From Labia minor (Eukaryota > Arthropoda > Insecta > Dermaptera > Spongiphoridae): a DNA stretch of 64,000 nucleotides. Within the stretch, counting starts at the first letter, position 1. Every line of letters starts with the position of its first letter. Below the pieces are notes generated by a model. It did not search any database. It was given only the letters and a program-made list of their open reading frames with translations, and was not told where the DNA came from. The stretch covers positions 71,700,546-71,764,545 of the forward strand of contig OY720344.1 of the NCBI GenBank assembly GCA_963082975.1. The letters are read 5' to 3'. This document shows, piece after piece, positions 1 to 64,000 of the stretch. The translations under genes were made by a program, and so were the position numbers.

Positions 1-65
1 CTGAGAATCAAACCGAAGAAGGCAACGGGAAACCACTTCGGTATACCATCCCCAGGAAATTCACT

Positions 66-3044
66 ATGACGAGAAACAAAATACAAATGGCCCCCAGTCC
101 CGGGCAGCCCTTAAATGGGCAAGGGGTGCGAAGAATCTCCCGGCTCAGAATAGTGAAAACCAGATTGCGAGTGTGTACATGGAATGTCAGAAGTCTCTTC
201 ATGGCCGGAAAATTAAACAACGCTATCAAAGAAATGAGAAGACTTAAAGTTAAGTTCATGGGAATCAGCGAACTCAGATGGCCTGGTGTCGGTGTTTGTT
301 CTCAGGAAGGAGGAACACTCTATTACTCAGGAAGTGAGAGTGGAGATAGGTTTCATCGAAACGGTGTCGGAATTCTAGTTGACTCGGAGTTCACGAGGTA
401 CGTTAAGAACTTTGTGCCCATATCGGATAGAGTGATGCTGCTACAGATTCATGGACAGCCATTTGACATAAATATCTTACAAGTCTACGCACCTACATCT
501 GATAGTAAATACGATGAGGAAGTGGAAAAATTCTACAACACTTTAGAAAACACTCTAAACTCTCTCAAGAAGAATACCATAAACTTGATACTTGGAGACT
601 TTAATGCTAAAATCGGTCAGGGCAGACGGGGGGATTTGGTCGGCGATTTCGGCTTAGGTGAGTGTAATGAGAGAGGAGACCGGCTCTATGATTTCTGCCA
701 AACTACAGAGATGGTAGTAACTAATACGCTATTTAAACTTCCAAAGCGACGTCTTTACACATGGAAATCACCCAGAGACTCTATTGACAACCAAGAACCA
801 AGTAGGAACCAAATTGATTACATTCTGATAAACAGACGTTTCCGAAATTGTGTTAAAAGAGTCACAACATACCCTGGTGCAGACATAGGCTCAGATCACA
901 ACCCTTTGGTTGCGGACATGGGCCTAGCGTTGAAGTCTGTAAAAAGAAAAAACTGCAACGTTAATATTATTGATACATCAAGATTACAATTTGAGGATGT
1001 TAGGAATGCTGTTATTGATGATCTCAATGGCAAATTAATGAGGATATCTATTGACGATCTTGACGATATAAATACTCAGTGGGCACTGCTGAAAAATGCT
1101 TTGGTGGAGACTGGTTCGCTTCACTTGAGGAGAACACGTACAATGAAGAGGAGGTCGTGGATGACGGACGAGATTTTGGATTTGATGGAAGAAAGGAGAC
1201 TTCTCAAAAATAACATCGTGGAATATAAAAAGATGCAATTCAAAATAAGGAAAGGGATTAAATTAGCAAAACAAATTTGGATGACAGAAAGGTGTGAAGA
1301 AATAGAAGAATTAGTCTCAAAACATGACATGTTTAATATACATGTAAAGGTAAAGGAAATAACTGGACAATTCAGGAGTCGACCACCAATGTCAATACTA
1401 AATGATACCAAAAAACTAGTAACGGACGAAGCTGAACTCATGAAAGCCTGGCAATTGTACGCAGCAAAACTTTTTGAAGATTCCAGAGAGGAAGTTGAAA
1501 TTGATGATTGCGATCCTGAAGGACCAAAAATAATAAAATCAGAGCTAATTCACGCTATTTCAATTGCTAAGAACAAGAAAGCGCCGGGACCAGATGGAAT
1601 CCCAATGGAATTAATCAAATTCATCAATGAAGACAATATAGACCTGGTATTGAAAATATTTAACAATATCTATAACTGCGGTGTGCTTCCAGAGGAATGG
1701 CTGAAATCAACATTTGTTACTATCCCAAAGAAACAATACCCTAAGAATTGCAGTGACTATCGCCTCATCAGTCTTATGAGCCATATGTTAAAGACCTTTC
1801 TTCGAATAATACACGCCCGCATCCGATTAAAATGTGAGTTAGACTTAGATGACTCGCAGTTTGGATTCAGAAACGCCTTCGGTACAAGAGAAGCATTATT
1901 TGGCTTCAATGTTTTGCTTCAAAAATGTCGTGACCAACACAGGGATGTATTTGCATGTTTTGTTGACTACGAAAAAGCCTTTGACAGAATAAAACACACT
2001 AGACTGATTGAACTTCTGTGCGATGCTGGAGTGGACGAAAAAGATATCAGGATTATAAAAAATCTGTACTGGAGGCAATATGCCGTAATCAGAGTAGGAA
2101 AATCCACAACACCGGGAATTGAGATCCAGAGAGGAGTCCGTCAAGGATGCATTCTCTCTCCCCTTTTATTTAATCTCTATGCTGACAGAATTTTTAAGGA
2201 GGCCTTGGAAGAACTGGATATGGGGGTGAAAGTAAATGGCGTGCCAATTAGTACAATTAAATATGCCGACGACACTGTGATCCTGTCTGAAAACATTGAA
2301 GACCTTCAACTACTTCTGAATAAAATTTCTCAAATTGGAACTAAAGCGGGCTTAAACATCAATATAGCCAAAACAAAATTTATGGTCTTTAGCCGCCAGC
2401 CACATGGAAACGCCTCCCTCCACCTCGATAACAAACAAGTTGAACGAGTAAGATCTTTTAAATATCTTGGTTGTATCATAAATGACCAGCTAGACCCGGA
2501 TATCGAAATTAAGTCCAGAATTGAGGCTGCGAGGTCCACCTTCAATAAAATGAGATCCTTCTTCTGTGATGACAACCTAAATCTTAAATTACGACAGAGA
2601 ATGGCCAAATGCTATGTTTGGTCCATTCTCTTATATGGTGTGGAAGCATGGACACTCAAGGTCAGTACGATGAATCGCCTGGAGGCTTTTGAGATGTGGA
2701 TCCTCAGGCGAATGCTGCGAATTCCCTGGGTTGAGAGAGTTACCAACAGGGATGTCTTGAGGAGAGCAAACACACAGCGAGAACTCCTCAACACTGTCAA
2801 ATGCCGAAAAATCTCTTACCTCGGCCACATCTTGAGAGGTAATAAATACCAACTCCTTCAATTAATCCTCAAAGGGAAAATTGAGGGTCGACGTGGACCC
2901 GGGAGAAGACGCCAATCCTGGTTAGGGAATATCAGGGAATGGACCGGCATAAGGAGCGTGGGAGAGCTGTTCCGCACGGCGGAAAATAGAGACGTTTTCG
3001 CCAGAGTGATCGCCGACGTCAGGGAGACCGGACAAGGCACTTGA
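66..3044 (+). CDS. LINE polyprotein: apurinic-like endonuclease plus reverse transcriptase (992 aa, intact)
   Basis: This protein nicks target DNA and copies its own RNA at the nick (target-primed reverse transcription). The N-terminal endonuclease (about residues 35-285) keeps its catalytic signatures: TWNVRSL at 39-44, the SELRW glutamate E69, LGDFNAKIG with D178 and N180, QIDYILINRR with D251, and SDHNP with D277/H278. The reverse transcriptase follows (about 500-780): KKAPGPDGIP at 504-513, motif A FVDYEKAFD with D634, RQGCILSP at 692-699, and the active-site YADD at 733-736. A thumb and C-terminal region runs to 992, with a conserved SYLGHILR block at 917-924 and a basic GRRGPGRRRQSW patch. 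No stop or frameshift interrupts the 2.98 kb frame, so the copy is young or still constrained. The ATG at 66 is the first in frame inside the window; an earlier start outside the window is possible. RTE clade is my reading from domain order and C-terminal block. Confidence 0.93.
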   Translation: MTRNKIQMAPSPGQPLNGQGVRRISRLRIVKTRLRVCTWNVRSLFMAGKLNNAIKEMRRLKVKFMGISELRWPGVGVCSQEGGTLYYSGSESGDRFHRNGVGILVDSEFTRYVKNFVPISDRVMLLQIHGQPFDINILQVYAPTSDSKYDEEVEKFYNTLENTLNSLKKNTINLILGDFNAKIGQGRRGDLVGDFGLGECNERGDRLYDFCQTTEMVVTNTLFKLPKRRLYTWKSPRDSIDNQEPSRNQIDYILINRRFRNCVKRVTTYPGADIGSDHNPLVADMGLALKSVKRKNCNVNIIDTSRLQFEDVRNAVIDDLNGKLMRISIDDLDDINTQWALLKNALVETGSLHLRRTRTMKRRSWMTDEILDLMEERRLLKNNIVEYKKMQFKIRKGIKLAKQIWMTERCEEIEELVSKHDMFNIHVKVKEITGQFRSRPPMSILNDTKKLVTDEAELMKAWQLYAAKLFEDSREEVEIDDCDPEGPKIIKSELIHAISIAKNKKAPGPDGIPMELIKFINEDNIDLVLKIFNNIYNCGVLPEEWLKSTFVTIPKKQYPKNCSDYRLISLMSHMLKTFLRIIHARIRLKCELDLDDSQFGFRNAFGTREALFGFNVLLQKCRDQHRDVFACFVDYEKAFDRIKHTRLIELLCDAGVDEKDIRIIKNLYWRQYAVIRVGKSTTPGIEIQRGVRQGCILSPLLFNLYADRIFKEALEELDMGVKVNGVPISTIKYADDTVILSENIEDLQLLLNKISQIGTKAGLNINIAKTKFMVFSRQPHGNASLHLDNKQVERVRSFKYLGCIINDQLDPDIEIKSRIEAARSTFNKMRSFFCDDNLNLKLRQRMAKCYVWSILLYGVEAWTLKVSTMNRLEAFEMWILRRMLRIPWVERVTNRDVLRRANTQRELLNTVKCRKISYLGHILRGNKYQLLQLILKGKIEGRRGPGRRRQSWLGNIREWTGIRSVGELFRTAENRDVFARVIADVRETGQGT

Positions 3045-3056
3045 AGAAGAAGAAGA
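3042..3056 (+). repeat. (GAA)n 3' tail of the LINE
   Basis: The stop codon TGA opens a run of GAA triplets that ends at about 3056. Simple-repeat tails in place of poly(A) are usual for RTE elements and mark the 3' integration junction. Confidence 0.75.
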
Positions 3057-4089
3057 AATATTACTTATTAAATGAATTAATTTCATAAGAAACATTTTTT
3101 AGTGCATTTTTAATTTATTTGAAAAAGTCTCTTTGAATTTTGAATTTTTTTATCTCATTATTTTACAAATTTTAGATATATTTTTTTTTTTGATAATGAT
3201 TATCGATAATAAAAACTAAAAACATTCGTTAATTTTTCCGGCAATATTAGCACCATGAAACTGTGATTTATGATAACACAAATATAAACAATTGTGGTCA
3301 AACTAACATACTAACAAACTAGGTTAAATACAAGACTATAAAAATAGATATATGTATATGAATAAATAGAAAAGTTAAAAAAAATGTTATCTTATGCTGT
3401 CTCACAGTATATTTATTTATTTATTTTTTTATAGCATTTATCTTTTTATATTTATTAATAATATCTTTTAGAGAATTCTATAATACCAAAGGAAGTTTTT
3501 TGTGTATGATATATTCTATTAATAGAATTTGATATATACATATATAAAAGTACATATAGATAGAGATTAATAATTCTTGAAATTCCATTTATTTTGCTTA
3601 TTTCCAAATATAAAAAGACAAATACATTTTTCAAATAGCTTTGGATATATATACCTACCATGACATTCAAACTTCATAATACTTCCTCAAATATTAATGA
3701 AATAAAAATTTTTTATATTAAGAAAACAGAAATCTAATATATTAGTATTTAATTGAATTGGATTTTATTTATTTTCTACTTTAAAGAGGCTAGCCTTAAA
3801 CTTGAAAGTCTAGTCTTATTGAGTGCGTGCCTTGATGAATGAATTCATACAAAGGAATGAATAATCTAATTCTGTCATAGTTATAATTCAATTAAAACTC
3901 TCATTTTTGTGATAAAACAATAGTCTAATTATTCTTTTTGATACATAATTTATTTATTTTGTGGGAAAAATGACATCACTGCAAGACTAACAGTACTGCT
4001 ATAAAATCTGATAAATTAGATAAACGGTGTAGTTGTTAGGGCTTCCATACAAACATAACCTCCTATAAATGTATGTATGTATGATTTGT
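3057..4089. other. AT-rich spacer, nothing recognised
   Basis: Low-complexity A/T sequence with short homopolymers. ORFs here are short and lysine/asparagine/isoleucine-rich, as expected by chance at this composition. Confidence 0.6.
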
Positions 4090-4352
4090 ACTATCTCGAC
4101 AGATATAGTATTGCGATCACGATCGATGTCGAGATTTTGATGTTTTTATACGTTTTGAAGGTCCCTGAGTCATATTTACTAAAGTTGAGAAAAATTTCTC
4201 TCTCTCTGTGTGTGTGTATGTGTGTGACAAGATTACGCAAAAATAGTCTGAGCTAGAATAATGAAATTTAGTATACCGGCATTATTCAAAATTCGTAGTT
4301 TTCTATCAACTTTTGAGAAATGTAGCTCTTTCGGAAGAGGGTCATTACCTTT
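4090..4352 (+). mobile_element. Family B Helentron-like element, 5' part
   Basis: The 5' end reads ACTATCTCGACAG, followed by the family B body (a GATTTTGATG block, a TC/TG microsatellite near 4196-4226 and TTTCTATCAACTTTTGAGAA). The same order occurs at 39196, 58541 (minus) and 61778. The copy stops at GGTCATTACC, where a family A element begins, and no family B sequence resumes after 5005, so it is 3'-truncated rather than simply interrupted. Confidence 0.75.
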
Positions 4353-4355
4353 TTT

Positions 4356-5005
4356 ACCGACCGACGATAGTAAGGGAGGTATTGTTTTCACACCAAATTT
4401 TACATGTGGAGATTTTTACATATCTCCACGAATCATGCATTTTCTTAACAGAAAAAAGTATTTTTAGCATGATGTCTGTCCGTCCGACTGTCCGTCCGTC
4501 TGTCCGTCCGTCTGTCCGTCTGTCCGTCCGTATAGATGTGTACAGCCTGAACGGCTTAACGGATTTTGATGAAATTTGGTATATTTACTTAATGCATCAG
4601 TGGGATGAATTGATCAACTTTTGGTGCAAATCCGGAAACCGGAAGTGGTAGTATTAGCGATCGACGATAAGAAGGGAAGGGTTATTTTCGCACCAAATTT
4701 CACATAAGGAGATTTTTTTACATATCACCACGAATGTATTGGTTTTATCCTCGGGAAAATCATCTTCATTATGTTTTTCTTAATTTAAAATTATATGACG
4801 TCACAGCCTCGGGTAACGCCGGCAACGCCGGCTACTTCAGCTATATATTATAAATAAATTAAAATTAAAAATATTTATGTTATATCCATATCTGTTTTTT
4901 ATTACATTAATAGATATATTAAAATTATTTGAAATTGTTTCTGTAGCTAGAAATTAATTTATTTTAAACCGTCGGTCGGTTCGGACCTGGCCACAGGTCA
5001 ACTTA
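4356..5005 (+). mobile_element. Family A Helentron-like element, copy 1 (about 650 bp)
   Basis: It starts ACCGACCGACGATAGTAAGG in a T-rich flank and ends with CCGTCGGTCGGT, a hairpin (GACCTG, loop GCCA, CAGGTC) and AACTTAT. The first 11 bases therefore recur, inverted, about 30 bases inside the 3' end. Internal parts are a CCGT/CTGT microsatellite (about 4475-4532), a GATTTTGATGAAATTTGGTA block and the motif CCGGAAACCGGAAGTGG. There is no coding capacity. The asymmetric inverted ends, 3' hairpin, internal microsatellite and insertion between T residues match DINE-1/Helentron derivatives; that assignment is inference, but the repeat family itself is directly visible (full or partial copies at 7665, 32739, 35577, 36862, 39160, 40678 and 40769). 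Confidence 0.82.
4475..4532 (+). repeat. CCGT/CTGT microsatellite inside family A
   Basis: A tetranucleotide array mixing CCGT and CTGT. It is present in every complete family A copy but with different length (short at 7788-7806, longer at 41251-41302), so it expands and contracts after dispersal. Confidence 0.85.
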
Positions 5006-6607
5006 TTTTTTATTATGATCACAATACTTACCTTTTATTCTTTTAGTGAGTAAAAACTTATTTGGTTTAAATAAATATATATATATAAATATATAAATTT
5101 GTCATTTGATTTTATAGAAATATTATTTTTCCTTATTTGTTTAAAAAAAAATAACTATTCAAATAGCAAGGTGAATAAAGAGTTCATCTTCCCTAATAGA
5201 AAAAAAAATGTGACCTCGTTTGTCAAACTAAATGACCGTAATATCACCAGGGTGAAGTGATCAGCATGCGCGACAAATTATCTTTTATTTCCTCCCTTCA
5301 ATCAATTCCTGAGGAAATAGAATCGGATAAACAAACGAGTGAAAAGCGGAAAGATTGAATGTTGACGACTAATTAAGTTTCCAAGAAAGATTAATGGTAA
5401 CACTTTTAAAGAAATTGCCTAGCAACCGAATGAAGAAAAATTATTAAAAGTATCATTATCAAGCTGAATTAAAATCAAATTTAAACCACACCCCCCAATT
5501 TTCCTTCATTAGCATTGCGATTTAACAAAGAGATTTATTACTTAAACATTTGGAATCTTTTCAGGGATTTGAATTTTCATTACAATTCATTAGGATTTTT
5601 TTTTTAAGTAAAAGTATTTTTTTTTCTGAAATGAAGAATCTGGTATAACTAATTTTAATCATTTGTAAAATACAAATTAATAAAGAACACGTCTACCTCA
5701 ATAATGTTAATAATAATAATTTATGAATTAATGCCCTTACAAATTATACTACGAGGATAATATAATTGTGTGTGAATTTTATGCAAAAGAGATCTTCGAT
5801 TAGGTGACCTCTACCTTCCTATAATCTTAGAATCCAAAGGAATGAGTCTTCCTTGATATTTTTTTAAATTTCAAATAAAAAAAAAAGTTCAAAATATTTT
5901 TAAAATTATTAAAATAATTAATAATTTCTCTACTGTTGGATATTTTTAATTTAAGTTAATTTGAATTCCAAATTTGTTTTTTTTTAATGAATAAAGAATT
6001 GGTTTGCATGGTTGTAAGTAAGTGACTGGATGGATGGATAAGTAAATTAGATCTTCTAATAACTCTAAAATCTTCCTTTTAATATCCAGGAGATAGAAAC
6101 AATGAAAAAAAACAGAAAAAAATGAATACCCTTAAAAAACTAATAAATCCTTTCCAATGAATTCTATTCTAATTTTTCTAACTTGTAGATAAAGATCTAA
6201 TTTTATTATCTAATTTTTTTATAAAAATTCACTCACATTTTCTTAAAATATTTATTTATGAAATACAAGCCAGGCAGGCGTGTGTTAAGTGCCAGTACAG
6301 TGCTAGTGCCGATGATTTTTCAGAGCTTCAGAACTCAGCAAGTCAAAGATTAAAATCTCTCAAAAAATGTAAAATTAACTCGGAAATAACTTTTCATAAT
6401 AAAACTTTCAAGAACGCCTAAACGAACATATATGCAAAAGCGTAAAAATTAATAATTAAACTTAATATTCTAAGAGTAAAATGAAGCACATAACAGTTTA
6501 TAGCGGTATTTATTTACTGAACTTATCCTTTGTTTAAATAGTCAGAATAGGCGGAAATGATATATATTCATTATAAACTATGGCGGACTTCACTTCTAAT
6601 ATGTATA

Positions 6608-6650
<43 letters not shown>

Positions 6651-6785
6651 TGTAATATATAAGCATAAAAATAGCATTTTTATATATATTATGGAAATAT
6701 AGAAAGTTATTTGTTTGAGCACATAGCAGAGTATATAAAAAATAACTTTCTATAGAATAATTGTTAAAAAAAAACCCAGGGAAAT
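5006..6785. other. AT-rich noncoding stretch
   Basis: Nothing genic was identified. A (TA)n array lies at about 6616-6646. A moderately GC-richer block at about 5210-5440 contains TTGCCTAGCAACC, which resembles an RFX X-box; this is a single short match and weak. Confidence 0.5.
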
Positions 6786-6789
6786 ACCC

Positions 6790-7495
6790 AGATGATATAC
6801 CTCTTCGTTACCCAAGAGGGAGAGAGGGGTGGAGAATTTTGCCAAGTTGATTGGAGGGGATGATTGGCTTCGACATATTTTAGTCAGTCTTGATCAAGAA
6901 TTTGAGAAGGAGACACGAACATTTTCCCTGGCTGGAAGGACATCATACACAACCCCTTTTTGAGAAATGTTGCTGCCTACTCGATGTTCCAGATAAATCC
7001 GCCGGACGACACTCAAGACTCAAGTCTCCAATGAATTCTCAATTCCTTAACTACACAATATACCAACTGTGGTCGACCATTGATAAATAATAATAATTTG
7101 CAATTGCGTAATATAAATTAAATTCCATTTAATTTATATTTCTATTTCTAAAGGTACCAGTCGATTTCATATAATTACTTGTTTTCTATTTTGTTATATT
7201 AATTCTTCTATAGTTTATTAAATACATCAATTTTATTGAATAGGTTCAATTAAAAATGCATATTTAAATTATAACTAAAAATTATGTATTTAATAAACTA
7301 TAGAAGAATTAATATAACAAAATAGAAAACAAGTAATTTCCCATATCAACCTTCGCGGATTCAATAACCATTTATTTAATTAAATTTCTCCAGAGTGCTA
7401 CCCAAATGAATTTAACTTGTTTTCAAACCATTTTTTCGATTAAAATACCTTAGCTATTTTCCTCCAATATGCGACAATATATATATATATATATA
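6790..7495 (+). repeat. Dispersed repeat family F, copy 1
   Basis: This aligns by eye with about 50875-51510. Shared landmarks in the same order are CTCCAATGAATTCTC, GTGGTCGACC, TTTGCAATTGC, ATAATTACTT, CATATCAACC, CCAGAGTGCTACC and GCGACAATATATATATA, ending in a TA microsatellite. An ORF at 6890-7090 exists only in this copy and is not preserved in the other, so I do not call it a gene. Class unknown. Confidence 0.6.
7173..7338. repeat. Perfect 55-bp inverted repeat with 56-bp loop
   Basis: The arm 7173-7227 (AATTACTTGTTTTC to TTAAATACAT) is the exact reverse complement of 7284-7338. The sister repeat at about 51215-51300 has only the first arm, so the second arm arose here as an inverted duplication within a family F copy. 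A transcript would fold into a long perfect hairpin. Confidence 0.92.
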
Positions 7496-7664
7496 GAAAT
7501 AATTTATCTTATTGTTAGTATTGTAGAAATTTTCCTTTGAATGTACACATTCAAAATATAAAATCTATATAATAGTAATGTGTATATTTAATAATATTGT
7601 CAAAAACCATCTTTAATGCTGATGTATTTTATAATAAATTTATAATAATATATAATAATTTTTT

Positions 7665-8300
7665 ACCGACCGACGATAGTAAGGGAGGTATTGTTTTCAC
7701 ACCAAATTTCACATGTGGAGATTTTTACATATCTCCACGAATCATGCATTTTCTTAACGGAAAAAGTATTTTTAGCATGATGTCTGTCCGTCCGTCCGTC
7801 CGTCCGAATAGATGTGTACAGCTTGAACGGCTCAACAGATTTTGATGAAATTTTGTATATTTACTTAATGCATCAGTATGATGAATTTATCAACTTTTGG
7901 TGCAAATCCGGAAACCGGAAGTGGTAGTATTAGCGATCGACGATAGGAAGGGAAGGGTTATTTTCACACCAAATTTCACATGAAGAGATTTTTTACATAT
8001 CACCACGAATCATGCTCTTTGTATGATTTTATCCTCGAGAAAAATCATAGTTATTAGTTTTTTCTTAATTTAAAATTATATGACGTCATCCAGCCATTCA
8101 TGACATCACAGCCTGGTCTTGCATATATATATTATAAATAAAATAAAATTAAAAATGTTTATATTTATTATTTATGTATCCATATCTGTTTTTTATTACA
8201 TTAATAGATATATTAAAATTATTTGAAATTGTTTCTGTAGCTGGAAATTAATTTACTTCAAACCGTCGGTCGGTTCGGACCTGGCCACAGGTCAACTTAT
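7665..8300 (+). mobile_element. Family A Helentron-like element, copy 2
   Basis: Complete, with the same termini as copy 1: ACCGACCGACGATAG at the 5' end, and GTCGGTCGGT plus the GACCTGGCCACAGGTC hairpin and AACTTAT at the 3' end. Flanks are T-rich on both sides. The internal CCGT array is short. It carries TGACGTCATCCAGCCATTCA, which copy 1 has in reduced form. Confidence 0.84.
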
Positions 8301-9475
8301 TTAATTGACCTTGCTTATAGTTTTTAAATTAAATTGAAAAGCCAATTATTATAATTTGACCCAATTCGAATTTCTTCTTATCAAATTAACTCCCTCATCA
8401 AGTATAAAGCCGTCTTTGCCGAGGCCCAGCTATGATCGATTTCATGTGTTTTCGATGAATTCCTTCAATAGAAATTTGTCTTCTGTATCAGAAACCACAC
8501 TCATTTATATATAATAGTTTATTTTACATATATCCATCAAATTTTTCAGTATTAATTTTTCTTTCATTGAATACACCCCTTTAAATAAGTCACAATATCG
8601 ATAAACAACCATAAAATAGTTTTCGTTCCTTATAACAGGTATATACATACATATAATTAAATAAATAAATAATAAATATTAAAAAACATAAAGATAAATT
8701 GCTCAAAGGTTTTTATTTTTATTTTATTTACATAATATAAATATTTTTTTAAAAGTAAATATTTAAATATTCGAATGTCCTATATATACATTGTATATAA
8801 TAATGATCAATATAAAAAGGTCATATTTTTTTTATTTATTTATTAATGAATAATAAAATATACTAGAAAAACATTATTATTACTCCAATTTGAATTCAAT
8901 TAAATTTATTCATTTTTCATTTCTATTTATTATTAATCGAATCAGTCTAATATAAACAGACAACTGATTGAAAAAGTAGTTTAAAAAAACATTGGATGTT
9001 TGAAAATAATTTATTTACGTAATCAAATACGAAGAGGACCTATTTATTATCGAAGTGTCGAAAACTTTTCTTAGAAGAAAAAATGCAAAATATTTCAAAG
9101 AAGACGTTCGTCGATAATCCTTAAAATTTATTAGAATGTTTTTCCCCATTTGAGTAAAATATGAATGATTTTTCTTTTTATTCTTTCAATCAGAGTCCAG
9201 ATGAAGTTTAGTTGATAAAATACAAGTTTATAAGTAAGAATAAGGAGAAAAAATTTATTTATAAAATTATAAACTTATATATGAAAAAATATAAATAATT
9301 AATAAATTAATAATAGGTCTTAAGATTAAACATAGAAATAAATTATTTAAGGATATTTAGATATATTAGTTTTATTTCAATTTTGAAATTTTTGAATATG
9401 GTGTGGTTCAAATCTTAAATTACGACATATATTAACGTTTTGATTACATTTTTAGTGAAAAAACTATCTCTCTCA

Positions 9476-9522
<47 letters not shown>

Positions 9523-9760
9523 TTAGATTGTTCGGAGAATAATTTCGTTTTTTCAGCCAGAGAATTTAATTTTCGAACCCAACTTCACACTCGAGCCCTA
9601 TTATCATTATCATGTTTTGAGGGGTGATATAGCAATGCTTGTATATTGAAAAGTTCAATAGATCTACTCGGTAATTTTTCATTAATATCATTTTAAATAT
9701 GGGTTCAATAAGCTACCTTTTCGTTATATTTTACTTTTTTGCTATTGATAAGATAAAAAT
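8301..9760. other. AT-rich noncoding stretch with a compound microsatellite
   Basis: No gene seen. A (TA)n array passes directly into (GA)n at 9476-9522. The short GC-richer piece at about 8400-8450 has no recognised partner in the window. Confidence 0.5.
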
Positions 9761-9889
9761 GCTATTCAAGCCAGAAAGAAATTAACCGATGTGTATGAAT
9801 ATGTGTTGAGAGTATGCCAATGCCACTGGTTTGCAAAATTTCGATCCGGCAATTTTGATGTCAAAGATCCATCACGTTCTGGAAAAATC
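9761..9889 (+). pseudogene. mariner transposase N-terminal fragment
   Basis: Forty-three open codons read AIQARKKLTDVYE, then HWFAKFRSGNFDVKDPSRSG. This matches the second helix-turn-helix and linker of mariner transposases (W-F-x-x-F-R-S-G-x-F-D-V-x-D-x-x-R-S-G). No catalytic domain follows and no terminal inverted repeats are visible. A relic only. Confidence 0.7.
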
Positions 9890-11783
9890 AAATCATAATT
9901 AAAATATTCAATAAATTGGAAATATAAGAATAGAAACGAAACAAAGCGTGAATTAATTAATATTTTCTATAAAATTTAATATCATAAAATGCTAAAATTT
10001 GTCATAATGGGCAATTTATAAGTTAAATTAATCTTTATAATATAAACAAGAATAAGAATAATTAAATTAAAATTTCATGAACTTTTCAACAACATTAAAA
10101 AGGTAAAATAATACTTGCATAAATAACTTTCTATATTTATTTTATAGATTGAAACATTTCAGAATATTAAGAAAATGCTAGAAATGAATGCTTGTGACCA
10201 TAAATTATTATAAATACATGAGTCAATATTTTTCTGTGGTTATCAATTTTAGTATTTTAAAAAGTATAAAAATTATGTCTTTTGAATGAGGAAGTTTAAA
10301 GCCACTCTGGTTACATATGTTATATACATTTCCCATAAAGTCAAATACTGTTCATTATTGTTCTTCACATGTGAAAAATAAGAAAACTAATATCCTGAAA
10401 AGGGACTTGATTTAAAAACGAAACGTCGACCCATTGGTTAAAAATGAAGTTAAAGAGTTTCATTTATAAACCTTCAGTTTCCTACTGGCTGCACCCTAAC
10501 ATTTTATTATGAGCCAATATCATTATAAAACTACAAATATTGTGTAAGATATATTTTTGGCTTGATAATATTATTTTTATATTGATTGCAAATATTTTTT
10601 ATTAGGTCAGTCAATGAATTTGGGGAGGAGACCATCTGAATAATCGGATCCAATTAAACTTGTAGCAAATTGTAAATTCAATGTAGATCAAAGGAAAATA
10701 ATTCTATATGTATATAGAAGGAGAGAGACAGACACAAACGTTAAATAAGTTCTAAGGGTTGAACTTCAGGTAAATAAAGAGAAATATAATGGAAGATTGT
10801 CCAGAGGAAGGTAATGAATGAGACATCTTTGAAAGTTTGTCCTTAATTTAATATTTTATGGGGTATTTTAATTAAATTTAAAATAATGGATGAATTTAAA
10901 AAAAAAATTGTTCTCTATTCTAATTCATATGTTCCAATCAATTTTCATTGTTAAACTTTCATTTTAATTTTTTTTTTATTTTAATTAATCAAAGTTAATG
11001 AATAATAAAAATTTTAAAAGCGATCTAATCACATTTTAGAAACGCTTGACATGTTTATTTTATTATAGATTTTTTTTATTGTTAATTATGGAATCATATT
11101 GTCGAATCCGCTGCCAATTTTTTGTCATTATTTTTGAATCAGAGGAGGTGTTAGGAGTATAATAATAAAATAATTATTATTGTCCTAAAACTCCCTCCCC
11201 CTTCACCCCCTACACATACTTCAAAGACTAAAAATTGACGGCACATTAAAATATTTAGGAAGTAGCGATACTATATGTGTAATTAATAATTCAATCAATT
11301 TTATAGATTTATATTTTATATTTGAAATTAAATATAATTCATACGTAAATTCTTCGTATATTAAAAATCTAAACATTTCTAATTGATAACTGATATAGAT
11401 ATTTTTCATTTTCATGTTTCGTTAACAACCATCTGGGATTTAGAGTTTTTTTTCGAAATGGTTAAAGGGAGAAAATGAAAGAAAATGTTGATGACTACAA
11501 AAAAAAAAAAAAAAAAAAAAATCAATACTTCTCTTTGTATCATACCTTTTTAATTATTTAAATAACAGGGAATATTGAAACAAAAACATGAAGAATAAAG
11601 TGTAATAATTTAATTATATATCTCCATGAGAGAATTAATTTTTTTCAAATATATTTTTATTCTTATCTCATAATTCGATAATAATGTATATTTATAAAAT
11701 TGAGAAATAATTTTTTTTGATAATTTAAATAAATTATTTTTTTTTAATCTTGAATTGTGATATTAAATCAGATTATAGATTAT
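9890..11783. other. AT-rich noncoding stretch
   Basis: No coding feature supported. There is a long poly(A) run at about 11500-11521. The only other notable feature is a slightly GC-richer patch at about 10395-10500. Confidence 0.5.
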
Positions 11784-11856
11784 ACTAGCTGCTCAGAGCG
11801 CCTTCGGCGCTCTTCACTTCTAGACGGGGGCTCCGCCCCCTGTACCCCCGAGTGGT
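11784..11856 (+). repeat. Family D twin-hairpin repeat, copy 1
   Basis: CTAGCTGCT leads into two perfect GC-rich hairpins: GAGCGCC-TTC-GGCGCTC (11796-11812) and GGGGGC-TCC-GCCCCC (11826-11840), followed by TGTACCCCCGAGTG. A second copy lies at 35681-35751. It is the most GC-rich stretch in its neighbourhood. It could be the end of a larger mobile element whose other end I cannot see. Confidence 0.78.
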
Positions 11857-12009
11857 ACATAGTATTTGGTTGAAAGTAGTAAAAGGTTTTCATCCATATT
11901 GTTTCAAACAGTATAGTACATAAAACATTTATTTCTTTTTGTATTCTTATTTAAAATATATTTTAATTTAATCAGTAAATTAATTATATTATTATTATTG
12001 TAAATGTTA

Positions 12010-13060
12010 TATCTATCTATCTATGTGGCACAAAGATACTCAAAAATTCTTGGCTGCAATAACCACATTTCTCCAAGTGTCCCTATCCGGAACCCTTGTC
12101 CCATCTCTCTTAAGTCCCTTCCTACGCGTCGTTGGTTTTCCAAGCGGACGTTTTCCAATCGGTCTCCGCACCAATATCTTTTTCCTCTCCCATTCTAGCC
12201 ACGTCCCCTGCCTATCGCAGCTTTTTCGCTTTTATAACCCTAACTATTTCTGAAGATGCAGAGAGGTCATGCAATTCCTCGTTATGCAGTCTCCGCCATT
12301 CCCCGGTGACCTCATCTTTATTTGGCCAATAAATGCTGGGAAGAATCCTATTCTCAAATACTCTGTATCTACTCTCATCTCCCAGGGTCATAGACCATGC
12401 GTCCCACCCATATAAACAACAGGAAAAATTATTGTTTTATATATTTTAATTTTGATTCCTTTTGATAATAATTTTGATGAGATAAGCCTCTTTACTTCAT
12501 GATAACAGGCGTTTCCCGATTGCAACCTCGATTTAAATTCTTCTCAAATATTATTATCCTTCGTGATCACATTCAATTTTTCTATATATTCAAATTCTAC
12601 ATTTTGTATATTAAGATTTTGTATGTTAATGCTGTTCCTCTTTGTTACTAAATATTTTTTCTTATCACTATTAATTTCAAACCCCATCACTTTTCCTACC
12701 TCCATTAATTTTTCCTCGCTATCTGTAACTGCAATTGCCGAATCTCCTATTATATTTAAGTCGTCTCGGTAACCTAATATTTTACATTTGATTTCTGCTT
12801 ACTCTTTTTTTACTACCTTCAAGACAAATTTGAAAAAGTTTATCCGGATCTATTGAGTCATACGTATGTTTTACTAAAGTCTACAAATAATTAGTGAACA
12901 GAAATATTGGATTCGCCGTTTTTTGCTAATATCTGTCCTAATGAAAATATCTTAATTAATGTTGATCGATTTGGCCTGAACCCGCAATGATATCTCCTAA
13001 TCTTTCCTCCGCCTATGGTTCGTAAGTATTGTATATGTTATAATAGAACTTAAATTAGAA
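12010..13060 (-). pseudogene. Decayed LINE C, reverse transcriptase core to 3' tail
   Basis: Read on the minus strand this is a second LINE type. From 13060 downwards: a fingers/palm block CGFRPNRSTLIKIF, LFVDFSKTY (motif A region), then after an internal deletion YRDDLNIIGDSAIAV (the YADD active site with A changed to R) and GFEINSDKKKYLV. Next comes a thumb/C-terminal part DESRYRVFENRIL, GEWRRLHNEELHDL, IVRVIKAKKLR and a final DRDTWRNVVIAAKNF. Several stops and frameshifts separate the blocks. The 3' end is a GATA tail, seen on the plus strand as TATCTATCTATCTA at about 12011-12024. Eight shorter 3' copies occur elsewhere in the window. Confidence 0.82.
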
Positions 13061-13089
13061 CTTTGTATGAAAAATTGTACATAATATTA

Positions 13090-13425
13090 TACGAGGGCAG
13101 CTCTATAAATCCGTAACTTTTTGAATGAAACACAGGTTTTTGGATAAAAAATTATTTTATTTTTCAGTCTCCTTTGAGCTCTATACACTTTGTCCAACGT
13201 TTCTCTAATTTTTTTATTCCTTCCAAAAAAATAAGATTCGTCGAGGACATCAAAATATGTATTTATTTGCGAGATGATTTCATCTTTGGAGTCAAATCTC
13301 TTTCCGCCGAGCCATTTCTTCATATTTGGAAACAAGAAATAGTGGATGGAAAATGGACTTATTAACCTGCTCTCGAATAAATATTTTGGACAGTTTTTTG
13401 TAACTGTGGATGGAGGAGACAAAAT
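13090..13425 (-). pseudogene. mariner transposon 3' end with transposase C-terminus
   Basis: The minus strand reads FLFPNMKKWLGGKRFDSKDE, INTYFDVLDESYFF, and an end near a YRAQRRLKNK-like tail. This is the C-terminal part of a mariner transposase beyond the third catalytic aspartate; the aspartate-containing segment (normally SPDLAPSD) is degenerate here as SPFSIHYF. The element end TACGAGGGCAGCTC at 13090 is a mariner-type terminal repeat. The other end is missing. Confidence 0.75.
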
Positions 13426-13845
13426 TATGTAAAGAAAATATTAGAAAGCTTACTATTTATTTATTCTATTCCAATCTCTGTACATAAATATTCATGGTGA
13501 AAACTTACATTATACGAGTATTATAGTGTATTTAAGTTGAATTAAATAATAAGTTAAAAATCAGTAACTTTAATTAATGTTCTGCGCTGGCTTATCAACA
13601 TTCATGATTGATTTATATTTATTTATATTTTTAATATAATTATTACTATAACTATATTTCTTTGATAATATGTAGGATTTTTACATTTTATTTAAAAATA
13701 AATTATAATAACTGTATGTTCGTTCTTTAGGGATGTTACTTCATTAACACTCCACGAAAAAGCTTTTTTTTATTTTAGATATGTTAATCTTGATATTTAT
13801 TCTAAAGGAAAAATAATGGATAATGTACATACATTTAGTAGCAGA
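13426..13845. other. AT-rich spacer
   Basis: Nothing recognised. Confidence 0.5.
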
Positions 13846-14036
13846 GTTTGTTGTTCTGTTTAAATGGCTTTAAAACAATTGCCGTCTGTTTGCTGAACGT
13901 GAGTACAAAGCTAGTTGAAGGGTGTGGGAAGGGTGTTCCTCTGTCCCTTTGGGGCTCATTCATTGCATATTTTGAATGGGTGACTGCCTTGAAGAGGAGG
14001 AGTCTAATAGCAATAGAACCGTCCAAACAGTAGAAA
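13846..14036. other. GC-richer island, unidentified
   Basis: About 190 bp stand out from the AT-rich surroundings. Both strands are open for about 60 codons. On the plus strand a strong splice-donor-like AAC|GTGAGT lies at about 13898-13907. No protein family is recognised on either strand and no repeat partner is seen. It could be a host exon, a conserved regulatory element or an old transposon. Confidence 0.3.
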
Positions 14037-15043
14037 ATTTAGTATGTAAAAGACGAATTGATTTTTAAATTCAGAAATGTTCTTACGATCTTCATAAAAG
14101 AATAATATTATTAGGGATTTTTAATTTTATAATAAAATTTAACCAACTTTTGATTATATTTCCTTTGGGAAAAATTAAATGTTAACTTTTTATTGAATAC
14201 AGACATTAAATTTTAAGTATTTATATTGGAGAATGTAGATAATTAATATTTTTAATTCACAAATATGCTCCAATATAACACTTTTTTTAAAGAAATAGTA
14301 TTGCATTTTATTTATTTGAATTTTATTTAAGATCATTCAAGTGAATGTCATAACCTTATATATATAATATATTATACAATTAAAAATTGTGTTTGTATTT
14401 AAAATAAGATATTTATGAAGTTAGCAACATAATAATATTAATATAAACAATTATAAATGAAAATACTTTAAATATTATTTCTTTTAATTAAAGAGGCATT
14501 GAGCGAACAACAGAGAGCTTCCAATGAATTCTTATAAAATGTTTTATACCAAATTGATGGAAATTTTCATTGATAATTAAAGAATATCTCATTTCAAATA
14601 AATTGTTGAATAAATCTGATCTAATAATATTAAATTATAATATATTATTTAAAATGAGAACTTTTACAATAAATTATAAATCATAATATAAATGATATTT
14701 GATTATTATAAATAAAAAGAAAAATTATATTTTAGAATAATTTTGTATTTATTGTGTCAAAAGTGTATGGATAGATTATTTTAATAACCAAAATCACAAA
14801 AAAAGAAATTGACTGATATTTTCTATGTTTAAATAGACATAGAAGTGAGATTATAAGATAAGAATAGTAGAAAAGATTCACATATAAACTCCCCAACTAA
14901 ATTATTAATATTTCGAGTTAAACCCGTAATAATCTCTCTTAAAACTATATTTACAGTCCATAAGAAATCATTTAATTATTTTAAAATTTTTAAAGTATTA
15001 AGCAGGTGAAACAGGTACTATATATCTATATATATACTTTAAC
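14037..15043. other. AT-rich spacer
   Basis: Nothing recognised. Confidence 0.5.
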
Positions 15044-15221
15044 CTTTTTAACACTGATTGGCAATCATGCGCTCATCAACAAAGAGCCTAACACGCTCTA
15101 GTTTAATAAATATTATTTATTAATTTTAATTTATAATTTAATTCATTAAATTTAATTTAATTATAATATATGTTATTTAATCCAATTCAAATTGCGAGAT
15201 AGTCGAGTGGAGACACTCCAG
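15044..15221 (+). mobile_element. Family B, 3' fragment
   Basis: This is the last part of family B: TTAACACTGATTGGCAATC, CATCAACAAAGAGCC, AATCCAATTCAAATTGCGAG and the terminal GATAGTCGAGTGGAGACACT followed by CCAG. The GCGAGATAGT box is the inverted partner of the family 5' end, followed by the TGGAG-ACA-CTCCA hairpin. The 5' part is absent. Confidence 0.75.
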
Positions 15222-15619
15222 ATTTTTTTAGAATCACATCAGACTAATTTACTGTCAACATCATTGGATAATTTTATTAAATCAAATTCCCATTTTCTTA
15301 GACAATAGTGCCAACTTAAATTTTATACAAATTTTAGAAAAAAAGTTTGCCTTCATAAGTGAAAATTTTTTACTTTTAGATATATAAATATCTATTCAAA
15401 AAACTTAATTTATGTAAAAAGTCTATTCATTGTTATGAAATAAAAATATTTACTCAATCAAATCAACTCGGAAGAACTGTTGAATATAAAAAAGATATTA
15501 TTTTATATTTTTAATTATTTGTTTTATAAAAGAATCTTAATGAAAAAGAGAAAGGTGAATGCATAATACTTGTTAAACCTAATTAAGTCGCATACCTATT
15601 TAACTAATAAAACTCCTAA
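15222..15619. other. AT-rich spacer downstream of the candidate exon
   Basis: If the exon at 15620-15973 is real, its 3' UTR and polyadenylation site would lie here on the minus strand. I see no unambiguous AATAAA on that strand in the first 150 bases. Confidence 0.4.
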
Positions 15620-15973
15620 TTAATTCTGAATCTCTGAATGTTTATTTATTAATGAGTGAATATATTGGTTCCTTACCTCACGTTCGTAGTCATAAGGGGC
15701 TGCAGCGTCACTATAAGTCCGCCTTCTCGGTGTAGCTACCACAGGTCTACCATTATATGCAACAGCCTGTAGGAAGAGCTCCTGATCGGCTCGGTAGAGT
15801 TGTTGCAGGAGATGATGTGCGGTATAGAGTCTTTGCAATTCATGGGCGCGGCGTTTATGTTGGGTAAGATCGTTGCCTTCCGTGGCAAGGATAAGTTCGG
15901 TGGTTCCCACGGGATGAGCCGAGGAGGGTGTATCTCCCCCACCTTCCGTGTTCCCGTAAGGGTAGAGCTCCAA
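15620..15973 (-). CDS. Candidate terminal exon of a host gene, product unknown
   Basis: The open frame of 117 codons ends in TAA at 15620-15622. It is far richer in G and C than its flanks and uses a balanced set of amino acids, unlike the chance ORFs nearby. Its first codon (TTG, so not a start) directly follows TTTGGTTACAG on the minus strand, a good splice acceptor, which suggests an internal-to-last exon whose upstream exons lie at higher coordinates. Visible features are an acidic/glycine-rich start (YPYGNTEGGGDTPSS), a Gln/Leu/His-rich helix-prone middle (HELQRLYTAHHLLQQLYRAD), basic clusters KRR and RRR, and a C-terminus rich in Tyr/Asn/Gln. Multibasic sites would suit a secreted precursor, but I recognise no family. 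Reading frame phase at the acceptor is unknown. Confidence 0.5.
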   Translation of the reverse strand: MELYPYGNTEGGGDTPSSAHPVGTTELILATEGNDLTQHKRRAHELQRLYTAHHLLQQLYRADQELFLQAVAYNGRPVVATPRRRTYSDAAAPYDYEREVRNQYIHSLINKHSEIQN

Positions 15974-17019
15974 CTGTAACCAAAGAATGTCTCAAAAGAA
16001 GGCAAATATTAAACGAAGATTAGAATAATTAAAATTTTCCTAGTTAAAAGCTGAATATTAGCCGAGATGATTATTTCACTTAAAGGGAAATGGTTGGAGG
16101 TTGGATAGGGATGGGATGTGCTTTTATGGAGATGCGAGTGGATTTCACTCTGGAAGCTTTTCACTTAAAATTATGCATAAGGAGAAAATCCAGAGAACTT
16201 AAATTTCTAAAAAGAATGTCAAGGAATTTGATAAAATATAGCGAGATAAAAAAACAAACAAAGATGTTAAAATGGATATAATTAAACCCACCATATATGA
16301 TTATGAGACTAGTTAAATAAAGCAATTGTTAAATTGCGTACTCTGTGGTTTCATTTAAAATGAACATTTCATTTATAGTAGTATTTAAACAATTCAAAAT
16401 CTTAGTTTAGATGAATAATATTTATTAAAGGATATATTATACTATTGTGTTGGCTATATTTAGAAAGAGAAACATGAATATCAACTAAAATTAATTCTAT
16501 TACATTGAAACAACTTTCAGGTCTTATGAAACAACGACTATAATAAAAAAAAAATAAACTCATTCATTTATAAGAATGATGAACAAAAATCAAAAAAAAA
16601 AAATTTATTTAAGAAATCGAAAAAATATGTTTGTTCAAGAATATATATTATTTATAGAATTGTAAAAATCCTTCAAAATAGGGGAAAAGTAAATTTCAAA
16701 TAATAAATAAATTGAAAAATAATGAAATATTTATTCAATTATATTTATTTATATTTATATTTATAATTTATTTACCAAAATACATACACCTCTGAAATAT
16801 TTTTTTTTTTTAATTTTATTATTTTATTATTGTTATTTCCATAAAATATTACCTTAAATATGATACAATGAACCAGGTTTTTAAAATATCTTAAAAAAAT
16901 ATAATAATATTATATAGATTTTATTTATTTTATTATTATTGTTTTCATTTCAGGTGTATTTATAGAATTATCTTTTTTTCAATTAGCAATCTTTTCAATC
17001 ATCAAATAAAATTGAAATT
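15974..17019. other. AT-rich sequence, possible intron of the candidate gene
   Basis: No second exon could be identified with confidence upstream of 15973 on the minus strand. An ORF at 16090-16281 (plus) is short, without family resemblance, and is not called. Confidence 0.4.
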
Positions 17020-17146
17020 ATCTATCTATCTGTCTCTGTGAAGCCACTGAATTCGAAAGTCCTTTGCCGCAGCAACCTCATTTCTCCAACCATCCTTATC
17101 CTGAGTCACCTCATTTCTTTCATCTCCTTCACGTCACCCTTTTTAT
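17020..17146 (-). pseudogene. LINE C 3' end fragment
   Basis: The minus strand reads VTQDKDGWRNEVAAAKDFRI followed by a GATA tail (plus-strand TATCTATCTATCTGTCTCTG). Same C-terminus as the copy at 12010 but a different divergence pattern; everything 5' of it is missing. Confidence 0.72.
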
Positions 17147-19713
17147 TGTTTACTTTTATAATCTCTTACTATTTATTTAATTGATTAATAATTACAAAAT
17201 TTTTTTTAGAAAATGGTAAAGATAAAAAAAAAAATTGGTAGACACTAGAAAATAATTGACTTTAAGTGGGACAGTAGACAAATAAAGATGAATAAACTCT
17301 GAATTAGCTTGGTTACCTTGATTTACCTTTTGTTAAGCATGAAAGAATACATACTTAAAATGATTATTGTAAGTATCATCGTTATTTGATATTGTAGAAT
17401 AGTTTATTTTAATTATAAAGGGTTAACAATTTTATATTTCCAATTTCGAAACTCTCTTGTCAGATTCTATACATGGTTTATAATAGGTAATTAGTGGTAA
17501 GGAATTAGCTAATTTATAATTTAGAAAAGTAATATAAGAACATAAATATATACCCTCCATCAGTTTAGTAAAGCATTATAAATATTTATTTCTCTAATTT
17601 TCATTCACATCTATCAAAGAGTAGTATTTATACCAATTACATCATTTTTATTATTTTTGTTAATTAAGTCACAAAGCATCCATTGTAATTTCTCTTTGCT
17701 GTCTTTAAGTTGTATAATTAATTTTCCAATTATTATAATTAAAATATAAATTTTCCACTCATTATGCAAAACAGCTAAGTAAAATTGCAGGTTAATGTAT
17801 TTATTTATTTGTTTTTTTAATTTTATTTTCTCTTAAAGGGTAATTAATAACTTTAAACAAAGTTATCGCTGATTTAAATAAAATTAAGCTAGCCACACAA
17901 AAACTGCTCAAGGAGGATTTCTTATTATTGTGCTTTGATATATGAGTAATTTGAATAATAGTTAAATACTTATTTTTTGTATAATATTTTTAATTTATGG
18001 CTGTTTGTTATTTGAACTAAAGTGAAAAGTTTATTATTAGTTCATTATTTAAATACAGAAATTATTATAAAATAAATTTTTAGATTTGGAGAGGAACAAT
18101 GACTTAATGCTTATAATTCTGAATTAAATAACTTTTTTTATAGGGGGGGGGGGCGTTGTTTTATATTAAATGACTTAAGGTACAGAGATCGAACTTCACT
18201 AAATTCAAAAATTAATAAAAAATATAATTTATAGAAATATAAAATTATATAAAGTTTAAGATGATATCTTATTCATAAACTGATTATTAATTAATAATTT
18301 AATTAACATTCTAATAAATATATTTAATAAATGAAAATAATAATTCTTATTTAAACTGATAAATAATTTTATATAAGTAGTATATAAGGTTTACAAATTC
18401 TATTTAAAAAACTTATTATTTGCATATATACAAATATAAAATTTATACACGTAAAAAAAAATTTCAATTTCTAATCTTATAAAATGATGACATGGTTAAG
18501 ATGTTAAAGTGTAGGTCTAAATCCCATCTGAAAAACATTTTTCAATCACAATTCATCTTAAATTCTACTTTAACTTGAATAAAAAATATGTGCTATTTGT
18601 TGATGAAATTGGTTTAAGAGAGTTCCATACTTACTCTAGAAAATCATGCAATTACCCCTTTTCCCGCTATTCCAAGTATTCAAATAAGTTTCAAATTTAA
18701 AATAATTTTTTAGAGGTAAACTGTTTAAATTTTTAATAAAATTAAAAAAAAGTCTACTAATTACAATAAATAAAAAACATTATTTTACAAAATGGAATAT
18801 AGAATTTTTATAGACACAAGAAATTAAATTTTGTTGATCAAGAAACGAAAATACTTAAATTATGATTTTCAGGCGTATTCTTTGTATAAATAACATGAAA
18901 ATTTTATTTTGAAATTAATGAAATAAATTAAATAATTATTTTAATTGTAGTTGAAAAAAGTATTTTCTACAATCTATAACAAGAGAATCCAAACTATTTA
19001 TTATCTTGAGAATTTAACATAATTCAGTGGTCCTCTAACTTTATACAGTCTTCCAATACAATAAATATTTGCTGTGTACAAAATATGACTAATATGTATT
19101 ATTTAATACATACATACATATTCCTATATATTTAAGTTAAATATATAAGAAAAAAAACGAATTTTAAAAAATAAACTTTACATGTTCATTTTAAGTGTAT
19201 TCTTTTCTAAATTAATGAGAAATATGAGCTTGAATTCCATAATTGTTAAACCTAGAATTTCTAGGCGTAGGGGTAGGGATGTAACATTAACCAACTCTGG
19301 AAGTACAATATAGATGATAAAAATTCCATCTCAATCCTATACGCAAACGAGAGTTCAAACCTTTTACAATATATTTTTAGAAATCAACGAACAGATTTTT
19401 AAGATCATAAATACATTATAAAAAGAGTAAAATTTGTTTTTAATAAAAAGTTCATTTGTTAATCATTTAAATTAATTAAAATAATTTAAATTGTTAAAAT
19501 ATTAAGCAATTAGTTTATTGCTCTCGTATTTCAATGCGATTTTGACTTTATTTTTAAATTACACTTCCAAAAAAAGTATGTTTATTATAGTAATTTATTG
19601 TACATTTAATCTTCAACCGGATTGATTTTTAAGGGGGGTACTACCTGAAAAAGATATGGCCGTTTCAGTTAATGCGCATTGGTGCACCGTTTGAGAACTT
19701 AGGATTTAAAGTA
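17147..19713. other. AT-rich noncoding stretch
   Basis: No gene seen. An 11-base poly(G) run lies at 18143-18153. A B-box-like GAGAGTTCAAACC lies at about 19350 without a convincing A box. Confidence 0.5.
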
Positions 19714-19730
19714 TTTGTTAAAGCCTAATA

Positions 19731-20015
19731 ATAAAAAAAAAAACTCTGACTTTTGTACGTCCTACGCAGTCGGTTATATCAATGAGGTGCCCTATGATCA
19801 GTAGAACGGGTCCTCTCAACCTTTACCTTGATTTTTTGATCGGAGTCGCTACTTTTTATCAAGTAGCTATTCCCCGATGTTGATCCCGGAGGCTAGGTTG
19901 ACTCCGTCCCATAGACCCCAGATAGAGATATTCTCTTGCCAGGCCCGGGACTTGAACCCGGACCCGGACCATGTGAATGTGAGACAGCGAGGCTAGCCTC
20001 CCACCCAATGGCGTC
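19731..20015 (-). mobile_element. tRNA-derived SINE S1, complete, with target-site duplication
   Basis: The element is flanked by a perfect 17-bp direct repeat, TTTGTTAAAGCCTAATA, at 19714-19730 and 20016-20032. On the minus strand it begins near GACGCCATTGGGTGGG and carries a perfect pol III B box within CCGGGTTCAAGTCCCGGG, so the head is tRNA-related. A unique body follows (CATCGGGGAATAGCTACTTG, AAGGTTGAGAGGACCCG, TGATCATAGGGCACCTC). It ends in a T-rich tail before the duplication, not poly(A). The length of 285 bp suits a SINE. Decayed relatives occur at about 25860, 30480 and 63265. Confidence 0.88.
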
Positions 20016-20032
20016 TTTGTTAAAGCCTAATA

Positions 20033-20539
20033 CTTTAACTATTCTTTTTTTTAATTGAAATTCTCTCCTATTGAGATCACTTTCAATTACTATTTTTAAT
20101 TATTCTGGTGCTTCTTGTTTTGCACCTCCATGTCCTCGCTACCGGAGGTTATTTCTTTCGACTACCATTTTGCTTCCTTCTTGTTTCAGCTTTCGGATTG
20201 ATAGCATCTATATGATCAAACTGTTCATTTTGAGATTCTTTAAATTTAACTTTCGTGTGTTACAACTAATTATTCTCTTTTTCAATCCCATAGTCGATTC
20301 GGTTGGAAATAAGGATTGGATTTTTTAAATAAATCCCACTATTTGTATTTATGTAAAGGGAATCCAATACTTAATTAATTTTTTCTCTTTGCATTATATA
20401 AAAGGTATAAAACGCCATTTTCTCTTTTTTAAAATATTGATTGAGAGCAATTTTTATCTCTACAATATTTTACATTACTTAACATTTTATGTTAATTCTA
20501 TTATCAGTATAAGCTGAATTTTATATTAATAATTATATT
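20033..20539. other. AT-rich spacer
   Basis: Nothing recognised; an 85-codon ORF at 20071-20328 has no family resemblance and no support. Confidence 0.45.
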
Positions 20540-21062
20540 TTTTAATTATTCCTTTCGGGATATTAAAACAAAGATATCCTGTAAGAAGATATTTGCTTTG
20601 AACAATTTATTAAGTTCAATCCAATTGTTTAATTTAAACACTAATAATTATATTAATTTATTAGTGTTATTTAAAATTAGTAATTACAATTCTATATTGT
20701 ATTATTTTCAACTAATAACCTTATTAAAAGGATTGTTTGGTTTCCACTGATTAAATAGATCATTTTGATTAATCATTTTTCTTTATAGATCTAATTATAT
20801 TCTTTATTATTCTACCCAGGATATTGAAATAAATATATCCGGTAAGAACATATTTGAGTTGAACAATTTATTAAGTTCAATCAAATTATTTAATTTTAAA
20901 ACTAATATTATATTAATTTACTAGTTTTATTTCTAATTCTTAATTGCAATTCTATAATTGTATCATTTTAAACTAATAATCCTATTAAAAATATTATTTA
21001 GTTTCAATTTATTAATTATATCATTTTGATTAATTATTTTTCTTAAATTTCTAATTCCATTT
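20540..21062. repeat. Two-unit tandem repeat, period about 261 bp
   Basis: Landmarks recur in the same order 261 bases apart. The block GAACAATTTATTAAGTTCAA starts at 20600 and again at 20861. A GGATATTGAAA/GGATATTAAAA block, AACTAATAA followed by CTTATTAAAA or CTATTAAAA, and ATCATTTTGATTAAT recur similarly. The units have diverged by substitutions and small indels. A weak third unit may start at about 21090. Confidence 0.82.
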
Positions 21063-21435
21063 TATTCAATAGTTTTATTAGAAACTATTGACCTGTTCAA
21101 TTAACTTCATTTGATTTTAAATCATAAATTATATTAATTAAATGTTTTTCTCTATTTGTAATATGAATTGTATCTCATAAAGCATTGAATGCTAAACTTA
21201 AAAACTTGTAACATCCTTTTACTATATTTGATATTTATTTAACAACTTGTAACTTAAATTATTCATTTAATTGAAATATTACATTTATAACGTTTTTGAA
21301 TTCTGCTTTTTTCATTTCTATTAATATACCTTATTCTGTTTTATCACAAGGCACCCTTATAGCACCTAGGTTTTGCAACAACGAAAGGATTAAGCAACAA
21401 CCTAACAATCTTTGGAACCTTCCTTCGCAGGCTAA
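21063..21435. other. AT-rich spacer
   Basis: Possibly the decayed remainder of a third tandem unit up to about 21150; otherwise nothing recognised. Confidence 0.4.
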
Positions 21436-21602
21436 ATATCTATCTATCTATCTCTGTGGCTCTACGAAACTCGAAAGTTCTCCAGTATCCCTATCACAAC
21501 ACTCCAATATCTACCCTCTAGCATCTCTCTCACGTTCCTTCCTACATTGTCCACCCACCGCGTCCTTGGTCTTCCAGGCGAACCTTTCCCAATTGGTTTC
21601 CC
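21436..21602 (-). pseudogene. LINE C 3' end fragment
   Basis: The plus strand shows the GATA tail complement TATCTATCTATCTATCTCTG, then the reverse of the conserved C-terminus (GTGGCTCTACGAAACTCGAA, CCGCGTCCTTGGTCTTCC). Frames are broken; a plus-strand ORF across it is a shadow. Confidence 0.72.
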
Positions 21603-23636
21603 CACTATTTGGGAAAATATATATACTTTCTGTTTTAGAAAAAGTATACATATACTGTTATTATGAAAATTATTTATATAATTGTGTTAACACCCAAATG
21701 TGTCAGACTATATAGTATACAGCCCTGCTATGAAGGATGTCTTTTAGAAAATTTTATTAAATGGACTCAAGTGTTTCATTTAATATTATATTTCAAAAAT
21801 ATTGTACAACTTTTTTTTAGTTGATCAGTTTATATCAAAAATTTAATTTTGTTTAAATTTATAAAATAAATAAAATAATATTTATTTACATGACTATAAG
21901 GAACTATAAAAAATTCATTGTGACAAAAAAATTATTACTATGAATTATTTTTATAAATAACTCATTTTTATCGAGAATGGAAAATTAAATCGAAGCTATT
22001 TTGGAAAAGTTTAGATACTTAAACGTCTTTCCTCACTCTTCTATCATCCCTCTATATTTTTCTTCACCAATTTCCTCTTTCCCATGTTTGATTATAAGAT
22101 TAGATACGAAAAAAAGAATAAAATGAAGTAGAGGGAGAAGAAAAAAAATTACCTCACAAATTTATTTAGATGAAGGAAAGAAGGGAGAAATTGACTGAAA
22201 ACTACCATTCTCTTGAAAACTCTTATTAAATACTTATTATATTTTCCTTAAGCTAAATTATATATATATTTGGTAAAAAAAACCCTGGAATTATTTTGAG
22301 GTATATTAAATATTATACTTTTTTATAGCGATTTGTTTGTATGAGTCAATTTGTGTGCCAAAATACCAATGAAAATTTAATTTAACAATCTTACAAAGTA
22401 AACTAGGAGTCTCATTGATACGAAATCTTTTATATGAAATGTTATTCTATAGATTCTTCAGTTTCTCCCACACAATTTATTTTAATGAAACAGTATTTTA
22501 ATGAAATTCATCAATTTTTAAAATTTATAAATTTATAAAATTTAAATTAAAAATTTAATCCAGCTTTATCTGCACTAATTTTATAAAAGATACATGAAAA
22601 ATACTCTAAATTCATATCTGTATTATCGGATGCATTTATGCATTAGTTATAAAAATGCATTTATAACCAAACATTTTGTTAATCTATATAAATTATAAAT
22701 TATTAGGTATGGTACATTTATTTTGTTTTTCTTTAAATTTATTTTTTTCCCCTCCATGTTAATACAAAATTGTAAAAAAATGTCTATTTCATCCACCATT
22801 TTTCTATTTACACCCACATAAAGCCAGCAACCAACAATTACTGATTAACGTTTTATAATTGTCGAGTGGTACTCGGAAATCGGTTCTTTTATTGATTATT
22901 CCACACAAAAAAAAACAATTTTTTTTTTTTGCTTTATTTTAAAAATATAAACTTTTTTTCTTCTATTATTCTTTCAATAAAGTTTATTTTCTTCAAACTT
23001 TTGTATTTATTTTTTTTAAGAAGCATTTCAGTTATTATTGTTTTGGAACAATTAAATCTATTATTAGTTTTATTATTTTTCAAATACTTTTTTATCTTAT
23101 ACTTTCATTTATTTGTTTGCAAAGTCAGTAAAATAAAGGATTTTATAGTGGTATCTGAAGATACAATAAAACCAATGGCATCAACGGTATCAAGAGTTAT
23201 TGATGTTTTTGTTGTTGATGAATAACCTGGCGTTTTGATTCAATTCTTTTTTTTAAGAGAATATTTGATTAAAGAGCTTATAAAGAAGAGTGCATTTTCA
23301 TTAAAAAATCATGCAATTTTCTTCTATTTATTTATTCTATGTAACCAATTCAGTTTAATTAGTCATATATATATAATACTTCTATTATTTAATTGACTGT
23401 TACTGAATTTTTAAAGGAAATCAAATTAAACTTTTAATTTTAGATTTTAAACCAAAGAGAGATTATTTTTTAAAATGGATAAAAAAAAAATGAAAAAAAA
23501 ATTAATGAAGATAAAAACAAATTAATTGTATAATGTAAAAAAATAATTTCTACAAAAATGATTTTATAAAGAAATACATTTATATCTTTAATGACATATG
23601 GGAGAAAAAAGTTGATAAACTCATATATATGCTGTA
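21603..23636. other. AT-rich noncoding stretch
   Basis: No coding feature supported. The ORF at 22929-23225 is dominated by Phe/Leu/Ile from poly(T) and is judged a chance frame. Confidence 0.5.
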
Positions 23637-23768
23637 AAAGGACGTGAGAGAGATGGGAGAAAGTAAGAGTTGGAAGGTTATAGCTCAGGATAAGGTCACT
23701 TGGAGAAATGTGGTTGCTGCGGGCAAGAACTTTTGAGTTCCGTAGAGCCACAGAGAGGTAGATAGTTT
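23637..23768 (+). pseudogene. LINE C 3' end fragment, plus strand
   Basis: This is the only LINE C copy on the plus strand. It encodes REMGESKSWKVIAQDKVTWR, then NVVAAGKNF, stops, and ends CAGAGAGGTAGATAG, the GATA-type tail. Confidence 0.75.
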
Positions 23769-23790
23769 AATATCATAAGATAAACATTTC

Positions 23791-24346
23791 TATCTTATCT
23801 TATTATACTAGGAAAATTGTATATATATATATATATATAAATTTATTATATTTGTATATATATTTGTACATTTTTGAGATATTAAACCGTTCGATGATTT
23901 TTTTGAATTTCACACTATAGATAATATTTTCAAAGATTTTGATTTTGATTATTATAAATAAAAAGAAAAAATATAAGCTCCTGTGTCAATATAATTTCAG
24001 AATTTATATTATTATCACAAGTAATTCTTGATCGAAACAGCCTATAAGCTATTGTTACTTTGAAAATATAAAGCTGAAGCCATTTAATTATAACAACTTA
24101 TATAAGATATAATATAGGCTCTAATATTTTATAAAGTAAATTTGAATATATTTTTCATCTTGAAATGTAAATCAAGTTATTTTAATTAATTTGTACCATT
24201 TTAGGAAACAAATTTTTGATGGGTCATTTTTAAAAAACCCAATTAACAATTGTAATACATAATTAAAATATTGTAAAATTTTTAAAGTTTATAATAATAA
24301 ATTGTTTAAATTTGTTAAAGGGTCGAGCGATAGCTCGGTTACGAGG
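23791..24346 (+). mobile_element. Family E repeat, copy 1
   Basis: It begins CTTATCTTATTATACTAG, then GAGATATTAAACCGTTCGAT, GAATTTCACACTATAGATAA, and ends near GGTCGAGCGATAGCTCGG, which contains a CGAGC-GATA-GCTCG hairpin (24324-24337). The same ends appear at 28795-29548. The interior is diverged. Confidence 0.65.
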
Positions 24347-24759
24347 TACTTGTTATTAAATGTAATATTCAATTTATTAAATGTTATATTCAATAAAATT
24401 TAGAATTTTTAATTAAGCTAATATAGATTATAAGAAGTATGTCTTCGATATAATTACTAGCGAGTTGGGAACCAAAACTGGAAATTGTAGTTCCTATTTC
24501 AAAATTTCCTTCTAAGATAGTGATATTAAAATCATGACATGAATCCTCTTTGATACAATCTGAAAGATTTTTTATATCTCTTTGAATAGTTCCAGAAATT
24601 AATGTTAGATGATTTTCTTTATTAATATTCCTTTTCATTATTTAATTAAATTTTAATTAAAATAAAATATAATAAATTTTAAAATTGAGAATAATGACTT
24701 AGTTTTGTAATTGGGAAAAAAAATGGGGATTTTTTTTTTATCTATCGTAATATGATATT
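24347..24759. other. AT-rich spacer
   Basis: Nothing recognised; an 82-codon minus-strand ORF (24390-24638) has no family resemblance. Confidence 0.4.
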
Positions 24760-25225
24760 AAATCCAATTCAGGTGTAGAGTTTTTACAACAAAGTTGAAA
24801 CTGTTCCCGATTAAACGAAGCATAGATTGCCCGACGGCGTTGTTATTCCGATGCTCCTCATCAGGAGATAAGTTGAAATTGGTGCAAGTGGCGGTTAAGT
24901 GAAGCTAAGGGATCTCAGTTAATATCCCCTCCATTAAGGAAGATCCACGTCCTCATGTTTAGGTCGTGTCTTGACTATTAACAGTAAACAAGTAACGACC
25001 AAGTTGGTTGGCCATGTCTATTGAGGAGGTAGCTTAGTAATGGAGGTGCATCGGATAAGAAAAAAGTATTCTTGTACGGTTCAGGGTTCAAGTAAACGAG
25101 ATCAACTTGGATATCTTGATTTAAGAAAGACAGAGCAGCAACCAGGCAGTTTTCCTCTCATATATGGGATAGATTCGAAACTAAAACGCAAAGCCCAACC
25201 TCTGACCTCCATTAAAGTTTAATTA
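24760..25225. other. Higher-complexity island, unidentified
   Basis: About 460 bp of balanced composition stand out from A/T surroundings. Features include a TGCTCCTCATCAGGAGATAA hairpin-like segment near 24850, a GATCCACGTCCTCATG block and a 60-codon ORF at 25040-25222. No protein family or repeat partner within the window is recognised. It could be a single-copy transposon fragment or a SINE relative. Confidence 0.35.
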
Positions 25226-25680
25226 TGCCATGCGATGTAAACAACATATCATTAAAGATGTACAAACAGCATATTCATTAAATATTAAATGTATTTACAT
25301 ATGTAATATTAACACATATATATGTATAAAATTGTATATGAATCTTACCGATATTACTTATATTAAAGTAATATACGAATGTAATAATATGAAAATAAAA
25401 GCTACTATAACTATAACTCGATATATATATATAATTAAATATATTTTAATTTTATATAAAATTAGAATATATTTTTCATTTTATAGAATCTTGAAGGTAT
25501 AATTTACATTCAATATCAGATACTTTTATAAATTAAATAATGTTTCATATATTTTAATGATTGTTATTTTATACTACCATATACCTTCATATAAAGTCTA
25601 AAGATTTAACTGGTTAAATTAATAAAATAAGTAGGATCAAATAAATAAAAATAAAAAGAAACTAAAATATTAAATAAAAG
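25226..25680. other. AT-rich spacer
   Basis: Nothing recognised. Confidence 0.45.
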
Positions 25681-25689
25681 GCCGCTCAT

Positions 25690-25845
25690 TTCTCGACTTG
25701 AACCTAGCAGAAGGCGTTTCTGGTTGTGTTCAGTAGTTTTCCTCATAATTTTTACACAGTGGTCTTTATGGCCCTTAACTTTACACAAGGTGCAACAACT
25801 ATAAAACCTCTGGCATGTTAACATCCCTTGAAGGGATTTTTCCAA
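25690..25845 (-). pseudogene. Possible retrotransposon gag zinc-knuckle relic
   Basis: The minus-strand ORF reads CQRFYSCCTLCKVKGHKDHC. The CQRF start and clustered Cys/His resemble the zinc-knuckle region of LINE or LTR gag proteins, but spacing is not canonical and no reverse transcriptase is adjacent. Weak call; a chance frame in a GC-richer island is possible. Confidence 0.25.
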
Positions 25846-25859
25846 TCAAGTAAGTTGCC

Positions 25860-26025
25860 CTCTAAATGGGATAGTGGTGTTGTATGATCGTTACAACAAT
25901 GTGTCTTCTCAAACAATATTTACTTTGATTCTTTGGATTGGTGGCCGCTTCTTTTTATTTCAAGTAGCTTTCCAGATTTGACCACGGAGGTTGAGTGAAC
26001 CTCGCACCAAAGCGAGAAAAAAACA
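25860..26025 (-). mobile_element. SINE S1, decayed copy
   Basis: On the plus strand the order TCAAACAATATTTACTTTGA, TTGGTGGCCGCTTCTTTTTA, TTTCAAGTAGCTTTCC, GGAGGTTGAGTGAACCTCGC follows the body of the complete SINE at 19796-19910. The tRNA-like head is lost. Confidence 0.6.
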
Positions 26026-26254
26026 CTTTTTCTTTCATTAGCCATCAAGAACTAAGAATATTAAATATCAATATTTTTGAAGAATTTTAAATTTTTACCT
26101 TCTTTGTTTAATTTAGCTAATTAATTTTACTGCTTAAAAAAATGTATGAAACTTGTTTCAAATATCCACATAGATAATGAATGTAACAAAGGCACTTGAG
26201 ATTGATTCTTGAAATAATGAGAAAAAATCACTGGTGATATTGTCCGTTGTTCTC

Positions 26255-26385
26255 TCTTTGTGGCTTTGCGGAACTCGAAAGTTCTTGGTCGAAGCAACCA
26301 CATTTCTCCTAGTGTCCCTGTCCTGAGCTATAACCATCCAACTCCTACCCTCTCCCATCTCTCTCACTTCCCTTCCTATAGGTTG
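26255..26385 (-). pseudogene. LINE C 3' end fragment
   Basis: The minus strand encodes EVREMGEGRSWMVIAQDRDT, RRNVVASTKNFRVPQSHKER: the cleanest copy of the LINE C C-terminus in the window. Everything upstream is unrelated. Confidence 0.8.
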
Positions 26386-26792
26386 TTCAATGTTGTCAAT
26401 TCTAAATCGAAGTTTCAATATCAATTTCAGTCTAAATAATATTAGGACTCAAAATTAATAATAAATAATAATATATATATATAAATTAATAATATATATA
26501 TCCCTTCACTTGGAATCTCCAGGTTTTGTTAGCCTCCTGGTGAGTTGACATTCACAACCCTGATTATATGTATATTAAACTATGCTTAAGTAAAAAAAAA
26601 AATAAAACAAATGTAAATAAATTTAAATATAATTAAGTAAAATTGTAATAAAGTATCAATAAATGATCGCAAAAAAAACAATTTAATTTTGTAAATATTG
26701 TAACTTTCATCTTTTGCATGTTCTAATAGATATATCAACTATTGTAAAAATTTTGGCTAATATACATACTCTTTAAATTGAAATTGAAATTG

Positions 26793-27480
26793 AGTCATGG
26801 GCTACTGACACGAGTTCTAGAGATCGAAACTCGCTGAGTGCATATTTTATTAAATTACTAATTTATTTACTAATTACTATTTATTTATTCATTATTCTTT
26901 AATTAATTAATTTTTAGATAGTTTTATAATTTTTAATATTTTTTCACTAAAATATCATTTAATATTTATTAATATTATTATTTATTATTATTGAGGACTC
27001 CACGTTCCATTCATTTTAATCTGATTGATGCAATGATGTAACATTTAATTAATTGGCCCTCCGAAGAATAGTGGGTTGGGCGCGAGGCTAACTACCTCTA
27101 CCTGTAAAAAAAACATACTAATTGCACATGTACAAAAAGCCTCGGAACCAAGACTCATCAAAAGATGACGACTAAAAGGAAACGATTTAAGAATTGCGAC
27201 TTAGAACGTGAGATCACTAGATAGTATAGGCGAAACTGAAAGTGTGAATGGGGTTTTAGTGGGTGAAAACCCCACACTCTGGCTGGTAGAGCTTTCCCCT
27301 AAGACACTATGAAAAAAAAAATTGTATATATATATATTATATATTTATGAATTATTGAGGACCAAAAGTTCAATTCATTTTAATCAGTTGATGCAATGAT
27401 GTAACATTTAATAATTGTAATAAATAATTAAAGAATTGTATATCAATATTTTTTAAAGTGTCGAGCGAGAGCTTGGTGTC
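26793..27480 (+). mobile_element. Family E repeat, copy 2, interrupted by a LINE fragment
   Basis: It opens with a tRNA-like B box (AGAGATCGAAACTCG at about 26818-26832) followed by TTTTATTAAATTACTAATTT, then the family E block TTGAGGACTCCACGTTCC, TGATGCAATGATGTAACATT. A LINE 5' fragment occupies 27051-27316. A second partial block (TTGAGGACC, GTTGATGCAATGATGTAACA) resumes at 27353 and ends in GTCGAGCGAGAGCTTGGTGT. Confidence 0.6.
27051..27316 (+). pseudogene. LINE 5' fragment: leader plus start of endonuclease
   Basis: The segment contains a leader-like GGGTTGGGCGCGAGGCTAAC and then NDLRIAT*NVRSL, the first conserved block of a LINE endonuclease with its tryptophan changed to a TAG stop. 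The frame continues only briefly and the segment ends in a run of A at about 27310. It is thus a 5' end joined to a tail, without the body of a LINE. It is surrounded by family E sequence. Confidence 0.6.
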
Positions 27481-27597
27481 CTAGGTATAGATATATAATA
27501 TAATAACACATCTACTGTGTTCTAATATAAAAAAATTTTGAAACCTATTTCAAATATCTTACAAAAATTTTCTGAACAATCAGAATAAGTTTAGGAA

Positions 27598-27866
27598 AGA
27601 AGTAACCACATTTCTTCAAATGTTTCTATCCTAAGCTACATTAATAAAACTCTCCCATCTCTCTTCCCTCCCTTCCTACATTGCCTACCCACCACATCGT
27701 TGGTCTTCCGTCTGACCGGTCGTTTCCCAATCAGTCTCCTCAGAAATATATTTTCCGTCAATTTTTCCCATTCTTGCCACCTGTCGTGTCTATCGCATCT
27801 TCTCGCTTTTAATACTGTAACTATGTTTGGAGAAGCATAGAGGTAATGCAACGTTATACGCCAATC
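27598..27866 (-). pseudogene. LINE C C-terminal fragment
   Basis: The minus strand shows LHYLYASPNIVTVLKARRCD, then after a frameshift IFLRRLIGKRPVRRKTNDVV, GRQCRKGGKRDGRVLLM. This corresponds to the region before the final DRDTWRNVV block, which is itself decayed at 27598-27640. Confidence 0.72.
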
Positions 27867-27884
27867 CCCGATGACGGATATATA

Positions 27885-28794
27885 TATATATATACATATA
27901 TATATGAGTCAAATTAAAAAAATTAAAATTTTTTTAACTTTGGATATTGTTAATAAATATTTGTACAATTTCTTTCTAAAGGACACTGTTTCAAACCCAC
28001 TGAACTCCCCTAACAAATCAGAAAGTCCATGGTTCGATATGTAACTCAATTTATATTTTATAAATATATTATCCACTTTAATGTAAGGTAAAAAATATAT
28101 AAGTATATCATCGAAAAACGATTTTAACTAATGAATAATAAAATAAAGAGAACTCGCTGTTAACTATTTCTCAAACTAAAATTCGCGAATTCATGAAATG
28201 TATTTTTGATGGGAGAAAAATTGATTTTGAATGATGATAGTTAATTGCACTAATGACCAATGCAGCTGATGTGCTTTGGCTAACAACACCTGATTATATT
28301 AATTTTGATATTTCTTTATATAATTATGTTAAAATTTTGTTTTTGTTTTTGTTGTTTGTCAAAATATTTTTTTATTCAAAGGTGTGTCAACAATTTAGTT
28401 AATTACAGTTTTCGCGTGGATAAATGATTTTAATTTCAATCTAATATCATTCTTATTTAAGTTGTAAATGCACGGATAATCGATAATAAACATTAAATAT
28501 CACAACCAAAAGAGACTGTCAACTGTAAAGAGGCTGCCACCCTACAGATAATCAATAGAAAACAAATAAATAAATAAAAAATATCAATATTAAAAAATGA
28601 CGAAAAAAAGTTCTATTTAAATAGAAAAATAAACAATTTTCTAAAAACTGTTTGATGTGGTATAAAATGCAACGTTTTTTTTATTTAAAATAAATTCTTA
28701 AATATTGTGGTATTTTATTTTTAAATTAACAAATACTTAAATTTCAAGGTTGTTCAATAAGATATCAAAAATCCCATCTAAGATATAAAGCACT
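27885..28794. other. AT-rich spacer
   Basis: A TA microsatellite lies at about 27880-27905; otherwise nothing recognised. Confidence 0.45.
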
Positions 28795-29548
28795 GTGTAT
28801 CTTATCTTATTATACTAGCAAAATTGTTTATAAATATATATATTTGTATATTTTTGAGATATTAAACATCACGATGCATTCTTTTGAAATTCACACCATA
28901 GATAATATTTATAAAGACTAATCGATCTGTATTGGTTTCAGCCTCAAACGAAAATCAACTTTATTAGTATTTGCTTAATTTAAAATAGTAAATCTAAATG
29001 TGATGTCATCAATAAAAAAAAGGTCATCCATATTTTCCTCTCACCATTCTTTTTTAATTGATATTCTATTAATATTTTTTTTATATTTAAACTATTTTAA
29101 AATTTTTTATTTAATTTCGAAATAAAATTAAAAATATTTATTTGAATAATATTTTAGAGCCAAATTTATTAATCTTTAACAAAAAAAAAATCTAAAAGTT
29201 ATTTGATTTGTCTTGCAAACATTGTAAGTATAAAATATCTTTTTTTTTAATCTGTTTGTTGTTTAATTTTTTTTTTATATCTATTTTCGTGTTTATTTTT
29301 TATTAAATTACTAATTCATATTCTTCTTTTATTAGTTAATTTTGAGATAGGTTTATGATTTTTAATATTTTTTTACTAAAATAAGTATTATTTATTAATT
29401 AGTTATTAGTTAGTTTTATAATAATATTATTTTTTTTAATTATTAGTTAATATTTATTTTGTTAATTAGTTATTATACTTTTGAATTATTTTTTTTCTTT
29501 AAAATATTTTTTAAAGGGTCGATCGATAGCTCGGTGTTCCAGGAACTA
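28795..29548 (+). mobile_element. Family E repeat, copy 3 (most complete, about 750 bp)
   Basis: It begins ATCTTATCTTATTATACTAG, then GAGATATTAAACATCACGAT, GAAATTCACACCATAGATAA, an A/T-rich body with TTAATTTCGAAATAAAATTA, TTTTATTAAATTACTAATTC, and ends AAAGGGTCGATCGATAGCTC with a damaged hairpin. A mariner element is inserted directly at its 3' end. It lacks the tRNA-like insert present in copies 2 and 4. Confidence 0.7.
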
Positions 29549-30428
29549 TACACCCTCCATTCCAAAAGAAACCGAACTTTTAAAAAAAAATAGTACCACT
29601 AATGCCATCTGTTGTAATATTTTACCCGTAGATAGCTTAGTCCCTCATTGACAACTGGTAGAAATTTCATGACATTTGGATGCATACAACAAAAGTTATT
29701 GCGTTTCAAAAGTCAGTGTGTTTTGTACATCGGTCGGAAAATGAGTTTCATACAAAGAGCTGCAATTGATTTTTGTGTTAAACTTGGTAAAGCTTTTACT
29801 GAAACGCACCAAATGCTATAAAATGCATATGGTGATGATTGTCTATCCCGTACTCAAGTTTACGACTGTTTCGAGCGATTCAAATCGGGTAGAGAGACGC
29901 TTGATGATGACGAAAGATCAGGGCGTCCCAGAACCGGAGTTGTATGATTCAAAAGGAATTATCCACAAAGAAATTGTTCCACCCGGCCAGACAGTCACAG
30001 CGTTGCAAGAATTCGTCGTATTCGGCCAGAATATCGAGAAATCGGCAGTTGGACTCTTTTGCACGATAATGCACCATCACATCGTTCGCGACTTGTAACT
30101 GAATTTTTTGTTAAAAATCACGATATTCCTTTGCATCATTCGCCCTATTCACCAGAACTGTTCTATCTGTTCCCTAAACTGCATTTGGAGATGAAAGGAA
30201 AGTGGCACGCATCGATTGAAGCGCCATTGAGAAGGCGACGACCGACGTCCTAAAGACCATTCCAATAAACAACATGGAGAAGTCGTTTGACAACTTGTTG
30301 GAGCGTGCAAATTTGTGTATCGATGCAGAAGGGGAATACATTGATTAATAAAAATGATTTGTTCCAAAATGTACATTGTTTTTTTTGTTTTTTTAAAAAG
30401 TTCGGTTTCTTATGGAATGGATGGTGTA
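29549..30428 (+). mobile_element. mariner element, internally deleted, both ends present
   Basis: Terminal inverted repeats of about 33 bp (TACACCCTCCATTCCAAAAG at the left, its near-complement ending GGAATGGATGGTGTA at the right, about two mismatches) are bounded by TA on each side (29549-29550 and 30427-30428), the mariner/Tc1 target duplication. At about 880 bp it is shorter than the usual 1.3 kb because the middle of the transposase gene is missing. Confidence 0.9.
29741..30348 (+). pseudogene. mariner transposase, deleted and frameshifted
   Basis: It begins MSFIQRAAIDFCVKLGKAFT and runs ETHQML before a stop (TAA) where a tyrosine codon is expected, then ...GDDCLSRTQVYDCFERFKSG, the helix-turn-helix region. 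The text then jumps over most of the first half of the catalytic domain to KEIVPPGQTVTALQEFVV, HDNAPSHRSRLV (second catalytic Asp), and SPYSPELFYLFPKL, where the segment bearing the third catalytic Asp is deleted. It ends ...LERANLCIDAEGEYID. It cannot make active transposase. Confidence 0.88.
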
Positions 30429-30479
30429 AGTATATAAAAGTAGACTCTGTCTTGATAACATAAAAGGTCAGCTATTGAA

Positions 30480-30585
30480 GCCTAAGGGGGTTAGAGGAGT
30501 AGTTTGTTTAATCCTCTCAATCTTTATCTTGATTTTCTTGATAGAAGCCAATTACTTATTATTAAACTATAAGTAACTTCCAAAT
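30480..30585 (-). mobile_element. SINE S1, decayed fragment
   Basis: On the plus strand AATCCTCTCAATCTTTATCT, TGATTTTCTTGATAGAAGCC and ATAAGTAACTTCC follow the order of the SINE body seen at 19810-19880. Confidence 0.55.
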
Positions 30586-31326
30586 TTTGTTCATAGGAGC
30601 TTACAAGGAAAACTATCTGCAACAGACTGATGCCGTTGAACACAGTATATATATTGAAACTATTATAATTTATAATAAGAAACTTTCAAATAAGGTAAAG
30701 TTCAAATATTTTTTAATATTTTTTTTATTCAATATTCAATATTCATTATTTTGGAGATATCTAAAAAAAACAAAAAATAAATTAAAATAAAAACAAACAA
30801 CCAAGAGAAAAAGAGATTTAAAAAAATTATACAAATAAATGGAAGACAAAGGCGTATTTATCCTTGTCCCGGATATCTCTGGAAAAACATAAACTTGATA
30901 AGGCGTGTCCTCTTGGGTGTTGCATGTGAGCACCGTTTTATCAGTCCATGGGCGTTAATTAGGACCTGACATGGCTAAGCCCTTAGATACTTGGCGAAAT
31001 TTCAAACAATATTTCACACATACATTCTCCAGACCACCCGTTTCTCTCTTCAAAAGTTTTACCATATATTCACTTGTTCTCATTAAATTCTACTCTCAAC
31101 CAATAAAACCAACCATGAATATCAGTCAAGGGAAATGAATCAGGAATATTGATATTATTATATTATTTGAGACAAGAAAAGTTTTAATAACTAGTTACTA
31201 AGTCCATTAGAGATCCAGATAATTAGGTTACGAACAATATAGAAATTTTCAAATTTAATTAATGACGATATAATTGAGAATATAATTTTAACAAAATTTT
31301 TGCATATATTAAATAAATAAAAATTA
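30586..31326. other. Mostly AT-rich spacer with one GC-richer patch
   Basis: The patch at about 30845-31000 (CCCGGATATCTCTGGAAAAA and onwards) has no recognised partner. No gene supported. Confidence 0.4.
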
Positions 31327-31397
31327 ATTCAAGCGTAGTTCAGTCGTAGAGCTATTCAGTAGAGGAGGATGAGAGTTCGAGTCTCAATAACTTTACA
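31327..31397 (+). pseudogene. tRNA-like sequence (SINE head or tRNA pseudogene)
   Basis: The A box TAGTTCAGTCG and the B box AGTTCGAGTCTC fit pol III consensus. The D stem GTTC/GAGC and the T arm TGAGA-GTTCGAG-TCTCA both pair perfectly. The anticodon stem and acceptor stem do not pair and no CCA-side match exists, so it is not a working tRNA. It is followed by TTTTATTAAATTAC, the same sequence that follows the tRNA-like parts at 26840 and 49950, linking it to family E. Confidence 0.65.
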
Positions 31398-32023
31398 AAT
31401 TATATTTTATTAAATTACTTCATTAATAATATATAGAAAATGTATAAAATATAATACTTTTAATAAAATAATTAACCTATATTGGAAAATCAATAAAGTC
31501 AAACAAATGTTAGAAATTAGAGGAACATCATTTCAATCTTTTTTTTTTCTTTTCTCTCTTATTTATTGAAACCTCTTTTCGCTCTTATCATGAAAAAAAC
31601 ATAGCCATTAAATGTAGCTATCTTAATTAAGGACGCTTCTTCCAGAGTTACCTTTGTATCTTTTAATTGGAAATGTGCACTTATCATTTTTACACTAATT
31701 AAAGAAAATCTTTCGATGGATGTTCGTTATTTATTTTTTAATTCTTATTTGAAGTTATATAAACAATTGACACAATTTATAATATAAAATAATGAATTCA
31801 AAATTGATATAATATATAGGTATGACATACAATAGATGAATATATATATACAATATATAAATATGAGAATTCAATTACGTTTTATGGAATAATTAAGTAT
31901 CTGCCATATTTGAAAATATCTTATTAGGTTTACCCAAATTTACTTAAATTCATTTAAAACAAACTAATGGCTAAATTGTAAAATTATTTGATATAGATAA
32001 TTGTTTATGAGCATATAAAAGGA

Positions 32024-32057
<34 letters not shown>

Positions 32058-32184
32058 AATTCATAAAAGTAATCTAAAATTTTAAAGTATTTTATTAAAT
32101 TTTAAATTTAAAGGTATTTAATTGAATTTTTAATTTAAAGGTATTTAAAAAGAATAGTGATTATAAAATATTAAATATCTATTT
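31398..32184. other. AT-rich spacer with a TG microsatellite
   Basis: A (TG)n array lies at about 32030-32057; no gene seen. Confidence 0.45.
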
Positions 32185-32447
32185 TTTTATATCTTCTATG
32201 ACACTAAAAAATTCGAAAGTTCATCAAGCAAATCCCCCTCACTATACCAATCTAGTGAGAATCCTATCACTTCCCAAGTCTCATTCTTATCTGAGTTTAT
32301 TTTATTTTTCTACTCTATTCTTGGTCTTTCCGATTTCAATTGGTTTTCCTATAAATAAAATTGTCACCAATGATTTCTTTGAACTGAAGATAGCCATTTA
32401 CTCTTTGGATTTCATAATTAAAGATGCATAGCAATCATGTAATTTTT
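32185..32447 (-). pseudogene. LINE C C-terminal fragment, strongly diverged
   Basis: On the plus strand the order CTATGACACTAAAAAATTCG (tail-proximal), CTTGGTCTTTCCGATTTCAA and AAAGATGCATAGCAATCATG parallels the reverse complement of the other LINE C copies. Many substitutions toward A/T and no intact reading frame. Confidence 0.6.
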
Positions 32448-32738
32448 TTTATAATCTAGTGATTTATTTCATACTCTTTTAATATCATCCATTCATGATC
32501 CATAATCATGTTAATTTAATAATTTAATATAAATAAAAATTTTTTTCTAGATTTAATTTAAAATTCCTCAAGTAATATTATATCAAATATTATTATTGTT
32601 TATATATATTAATGTTTAATAATGAATATGATAATAGTTAGTCCATTAATAAATGGTTTATAATTTTTCAAATTTTTTAAAAAACAAAACATAATTTTTA
32701 GTGTTTTTCATTAAATACTTACTCTTTTACTCTTTTAA
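32448..32738. other. AT-rich spacer
   Basis: Nothing recognised. Confidence 0.45.
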
Positions 32739-33371
32739 ATAAGTTGACCTGTGGCCAGATCCGAACCGACCGACGGTATGAAGTAAATTAATTTCCAGCT
32801 ACAGAAACAATTTCAAATAATTTTAATATATCTATTAATGTAATAAAAAACAGATATGGATACATAAATAATAAATATAAACATTTTTAATTTTATTTTA
32901 TTTATAATATATATGCAAGACCAGGCTGTAACGTCTCATGAATGGCTGGATGACGTCATATAATTTTAAATCAAGAAAAAACTAATAAATATGATTTTCC
33001 CGAGGATAAAACCAATACAAAGTGCATGATTCGTGGTGTATATAAAAAAATCTCCTCATGTGAAATTTGGTGTGAAAATAACTCTTCCCTTCCTATCGTC
33101 GATCTTTAATACTACCACTTCCGGTTTCCGGATTAGCACCAAAAGTTGATCAATTCATCCCACTGATGCATTAAGTAAATATACCAAATTTCATCAAAAT
33201 CGGTTGAGCTGTTCAGGCTGTACACATCTATACGGACGGACGGACGGACAGACATCATGCTTAAAATACTTTTTTCTGTTAAGAAAATGCATGATTCGTG
33301 GAGATATGTAAAAATCTCCACATGTGAAATTTGGTGTGAAAACAATACCTCCCTTAGTATCGTCGGTCGGT
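32739..33371 (-). mobile_element. Family A Helentron-like element, copy 3 (reverse)
   Basis: A full copy on the minus strand. The plus strand starts ATAAGTTGACCTGTGGCCAG (3' end and hairpin), then ACCGACCGACGG, and ends ATCGTCGGTCGGT followed by A-rich flank. The ORF through its microsatellite and GATTTTGATG block is a product of composition, not a gene. Confidence 0.84.
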
Positions 33372-34310
33372 AAAAAAGGTACTCTGTTGTAATAATGACG
33401 CGCAATTTTGAATATCTATGATGCAAAATAATGAAGAAATAATAATTAATATCTGGACACGAAGATGTACAATTTCAGTGAAAATTATAATAAGCTAGAT
33501 AGAAGGCAAATTAAATTATAAATTAATTTATCTACATGTTAAACAAGCGGTTACTGGTTGGTGGATGGAATGCACTGGAATATATACATATAAAAAAACA
33601 ACAAAAGAACGAGCCCGGATTTATTTAATTTACCCCATTTATTGAAAGTAATCTAAATAAGTATGAATTCATAAATTGATATTGTTTGAAATAATTAAGT
33701 AATTAAAAATAAAACCTTTACCATTATTTACCATACCTTTAGGATAATAGGATTATAAAACAAATATAACAAATATAATATATACTTAACCAAAAATCAA
33801 AGATATTCTGATTTAATTAAATATTATTGAGTCAGAGTAATTTATTAAATTATTCTTTAACATAAAAAAAAAAATTAAAATGATGTATTATTAAAGAATC
33901 AGAGGTAGCTTTTATTTTATTACTGGTTTATAATCAAAAATTCTAAATTTAATTTTTAGTTTAGAAAGTTCTTTAAAAAATTATCGTTTAATTATCGTGT
34001 TCCAAAGTTTACACATTGCATTTTAAAAATATATATTTAAATATATTTGAGTAATATTTATATACTATAGATATATAAAGTAAATTTATATTAAAGAATT
34101 CTTAAAAAATAATTAATAAAATACAATTTTAATGAAATGAAATTGAATAAACTTTAATATGATTTGTTTTTAACATTTCTTAATGAATTTAAAACATTTT
34201 ATTTAAAAATTACAATTAAAATAAAATAAAAACGAATAATTTTATATTTATTGATTTTTTATAAAATTTGATACCTTGTCACTTAGCGTAACAGATTCTA
34301 CAAAAGTAGT
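33372..34310. other. AT-rich spacer
   Basis: Nothing recognised. Confidence 0.45.
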
Positions 34311-34315
34311 GGTAA

Positions 34316-34575
34316 TCGAGGATGGGCGCGCAGCTACAGCCAATGTTCTTTGTTCTGTTTTTCGGATGGTTAAACAATTTCAAGAACTCAACACATACCA
34401 AAGCTGATCATGGTTAGGTCACTAGAGATGAACATCGAACAAAAATTACCGTTTTATCCGAATGCAGGTTCTTAGGGACAGATACTGTACAATGGTACAA
34501 GCAAAGATTCGCATTGAAGATGTTCAGGATGTAAATGTGGGCATCAGGACAATTAGAAGAAGCCTTTGTATAAAT
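34316..34575 (+). pseudogene. Possible Tc1-like transposase N-terminal relic
   Basis: A GC-richer 260-bp island. Interrupted plus-strand frames give ATANVLCSVFRMVKQFQEL and, further on, NVGIRTIRRSL. The last resembles the RTIRRRL block at the end of the second helix-turn-helix in Tc1 transposases. Several stops, no catalytic motifs and no visible terminal repeats. Weak call. Confidence 0.35.
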
Positions 34576-35576
34576 ATGAATTATGTATAAATATATGTCC
34601 TGTTATTAAAAGTTATTAGAATGATTATGATAATTGAGAAAATAATTTGATAACTTTATTCAATTTAATGTGTGTGTAGCTATAACTCTTACAATATTAC
34701 TTGTTATACTAGTTCTTTTTTTTCCTGAAAAATTTTATATTCTTATAATAGAAGAATATATATTATACGATTTATAAGTTAATAATGCATATACTATGTA
34801 TATATAATAATTCAAATGAATAATGAAATATATAATATTATTTATATATGTATATATTTAATTATTAATATAAAAACAGAAAAAAAGATATGGAATGAAT
34901 AATTTATATTAATGCAGTGAAATATTTAAATTTATTTTTTAATTAATTAATTTATTTAATATACTTGTATGATGGGTAACAGAGTAGTTTATTTTCTTTA
35001 AGCGCAATGGAAGATAACTACTTCAGGGAGTGGCGTCCCTGCCCACATGTGAGCTCATGATTTCTACTCTCTCCTCTTGCGTAGAGAATCATGTCCTTTA
35101 CCCTTTGACACTTTTGAATCTATTTTCTTACTATTCCTTGATCCTATCAAAAAATCAATCTTTTATGAATGAGAGGAATTATATTATGGATTCACTTAAA
35201 CAAAAAAACAAAATTAAATTTTTGACTTTTTATAACATGTTAATCATCTTTCAATTTGATCTTTAAATTATTTCTAAAAACTACATTTACTAAAATACTA
35301 GTAAATTATTAACTATTAAATTTTACTAGAGATATAACTTAGTTACTTTATAAAAATAAATATTGTTAAAGTACAGTAACTAATTCAAATTTAACCAATA
35401 AACAATCTGACAATACAAGATTAAACTAGATATTATAGTTTCAAATTTTAAGATATTTATTTCGTAAATATATTGTTAGAAAATTTACAACTATTAAAAC
35501 GAAAAAAAAAACTTTACTTGATTCTGTATTATAATGTTTAGTTCTCTCTTAAATATAATATAAAGGTCGGATGTGC
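34576..35576. other. AT-rich spacer
   Basis: No gene supported; a 78-codon ORF at 35030-35266 has no family resemblance. Confidence 0.4.
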
Positions 35577-35678
35577 ATCATTACCGACCTACGGTAGTAA
35601 GGGAGGTATCTAGGCGCACGGCAGTATATGACGTCATCCAGCCATTCATGACGTCACAGCCTGGTCTTGCATATATAT
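35577..35678 (+). mobile_element. Family A, internally deleted fragment
   Basis: The family A 5' end (ACCGACCTACGGTAGTAAGG) is joined, through about 15 unrelated bases, to the later TGACGTCATCCAGCCATTCA block. The microsatellite region and the 3' end are missing. The fragment runs straight into family D. Confidence 0.75.
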
Positions 35679-35680
35679 TA

Positions 35681-35751
35681 CTAGCTGCTTCGAGCGCCTT
35701 CGGCGCTCTCCACACCTAAACGGGGGCTCCGCCCCCTGTACCCCCCCGAGT
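35681..35751 (+). repeat. Family D twin-hairpin repeat, copy 2
   Basis: CTAGCTGCTTC, then GAGCGCC-TTC-GGCGCTC (35692-35708) and GGGGGC-TCC-GCCCCC (35722-35736), then TGTACCCCC. Both hairpin stems are perfectly conserved relative to the copy at 11784, while the linker differs. Confidence 0.8.
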
Positions 35752-36300
35752 GTCCCTATTCTGAGCTATAACCATCTAACACCTACCCTGTCCCATCTCT
35801 CTCACGTTCCTTCCTACATTGTCCGCCCTGTTCACAATTGGTCTTCCAAACGGACGTTTTCCAATCGAACTCCCCACCAATATATTTTTCCTCTCCCATT
35901 CTAGCCACGTGCCCTGCCGATCCCAGCCTTCTCGCTTTTATAACCCTAACTATATCTAGAGATGCATAGAGGTCATGCAATTCCTTGTTATGCAGTCTCC
36001 GCCATTCCCCGGTGTCCTCATCTTTCTTTGGCCCATTAATGCTGGGAAGAATCCTATTCTCAAATACTCTGAATCTACTCTCATCTCCCAGGGTTATAGA
36101 CCATGCCTCCCACCCATATAATACAATTAATAATTTAATAATTTTGATCCCCTTTGATAATAATTTCTAGATTGCAACCTCGATTTAAATTCTTTGCAAA
36201 TATTATTCTCTCTGATACTAATTATTTTGTCTTATCACTATTAATTTCAAACCCCATCAATTTTCCTGCCTCGATTAATTTTTTTATGCTACTTTAAATG
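35752..36300 (-). pseudogene. LINE C C-terminal fragment, second longest copy
   Basis: The minus strand encodes GFEINSDK at the upstream end, DESRFRVFENRILPSINGPK, DTGEWRRLHNKELHDLYASL, DIVRVIKARRLGSAGHVARM, GEEKYIGGEFDWKTS, then frameshifts. The last block and the GATA tail are cut off where family D begins. Confidence 0.8.
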
Positions 36301-36729
36301 TTATTAATTTATTTAAAAAAAAATCAAAGTAAACAAAATAAAAATAAAATATAAAATTAGCATAACACTAAACTACTATAAAAATAATATTAAAAAATAT
36401 ATTATATATTAAAATCTTACGTGAAAATCCAATTATGAGATCAAATTTTCTTAATTAAAATAATTTACTCACATAATCTTAAAAATTAATAGTATTAAAT
36501 TATAGCCGTAATGTGAATGTTTTTAAAGTTTAAAAGGCCAATAAGATCAATTGAGATATTGTAAATATCAATAGATATATAAAAAGATTTTTATCTGCAC
36601 ATTGCTCAGAATTTAAATTACCGCCAAATTATCGCCACCAGCGCCTCTATGATCTAGTATCGTAACTAAACTATTTTTAATTATTATTCTTTATAATTTT
36701 TTTTAAAAATTTTCTAATTAAAAAATCGA
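36301..36729. other. AT-rich spacer
   Basis: Nothing recognised; a short GC-richer piece at about 36620-36650 (CGCCACCAGCGCCTC). Confidence 0.45.
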
Positions 36730-37035
36730 AAATCGGGCTTCGAGGTCTGGTGGCCAGCCCCTTTGTGCTTCCGTGTAAAAATTCCATGTCCCTGCGTGCG
36801 ATAGATTTGCCTGGAGCGCTCGGTCAGACAGACAGACAAACAGACACACACATTACACTTGCTTTTATTATATATATTATAAATAAAATAAAATTAAAAA
36901 TATTTATGTTATATCCATATCTGTTTTTTATTGCATTAATAGATACATTTAAATTATTTGAAATTGTTTCTGTAGCTGGAAATTAATTTACTTCAAGCCT
37001 TCGGTCGGTTCGGACCTGGCCACAGGTCAACTTAT
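36730..37035 (+). mobile_element. Chimeric element with a family A 3' end
   Basis: From about 36862 to 37035 this is the family A 3' portion, including the TCGGTCGGT box, GACCTGGCCACAGGTC hairpin and AACTTAT. The sequence before it (GCTTCGAGGTCTGGTGGCCA, CTGCGTGCGATAGATTTGCC, then a CAGA array) is not found in other family A copies. A different interior attached to the same 3' end is what rolling-circle elements often show. Confidence 0.65.
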
Positions 37036-38224
37036 TTTTGGTATATTTTACTGGTAAGGCCAAAAAACCGTGCTGAATTTCTAGGAATGAAATTTGAATT
37101 ACCACAACTTCTTCTCTGCATTATAATATGTATACCGGTCGCCCCCCCCCCCCCCCAGGTTCTTAATATTAATTTATTTTAGTTTAATGTATAAGGATAA
37201 AATAAATAAATAAGATCCACAAAATATAGGTTTTATACCGTTTATGTTAATCTTGAGTTTTACAATCATATAAATATAAATATAATGAACTATTGCCAAG
37301 CAAGCTGATGATCTATAAAGAATAATTATTAATAATTAGCAATATGTGTAACTTATTGAACTATTGCCAAATAAGTTTATTTTTTCTGAACTGTTCATAA
37401 AGGAGTCAGAACACTAAGTACATTTGTACCAATCCTTTCATATAGGAGTCGGACTGATTAATGGTTGCGTCGCGCTCAGCCGAGAGTTGGAATTTGAACG
37501 ACAGAAATGCCAACTATTTACATAGATGTCAAATTTAATATTATTTTTTTTTTTATATATATAAATACAATTATTTTTTTTTTTATTTTTAATGTCGCTA
37601 TTTGGCGCGACCATATTTTACTATTGAAACTCTGGCAAGAAAAGAGTTATCGAATATTTATTCACAAAATGCCAAAATAGCTTACAAAATTTTAAACCAC
37701 GTTCTGGGACGTCAATTAAAGTTGGTGAAGACAAAAGAAAGAAATTTATTCTCAGAAAAAAAATGGACTTTCTCTCCTCTTCTCTATATGAAATGATAAT
37801 TAATAATATTTATTGACATTAACATTAATAAAATATATATAAGTTCACTTATATATTATTTTAATTTTTTTTTAGAAAATTTTTATTTAATTTAAAGCAT
37901 AATTTTTATTTTTTTTATTTTTTTTTTTCAATAATACATAAATTATCATTTTATTAATGTATTTGATCTTTACAAAATAACATTATTTATTATTATAAAA
38001 AATAAAAAAATGTTTTTTAAAGAGAAAAATAAATGTTGGTTTTATTTAAATCTTTAAATATATTCTCATCAAAATCATATACATATTTAGATTGCTATCT
38101 ATAGTATTATATATCTTTTCTTTGTTATCAAGTCGACTCTCATATCTTCTTTCTAAACCACAATTATATAAATTTTAATTTATAAATAATAATTTGTTAT
38201 TTTTGAATATGTAGAAAAAATAAA
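37036..38224. other. AT-rich spacer with poly(C) run
   Basis: A 15-base poly(C) lies at 37142-37156. A GC-richer piece at about 37440-37510 has a B-box-like GTTCAAATTCC on the minus strand but no A box. The 64-codon ORF at 37602-37796 is unsupported. Confidence 0.4.
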
Positions 38225-38450
38225 TCGATCTACCCATATCTCTGTAGCACTACTGAACTTAGAAGTTCTTGGCCTCAGTAACCACATTTCTCCAAGTGTC
38301 CCTATCCTGAGTCACAGCCATCCAAACCCTACCCACTCCCATATCTCTCACGTCCCTTCCATGTACATTGTTCACCCACCGCGTCCTCGGTCTTCCAAGC
38401 GGACGTTTCCCAATCGGTCTCCCCACCAATATTTTTTCACCAAAAAATAA
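38225..38450 (-). pseudogene. LINE C 3' end fragment
   Basis: The minus strand reads VGRPIGKRPLGRPRTRWVNN, VHGRDVRDMGVGRVWMAVTQ, DRDTWRNVVTEAKNF, then a stop and a GATA-like tail. Open over 65 codons, so it is one of the younger 3' fragments, but it lacks the reverse transcriptase. Confidence 0.82.
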
Positions 38451-39125
38451 ATCCATAATTTATAAATATAATTATTCTTGAATTGAATTCAATAAAAGAA
38501 AACAATAAAAAATAATGTCAAATGGAGGATGTATAGTCATTTAAAATTCATGTGGATTACAATAAAATAATTATTTCATAAAAAAATGGATTTCATTTTT
38601 TATTTAAAAATAAATTTTAAATCAAAATATTTTCAAAGTTACGGCATAAGATAATTAATAAATCAATATCACTGTATGGATTTAAATTGGGGAAGGTTGC
38701 ATTTTTTATTAAAATACTTAAAAATAAACTCACATTGATGAGTGTTGTAGATTTTAACTATGGAAGGGATTTTACCTACATTTAAAAAATAAAAATTTAA
38801 TAAACATTCATAACCAAATATATAATAAGAATTTGTTTGAAAATTAATCGAAATATAAAATTGCATTGAGTTTTCAATTAATATAATAATAATAATGATA
38901 ATTAATTAAATATTATACAATATTTTAATTTCAATTTTCATCAAAGTTATCTTCAGGCTGTTAACATCACAACTGATAAACACCTTTATGAGTTTTGATT
39001 TTATAATTTTTTAAAATATATTTCTTTATTCTAGTTTAAATATTTATAAAAAGTGTAAATATTCTTCAAATATAATTAGAAGTTAATGTAATTTTAATTA
39101 TCTCTGGTGAATTTTAAAAGATTAG
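38451..39125. other. AT-rich spacer
   Basis: Nothing recognised. Confidence 0.45.
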
Positions 39126-39159
39126 ATGGCGGCACATATACTATTCCGTTTCAACCTCC

Positions 39160-39895
39160 TATCTAATATTTATGTTATATCCATATCTGTTTTTTACTAT
39201 CTCATAAGAGATAGAATTGCGATCACGAAAATTTTCGATTTTGAGATTTTGATGTTTTTATACGTTTTGAAGGTTCCTGAATCATTTTCACTAAGGTTGA
39301 GGAAAATGTCTGCGTGTGTGTATGTATGTAGACAAGATTGCGCAAAAACGGTTTGAGCTAGAATGATGAAATTTGGTACATGGACATTATTCAAAATTCA
39401 TAGTTTTCTATCAACTTTTGAGAAATGTAGCTCATACGGAAAAGGGTCATTACCTACAACGTTTTGATTTTTTTTCCTCTAAAGTGACCGTAAAAATAAA
39501 GATATATGTTTGATAATTTTTCACATGATTAATAATTGTATAAAACTGCTATATATAGAATTTCAGCTTGATTGAATCGCTGAGAGTACCAGAATTAATT
39601 TTTTAACACTGCAAATCTCACGCGCCAACACGTGCGATGGTGCCATCAATAAAAAGCCAAACATGCGCTGGTTTAATATTTATTATTTATAATTTATAAT
39701 TAATTAAATTTAATTTAAATATAATATATTATGTTATTTAATCCAATTCAAATTGCGAGATAGTCGAGTGGAGACACTCCAGCTAATTATTACATTAATA
39801 GATATATTAAAATAATTTGAAATTGTTTCTGTAGCTGGAAATTAATTTACTTCAAACCGTCGGTCGGTTCGGACCTGGCCACAGGTCAACTTATT
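39160..39895 (+). mobile_element. Family A 3' fragment split by a family B insertion
   Basis: The left piece ends TTATATCCATATCTGTTTTT at 39195. The right piece resumes ATTACATTAATAGATATATT at about 39788 and runs to the family A 3' end at 39895. In uninterrupted copies these two pieces are contiguous. Confidence 0.78.
39196..39782 (+). mobile_element. Family B Helentron-like element, nested in family A
   Basis: A full copy of 587 bp. The 5' end ACTATCTCATAAGAGATAG folds as a perfect hairpin (CTATCTC-ATAA-GAGATAG). The 3' end has GAGATAGT, the inverted partner of the first eight bases, followed by TCGAG and the TGGAG-ACA-CTCCA hairpin. The interior contains a GCTTGATTGAATCGCTGAGA block and pieces resembling a tRNA-like or SINE end (AAAAAGCCAAACATGCGCTG). 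No ORF of note. Confidence 0.82.
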
Positions 39896-40591
39896 CGTTA
39901 ATATAATAAGTAATACCAGTTTATCACACACCAGGAAAAATATCAATGCTTGTAATAAATATTTATTTATTTAATACGGAATAAAAAAACAAACATGAAA
40001 TTCAATTATATTTGTTTGCAGCAAGTAATTTATTTTTAATTCTATAAAAATGTAGGAAGGCTTTCGGGAAACGGATTTTTTTAAATAAATCAGTAGTTTA
40101 TTGATTATTGTTATATATTATAGATAATATTGTATAAATAAGTTATATATAAATGTTTATGTATAGAAAATAAAAACAAATATTTATGGAAATTTTCTTC
40201 CACTCCTTCCACTGTTTGTTCATTGATTTGTGCAATTTTATTTGTTATTGTAAACTCCAGGTTATTCCAATGTATATGTGGTAAAGATAAAAAACTAAGT
40301 ATTTTTTAGGATCAGGGAACAACGATGAAACTATTTTATTGGTATATTGTATACCATTATACAGAATAAATAGCATGGAGTAGTTGAAATATTTGAAATA
40401 AGGAGTAAATTGATTTGATTTAATTTAAATGTTTTTTGGAAATACGGGTACATATTAGGCCATTCACTAAGTTCAGACAGATAGATAGCGCCACTATGAA
40501 GAACTAGAATAGGACATCTTTCAAATGATATGTGTTAAGAATTTATAAAGATTAGACAATTAGTTGGCGAAATTTAGAATTTTTAGTGATC
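39896..40591. other. AT-rich spacer
   Basis: Nothing recognised. Confidence 0.45.
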
Positions 40592-40677
40592 TTTTAATAC
40601 AGGGGTGTCTAAACTATGACCATTCGAGGGCCACATAGCAAAAAAAAATATTCTAGGCCGCACATAAATATCATTTT

Positions 40678-41915
40678 ACCGACCGACGATAGTAAGGGAG
40701 GTATTGTTTTCACACCAAATTTCACATGTGGAGATTTTATCTCCACGAATCATGCATTTTCTTAACAAATAAGTTGACCTGTGGCCAGGTCCGAACCGAC
40801 CGACGTTTTGAAGTAAATTAATTTCCAGCTACAGAAACAATTTCAAATAATTTTAATATATCTATTAATGTAATAAAAAACAGATATGAATATAACATAA
40901 ATATTTTTAATTTTATTTTATTTATAATATATATGTAAGACCAGGCTGTGACGTCATGAATGGCTGGATGACGTCATATAATTTTAAATCAAGAAAAAAC
41001 TAATAAATATGATTTTCCAGAGGATAAAACCAATACAAAGTGTACGATTCGTGGTGATATATAAAAAAATCTCCTCATGTGAAATTTGGTGTGAAAATAA
41101 CCCTTCCCTTCCTATCGTCGATCGCTAATACTACCACTTCCGGTTTCCGGATTTGCACCAAAAGTTGATCAATTCATCCCACTGATGCATTAAGTAAATA
41201 TACCAAATTTCATCAAAATCTGTTGAGCCGTTCAGGCTGTACACATCTATACGGACGGACGGACAGACGGACAGACGGACAGACGGACGGACGGACAGAC
41301 ATCATGCTAAAAATACTTTTTTCTGTTAAGAAAATGCATGATTCGTGGAGATATGTAAAAATCTCCACATGTGAAATTTGGTGTGAAAACAATACCTCCC
41401 TTACTATCGTCGGTCGGTAAAAAAAGTATTTTTAGCATGATGTCTGTCCGTCCGTCTGTCCGTCTGTATAGATGTGTACAGCCTGAACAACTCAACCGAT
41501 TTTGATGAAATTTGGTATATTTACTTAATGCATCAGTGGGATGAATCGTTCAACCGATAGGAAGGGAAGGGTTATTTTCACACCAAATTTCACATGAGGA
41601 GATTTTTTTATATATCACCACGAATCATGCACTTTGTATTGGTTTTATCCTCGGGAAAATCATATTTATTAGTTTTTTCTTGATTTAAAATTATATGACG
41701 TCATCCAGCCATTCATGAGACGTTACAGCCTGGTCTTGCATATATATTATAAATAAAATAAAATTAAAAATGTTTATATTTATTATTTATGTATCCATAT
41801 CTGTTTTTTATTACATTATTAGATATATTAAAATTATTTGAAATTGTTTCTGTAGCTGGAAATTAATTTACTTCAAACCGTCGGTCGGTTCGGACCTGGC
41901 CACAGGTCAACTTAT
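40678..41915 (+). mobile_element. Family A, outer copy, split by a second family A
   Basis: The 5' part (40678-40768) ends CATGCATTTTCTTAACA and the remainder resumes at about 41419 with AAAAAGTATTTTTAGCATG. In the copy at 4356 these are contiguous. The outer copy also lacks most of the CCGGAAACCGGAAG block and ends normally with hairpin and AACTTAT at 41915. Confidence 0.82.
40769..41418 (-). mobile_element. Family A, inner copy, inserted in reverse into the outer copy
   Basis: A complete 650-bp copy on the minus strand: plus-strand start ATAAGTTGACCTGTGGCCAG, end ATCGTCGGTCGGT at 41418. It has the longest GACG/GACA microsatellite of the family here (about 41251-41302). This gives the exact insertion point and length of one full family unit. 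Confidence 0.87.
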
Positions 41916-42101
41916 TTTTTTTAGACCATATTGAAAAATTTTAAAAAGTCGGAAATATTTAAAAGTCTAATCCCAAAATCATTTTACCTTTTTGTTTTTT
42001 GTTTTTTAGAACCATATTGAAACAATTTAATATTTTCATAATTTGCGTTTGGGCCGCATCTCAAAGGGTTTTGGGCCGCATTAGACACCCCTGATTTAAT
42101 A

Positions 42102-44296
42102 TAAAAATTGTATCCGAAAGTTGTATCGCCCGCGAAAGCAACTATGTTAAATAATAAAATTCAATTTCGCGTAAGTCTTTTTTCTTGCTTATCATACAGA
42201 CTTATTGAATGGCTTGTTGATTATCCTAGCGATAAGATGTTTTTCAATTTTTATAGAGTTTTGCATTTAATTATTTTAATTTCACTTACCATAAGGGTCT
42301 TCCATGGATTATGAAAAAAATAAACAACTTTTTAACGTGATCCCTTATAATTAAAAAATAAAATCAATTTTTATTTTAATAATAAAATTCTCTGGTACCT
42401 TAAATGATTAAAAAAATTTATTCTACCTTGTAATTGTATCTCTTGGAATTTAAAAAAAAACAATTACCGATCATATTGTTTTTTTAATTTTCTCATTGAT
42501 CAAAGATTAAGTATATCCTAATTCTCATGGGAAATTCATTGATATGGAATTCTATCGATTAATATTATCAAGATTGAATTTTTTTCTAAATTCTCTAGGG
42601 TCCAGGTAGACCTAGGGATTATAATGGACAAATAAGAGTAGACATAAGCCGCTGATCCTAGATAGAGCTTAGAAGATTGGTTGAAGGATTGAGGAACTAA
42701 GCTCAAATGTGAACCCTCTTGTTGATTTACGTACTATGGTATTTTTCTCGTTCATTGTAAATCTTTCTCCATAGGTATCTATTTAAATAAATAAATATCA
42801 ATTGTTTAAATTGAAAAAAACAAAAACAAAGGCTTTTAAAAGGATTTGAAATTTCACTATAAAAATTAATTTTATTCAAGGGTAATTAAATTAAATTGGT
42901 TGTAAATAATAATTATGTATTAACAAATGTATTTCTTGTGTATAAGGATTTATCAATAATCAAAACTAAAGGCGGGGGAGAAAGCGATAGTTGTTCAGAT
43001 TGTAACATTTTATTTGACGAAAAAAGTAAATACCTTCTCAACCTGGCGTTTACTTTTTTCGGTTTACTATACATGTATAAATAATGAATAATAATATAGA
43101 ATACATATAGAATTTACATATACCGATATGTAATTTAATAAGTAGGAATAAAATAAAAAAAAGTTTAACATATAAGAATTATCTAATTTCTAGAAAAAAC
43201 GCAGTGATTTAGGTTATAATTATGGAGGGAAATTTACTGATTTAAAAAAGAATACAACATTCATATACAAATATATAATATAATAATAATATAATTATCT
43301 TTTTTTTAATTGGATTGAATTTTAAATAAATATTAATGTTGAATAAAATTTAATATTTTAAATTCAATATTTTAGTAAGTGTTACTATCTTCACACTGAG
43401 AGTACTAGAATCGATTAGTTTTGGTACATAGGTATATGTTAATATGTTAATAAGGAGGAGAAGAAATAATGTATTCTGCGCAGATTTAGGTAATTTAGGA
43501 ACTTCTAGAAATCTTAATAATGCTTAGAGCTAAGTAAAGAGTAATGGAAGAAAGGGAAGATCTGATGGGGGGCATTTTTATATTTTAAAATTACATTAAG
43601 AGAGGTGCAAAGTTTATTATGACTTCTAAAAGATACTATTTTGATACTTTTATTTTTAAGTAAATGATTTTTTATCATTCTGAAAATATTTAAAATCTGA
43701 TCTAAAATAGTTTAACAAGAAACGAAAAAGGAGAAGATTTAATCAATAGATGAAAGAAAATAGAAGTAAAAAGCATTTACTAACAGACATTTAATCAATC
43801 TTATGTTTTTATTTTAATTAAACATTTTTTAAAAATTATTTATCATCTTTTATCTAAATAAGAAAGAATATTAATTTTGTGTTTTGAAATTTTTCTAATA
43901 TTTGATTTAATATTATACAATTTGGCTTTAATCCCCATTAATATTCTCCTAAGATTAGAAAAAGTTTATAAGGTGAATCCCAGTCACTACCAACGAAGTT
44001 GGATGAGGAACCTAAATATTAGTATTGCCAGATAACACTTATATTTAATTATTAAAATTAAATATTCAAATTTAAAGTATTATAATTGAACTCATATTTT
44101 TGAATTTAATAGCAAATTGTTTTTCAAAATTGTCGATTTTATTTGCATATGCCTTATTACATAAAATTAGAGACAATTTAATTATTAATATTATTAAAAT
44201 CACATCACAAAAGAGAATTTGTCAAACATAATAAATAAAAAATAAATATTTTAATAAATTATATGAGAAATAATGATTTGGATTTAAAAAAAATTT

Positions 44297-44332
<36 letters not shown>

Positions 44333-46660
44333 AAAAATTAAAACGTCTTTATAACATTTGACTAAAAATTGATATTTTGATTTTTATATAATCTATAAAT
44401 CACACATTTCTCTCTTGAAGTATAATGATAATTAATAATTGACTAATGAAACTAAAAACAAAAATAAAGATAATATAATTTACTCATTTTAATTAACGTT
44501 TTAAAAATATTTTTGACTTTTATCAGACGAAAAATAAATTTCTGTCTTTTTAGAAGAAATATATATATATATATATTTTCAAATAAAATAAGACTATTTT
44601 AAAAGGATAAATATTATCTAAATATTTTATTAAATTAATTAAAATGAGAACTTTTATAATAACATTATTTAAATTAATATTTAAAATTAATTATTTTAAT
44701 TATTTATCGAAATATAATTTGAATATTAGATATTAAATTAAAAATGTAAATATAATACTTCTTTGTATTGGAATTGATAGAATTATTAATTTTAAATTCA
44801 TTGTCAGAACTGAATCGACTCCAAGAGCAAAGAGAAGCTCTGAATGAAAATGTAGCATTATATAAATTTTTAAAAATTACTTTTTGCAGTTATTGAAAAG
44901 ATATTGATATAATTTATGGCATATGTTTAAATAGAGGTATATGAGTATATTTTGATATGATTTCATAGTAATCGGTTCAAACAAATTTGAATCTATAACA
45001 TTATAATTTTCCATACATACATAGACATGTAAAATTCTAGTCACTTTTGGATTCTAGAGGTCATGAAACGTAAAGATAAGTATGCAAAAAATTTTAAATT
45101 CTGGGCAATGTGCAGACAAAAACCTTTTTACATTTAGTATATATATATATACAAGAAAAAAAAATTAATTAAAAATCATAAAAATAACAAAATATTTTCT
45201 AATTATTTTTTTTTATTATATTTATTTAGGTGTTTAAAAAAATGTATAAAATGTTGACAAAGTCTTATGAAAATTCTGGTATTTCTTTACTAAAATATAT
45301 TGGACATTAATAATTTTTTTCTCCATTCTCTTTTCTTTCTCACTCACTCTCTCTTCTTTCTTTAATTTTCTTATTAAGAATATAAAGAACAAGAGCATAA
45401 ATGGAAATAAAGTCGACATTTTATGTATTTATCTAATTAAGCCCTCTGAAATTAAGTGTTTATTTCGAAAAGAAAATAGAATCCCGGTAATAACTCGTTT
45501 GTTTTATATTAAAAAATTATTTATTCATTAATTCAAAATTTTAATGAAAATGTATTAAGAATATCATAATAAAATATTTAACAGGTAATTATACTATTTA
45601 ATACAAAGATTCACTAAAATGTATTTAGGTATTTTTATTATTTGGAGGATTTGAAATAAAGAAATAACAATGATAATTTTACATTATTGTATTTACGTAT
45701 ATCTCTACTTTTATGAGTGTTTATTTAATTTCTATAAATATTAAAAATTAAGAATTATTAACATCACAGTGATGAGTAAATAACAAATAAAAATTTACAA
45801 ACAAAATTATTATTGAAATATTTAATAGATTTAAAATTTTACACACAATTAATAGAGAAACCGGAAGTAAGATTTAACTCAAAAACAAAAGTAACATTTC
45901 TTGAAAATTATAACCTAGATTTATCATACCTTCAAGAGAAAAATTTTAATTCATTATAAGTATATTCATTTTTTTATTAAAAATGATCGACCACTAAAAA
46001 CCTAGTCTAACAAATTTAGATTTAACGATTTATATGGAGCGTTCATCGAGAAGAGATAGGAAATGATAGAATAATCGGTAAAAACTGGTTCATCACAAAG
46101 TGAAACGATTTTGTTATTTGATTTTTAAATTAAGATCTATTCAACTTTTTTTATTTATCTTTTTGTTGTGATATTCATCTGCTATGAATACAAAAAAGTA
46201 TTTTTTTTTTAAATTACAGTTCTATTCTTGTTTTTCAATATGTTAACAAACAATCAAAAAGAGAAAATTTGAGTAAGAAAAAAAAACATTTGGTAAAAAA
46301 AAATAGATTTCTATTAAAAAGAACAATATATGTAGCTATATTATATTATTAAAATTTATTATTTATTGTTATTGTATAGTAGATCAAAATAGAAGCTCTA
46401 GTAGTAACCTCTTGATTCAATTTGATAATCTAGTTCCTGCTAATCTCTTAGTCTTTATGTGTTGATTAATGGATTCTCACCAGACTGTATAATTTTAATT
46501 CTAATCCGACATATTACGATGTGTTAGCCTATTAATCAAACTTAATATGAATATAATTTATTTTTTTATTGAAATTCTATAAATTTCTATGTAATCTCAT
46601 CAAATTCTCTCTAGTTTAGTTAAGTTTACAGAAAAATTTTAAATAAAAATACATTTATAA
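42102..46660. other. Long AT-rich noncoding stretch
   Basis: No gene supported. Items seen: a moderately complex patch at about 42590-42750; a patch at 43970-44030 with a CCAAC-GAA-GTTGG hairpin; a poly(T) run of nearly 30 bases at 44300-44328; and a TA array at about 44560. ORFs at 42108, 42896 and 45234 are short and unsupported. Confidence 0.45.
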
Positions 46661-47825
46661 CACAGGCCAACACACATTTTGGTGCCTGCGATTTTTTAAC
46701 TGTTCCTGAGTAATTTTTGGATGCAGAATGTAAAAAAGTTCTCAGATTTTGTCTATCAGATCTAGTTTTTGAGATTTTCTAAAAAAATTGTGTATATAAT
46801 TTACGTTATAACTGTTATAATGTATAATATTACTATTGACAGTTAAAAAAAACAGACACATGGATTTAAGTATTTATTGCAAAAACTTAATTTACATAAT
46901 TACATTAGTCACTAATCACATAAAAATTTTCTTTTAGACGATTTTCTAGAATGGAGTTTACTAGGGCAGTCTCGCTGAAGGCTCCAGCAGTAGTCCGCCA
47001 TCATGTGGCTATCCCATCGTCCTTGATAACGATCTTCCATAGTTTTAATATCCTGATGGAATCTTTCCCCCTGTTCTTCACTACAATCACCTAAGTTTTC
47101 TGGAAAACGATCTAGGTGGCTGTGGAGGTAGTGAACTTTTATACTCATGTTACAGCCGAGAATATGAAAATTTGAAAGCATAGTTTCCACGAATTCTACG
47201 TAATTCTCTGCTTTATGATTGCCAAGAAAATTTTGTACTATTTGAACAAATTAACTCCAAGCGTTAGATTCAGTCTCGTTCATTGATGTGGTGAATTGTG
47301 GATCTTTAACAAGTTGCCTTATTTGAGGACCATCAAATATACCAGCTTTTAGTTTTTCCGTTTCAGGAAATTTACGTGTCAAATACCCAAAACAATTTCC
47401 ATCTCGATTTAAAGCCTTCACAAATTGCTTCATTAGGCCTAGCTTGATATGCAAGGGCGGAAGTAAGATTTTTTCTCTTGAAACCAAAGGTTCGTTGATC
47501 ACGTTTTGTATTCCTTGAAGATGATATCTCTTGAAGGCCAATTTTTGGTAACGCAGTGCTCATTTTTAGCTCTGCTGTCCCAAAGGCACAAAAAACAAGG
47601 ATATTTTGTAAAACCACTCTGCTGTCCAAGGAGGAAGTTAGTCAACACAAATTTGTTGTCCTTTATCAGAAGAAAATATATCATTTAACCTGTAACGTGT
47701 ATCTCACAAACTAGAGCTGATAGAAAAAATCTGATGGCATTTTTGGAATCAGCACATTAAAAACATCTAAAATCAGATGTTAGACTTCCGGCACCAATTT
47801 TTTTTTTTCATTTTGTTGGCCTGTG
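46661..47825 (-). mobile_element. DNA transposon with long inverted ends and a CMC/RAG1-like gene relic
   Basis: The ends are a perfect 12-bp inverted repeat, CACAGGCCAACA (46661-46672 and 47814-47825). The inversion continues imperfectly: GGTGCC lies near both ends, and a 33-base block (46743-46775, CAGATTTTGTCTATCAG and onwards) matches the reverse complement of 47701-47733 with about three differences. Terminal repeats are thus roughly 115-125 bp. TAA stands on both outer sides (46658-46660 and 47826-47828), a possible 3-bp target duplication, though weak in A/T-rich DNA. The interior is filled by a decayed protein gene on the minus strand. At 1165 bp it is probably a deletion derivative of a longer element. 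Confidence 0.8.
46912..47690 (-). pseudogene. Decayed putative transposase of an uncharacterised arthropod family
   Basis: Three minus-strand segments read as one protein. Segment one (47684 down): KDNKFVLTNFLLGQQSGFTK, YPCFLCLWDSRAKNEH. Segment two, after a frameshift (47541-47254): INEPLVSREKILLPPLHIKL, GLMKQFVKALNRDGNCFGYL, FDGPQIRQLVKDPQFT, ending in an in-frame TAA at 47251-47253. Segment three, same frame (from about 47250): NYVEF, LGCNMSIKVHYLHSHLDRFP, SEEQGERFHQDIKTMEDRYQ, MMADYCWSLQRD. I recognise this text as a family that recurs, uncharacterised, in many arthropod genomes. The order D, 21 residues, C(2)C, then H(4)H, then E 17 residues later resembles the C-terminal catalytic/zinc region of RAG1, Transib and CMC transposases. 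The N-terminal half is missing. Function is inference. Confidence 0.75.
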
Positions 47826-48177
47826 TAATATATAAATATAAAGGTTTGGATTTGTTGAATTTTCTCTCTTTTTCTCTCCCTCTCTCTCTCTCTCTCTACT
47901 GACTGTGATTCCCTTCTCATCTTGATAATAGTGTCGAATAGAAATAGATGATTTTACTTGGATTAATTTTTATGATAATTATAAATTTAATTTTATCAAA
48001 TAAATATCTAATTATTTTCAGGTAATTTTATATATTTTTTAATATTATTGTTATAGTTGTAATTTTTTAAGTAATTTCTTTTTATTTTAATTTTTATATA
48101 AATATCATTTAATATTTTTTAAATTTATTAATTTAATTAAATACATTTGTTTATAAAAATTTTTTTTCATAATCATT
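47826..48177. other. AT-rich spacer with a TC microsatellite
   Basis: A (TC)n array lies at about 47865-47899; otherwise nothing recognised. Confidence 0.45.
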
Positions 48178-48520
48178 ACATAGTATAAAACAAAGTCGAT
48201 TTCTCTATGCCTATAAACGCTTGAACCTTTAAAACTACGCAACGGATTTTGATGTTTTTTTTAATAGATAGAGTGATTGAAAAGGAAGGTTTTGATGTAT
48301 AATAACAGAATATTTATCCACTAATTAATTATGCATAATGTTTTCATTCAAAGATAGCTCGGTATATATATTTATATCAACAGGCCTTCTTTTCTGTTTG
48401 TATGTTATTATTTGAATGGCGATTCGGTGAATCAGGTATTAATATTACCAGCCAAACCCAATAATAATGAATCGTTTTTTAACTTAATTACCGAGCCGAG
48501 GCTCGTGGTCCCGGTACTAA
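48178..48520 (+). mobile_element. Family G repeat joined to a family E-like 3' end
   Basis: It opens ACATAGTATAAAACAAAGTC, CTTGAACCTTTAAAACTACG, CAACGGATTTTGATG, TAATAGATAGAGTGATTG, a block I recognise as a very widespread animal repeat, usually non-coding. It then passes to GATAGCTCGG, TATTAATATTACCAGCCAAA, CCCAATAATAATGAATCG and ACCGAGCCGAGGCTCG, the 3' end shared with 50460 and 50700. Confidence 0.6.
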
Positions 48521-49429
48521 TAATAATAATATAACTATAATATAAATATATGATTATAATTTTAAATAGATAAAGTTTAAGGGAAAAAAAATAATTAAGA
48601 ATTTAAGAATTTTTTTTATAATGCAAACTTTTTTTTAAAAAAACTTTCTTTATATAATGTAATTATTTATTTTTGTCTTTTACTATTCTGTATATTATTA
48701 TGTGAGGGGCAAGCTGTCCTGCTATATACAATTATAAATAAATATCAATATTATTTTCATTTAAAATCATTAACGATCATTAAAAAATTATTAGAATACA
48801 ATTATTTATTCACCATAAAATCTAATTTTCATTTGCTTTAAGATAGACTGGAATTTACATATATAAATCAATCTTCTTATAACTTTTATTATTACTTGAT
48901 CAATGATAGTAATAATAGTTTGTAGAAATGACAGATCCTAATCGAATAATCATTGATCCAATCCATTATCTCACAACGGACAACATCCATCATCACTTGG
49001 ATTAGGATCCCTATTCTATCATAATTATTTATCTCTCAAAAACGTACTACAATTCAAATTACAAAAATCATTCATTTCACACAAACAATTAATGAAATTT
49101 TTAGTACAAAATTCTTTTATAAAATTTCAATATTAATAAAAAATCGTAATTACTTATTTCAAAAACACTAAATTTATTATGGTACTTATTTCAATTATAT
49201 AAATAAATTTAAAATTCATTTTTATAAAATAAAAAATTTTAATAACCAATTTATAGTAATAATTATATATATATTGTAACATATACCATAAATTATGCAT
49301 TTTAAGACACAAAGTTGAGGAACATTCTGGAATGTTATTTGTAACACATGTGGATGAAATAAAGAAATTTGCTAAATTAGAGAATGAAAGACCTTTGAAA
49401 AGGACTCGCTAGTGTCATAAATTTCATGA
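48521..49429. other. AT-rich spacer
   Basis: Nothing recognised. Confidence 0.45.
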
Positions 49430-49430
49430 C

Positions 49431-50500
49431 ATCTTATCTTATCTTATTATGCTAGCTAAAATTGTATATATAGCCATTGGTTCTCAAAAACCGCTCTAAC
49501 GATTTTTTTCAAATTTACACTAGATATAGTATCTATAAAGAAAAATTGAGTTTTATTGATCACATCTCTTGAAAAATACATTTTCATTATTAATTTCTTA
49601 ATTAAAAATTATATATGGAAAACGTCAAAATTGGCATCCATTTTTATTTTTTAACTGAAATTGTATTAATATTTTTTTTTATTTAAAATATTTTAAAATT
49701 TATTATTTAATTTCGAAATAAAATTAAAAATATTTATTTTTAATAAAATATATATAGATATTTATTAATCTCTCTCAAAAAAAAAACAAAAACAAAAACA
49801 AAAAACATATACGTCTTGCTAAGAAAGTAAAAAATGTCGTTTTCATCATCTAAGTATTATTAGTCAATTGGGTAGAGCGACTCTCTGACGATTCAACTTC
49901 GCAGGATCGAAACCGGCGGAAAATAGTTTTTTTTTTTTTTTTTAATCTATTATTTTTTAATAAATTACTATTTTATATTTATTTATTCATTGTTCTTTTA
50001 TTAAATTTAATATTTATTAATATTATTTATTATTAATTTATATATGGACAAATGGCACTCATATTGAAATTTGACTCCCGCCTTTTTTTAAAAGATATTG
50101 TATTAATATTTTTTTTATATTTAAAATATTTTAAAATTTTTTATTTAATTTCGAAATAAAATTAAAAATATATATTTTAATAATATTTTATAATTATAAA
50201 TTACGATATATATTTATCATTCTTCCAATAAAAAAAAAATATTCATGCACTTAAAAACATATCTAATCTATCTATATACATATTTATGTATTATTGAGGA
50301 CCCCAAGTTCCATTCATTTTAATCAGATTGATGCAATGATGCAACATTTAATAATTGTAATAAATAATTAAAGAATTGTATATCAGCTCGGTGTCCCAAG
50401 TATTAATATTACCAGCCAAACCCAATATAATAATGAATTATTTTTTTTTAACTTAATTACCTAGCCGAGGCTCGGGGTCCCGGTGTGATCTTAATATATT
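49431..50500 (+). mobile_element. Family E repeat, composite copy 4
   Basis: It begins CATCTTATCTTATCTTATTA, AAATTTACACTAGATATAGT, then the body TTAATTTCGAAATAAAATTA (present twice, near 49710 and 50150), a tRNA-like insert at 49853-49922, TTGAGGACCCCAAGTTCC, TTGATGCAATGATGCAACAT, CAGCTCGGTGTCCCAAGTAT and the 3' ACCTAGCCGAGGCTCGGGGT. The duplicated body suggests two elements, one inserted in or fused to the other. Confidence 0.62.
49853..49922 (+). pseudogene. tRNA-like insert in family E
   Basis: An A box close to consensus (TAGTCAATTGGGTAGAGCG) and a B box GGATCGAAACC fit pol III promoter rules. Stems other than the D arm do not pair well. It is followed by a T-rich stretch and TTAATAAATTACTATTTT, comparable to what follows the tRNA-like parts at 26840 and 31390. 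Confidence 0.6.
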
Positions 50501-50621
50501 GTCAGAATTAGATAAATAATGTAGAGAGAAAAATTATTTAAAAATAGATATTTATTTAAATGAAATAAAATTATTTAATTTACAGAATGAAAATGTCTAT
50601 AATAATGTCTAAACATTTTTT

Positions 50622-50738
50622 CGAGCGACAGCTCGGTATCCCAGGTATTAATATTATCAGCCAAACCCAATAATAATGAATCATTTTTTTTAACTTAAGT
50701 ACCGAGCCGAGGCTCGGGGTCCCGGTACTGGTTCATAA
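50622..50738 (+). mobile_element. Family E 3' module
   Basis: CGAGC-GACA-GCTCG hairpin (50622-50635), GGTATCCCAGGTATTAATAT, CAGCCAAACCCAATAATAAT, then a CCGAGCC-GA-GGCTCGG hairpin (50702-50717) and GGTCCCGGTACT. The boundaries GCTCGGTATCCCAGGTA and GCTCGGGGTCCCGGTA are direct near-repeats. Confidence 0.68.
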
Positions 50739-50874
50739 AACTATAAGGGATGAATTGAACCAGCCGAAAGATACAATAGAAGGATCTTTTAAATAAATAG
50801 TTAAAAGAATTCTTTAATTCCTATTTTATAAAAATTCATAAAATGCAGCACATTTGATCTCCAGATGTCCAGAG

Positions 50875-51458
50875 ATCTATTCTTGTATCCAAGGTGGGAG
50901 ATAAGGGCTGGACACTGCTCCGAGGTCGAATTGGAAGGGATGAAGAGTTTTCTTTATTGATGAACAACAATTTTGGAATTAGTCTTCAAATAGTTCTGGA
51001 GAGAGTCCAATATCCCTTGAAGGAGGAGACATCCCGGCCACCCCCAAGATGATGTTCTCCAAATCCTCAAGATAATCCAGAAGACTCCAGTCTCTAAGAA
51101 TTCTCCATCTATTCCTATCAATGATACAGCTAAGTGGTCGACCCTTGCTTTCTCATAAAATTGCAATTGCTTAATAAATTCAATTTCATTTGATTTATCA
51201 TATTTATAACGGTACTTTACAACAAACAATTCTTTATAATTACTTTTCTTTATCTTGTTCCATTCTTTTAGTATTAAATATTCAATTTTATTATAATTTT
51301 ATATCTGAATTTTATCCTTTCCCACATCAACCGTCGCTGATTCATTAACCAAATTATTCTTCAAAATTTAACCAGAGTGCTACCAATTAATTAAATATTA
51401 TTTTCTAATCCCATTTTTCTCATTAACCAACCCATACTAAAGCATACTATATACGACA

Positions 51459-51507
<49 letters not shown>

Positions 51508-51510
51508 ATT
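50875..51510 (+). repeat. Dispersed repeat family F, copy 2
   Basis: Landmarks as in copy 1 in the same order: AAGAATTCTCCAT, GTGGTCGACCC, AATTGCAATTGC, ATAATTACTTTTC, CACATCAACC, CCAGAGTGCTACC, ACGACAATATATATATA, ending in TA then GA arrays (51459-51508). The 91-codon minus-strand ORF (50954-51229) is not conserved in copy 1. This copy has only one arm of the copy-1 inverted repeat. Confidence 0.6.
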
Positions 51511-53894
51511 TTATTAATAATTCACTATAATTTAATATTATAGTATGAAAAAAGTGAAAAATTGAATATTATTAGTTATTAAAATAAAACGATCATATAT
51601 TTATTTATTATTTCTATTCAATTATCATAAAATCTCGTATCATTTATAAATTCATTTTGAATTGAAAACATAGTTTTTTTATTTTATTATAAAAATAATG
51701 GTTCAAATCAGTAAAATTAATGTTTAATTATTCCACATTATAGAGTTGCTGAACTGAAAAATTCTGGATGACAAAACAATAACTATCATTTTTTTTATTT
51801 ATCGCCACCTGTACATGTTAATATTTTTATTTTAATTTTATGTAATTATGCAATATAAATTGATCATATAATTATTGGGCCTCAGTTTTTTAATTTGAAT
51901 TTTAAAAAATCCTAACAAAAAATTATTTAAGATTCATAAAAAAATAATAAAATAATGAGTCTGATTAAAGAAATATTAGAAAATATGAATTAACAATTTT
52001 TTTTTTACTTTTATTAGTTAATTTTTTTTGGTGATCGAAAAATAATTTGTTGCTACACCAGAATTTTCAATATCACATTGATCATTAAGTTCAAGTGTTT
52101 ATTTAATAATAAATATTTAAGCCGATTTACAATATAGAATTGTGAACAAATTATTTAATTATTAATTTATTATTTTTTTATTTGTTTGCTCATGATTTAT
52201 TCATTTAATATTTATTTATATTAATAGATTTTAGAAGAAAATATTTTGTTAATATGAATATCTGATACAAAATGGTAGAAGTATTCATGACCTGATATGC
52301 CAATATAAATCAATAATAAAAAACAATTTCATTTTAAATATATATATATATATTTCAGTATATATTTTTAAGTATGTTTATTTAATTATATTAGAAAATT
52401 TTCATGTAGTTGTCTTCAAAGAAACTATAAATTAATATATTAATATATATATTTTCATCAAATTAAATAAATAAATCTCTAAAAAATAGAACATATAATG
52501 AAATTTCCATTTCTAGCAAATTTAAATTTCAAAATTAATGTTTTACTTTTGAATAACAATCGCAATATAAATGGGCTATTAAATATCTACTTAATCTTCT
52601 TGCTAACATAAACATTCTCAAGATCGTTTGACCGTGCCATAATTCAATTATGATTACATTAGTTTTCTAAAAAAAAAATATTTTTTTTAAATAAATCAAG
52701 AAAAAAAAATTGAAAAGAATGATTAGCTTTTTGGAAAGAGAATGGCAGGGTATTAAAAAGATGAGCGAAAGAAGATTTAAGAGTCATCATTATAGGGTGA
52801 AAAGTTGAGTTTATTTTTCATAATTGAAGAAAGAAAAAAAAGGTGATGATTACCATTTTTGTATAAATTATGAAGGCGTTAAATTAAATAATATATATAT
52901 ATATATTATAAATGAATCTAAAAAAATCCTGGAAAGTGAAATTTAGATAAAATGAGTGTATTAAAGCATCAGAAGAGAATATATTTTTTTTTGTTAAAAA
53001 AATGAAGGAAATGATATAAATTTCTCCTTCTTACTTTTTTCCGTCTCTTTTCTATTACCCAGTTTCATTTCCTAATGGTATATTAAACATCTATGTCTTT
53101 TTAACGAACACACTGCAAGGGAAATTTGGATATATTATATTAAACTTTCAGAAAAAATAATTGCTTTTATTATAATAATAATCCAATAATCCAAAGTATA
53201 GGATTGCTGGTCAAACATTATATTCCAGATACCTGACAAACTTAATAGGCGATCCTCTTGTAAAAAGTTTAAAACTAAAAACTAAAACTATTGATCTCTA
53301 TTTTCTCCATTTCTAAATTTTTATTTTGTTTATATTTGAATCGGGTTAAACAAAAAGATGTTTAGGACAATGAACCTGATATGTTCGATTAGTTAAACAA
53401 CTTTTATGCACAGTAATAGAAAACATTTCAAACCTTTATAAATTAGACAACGATTCTTTAAATTTCTTTCTTTTAAATGATTTTAAATTTTATCCTAGAT
53501 ATCAATAGACTACCGCTCTTTTTTAAGAATGGGTTCTAAACATTCCCACAGAAAAGTCAATATTGTGATTTTAGAAATTCTACCCAAGTATCAAATTCCA
53601 ATCTAAGAGAACATTATCTGAAAACCAACTTTAAAGTACCTATCGATAGAAAAGGTTCTGAACATTCAGCATCTGAAGTAGTAAGTTACTCTTGGTATTA
53701 TTACTTCTTAATTACCCTTGCTACTCAATCACCCAACCTTTTTATTTTAAAACAAAAATAATTAATTATATTAGTATCCTTCGAAAGAAATAAGTCACTT
53801 TATAGATTCCATGCTTAATATGAAATAATTTTAATCATCCTTAATATTCAGTTTAAATTAATAGAATTTCTATAGGTATTATATGGTTTAGGGC

Positions 53895-53933
<39 letters not shown>

Positions 53934-56900
53934 GAAATTTTTTAGTAAACATTACTAATAACTAACTAAACACTTTTACTTCATTTAGTTCACTCTCTTC
54001 TTCTCTCATCTTATCCCTTTTTCCCACATATTTCACCAATCACACATCTCCACATTCAACCATTAATTTAACTCTCAAATCAAATCACAATTTTTATCCA
54101 TTTTTTTCTCTCTCCATTCAATTAAGTTTTCAGTCATTTCCAACATCAGATCTTACATTCCATAATGTGTTCAACATTTTTTCTCGAGGTTCTAAACGAT
54201 ACTGAATTATTAAACTATTCTAAGTCTAAACTATTCTTCCCCATAGATCTCTTTTTCGCCAGAATACATTTTCATTCTTCCAGTACCTTTCCATTCCAAT
54301 TACACTTTTTATTATTTTATAGTTTTTATTGTAAATTGATTGATTTATTTTCCTTTTCATATTTTGTTTTTTTAAATCCTGAAGAATCATCATAAGACTC
54401 TTTAATATATATTGTTTTAACTTAGTGGGGTCTTCACCCTCTAGCATATCATTATATAAGAATTATGAATACACACTATTCAACAAAGATACAGTTTTTC
54501 TATTTATTGCAGAGATTATTTTATGTGATAATAAAAATTGGAAATAAGATATGTTATTATTTAAACAAATCAGATGTGTTTTAGACAATTAGCATTGACT
54601 AAAAATATAGAAAATTTGAAAATATTAAAAAATATATTGATAATTTTTTATTATTTTTTTTAACATTTATTTAATATTAATTGTAATGTTCTTTGTTTTC
54701 AGATTCATATATATATATACGTTATATATAGAAATTACGATGAAAGACGATCAAATTATTTTTAATATTTTTAATAAAGCAATGAAGTCTCATTATTTTA
54801 ATTTTAACAATTTTTTTGTTGCTTTATTTTATTTATTTCATTTGTCAAGTACTTTGTTTATACTCCTTGATAACATTAATAAGGTTGCTTCTCATTTGAT
54901 TAAATATATACGATTCTTTTTTTTATAATTGGTACAAATACGAATTTTTTGTCTTCTTAAGATTCTTGCATATGTATTGTTATTTCAGATTAAAATGTCA
55001 AATATTTATGATATATAAGTATATTTCTATATAATTTTATTCTTTTAAATTTAAAATGAAATATTAAATAGGTCAAATATAAATGATAATTTTAATATCA
55101 TCAAATTACGTTGTAAAAAATAGTTATTTCTCTCAATATGATATATATGGTAAATGTATATTGAAGAGATAGATAGGGGACGGCTTATTAAAAGTCTAGA
55201 TATAAAACTCCTCTTGACAAAATGGCGAAAGATAAATATTATTAATTGCATTATGATTAGAAAAACCATTAGAAATATAGATCAAACTACATAAATTTGA
55301 TTTGCAAATAAATATTAACATTATAATCATATTTAAATATTTTAGAGATTATTTGTATAGTTATTTGAGATAAAAAGTTTTGGTCATTTTTTGCATTCTA
55401 TGCAATATTAATATTTATTTATAGTATATTAGAATCAATTTTTGTCTAATAGTCAATATAGCCAAATTACTTAATCTAAGTGTAAATTCTTAAAGTGCTC
55501 TATTCGAAAGTGTATCCAGCACGAAAATAGATCAGGGCAGTTCTTATCAATTTTGACGACCTTAACTATTAACCAATTAGAGCCCTAAGGCCTACGCATT
55601 AAAATTCCCTAAATATGATTTTTCAATATTTAAATAAATTTATTTTGTTAAATGAAGTAATCTACATTTAAGTTTTAGTTTAAGCATATTTAAAAATTTC
55701 TCATCGTTACGTTCGTGGCGGCCATTAAGTCATGGCGCCCCTGATCTATAGACCAAACAGGCCATAGTATTAGTATGACCCTGGCCATAAATATCCAATA
55801 AGCATTGTTGATCTTATAATAAAATTTTGATCTTTTTTTTTATCTTAAGATCTAAATCTTTTGATATTTTTTTTCTAAAATCTGCCTTCTGTGCAATAGT
55901 ACTCTACTCCACTCCCTCCACTTGATAAGCTACTGTAATAACAATATAAGGATAATGATTTATTGTTTGTACATAAATAATTATATTAAATATTACTGAA
56001 TTATACTATAATTCATTGTATATATAATATATATGTATAGAAAGAATAAAAGATTTAAAATATATGCTGCCTTTATTATGTCGATATTATGTTAATATAA
56101 ATTAATTTTTGTATATATTTAAATATTATATTAAAAATATTTATATTTTATTTAATCTCTTAACTTTTTATTTATAAAAAGTAAATTCAAAATGATATTT
56201 ATTAATTTAAAAAAAAAAATTACTTACATGTATATTTATAATATATTGATATATTAATTATATAAATTAAAATAATCATTATATTCATTTAAATCTTTGT
56301 AATTTACTTTTTATAAAGAATATAATTATAATAATATTGATAATTTCTTTTTTAAATATATAAAAATAATATTGCTAATATTAAATGAGAATATATGTAT
56401 GTACTATATTTTTTTTCTATAGTCAGTGAATGGGGTCTTTCTAGAATAATTCGTTTGGTTAAAATATTTTTCGTTCGAGAACCGATAAGCCACTCAATTC
56501 CCTGGAAAATCGATAAAAAAAATAATTACAAGAAAATATATTTTTTCTTTAGTTTGCTTTGTTCAGTGAATAAGACAAGACAAGTTACTGTGTGGGAGTG
56601 ATGGTAAGCAATTAATAACTATTTTTAAAATTACTTTTAATTATTATTATATTATATTATTAATAAGAGCTATTCGTTTTCTATTCTCTCTTTATAAATA
56701 TAGATGAATTTGATTGCATTGCAAGTGATTTTCTATTCTATTATATTTTAAAATGGAATAGTTATGTCTTAAATGAATTAATTCTAGAGCTAAATTAATT
56801 AATTTTTTTGTCTATTTCGTAATTATTAATGATAATCAATAAAATCTATAATGTAGTTTACTTTTATATTGCTTTTAATAGATTTTGTTTTTTCTTTTTA

Positions 56901-57515
56901 TGAAGTTCGAAAGTAAAAATATGAACTAAAAACTAATACATAAATTTTATTAGTACACTGAAACAAATAAAATTGGGATTAAAATATTATTAGCTGAAAT
57001 GAAATTGTCAAACCTATTAATGTTTAATAATTCAAATAGTCCCTTTAACAAATGATAGATGATATTTTTAGCTTTATTTTACTATAACTTTTATATTAAT
57101 CTATATATATATATATAACCATTTGTTAAATTTAAGATATTTTTATTTTTTTATATTTTATGACATGCTTTTGTACTTTACTATCCTGGGGTATATTAAA
57201 ATGAAATTACATCATTAAAAATAAAATAAATACTTTACATTTACTGAATAATTTTTCTTTGATATCAAATGTTTGTTTTTTGTTTGAAAATGAAACGTTA
57301 AATGATGTTATTTTTATATATTTTACTATTAATCGAGTTTATTGGTCATTGTTTATGTACCAATGCAAATCACCAACAGTAAGTAAATATATGATATAAT
57401 GTTCAAGTATCAAATCAAATAAATAGTCAAGTGATAAAAATAAGTTTAATATGTGTTTGGATATTTATTATTTTACTGCTATTTAAATATAACTCTAATA
57501 AATTTATGAGTATAT
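51511..57515. other. Long AT-rich noncoding stretch
   Basis: No gene supported. A (TA)n array lies at about 53899-53931. A patch at 55520-55790 has hAT-like words (GATCAGGGCAG, GGCGCCCCTGATC), but the flanks do not give a clean duplication. The ORFs at 54165, 54686 and 56395 are low-complexity, Phe/Ile/Lys-rich frames. Confidence 0.45.
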
Positions 57516-57523
57516 TTTTAAAC

Positions 57524-57675
57524 TAGGGGCGAACTAAGGCCTAGGTCCCGCAATTTTTGGGGGCCCGAAAACTACGTATCTAGGGCCCGTATACTTTTTG
57601 CCAACGGTGGTCAAACCGATAGGCTCCCGATAGGCCTGGAATTACAATGTTGCCTAGGGCCCACTTCCGCCACTG
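57524..57675. mobile_element. hAT-type MITE, 152 bp, with perfect 8-bp duplication
   Basis: The GC-rich insert is flanked by TTTTAAAC at 57516-57523 and again at 57676-57683. Ends TAGGGGCGAACTAAGGCC and (reverse) CAGTGGCGGAAGTGGGCC are imperfect inverted repeats of the hAT type. No coding capacity. Confidence 0.82.
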
Positions 57676-57863
57676 TTTTAAACTAAATCTAATCATTTAA
57701 AAATAAGCTAAGAATTAATATTATGATTGAGTATCATGAAAAGTAAAAATTATAAATTTTAAAATATTTTTTTCAATATACAAATTTTATAAATTACTAC
57801 CTTTGTGTATTAAAAAGTTAAAATCTTTAAAGAAACAAAAATCATAAATATTGTTCTTTATTA

Positions 57864-58474
57864 TACGAGGTAGGGTCAAAAAGTTCGCGGAATTGGTTAT
57901 TCAAAATTTATTAAAAATATTTATAACATTCTTACATTATTTCCCTTCAAAATACTCTCCTCCTGCATCTACACATTTATTCCACCGTTCATATAATTGT
58001 TGGAAACACTCTTGAAAGCCGTTTTTTGAAAGTTCCTTCAGCCGCTCCGTCGCAGGACAGGGTCACTCTCATTTCCTTTTGCTCAGGGGATAACATTTTT
58101 GGAACAAAGTGCAAGCAAACACGATGCATGTTCAAGTCATTATGAAGAATGCTGTGAACACTCCCATGTGAAATACCAACTTCAGAGGCAATTTTAGCAT
58201 CTCAAGAGTCTCCGAGGGTGATTTCTCCAGCAACACACAGAATTTAATATTGCCACGCTGCTCTAATGACGACATTGCACAATCCGACGAAAGAAAGAAA
58301 CTACGATCTACAATATTAAACACCGAACGCACGGAACCAACTACAACTGCCTGCTAACCTCAAAAGCACATTCACTACCAGTTATGCCAACCTCACAAAC
58401 AAAAATTTCCCTTTCAGCTAAGAAATAGTTGACTATAAGCGACCATTCCGCGAACTTTTTGACCCTACCTCGTA
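57864..58474 (-). mobile_element. Deleted mariner element with perfect 30-bp ends
   Basis: TACGAGGTAGGGTCAAAAAG continues to a perfect 30-bp terminal inverted repeat (57864-57893 and 58445-58474), with TA as the outermost bases. The element is about 610 bp, roughly half a full mariner; the middle of the transposase gene is gone. Confidence 0.92.
57945..58275 (-). pseudogene. mariner transposase remnant (N-terminus joined to C-terminus)
   Basis: The start is at about 58275: MSSLEQRGNIKFCVLLEKSP, SETLEMLK, the first helix-turn-helix. After frame changes come VGISHGSVHSILHNDLNMHR and VCLHFVPKMLSPEQKEMRVT (end of the DNA-binding part), then an abrupt join to FKKRLSRVFPTII and RWNKCVDAGGEYFEG, the transposase C-terminus. 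The catalytic DD(34)D domain is entirely absent. Confidence 0.85.
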
Positions 58475-58540
58475 TTATTAATTTTTATCTTCATTTGTAT
58501 GTTGAAGGAAGATATTATTTATAAATTCTTTATAAAAAAT

Positions 58541-58981
58541 CTGGAGTGTCTTCACTCGACAATCTCGCAAATTAGAATTGGATTAATGAACACATATGTA
58601 TATTATATTTAAATTAAATTTAATTAATTTTATATATAAATTATAAATTAATTAAATTTAATTTAAATATATAATATATTCGACTACCTAATTTATAATT
58701 TATTTATAAAATTAAGTAGTCTTTCGAATGAGCTACATTTCTCAAAAGTTGATAGAAAACTACGAATTTTGAATAATGCCCGTGTACTTAATTTCATTTT
58801 TCTAGCTCAAACCGTTTTTGTGTAATCTTGTCTACACACATACATACATACATACACACACACAAACACAAAGAGACAAACCTTAGTGAAAGTGACTTAG
58901 GGGTCTTCAAAACATATAAAACCATCAAAATATCGATATGGAAAATTTTTATGATCGCAATACTATCTCTGACGAGATAGT
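58541..58981 (-). mobile_element. Family B Helentron-like element, reverse, shortened
   Basis: The plus strand starts CTGGAGTGTCTTCACTCGAC and ends GACGAGATAGT at 58981, so both termini are present, at 441 bp against 587-635 bp for other copies; an interior segment is missing. It contains an AC/TACA microsatellite at about 58836-58866. Confidence 0.8.
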
Positions 58982-61170
58982 AAAAAAATATATATTATAA
59001 TCATAGATGTTAACTCGGCCGATTATCCTTCACAAATTCTTATCATTTAACAATAGCCCTTTTAGTACGTAATTTATTGATTATTCATATATACTAACAC
59101 ATATTCCAATAAATTATACATTATTTTTTTAAAAACCATGCGTCAATACAATGTTTTATCCTGATCATCTGATGCCTATCTCAATTTAGAGAATCATCAC
59201 CCTAATAATGTATAAATATCAAATATAATGTTAGCAATTCAAAGTATTATTAAAATAGATATTTGTTAATTATAGTATCTCTATTTTTATAAACGGATTT
59301 AGACATCTATTTTCGGTTGTTGAATTGGGAAAAGGGTGTTAGTAGAGAATAATAATAATATTCTTCTAACACCTCCTACCTCTTTACCATAATTAACAAG
59401 TATCTATTTTAATAATTCTGGAAATTACTATCATTATAAGTGTACAGTATTCTCTATTCTCACATTATAATTTAGAAGTAAAGTATATACATTTTTATTT
59501 TGATTAATAATATAATCAATCTCAAATATCATTTAAATAAAATAATTTAATTTAAAAATTTTCATTTCAATTTATTTAAAGAGATGGAGAGAGAGTGAAA
59601 GATTATTTAAAATATCAATATCTATCTATTTCTAATGCCTTTTTGGAACCCTAACGACTATCATTCCTCCAAATCCATATCTATGTATAAATATACTATA
59701 TATAGTGTTTTTCAAATCAATTACAAATTCAACAAGAATCTTATTTTAATTCTGATATTCTTTGATATTTATTAAAAACTGTTAATAGCTTCTTTAATTT
59801 AGAAAAATAACAGTTAAAATGAATTTACTTGAAAATGATAGTTAATTCAAAAAAAAATACTGTAATATATGGATAGTATAAAAATTCCGTTATTCTTTTT
59901 AGAAACTGTATATATATAATTCATATATATCGGAATAAACTAGGTCCAAATTCACCAACTTATTCAGCTTAAAATTCCAGTACCGACTCTTGGTCTAAAA
60001 TTAAGAATCCCCAAAAAATTGCATGTTAAATAAACTCTTTTGAAAATGACGCCAAAATGGGCGCCGAAACGCGGAGAGCCAAATCCTACAATAAACCGTT
60101 GAAAGTAACCGGAAATAATTTCTCATAAGGATACATATTTTATATAATACAATATAAAAAGAAGTATTTTTTGTAGTTATAAAATGGTTCAGAAAAATTA
60201 GATAGATCAAAATTTAAATTGCCTTTAATGTATTTTTCTGCATGACTGATGAATGGGGCTGATGTCAATATCAACAAAGCAGCTTACTAATCTTATTCCT
60301 TACTAATACTAATTCAACATCCCTTTCATAACTATTGAAAATTAACCCTCAATTTACTTAATTGTCAATGGCAGACAATCAATAATCTATTTGTAATCAA
60401 TTTACTAACATTATAAATAAGATTTGGTTTCATATTTTAAAAACTAATTAAATGATATGTAAAATGATAAATTTGTTATTAAATTTAAAATCAATTTATA
60501 TTAAATAATCTACTAAAATTAAATGTACAATATTAAAGGTGTTTTTCGTAAAACAATTTAATTATTCATTCCGTAATAGAGTGACATCAAATGATCATTA
60601 ATATTGGATATAGTCGGTCCACAGATTAAAAATCGATTAATTAAAAGAGCGAATGAGACATACAAGAGATTATTTCACTAAATATTGAGGAAACAACGAT
60701 TTTATTTACCATATATTATTAAAGAAATTCTTATTATTCAGTAAGTTTAATTTTATGACAATAATTATCATTAATAAATGATTTACATTGAACACACAAT
60801 TCAATTACTTATCGTTGGTTCATTTATGTTTTAAACTTTCTGGAAATATTTTAAAATTTATTAACAGATAAAATATAATTAATGTTATAGATATAATTTA
60901 ATTTCGAAAAAAAAGAATTTTATTTGATTAATTATAAAAATGTATATGAAGTATAATTTAGCTTAAAATATTTGAAAAGGGGTACAAAATTCACCAGAGT
61001 AAACAATATAATTCTTCTTTCCGTATCATCAGACGTTAACATATAAACATCGTATCAACGTCTATTATTATTATTTTAAATATATTATTGAATTGTATTA
61101 TTTAATCATTTAGAATTTTGTATAGAAAACATTTTTATAATTTTTATCAAATAAATTTTTTTAAGTTCAA
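58982..61170. other. AT-rich noncoding stretch
   Basis: No gene supported. A short GC-richer patch at about 60040-60110 (GACGCCAAAATGGGCGCCGA) falls in a 69-codon minus ORF without family resemblance. Confidence 0.45.
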
Positions 61171-61172
61171 TT

Positions 61173-61252
61173 ATGAGATGAAAATTTTCGATGTCAAGAT
61201 TTTTATGTTTTTATACGTTTTGAAGTCATTTTCACTAAGGTTAAGAAAAATC
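61173..61252 (+). mobile_element. Family B, short 5'-proximal fragment
   Basis: GAAAATTTTCGATGTCAAGA, TTTTTATGTTTTTATACGTT, CATTTTCACTAAGGTTAAGA correspond to the first part of family B just after its 5' end. Both termini are missing. Confidence 0.65.
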
Positions 61253-61777
61253 CCACCCAGCTCACCCCAACTTCATTCCACTTTTACTCGTATCGAACAT
61301 ACCACACCCACCCACCATCCTCTCAAATATATATATATACACATAAACACACTAAAAATGATTCCAAGAGAAAAATCAATGCATAAATCAGAAATTATAA
61401 TTTATGTTTGCGAAAATTTTTTTTTGAATTAAATTGTAATTCGTATATAACACGCTTGTGCATCCATATTATGAATTACAAATTCAACCGATTATATCGT
61501 CAGTTATCAAAAAACGATTTTCCAAAAATTATATCAAAACATATAGATAGATAATAATATTATTTAGATTTATTTTTAAATTTCAAAGATATCGATTTAT
61601 TTGTCAATTGATATAAATAAATATTTTAAATTAATTTTTTTTTCAAAGTTACATATTTTAATGCTTAGAAGAAAAAATCGTTTTTAAGATTTTGATAAAT
61701 TAAAAACAATAATTGTTCGTTATATTCTGGCATACGTGCTTTACTTACCTTTTTGAAATGGGTACATTACTGTTTTT

Positions 61778-62412
61778 ACTATCTCGCCAGAGATGTATTG
61801 CGAACATGAAAATTTTCGATGTCGAGATTTTGATGTTTTTATATGTTTCCCGTGTCCCTGAGTCATTTTCACTAAGGTTGAGAAAAATGTCTCTCTTTCT
61901 CTCTCTTTCTGTGTGTGTGTGTGTGTATGTGTGTGTATGTATGTATGTATGTATGTATGTATGTATGTAGACAAGACTACTCAAAAACGGTTTAAGCTAG
62001 AATCATGAAATTTGGTACACGGGCATTATTCAAAGTTTCGTAGTTTTCTATCAACTTTTTAGAAAGAGGGTCATTATCTACAACGTTTCGATATTTTTTA
62101 TTCTAAAGTAACCGTAAAAATAAAGATATATGTTTGATAGTTTTTCACATGTTTAAAAATTCTATAAAACTGCTATATATAGAATTTCAGCTTGATTGAA
62201 TCGCTGAAAGTACCGGAATTAATTTTTTAACACAACTGCAAATCACGCGCCAGTACGTGACGTGGTGCCATCAACAAAGAGCCAAACACGCACTGGTTTA
62301 ATAAATATTATTTATCAATTTTAATTTATAAGTGAATTTAATTTAAATATTTATTTATTTATTTTATTTAATCCAATTCAAATTGCGAGAGAGTCGAGTG
62401 GAGACAATCCAG
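61778..62412 (+). mobile_element. Family B Helentron-like element, full copy
   Basis: The longest copy at 635 bp. The 5' end is ACTATCTCGCCAGAGAT; the 3' end is GCGAGAGAGTCGAGTGGAGA then CAATCCAG. It carries TC, GT and TATG arrays at about 61890-61970, which generate the long repetitive ORFs on both strands there; those are not genes. Confidence 0.82.
61890..61970. repeat. Compound microsatellite (TC)n(GT)n(TATG)n
   Basis: The array sits at a fixed position inside family B, where the copies at 4196, 39308 and 58836 also have simple repeats of other lengths. Confidence 0.88.
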
Positions 62413-63264
62413 CATTTTCTATTATGATACATACAGATTTTTTTTATTTTTTATTTCAACTAATTGTTTTATTCCCATTAAAATCTCAAATTAAAATTTT
62501 TGTATCGATCATTTATTTAGTTTTCATTATTTTAACTTATACCTATAAATCCATATTTTTATCAATGAATGCTATGTTACTAGTAAAAGTAGTCAACTAT
62601 TTACTGAGTACTTTAAGCTCTTTTTGACGGATTAATTTTGTACACTAAACCATCTGGCGAAGAGTTGAACAAACACCTCTGTCTGTACTTCCCTACTTTT
62701 AACTTTCGAACAACTTCGACTATCTAATTACTTGATTAACGTTTAACTTATTTCTTGTGCATTGGACCTTAAATATACTGAAATGGGTCGAACAATTAAA
62801 GTTCTTACAAAAACTCAACTTTAATTTTTAGAATAAATAAAAAAAAACTTAATTAATTGTGAAAAGATTAACATAATTTTAACAGATTAACACTTTTAAT
62901 AAATACGAATATTTTATTCAAAGGGAATTAATGTGAACTTTTTCTCAGTAAAGAATAAATGATAAAAATGAAAATTGTTTAATTAAAATTTTTATGCTGA
63001 TTATTACATATTATTACCTCTATATGTAATTGTATGCATACTAATATATAATATTCGAGTCTTAGGTACAAAAAAGCCTACGTGTCTTTTATTTAAAGCT
63101 GGTTTAACCGTTAAACCACACATATTATACTTAGTGCATTTATCATCTTCAAATAGAACTCACCTCCAAATTCCTCTCAAAGAAGATTTTATTTTGTATT
63201 GTACTACATACTGTAGGTATTAAAGAGAAATAGTTTTAAACCTGATTAATTGATACCTTTGACA
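62413..63264. other. AT-rich spacer
   Basis: Nothing recognised; a 67-codon ORF at 62424-62627 is unsupported. Confidence 0.45.
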
Positions 63265-63345
63265 TTTATACATCCTACACAAGGGCAGTGCCTATCAAGT
63301 CGATTATATTAATTAGGTAGCCTATGATCAGTAGAACCGATAAAA
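63265..63345 (-). mobile_element. SINE S1, short fragment
   Basis: CATCCTACACAAGGGC, GTCGATTATATTAATTAGGT and AGCCTATGATCAGTAGAACC follow the tail-proximal body of the complete SINE at 19758-19806. Confidence 0.65.
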
Positions 63346-63610
63346 TATAAAATTTTAAAATATTTTAAATATAAAAAATATTAATACTTTTCAATTAAAA
63401 AAGAATGGTAAGAGAAAAATATAGATGACGTATTTAAATTAAATTAATATAAATTAAGAAAAAACTAATGTGAAGATGATTTTTCCTAAGGCTGAAATAT
63501 AGGTCGATTTGTCTTTATAAATATTATCTATGGTGTGAATTTCAAAAAAATCCTTCGAGCGGTTAATTATTAAATTAATCTAAAAATATACAAATATATA
63601 TACATATATA
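63346..63610 (-). mobile_element. Family E, reverse fragment
   Basis: The plus strand CGATTTGTCTTTATAAATAT, TATCTATGGTGTGAATTTCA and AAAAAATCCTTCGAGCGGTT is the reverse complement of the family E 5' region at 28860-28940. It abuts the SINE fragment directly. Confidence 0.62.
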
Positions 63611-63699
63611 TTGTAATGATATTTTAAAAATATCATTAATTCTTAAAATAAAATAAAAAATAAAATATATTTATTTAAAAATAAATTTATTTGTGGAAA

Positions 63700-63900
63700 G
63701 GATTATGATTGTAATACTTTTTTCCTCTGTTGGAAAGTCAAATATTCAGTCGGGCAGTAGCGAGCGTCCTGTGCAGATAGACTTTATTGGAGGACAAAAG
63801 GACCACCATTCACCAGTCCACTGATTATCGCTTATATAAGGACCGGCTACATCATTTACAAGAAATATTGTGTTTTCAAGAAGGATTGTTTTTTTATTAT
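63700..63900 (+). promoter_or_regulatory. Possible LTR or promoter fragment
   Basis: A GC-richer 200-bp island with GCAGTAGCGAGCGTCCTGTG, a TATA box TATATAAG (63833-63840) and an initiator-like TCATTT (63852-63857) 20 bases downstream. The spacing is shorter than usual for TATA to start site. Such islands are typical of LTR U3-R regions, but no second LTR, primer site or coding region lies inside the window. Confidence 0.3.
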
Positions 63901-64000
63901 ATTTTTGATTGTTTTATCCAAGAATTAAAAAAATATTTGATTCACAACAAATATTGATCTCTCTTTAATTTTTATATAACGTATTTTTTTTATATAAAGA

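Follow-up and report, generated by a model that had tools for sequence, protein, structure and literature searches.

A recently mobile, internally deleted DNA transposon that very probably belongs to the Chapaev3 type

DDE transposases move DNA by cut-and-paste, using an RNase H-like core. Transib insertions duplicate 5 bp of the target, while hAT and P elements duplicate 8 bp. The group treated here is related to the enzyme that rearranges antibody genes in vertebrates. Among the described systems, the closest to the locus studied here is Chapaev3, which Zhang et al. 2014 (PMC4079192) characterize by CAC/GTG ends, by TWA duplications preceded by A and followed by T, and by C(2)C, LH and H(4)H in the transposase. 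They also describe internally deleted non-autonomous families, a recent burst in the silkworm, and genes that are mostly single-exon, with Merrow and Garfield as exceptions. A second source (PMC12730594) groups EnSpm, Mirage, Chapaev and Transib on the basis of C(2)C and H(3-4)H, which they have in common with RAG1, and this CMC/Transib clade is said to include several lineages with overlapping signatures.

We analysed a 64,000-nucleotide stretch (the window; G000:C1:71700546-71764545) of a 604 Mb genome. The element at 46661-47825 is very probably a Chapaev3-type cut-and-paste transposon of the CMC/Transib clade that has become non-autonomous through internal deletion, and it is a well-documented but ordinary, recently mobile member of an already known kind. 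Its outline was as follows.

46658..46660, no strand: left target-site duplication TAA (flank comparison)
46661..47825, gene remnant on the minus strand: the element, 1165 bp, very probably a non-autonomous Chapaev3-type DNA transposon (12 full-length genomic copies, duplications, longer relative L021)
46661..46672, plus strand: left terminal inverted repeat CACAGGCCAACA (its left 120 bp matched 12 genomic places)
46722..46775, plus strand: left arm of the inner inverted block, 54 nt (80% complementary to 47701-47754)
47701..47754, minus strand: right arm of the inner inverted block (pairs with 46722-46775)
47814..47825, minus strand: right terminal inverted repeat (right 120 bp matched 13 genomic places)
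47826..47828, no strand: right target-site duplication TAA (flank comparison)

The perfect 12-bp inverted ends and the TAA on both flanks were as the original prediction had given them. The inner inverted block was also present, but it was 54 nt at 80% complementarity rather than 33 bp. One sister copy (L015) had a single base changed in the right terminal repeat. In 20 replicates of a first-order random model, no G+C-rich 12-mer inverted pair was found at a spacing of 0.8-1.4 kb. The real window holds further such pairs, which belong to another repeat family at 39.8-41.9 kb, so the argument rests on the genomic copies and not on the inverted ends alone.

The search of the genome with both 120-bp ends, which the original prediction had proposed, recovered full copies. 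We found 12 full-length copies by DNA search, the window copy included; the left end matched these 12 places, and the right end matched the same 12 plus one longer relative, L021. A chance inverted repeat was considered as an explanation and rejected.

All 12 copies had CAC...GTG termini. When their 200-bp flanks were compared, exactly three boundary bases matched in 12/12 copies, and none matched at 2, 4 or 5. The duplications were TAA in six copies, TTA in five and CTA in one (11 TWA and one CTA), and in every copy an A preceded and a T followed. Elsewhere in the same flanks, 3-mers matched in 1014 of 26508 comparisons (3.8%). Cross-paired left and right flanks of different copies matched in 50 of 132 cases, as expected from a shared target preference. 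Comparison of the flanks with each other gave a single match (two left flanks, alike at 74% over 61 bp), indicating that the 12 copies are separate insertions. The mean substitution of the copies from their majority sequence was 0.289%, and this near-identity of dispersed copies points to a recent spread of the family. The most changed of the 12 was the window copy, with 0.52% substitutions and 19 indel columns.

The duplication length was also read from an empty site. For 8 of the 12 sites, the two flanks were placed on either side of a single duplication copy and used as queries, and 40 of 4142 candidates were scored. The L014 join was covered at 99-100% identity in 45 of 53 rows (from the 40 candidates scored). 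Both of the two uninterrupted sites that were fetched were identical, over the 190 bases compared, to the L014 flanks with one TAA, and not with two. These results indicated that L014 had landed in a common repeat and had duplicated 3 bp. The other seven joined sites gave no join-spanning match at 99-100% among the 40 of 4142 candidates scored; matches to the common repeat had saturated that search.

Taken together, the 12/12 copies with a 3-bp duplication between A and T, the empty site and the CAC...GTG ends support the placement on the CMC/Chapaev3 side. The hAT (Hermes) and P elements are unlike this family, which has exactly 3 bp and no 8-bp duplication. EnSpm/CACTA, Mirage and the other Chapaev elements are alike in having mostly CA..TG ends, duplications of 2-5 bp and the motif plan (PMC12730594). 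However, the TWA specificity and the A/T neighbours seen here fit Chapaev3 in particular.

The gene remnant was compared with relatives elsewhere in the genome in alignment A2, whose rows are open pieces chosen for the alignment; motif counts refer to the rows that cover each motif.

47065..47067, minus strand: presumed catalytic Glu, in GERFHQD (ORF; kept in 7 of 8 covering rows)
47116..47133, minus strand: H(4)H motif, HYLHSH (ORF; kept in 7 of 9)
47449..47454, minus strand: LH motif, in PPLHIKLG (ORF; kept in 6 of 7)
47586..47597, minus strand: C(2)C motif CFLC of the transposase remnant (ORF; kept in 6 of 6)
47641..47643, no strand: 11-bp deletion, approximate place (copy comparison)
47651..47653, no strand: internal deletion junction with the 3-bp microhomology ATT (comparison with L021)

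The C(2)C and H(4)H motifs, and the Glu 17 residues after the second His, were thus present on the minus strand as predicted. The H(4)H pair is formed by the outer two His, since one group of relatives (group three, below) has HFLNSH in place of HYLHSH. The first and second Asp were each kept in 6/6 covering rows of A2, and the motif losses fell in L026, L036 and L034, all of them group-two copies. In L055, which has a 432-aa open frame, the order was D118, D172, CFLC from 191, LH at 239, H348 and H353, and E370; the second Asp thus lies 19 residues before C(2)C, and the Glu 17 residues after the second His. D118, D172 and E370 were assigned by motif position as the presumed DDE residues, and their catalytic role is predicted. 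The C(2)C, LH and H(4)H motifs agree with the original proposal of a DDE transposase with a zinc-binding insertion, the zinc binding being predicted from the sequence.

The window copy has lost most of the triad. Its N-terminal gene part, including the first Asp, is missing at the junction 47651-47653. The conserved second Asp of the relatives lies within C[VGS]DLK (CDLK in L022), and its codon is removed by the 11-bp deletion, which among the 12 copies was seen only in this one; the Glu alone is kept. In the two sister copies that were translated (L010 and L011), the second Asp codon is kept in a frame that differs from that of the C-terminal part, and the first Asp is absent. As the same large deletion is common to 12/12 copies, none is able to encode a complete catalytic triad. 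The original prediction had instead read the Asp at 47658-47660, 21 residues before C(2)C, as the conserved one. A GAC codon is present there, but it lies beyond the deletion junction, in end sequence, and is non-homologous to the Asp of C[VGS]DLK; in essence the earlier reading holds, this residue being its one error.

That the element is a deletion derivative, as had been proposed, was supported by L021 (G000:C10:8866000-8875500), which supplies the deleted part. Two of its blocks match a copy of the window family, one of 746 bp (99.2% identity) and one of 175 bp (100%), and between them lie 3.9 kb that are absent from the short copies. Some of this 3.9 kb is taken up by a reverse-transcriptase element (PF00078, E 1.8e-36), which ends in poly-A and is flanked by a target duplication of about 14 bp. 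The remainder contains the gene region for the transposase N-terminus, where three C(2)C pairs and, in FIDSSK, the first Asp are encoded. At their deletion junction the short copies have a 3-bp microhomology. We observed that the reverse-transcriptase element, at L021:3107-5990, is inserted in the transposase gene, and that it starts exactly where the short copies have their deletion breakpoint. Given this coincidence, a copy already holding the insertion may have been the source of the short form. No left end was seen at L021, which was not among the 12 places matched by the left 120 bp.

Two further groups of related elements, each with its own ends, were found through the transposase gene. 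Group two has the termini CACAGGCCTACA and CACTGGTCAACA. Among the nine group-two loci examined for ends, seven had perfect TWA duplications, L029 had TAA paired with TTA, and an end was lost in L034. Group three has the termini CACAGGCCAAC, as in the window family, the outer 11 bp being common to both. Exact ends were scanned for at 21 loci, and both were present at five group-three loci. Three of these (L047, L055 and L057; 2.3-2.7 kb) had perfect duplications, namely TAA, TTA and TAG (the last at L057), while L044 and L053 had TTA paired with TAA. In both groups, the loci with both ends readable also had CAC...GTG termini. Among the rest of the 21, L062 repeats L044, nine had one end and six had no recognisable end. 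No gene copy without inverted ends was seen where both ends could be read; the 15 other loci, nine with one end and six with none, stand apart from this. Older copies are often degraded, and neither support nor refute the reading of a gene between inverted ends.

Some relatives have long open frames (518 aa in L044, 432 aa in L055), as would be expected if a host gene or domesticated protein lay between inverted repeats by chance. We give this explanation next to no credence: for the window element it is refuted by the 12 near-identical dispersed copies with target-site duplications and by the empty site. The existence of two more groups, each with separate ends, and of numerous copies with internal deletions also argues against it. 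From the 518-aa frame of L044, the transposase gene looks single-exon, like most Chapaev3 genes and unlike those of Merrow and Garfield (PMC4079192).

The three imperfect duplications (L029, L044 and L053) were all TTA/TAA, as if the middle base alone differed. Such pairs could have come about when a gap with a mismatch was repaired, or by recombination among copies. At least 17 group-three copies keep the N-terminal and C-terminal parts and have the middle gone (e.g. C9:38041599-38042649, C4:85233057-85233812 and C2:34737635-34738523). By match boundaries, the first Asp was absent in 17/17 of these and the second in 16/17. All 17 pairs of boundaries, which are approximate, differed, and this fits many independent internal deletions. 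The products of these copies could act as repressors. One other group-three copy, at L046, was flanked by inverted 731-bp arms (L046:1-731 and L046:3413-4143) of 99.7% identity.

We also looked for the family by profile and fold. Pfam gave only sub-cut-off matches for the window and the family proteins, with nothing reaching the cut-off. A PDB sequence search with one family protein returned a single unrelated chain (E 0.69), and a PDB search with the A2 profile gave no match. There were no confirmed relatives in the viral and prokaryote contig collections. The Pfam RAG1 model had no match in this genome, nor in any of 14 control genomes, and is thus little informative. In the fold comparison, ranks 1-11 were Transib and RAG1 structures, with HzTransib and RAG1 best, although the model was of low confidence, the Glu was not aligned and the Z scores were tied. 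The fold leans towards RNase H-like, as judged from this low-confidence model without an aligned Glu.

These fold matches, and the order D, D, C(2)C, H(4)H, E that Transib transposase and RAG1 have in common with the family (for the clade, see PMC12730594), are what a Transib or RAG-like element would predict. Such an element is nevertheless very improbable here. The duplication is 3 bp and not the 5 bp known for Transib, a 5-bp duplication was seen in 0/12 copies, and the 3-bp empty site speaks against it. The PDB profile search detected no significant sequence similarity to Transib transposase or RAG1. The RAG1-like plan that the original prediction pointed out is present, but it is less surprising than it appeared: the CMC/Transib clade as a whole is known to have it (PMC12730594), so that a resemblance to RAG1 is expected. 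The residue order fits that published one-clade view without changing it.

A separate lineage of the CMC/Transib clade, outside Chapaev3 and having the same CAC ends, TWA duplications and C(2)C/H(4)H plan, is an unlikely alternative that has some points in its favour. No Pfam model reaches the cut-off, Chapaev3 is assigned here by features and not by a tree, and the clade, according to PMC12730594, includes several lineages with overlapping signatures. However, Chapaev3 has been described by this full set (PMC4079192): TWA between A and T, CAC/GTG ends, and the three motifs C(2)C, LH and H(4)H. We found this set together with presumed DDE residues, the exceptions being the CTA copy, L029, L044, L053 and L057. 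Merrow, Garfield and Conan, in the same paper, are alike in ends, in 3-bp TWA duplications between A and T, and in motifs, and Chapaev3 is alike in its internal-deletion derivatives and its recent burst in one host. This is a likeness of described features. We regard as slightly more doubtful still the idea that the three groups form an undescribed, still mobile lineage beside Chapaev3, in which group three, better preserved and sharing the CACAGGCCAAC termini, cross-mobilises the 1184-bp derivative, and the middle-less group-three copies, with their zinc-finger and C-terminal parts, act as repressors.

For the preferred Chapaev3-type reading, we propose that the N-terminal zinc-finger-like region of the transposase would bind CACAGGCC-type ends, and that an RNase H-like DDE core with a helical, presumably zinc-binding insertion would then excise the element. 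Insertion at A-TWA-T with a 3-nt stagger would give the 3-bp duplication. As the window copy and its 11 sisters are without the first Asp, we infer that they must have been moved in trans by the transposase of another copy. Group three, with the same outer 11 bp, is a candidate source of the enzyme. The short copies would derive from an L021-like element by one deletion at the 3-bp microhomology, followed by recent spread. With its empty site and 12 near-identical copies, the family is a clean case of a recently mobile Chapaev3-type element whose protein goes without Pfam recognition. If it is confirmed as Chapaev3, the genes of the family can be relabelled as transposases and will no longer count as uncharacterised proteins.

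The window contains other repeats. An open frame of 1013 aa at 3-3044, with endonuclease (PF03372) and reverse transcriptase (PF00078) domains, belongs to a non-LTR-type retrotransposon that is cut by the window edge. Seven copies of a repeat edge, AATAAGTTGACCTGTGGCCAG..., occur in both orientations at 4989, 8283, 32742, 37018, 39877, 40772 and 41898. This edge belongs to an inverted-repeat family within about 4.1-8.3, 32.7-33.4 and 36.8-41.9 kb, and its likeness to CACAGGTC ends is superficial.
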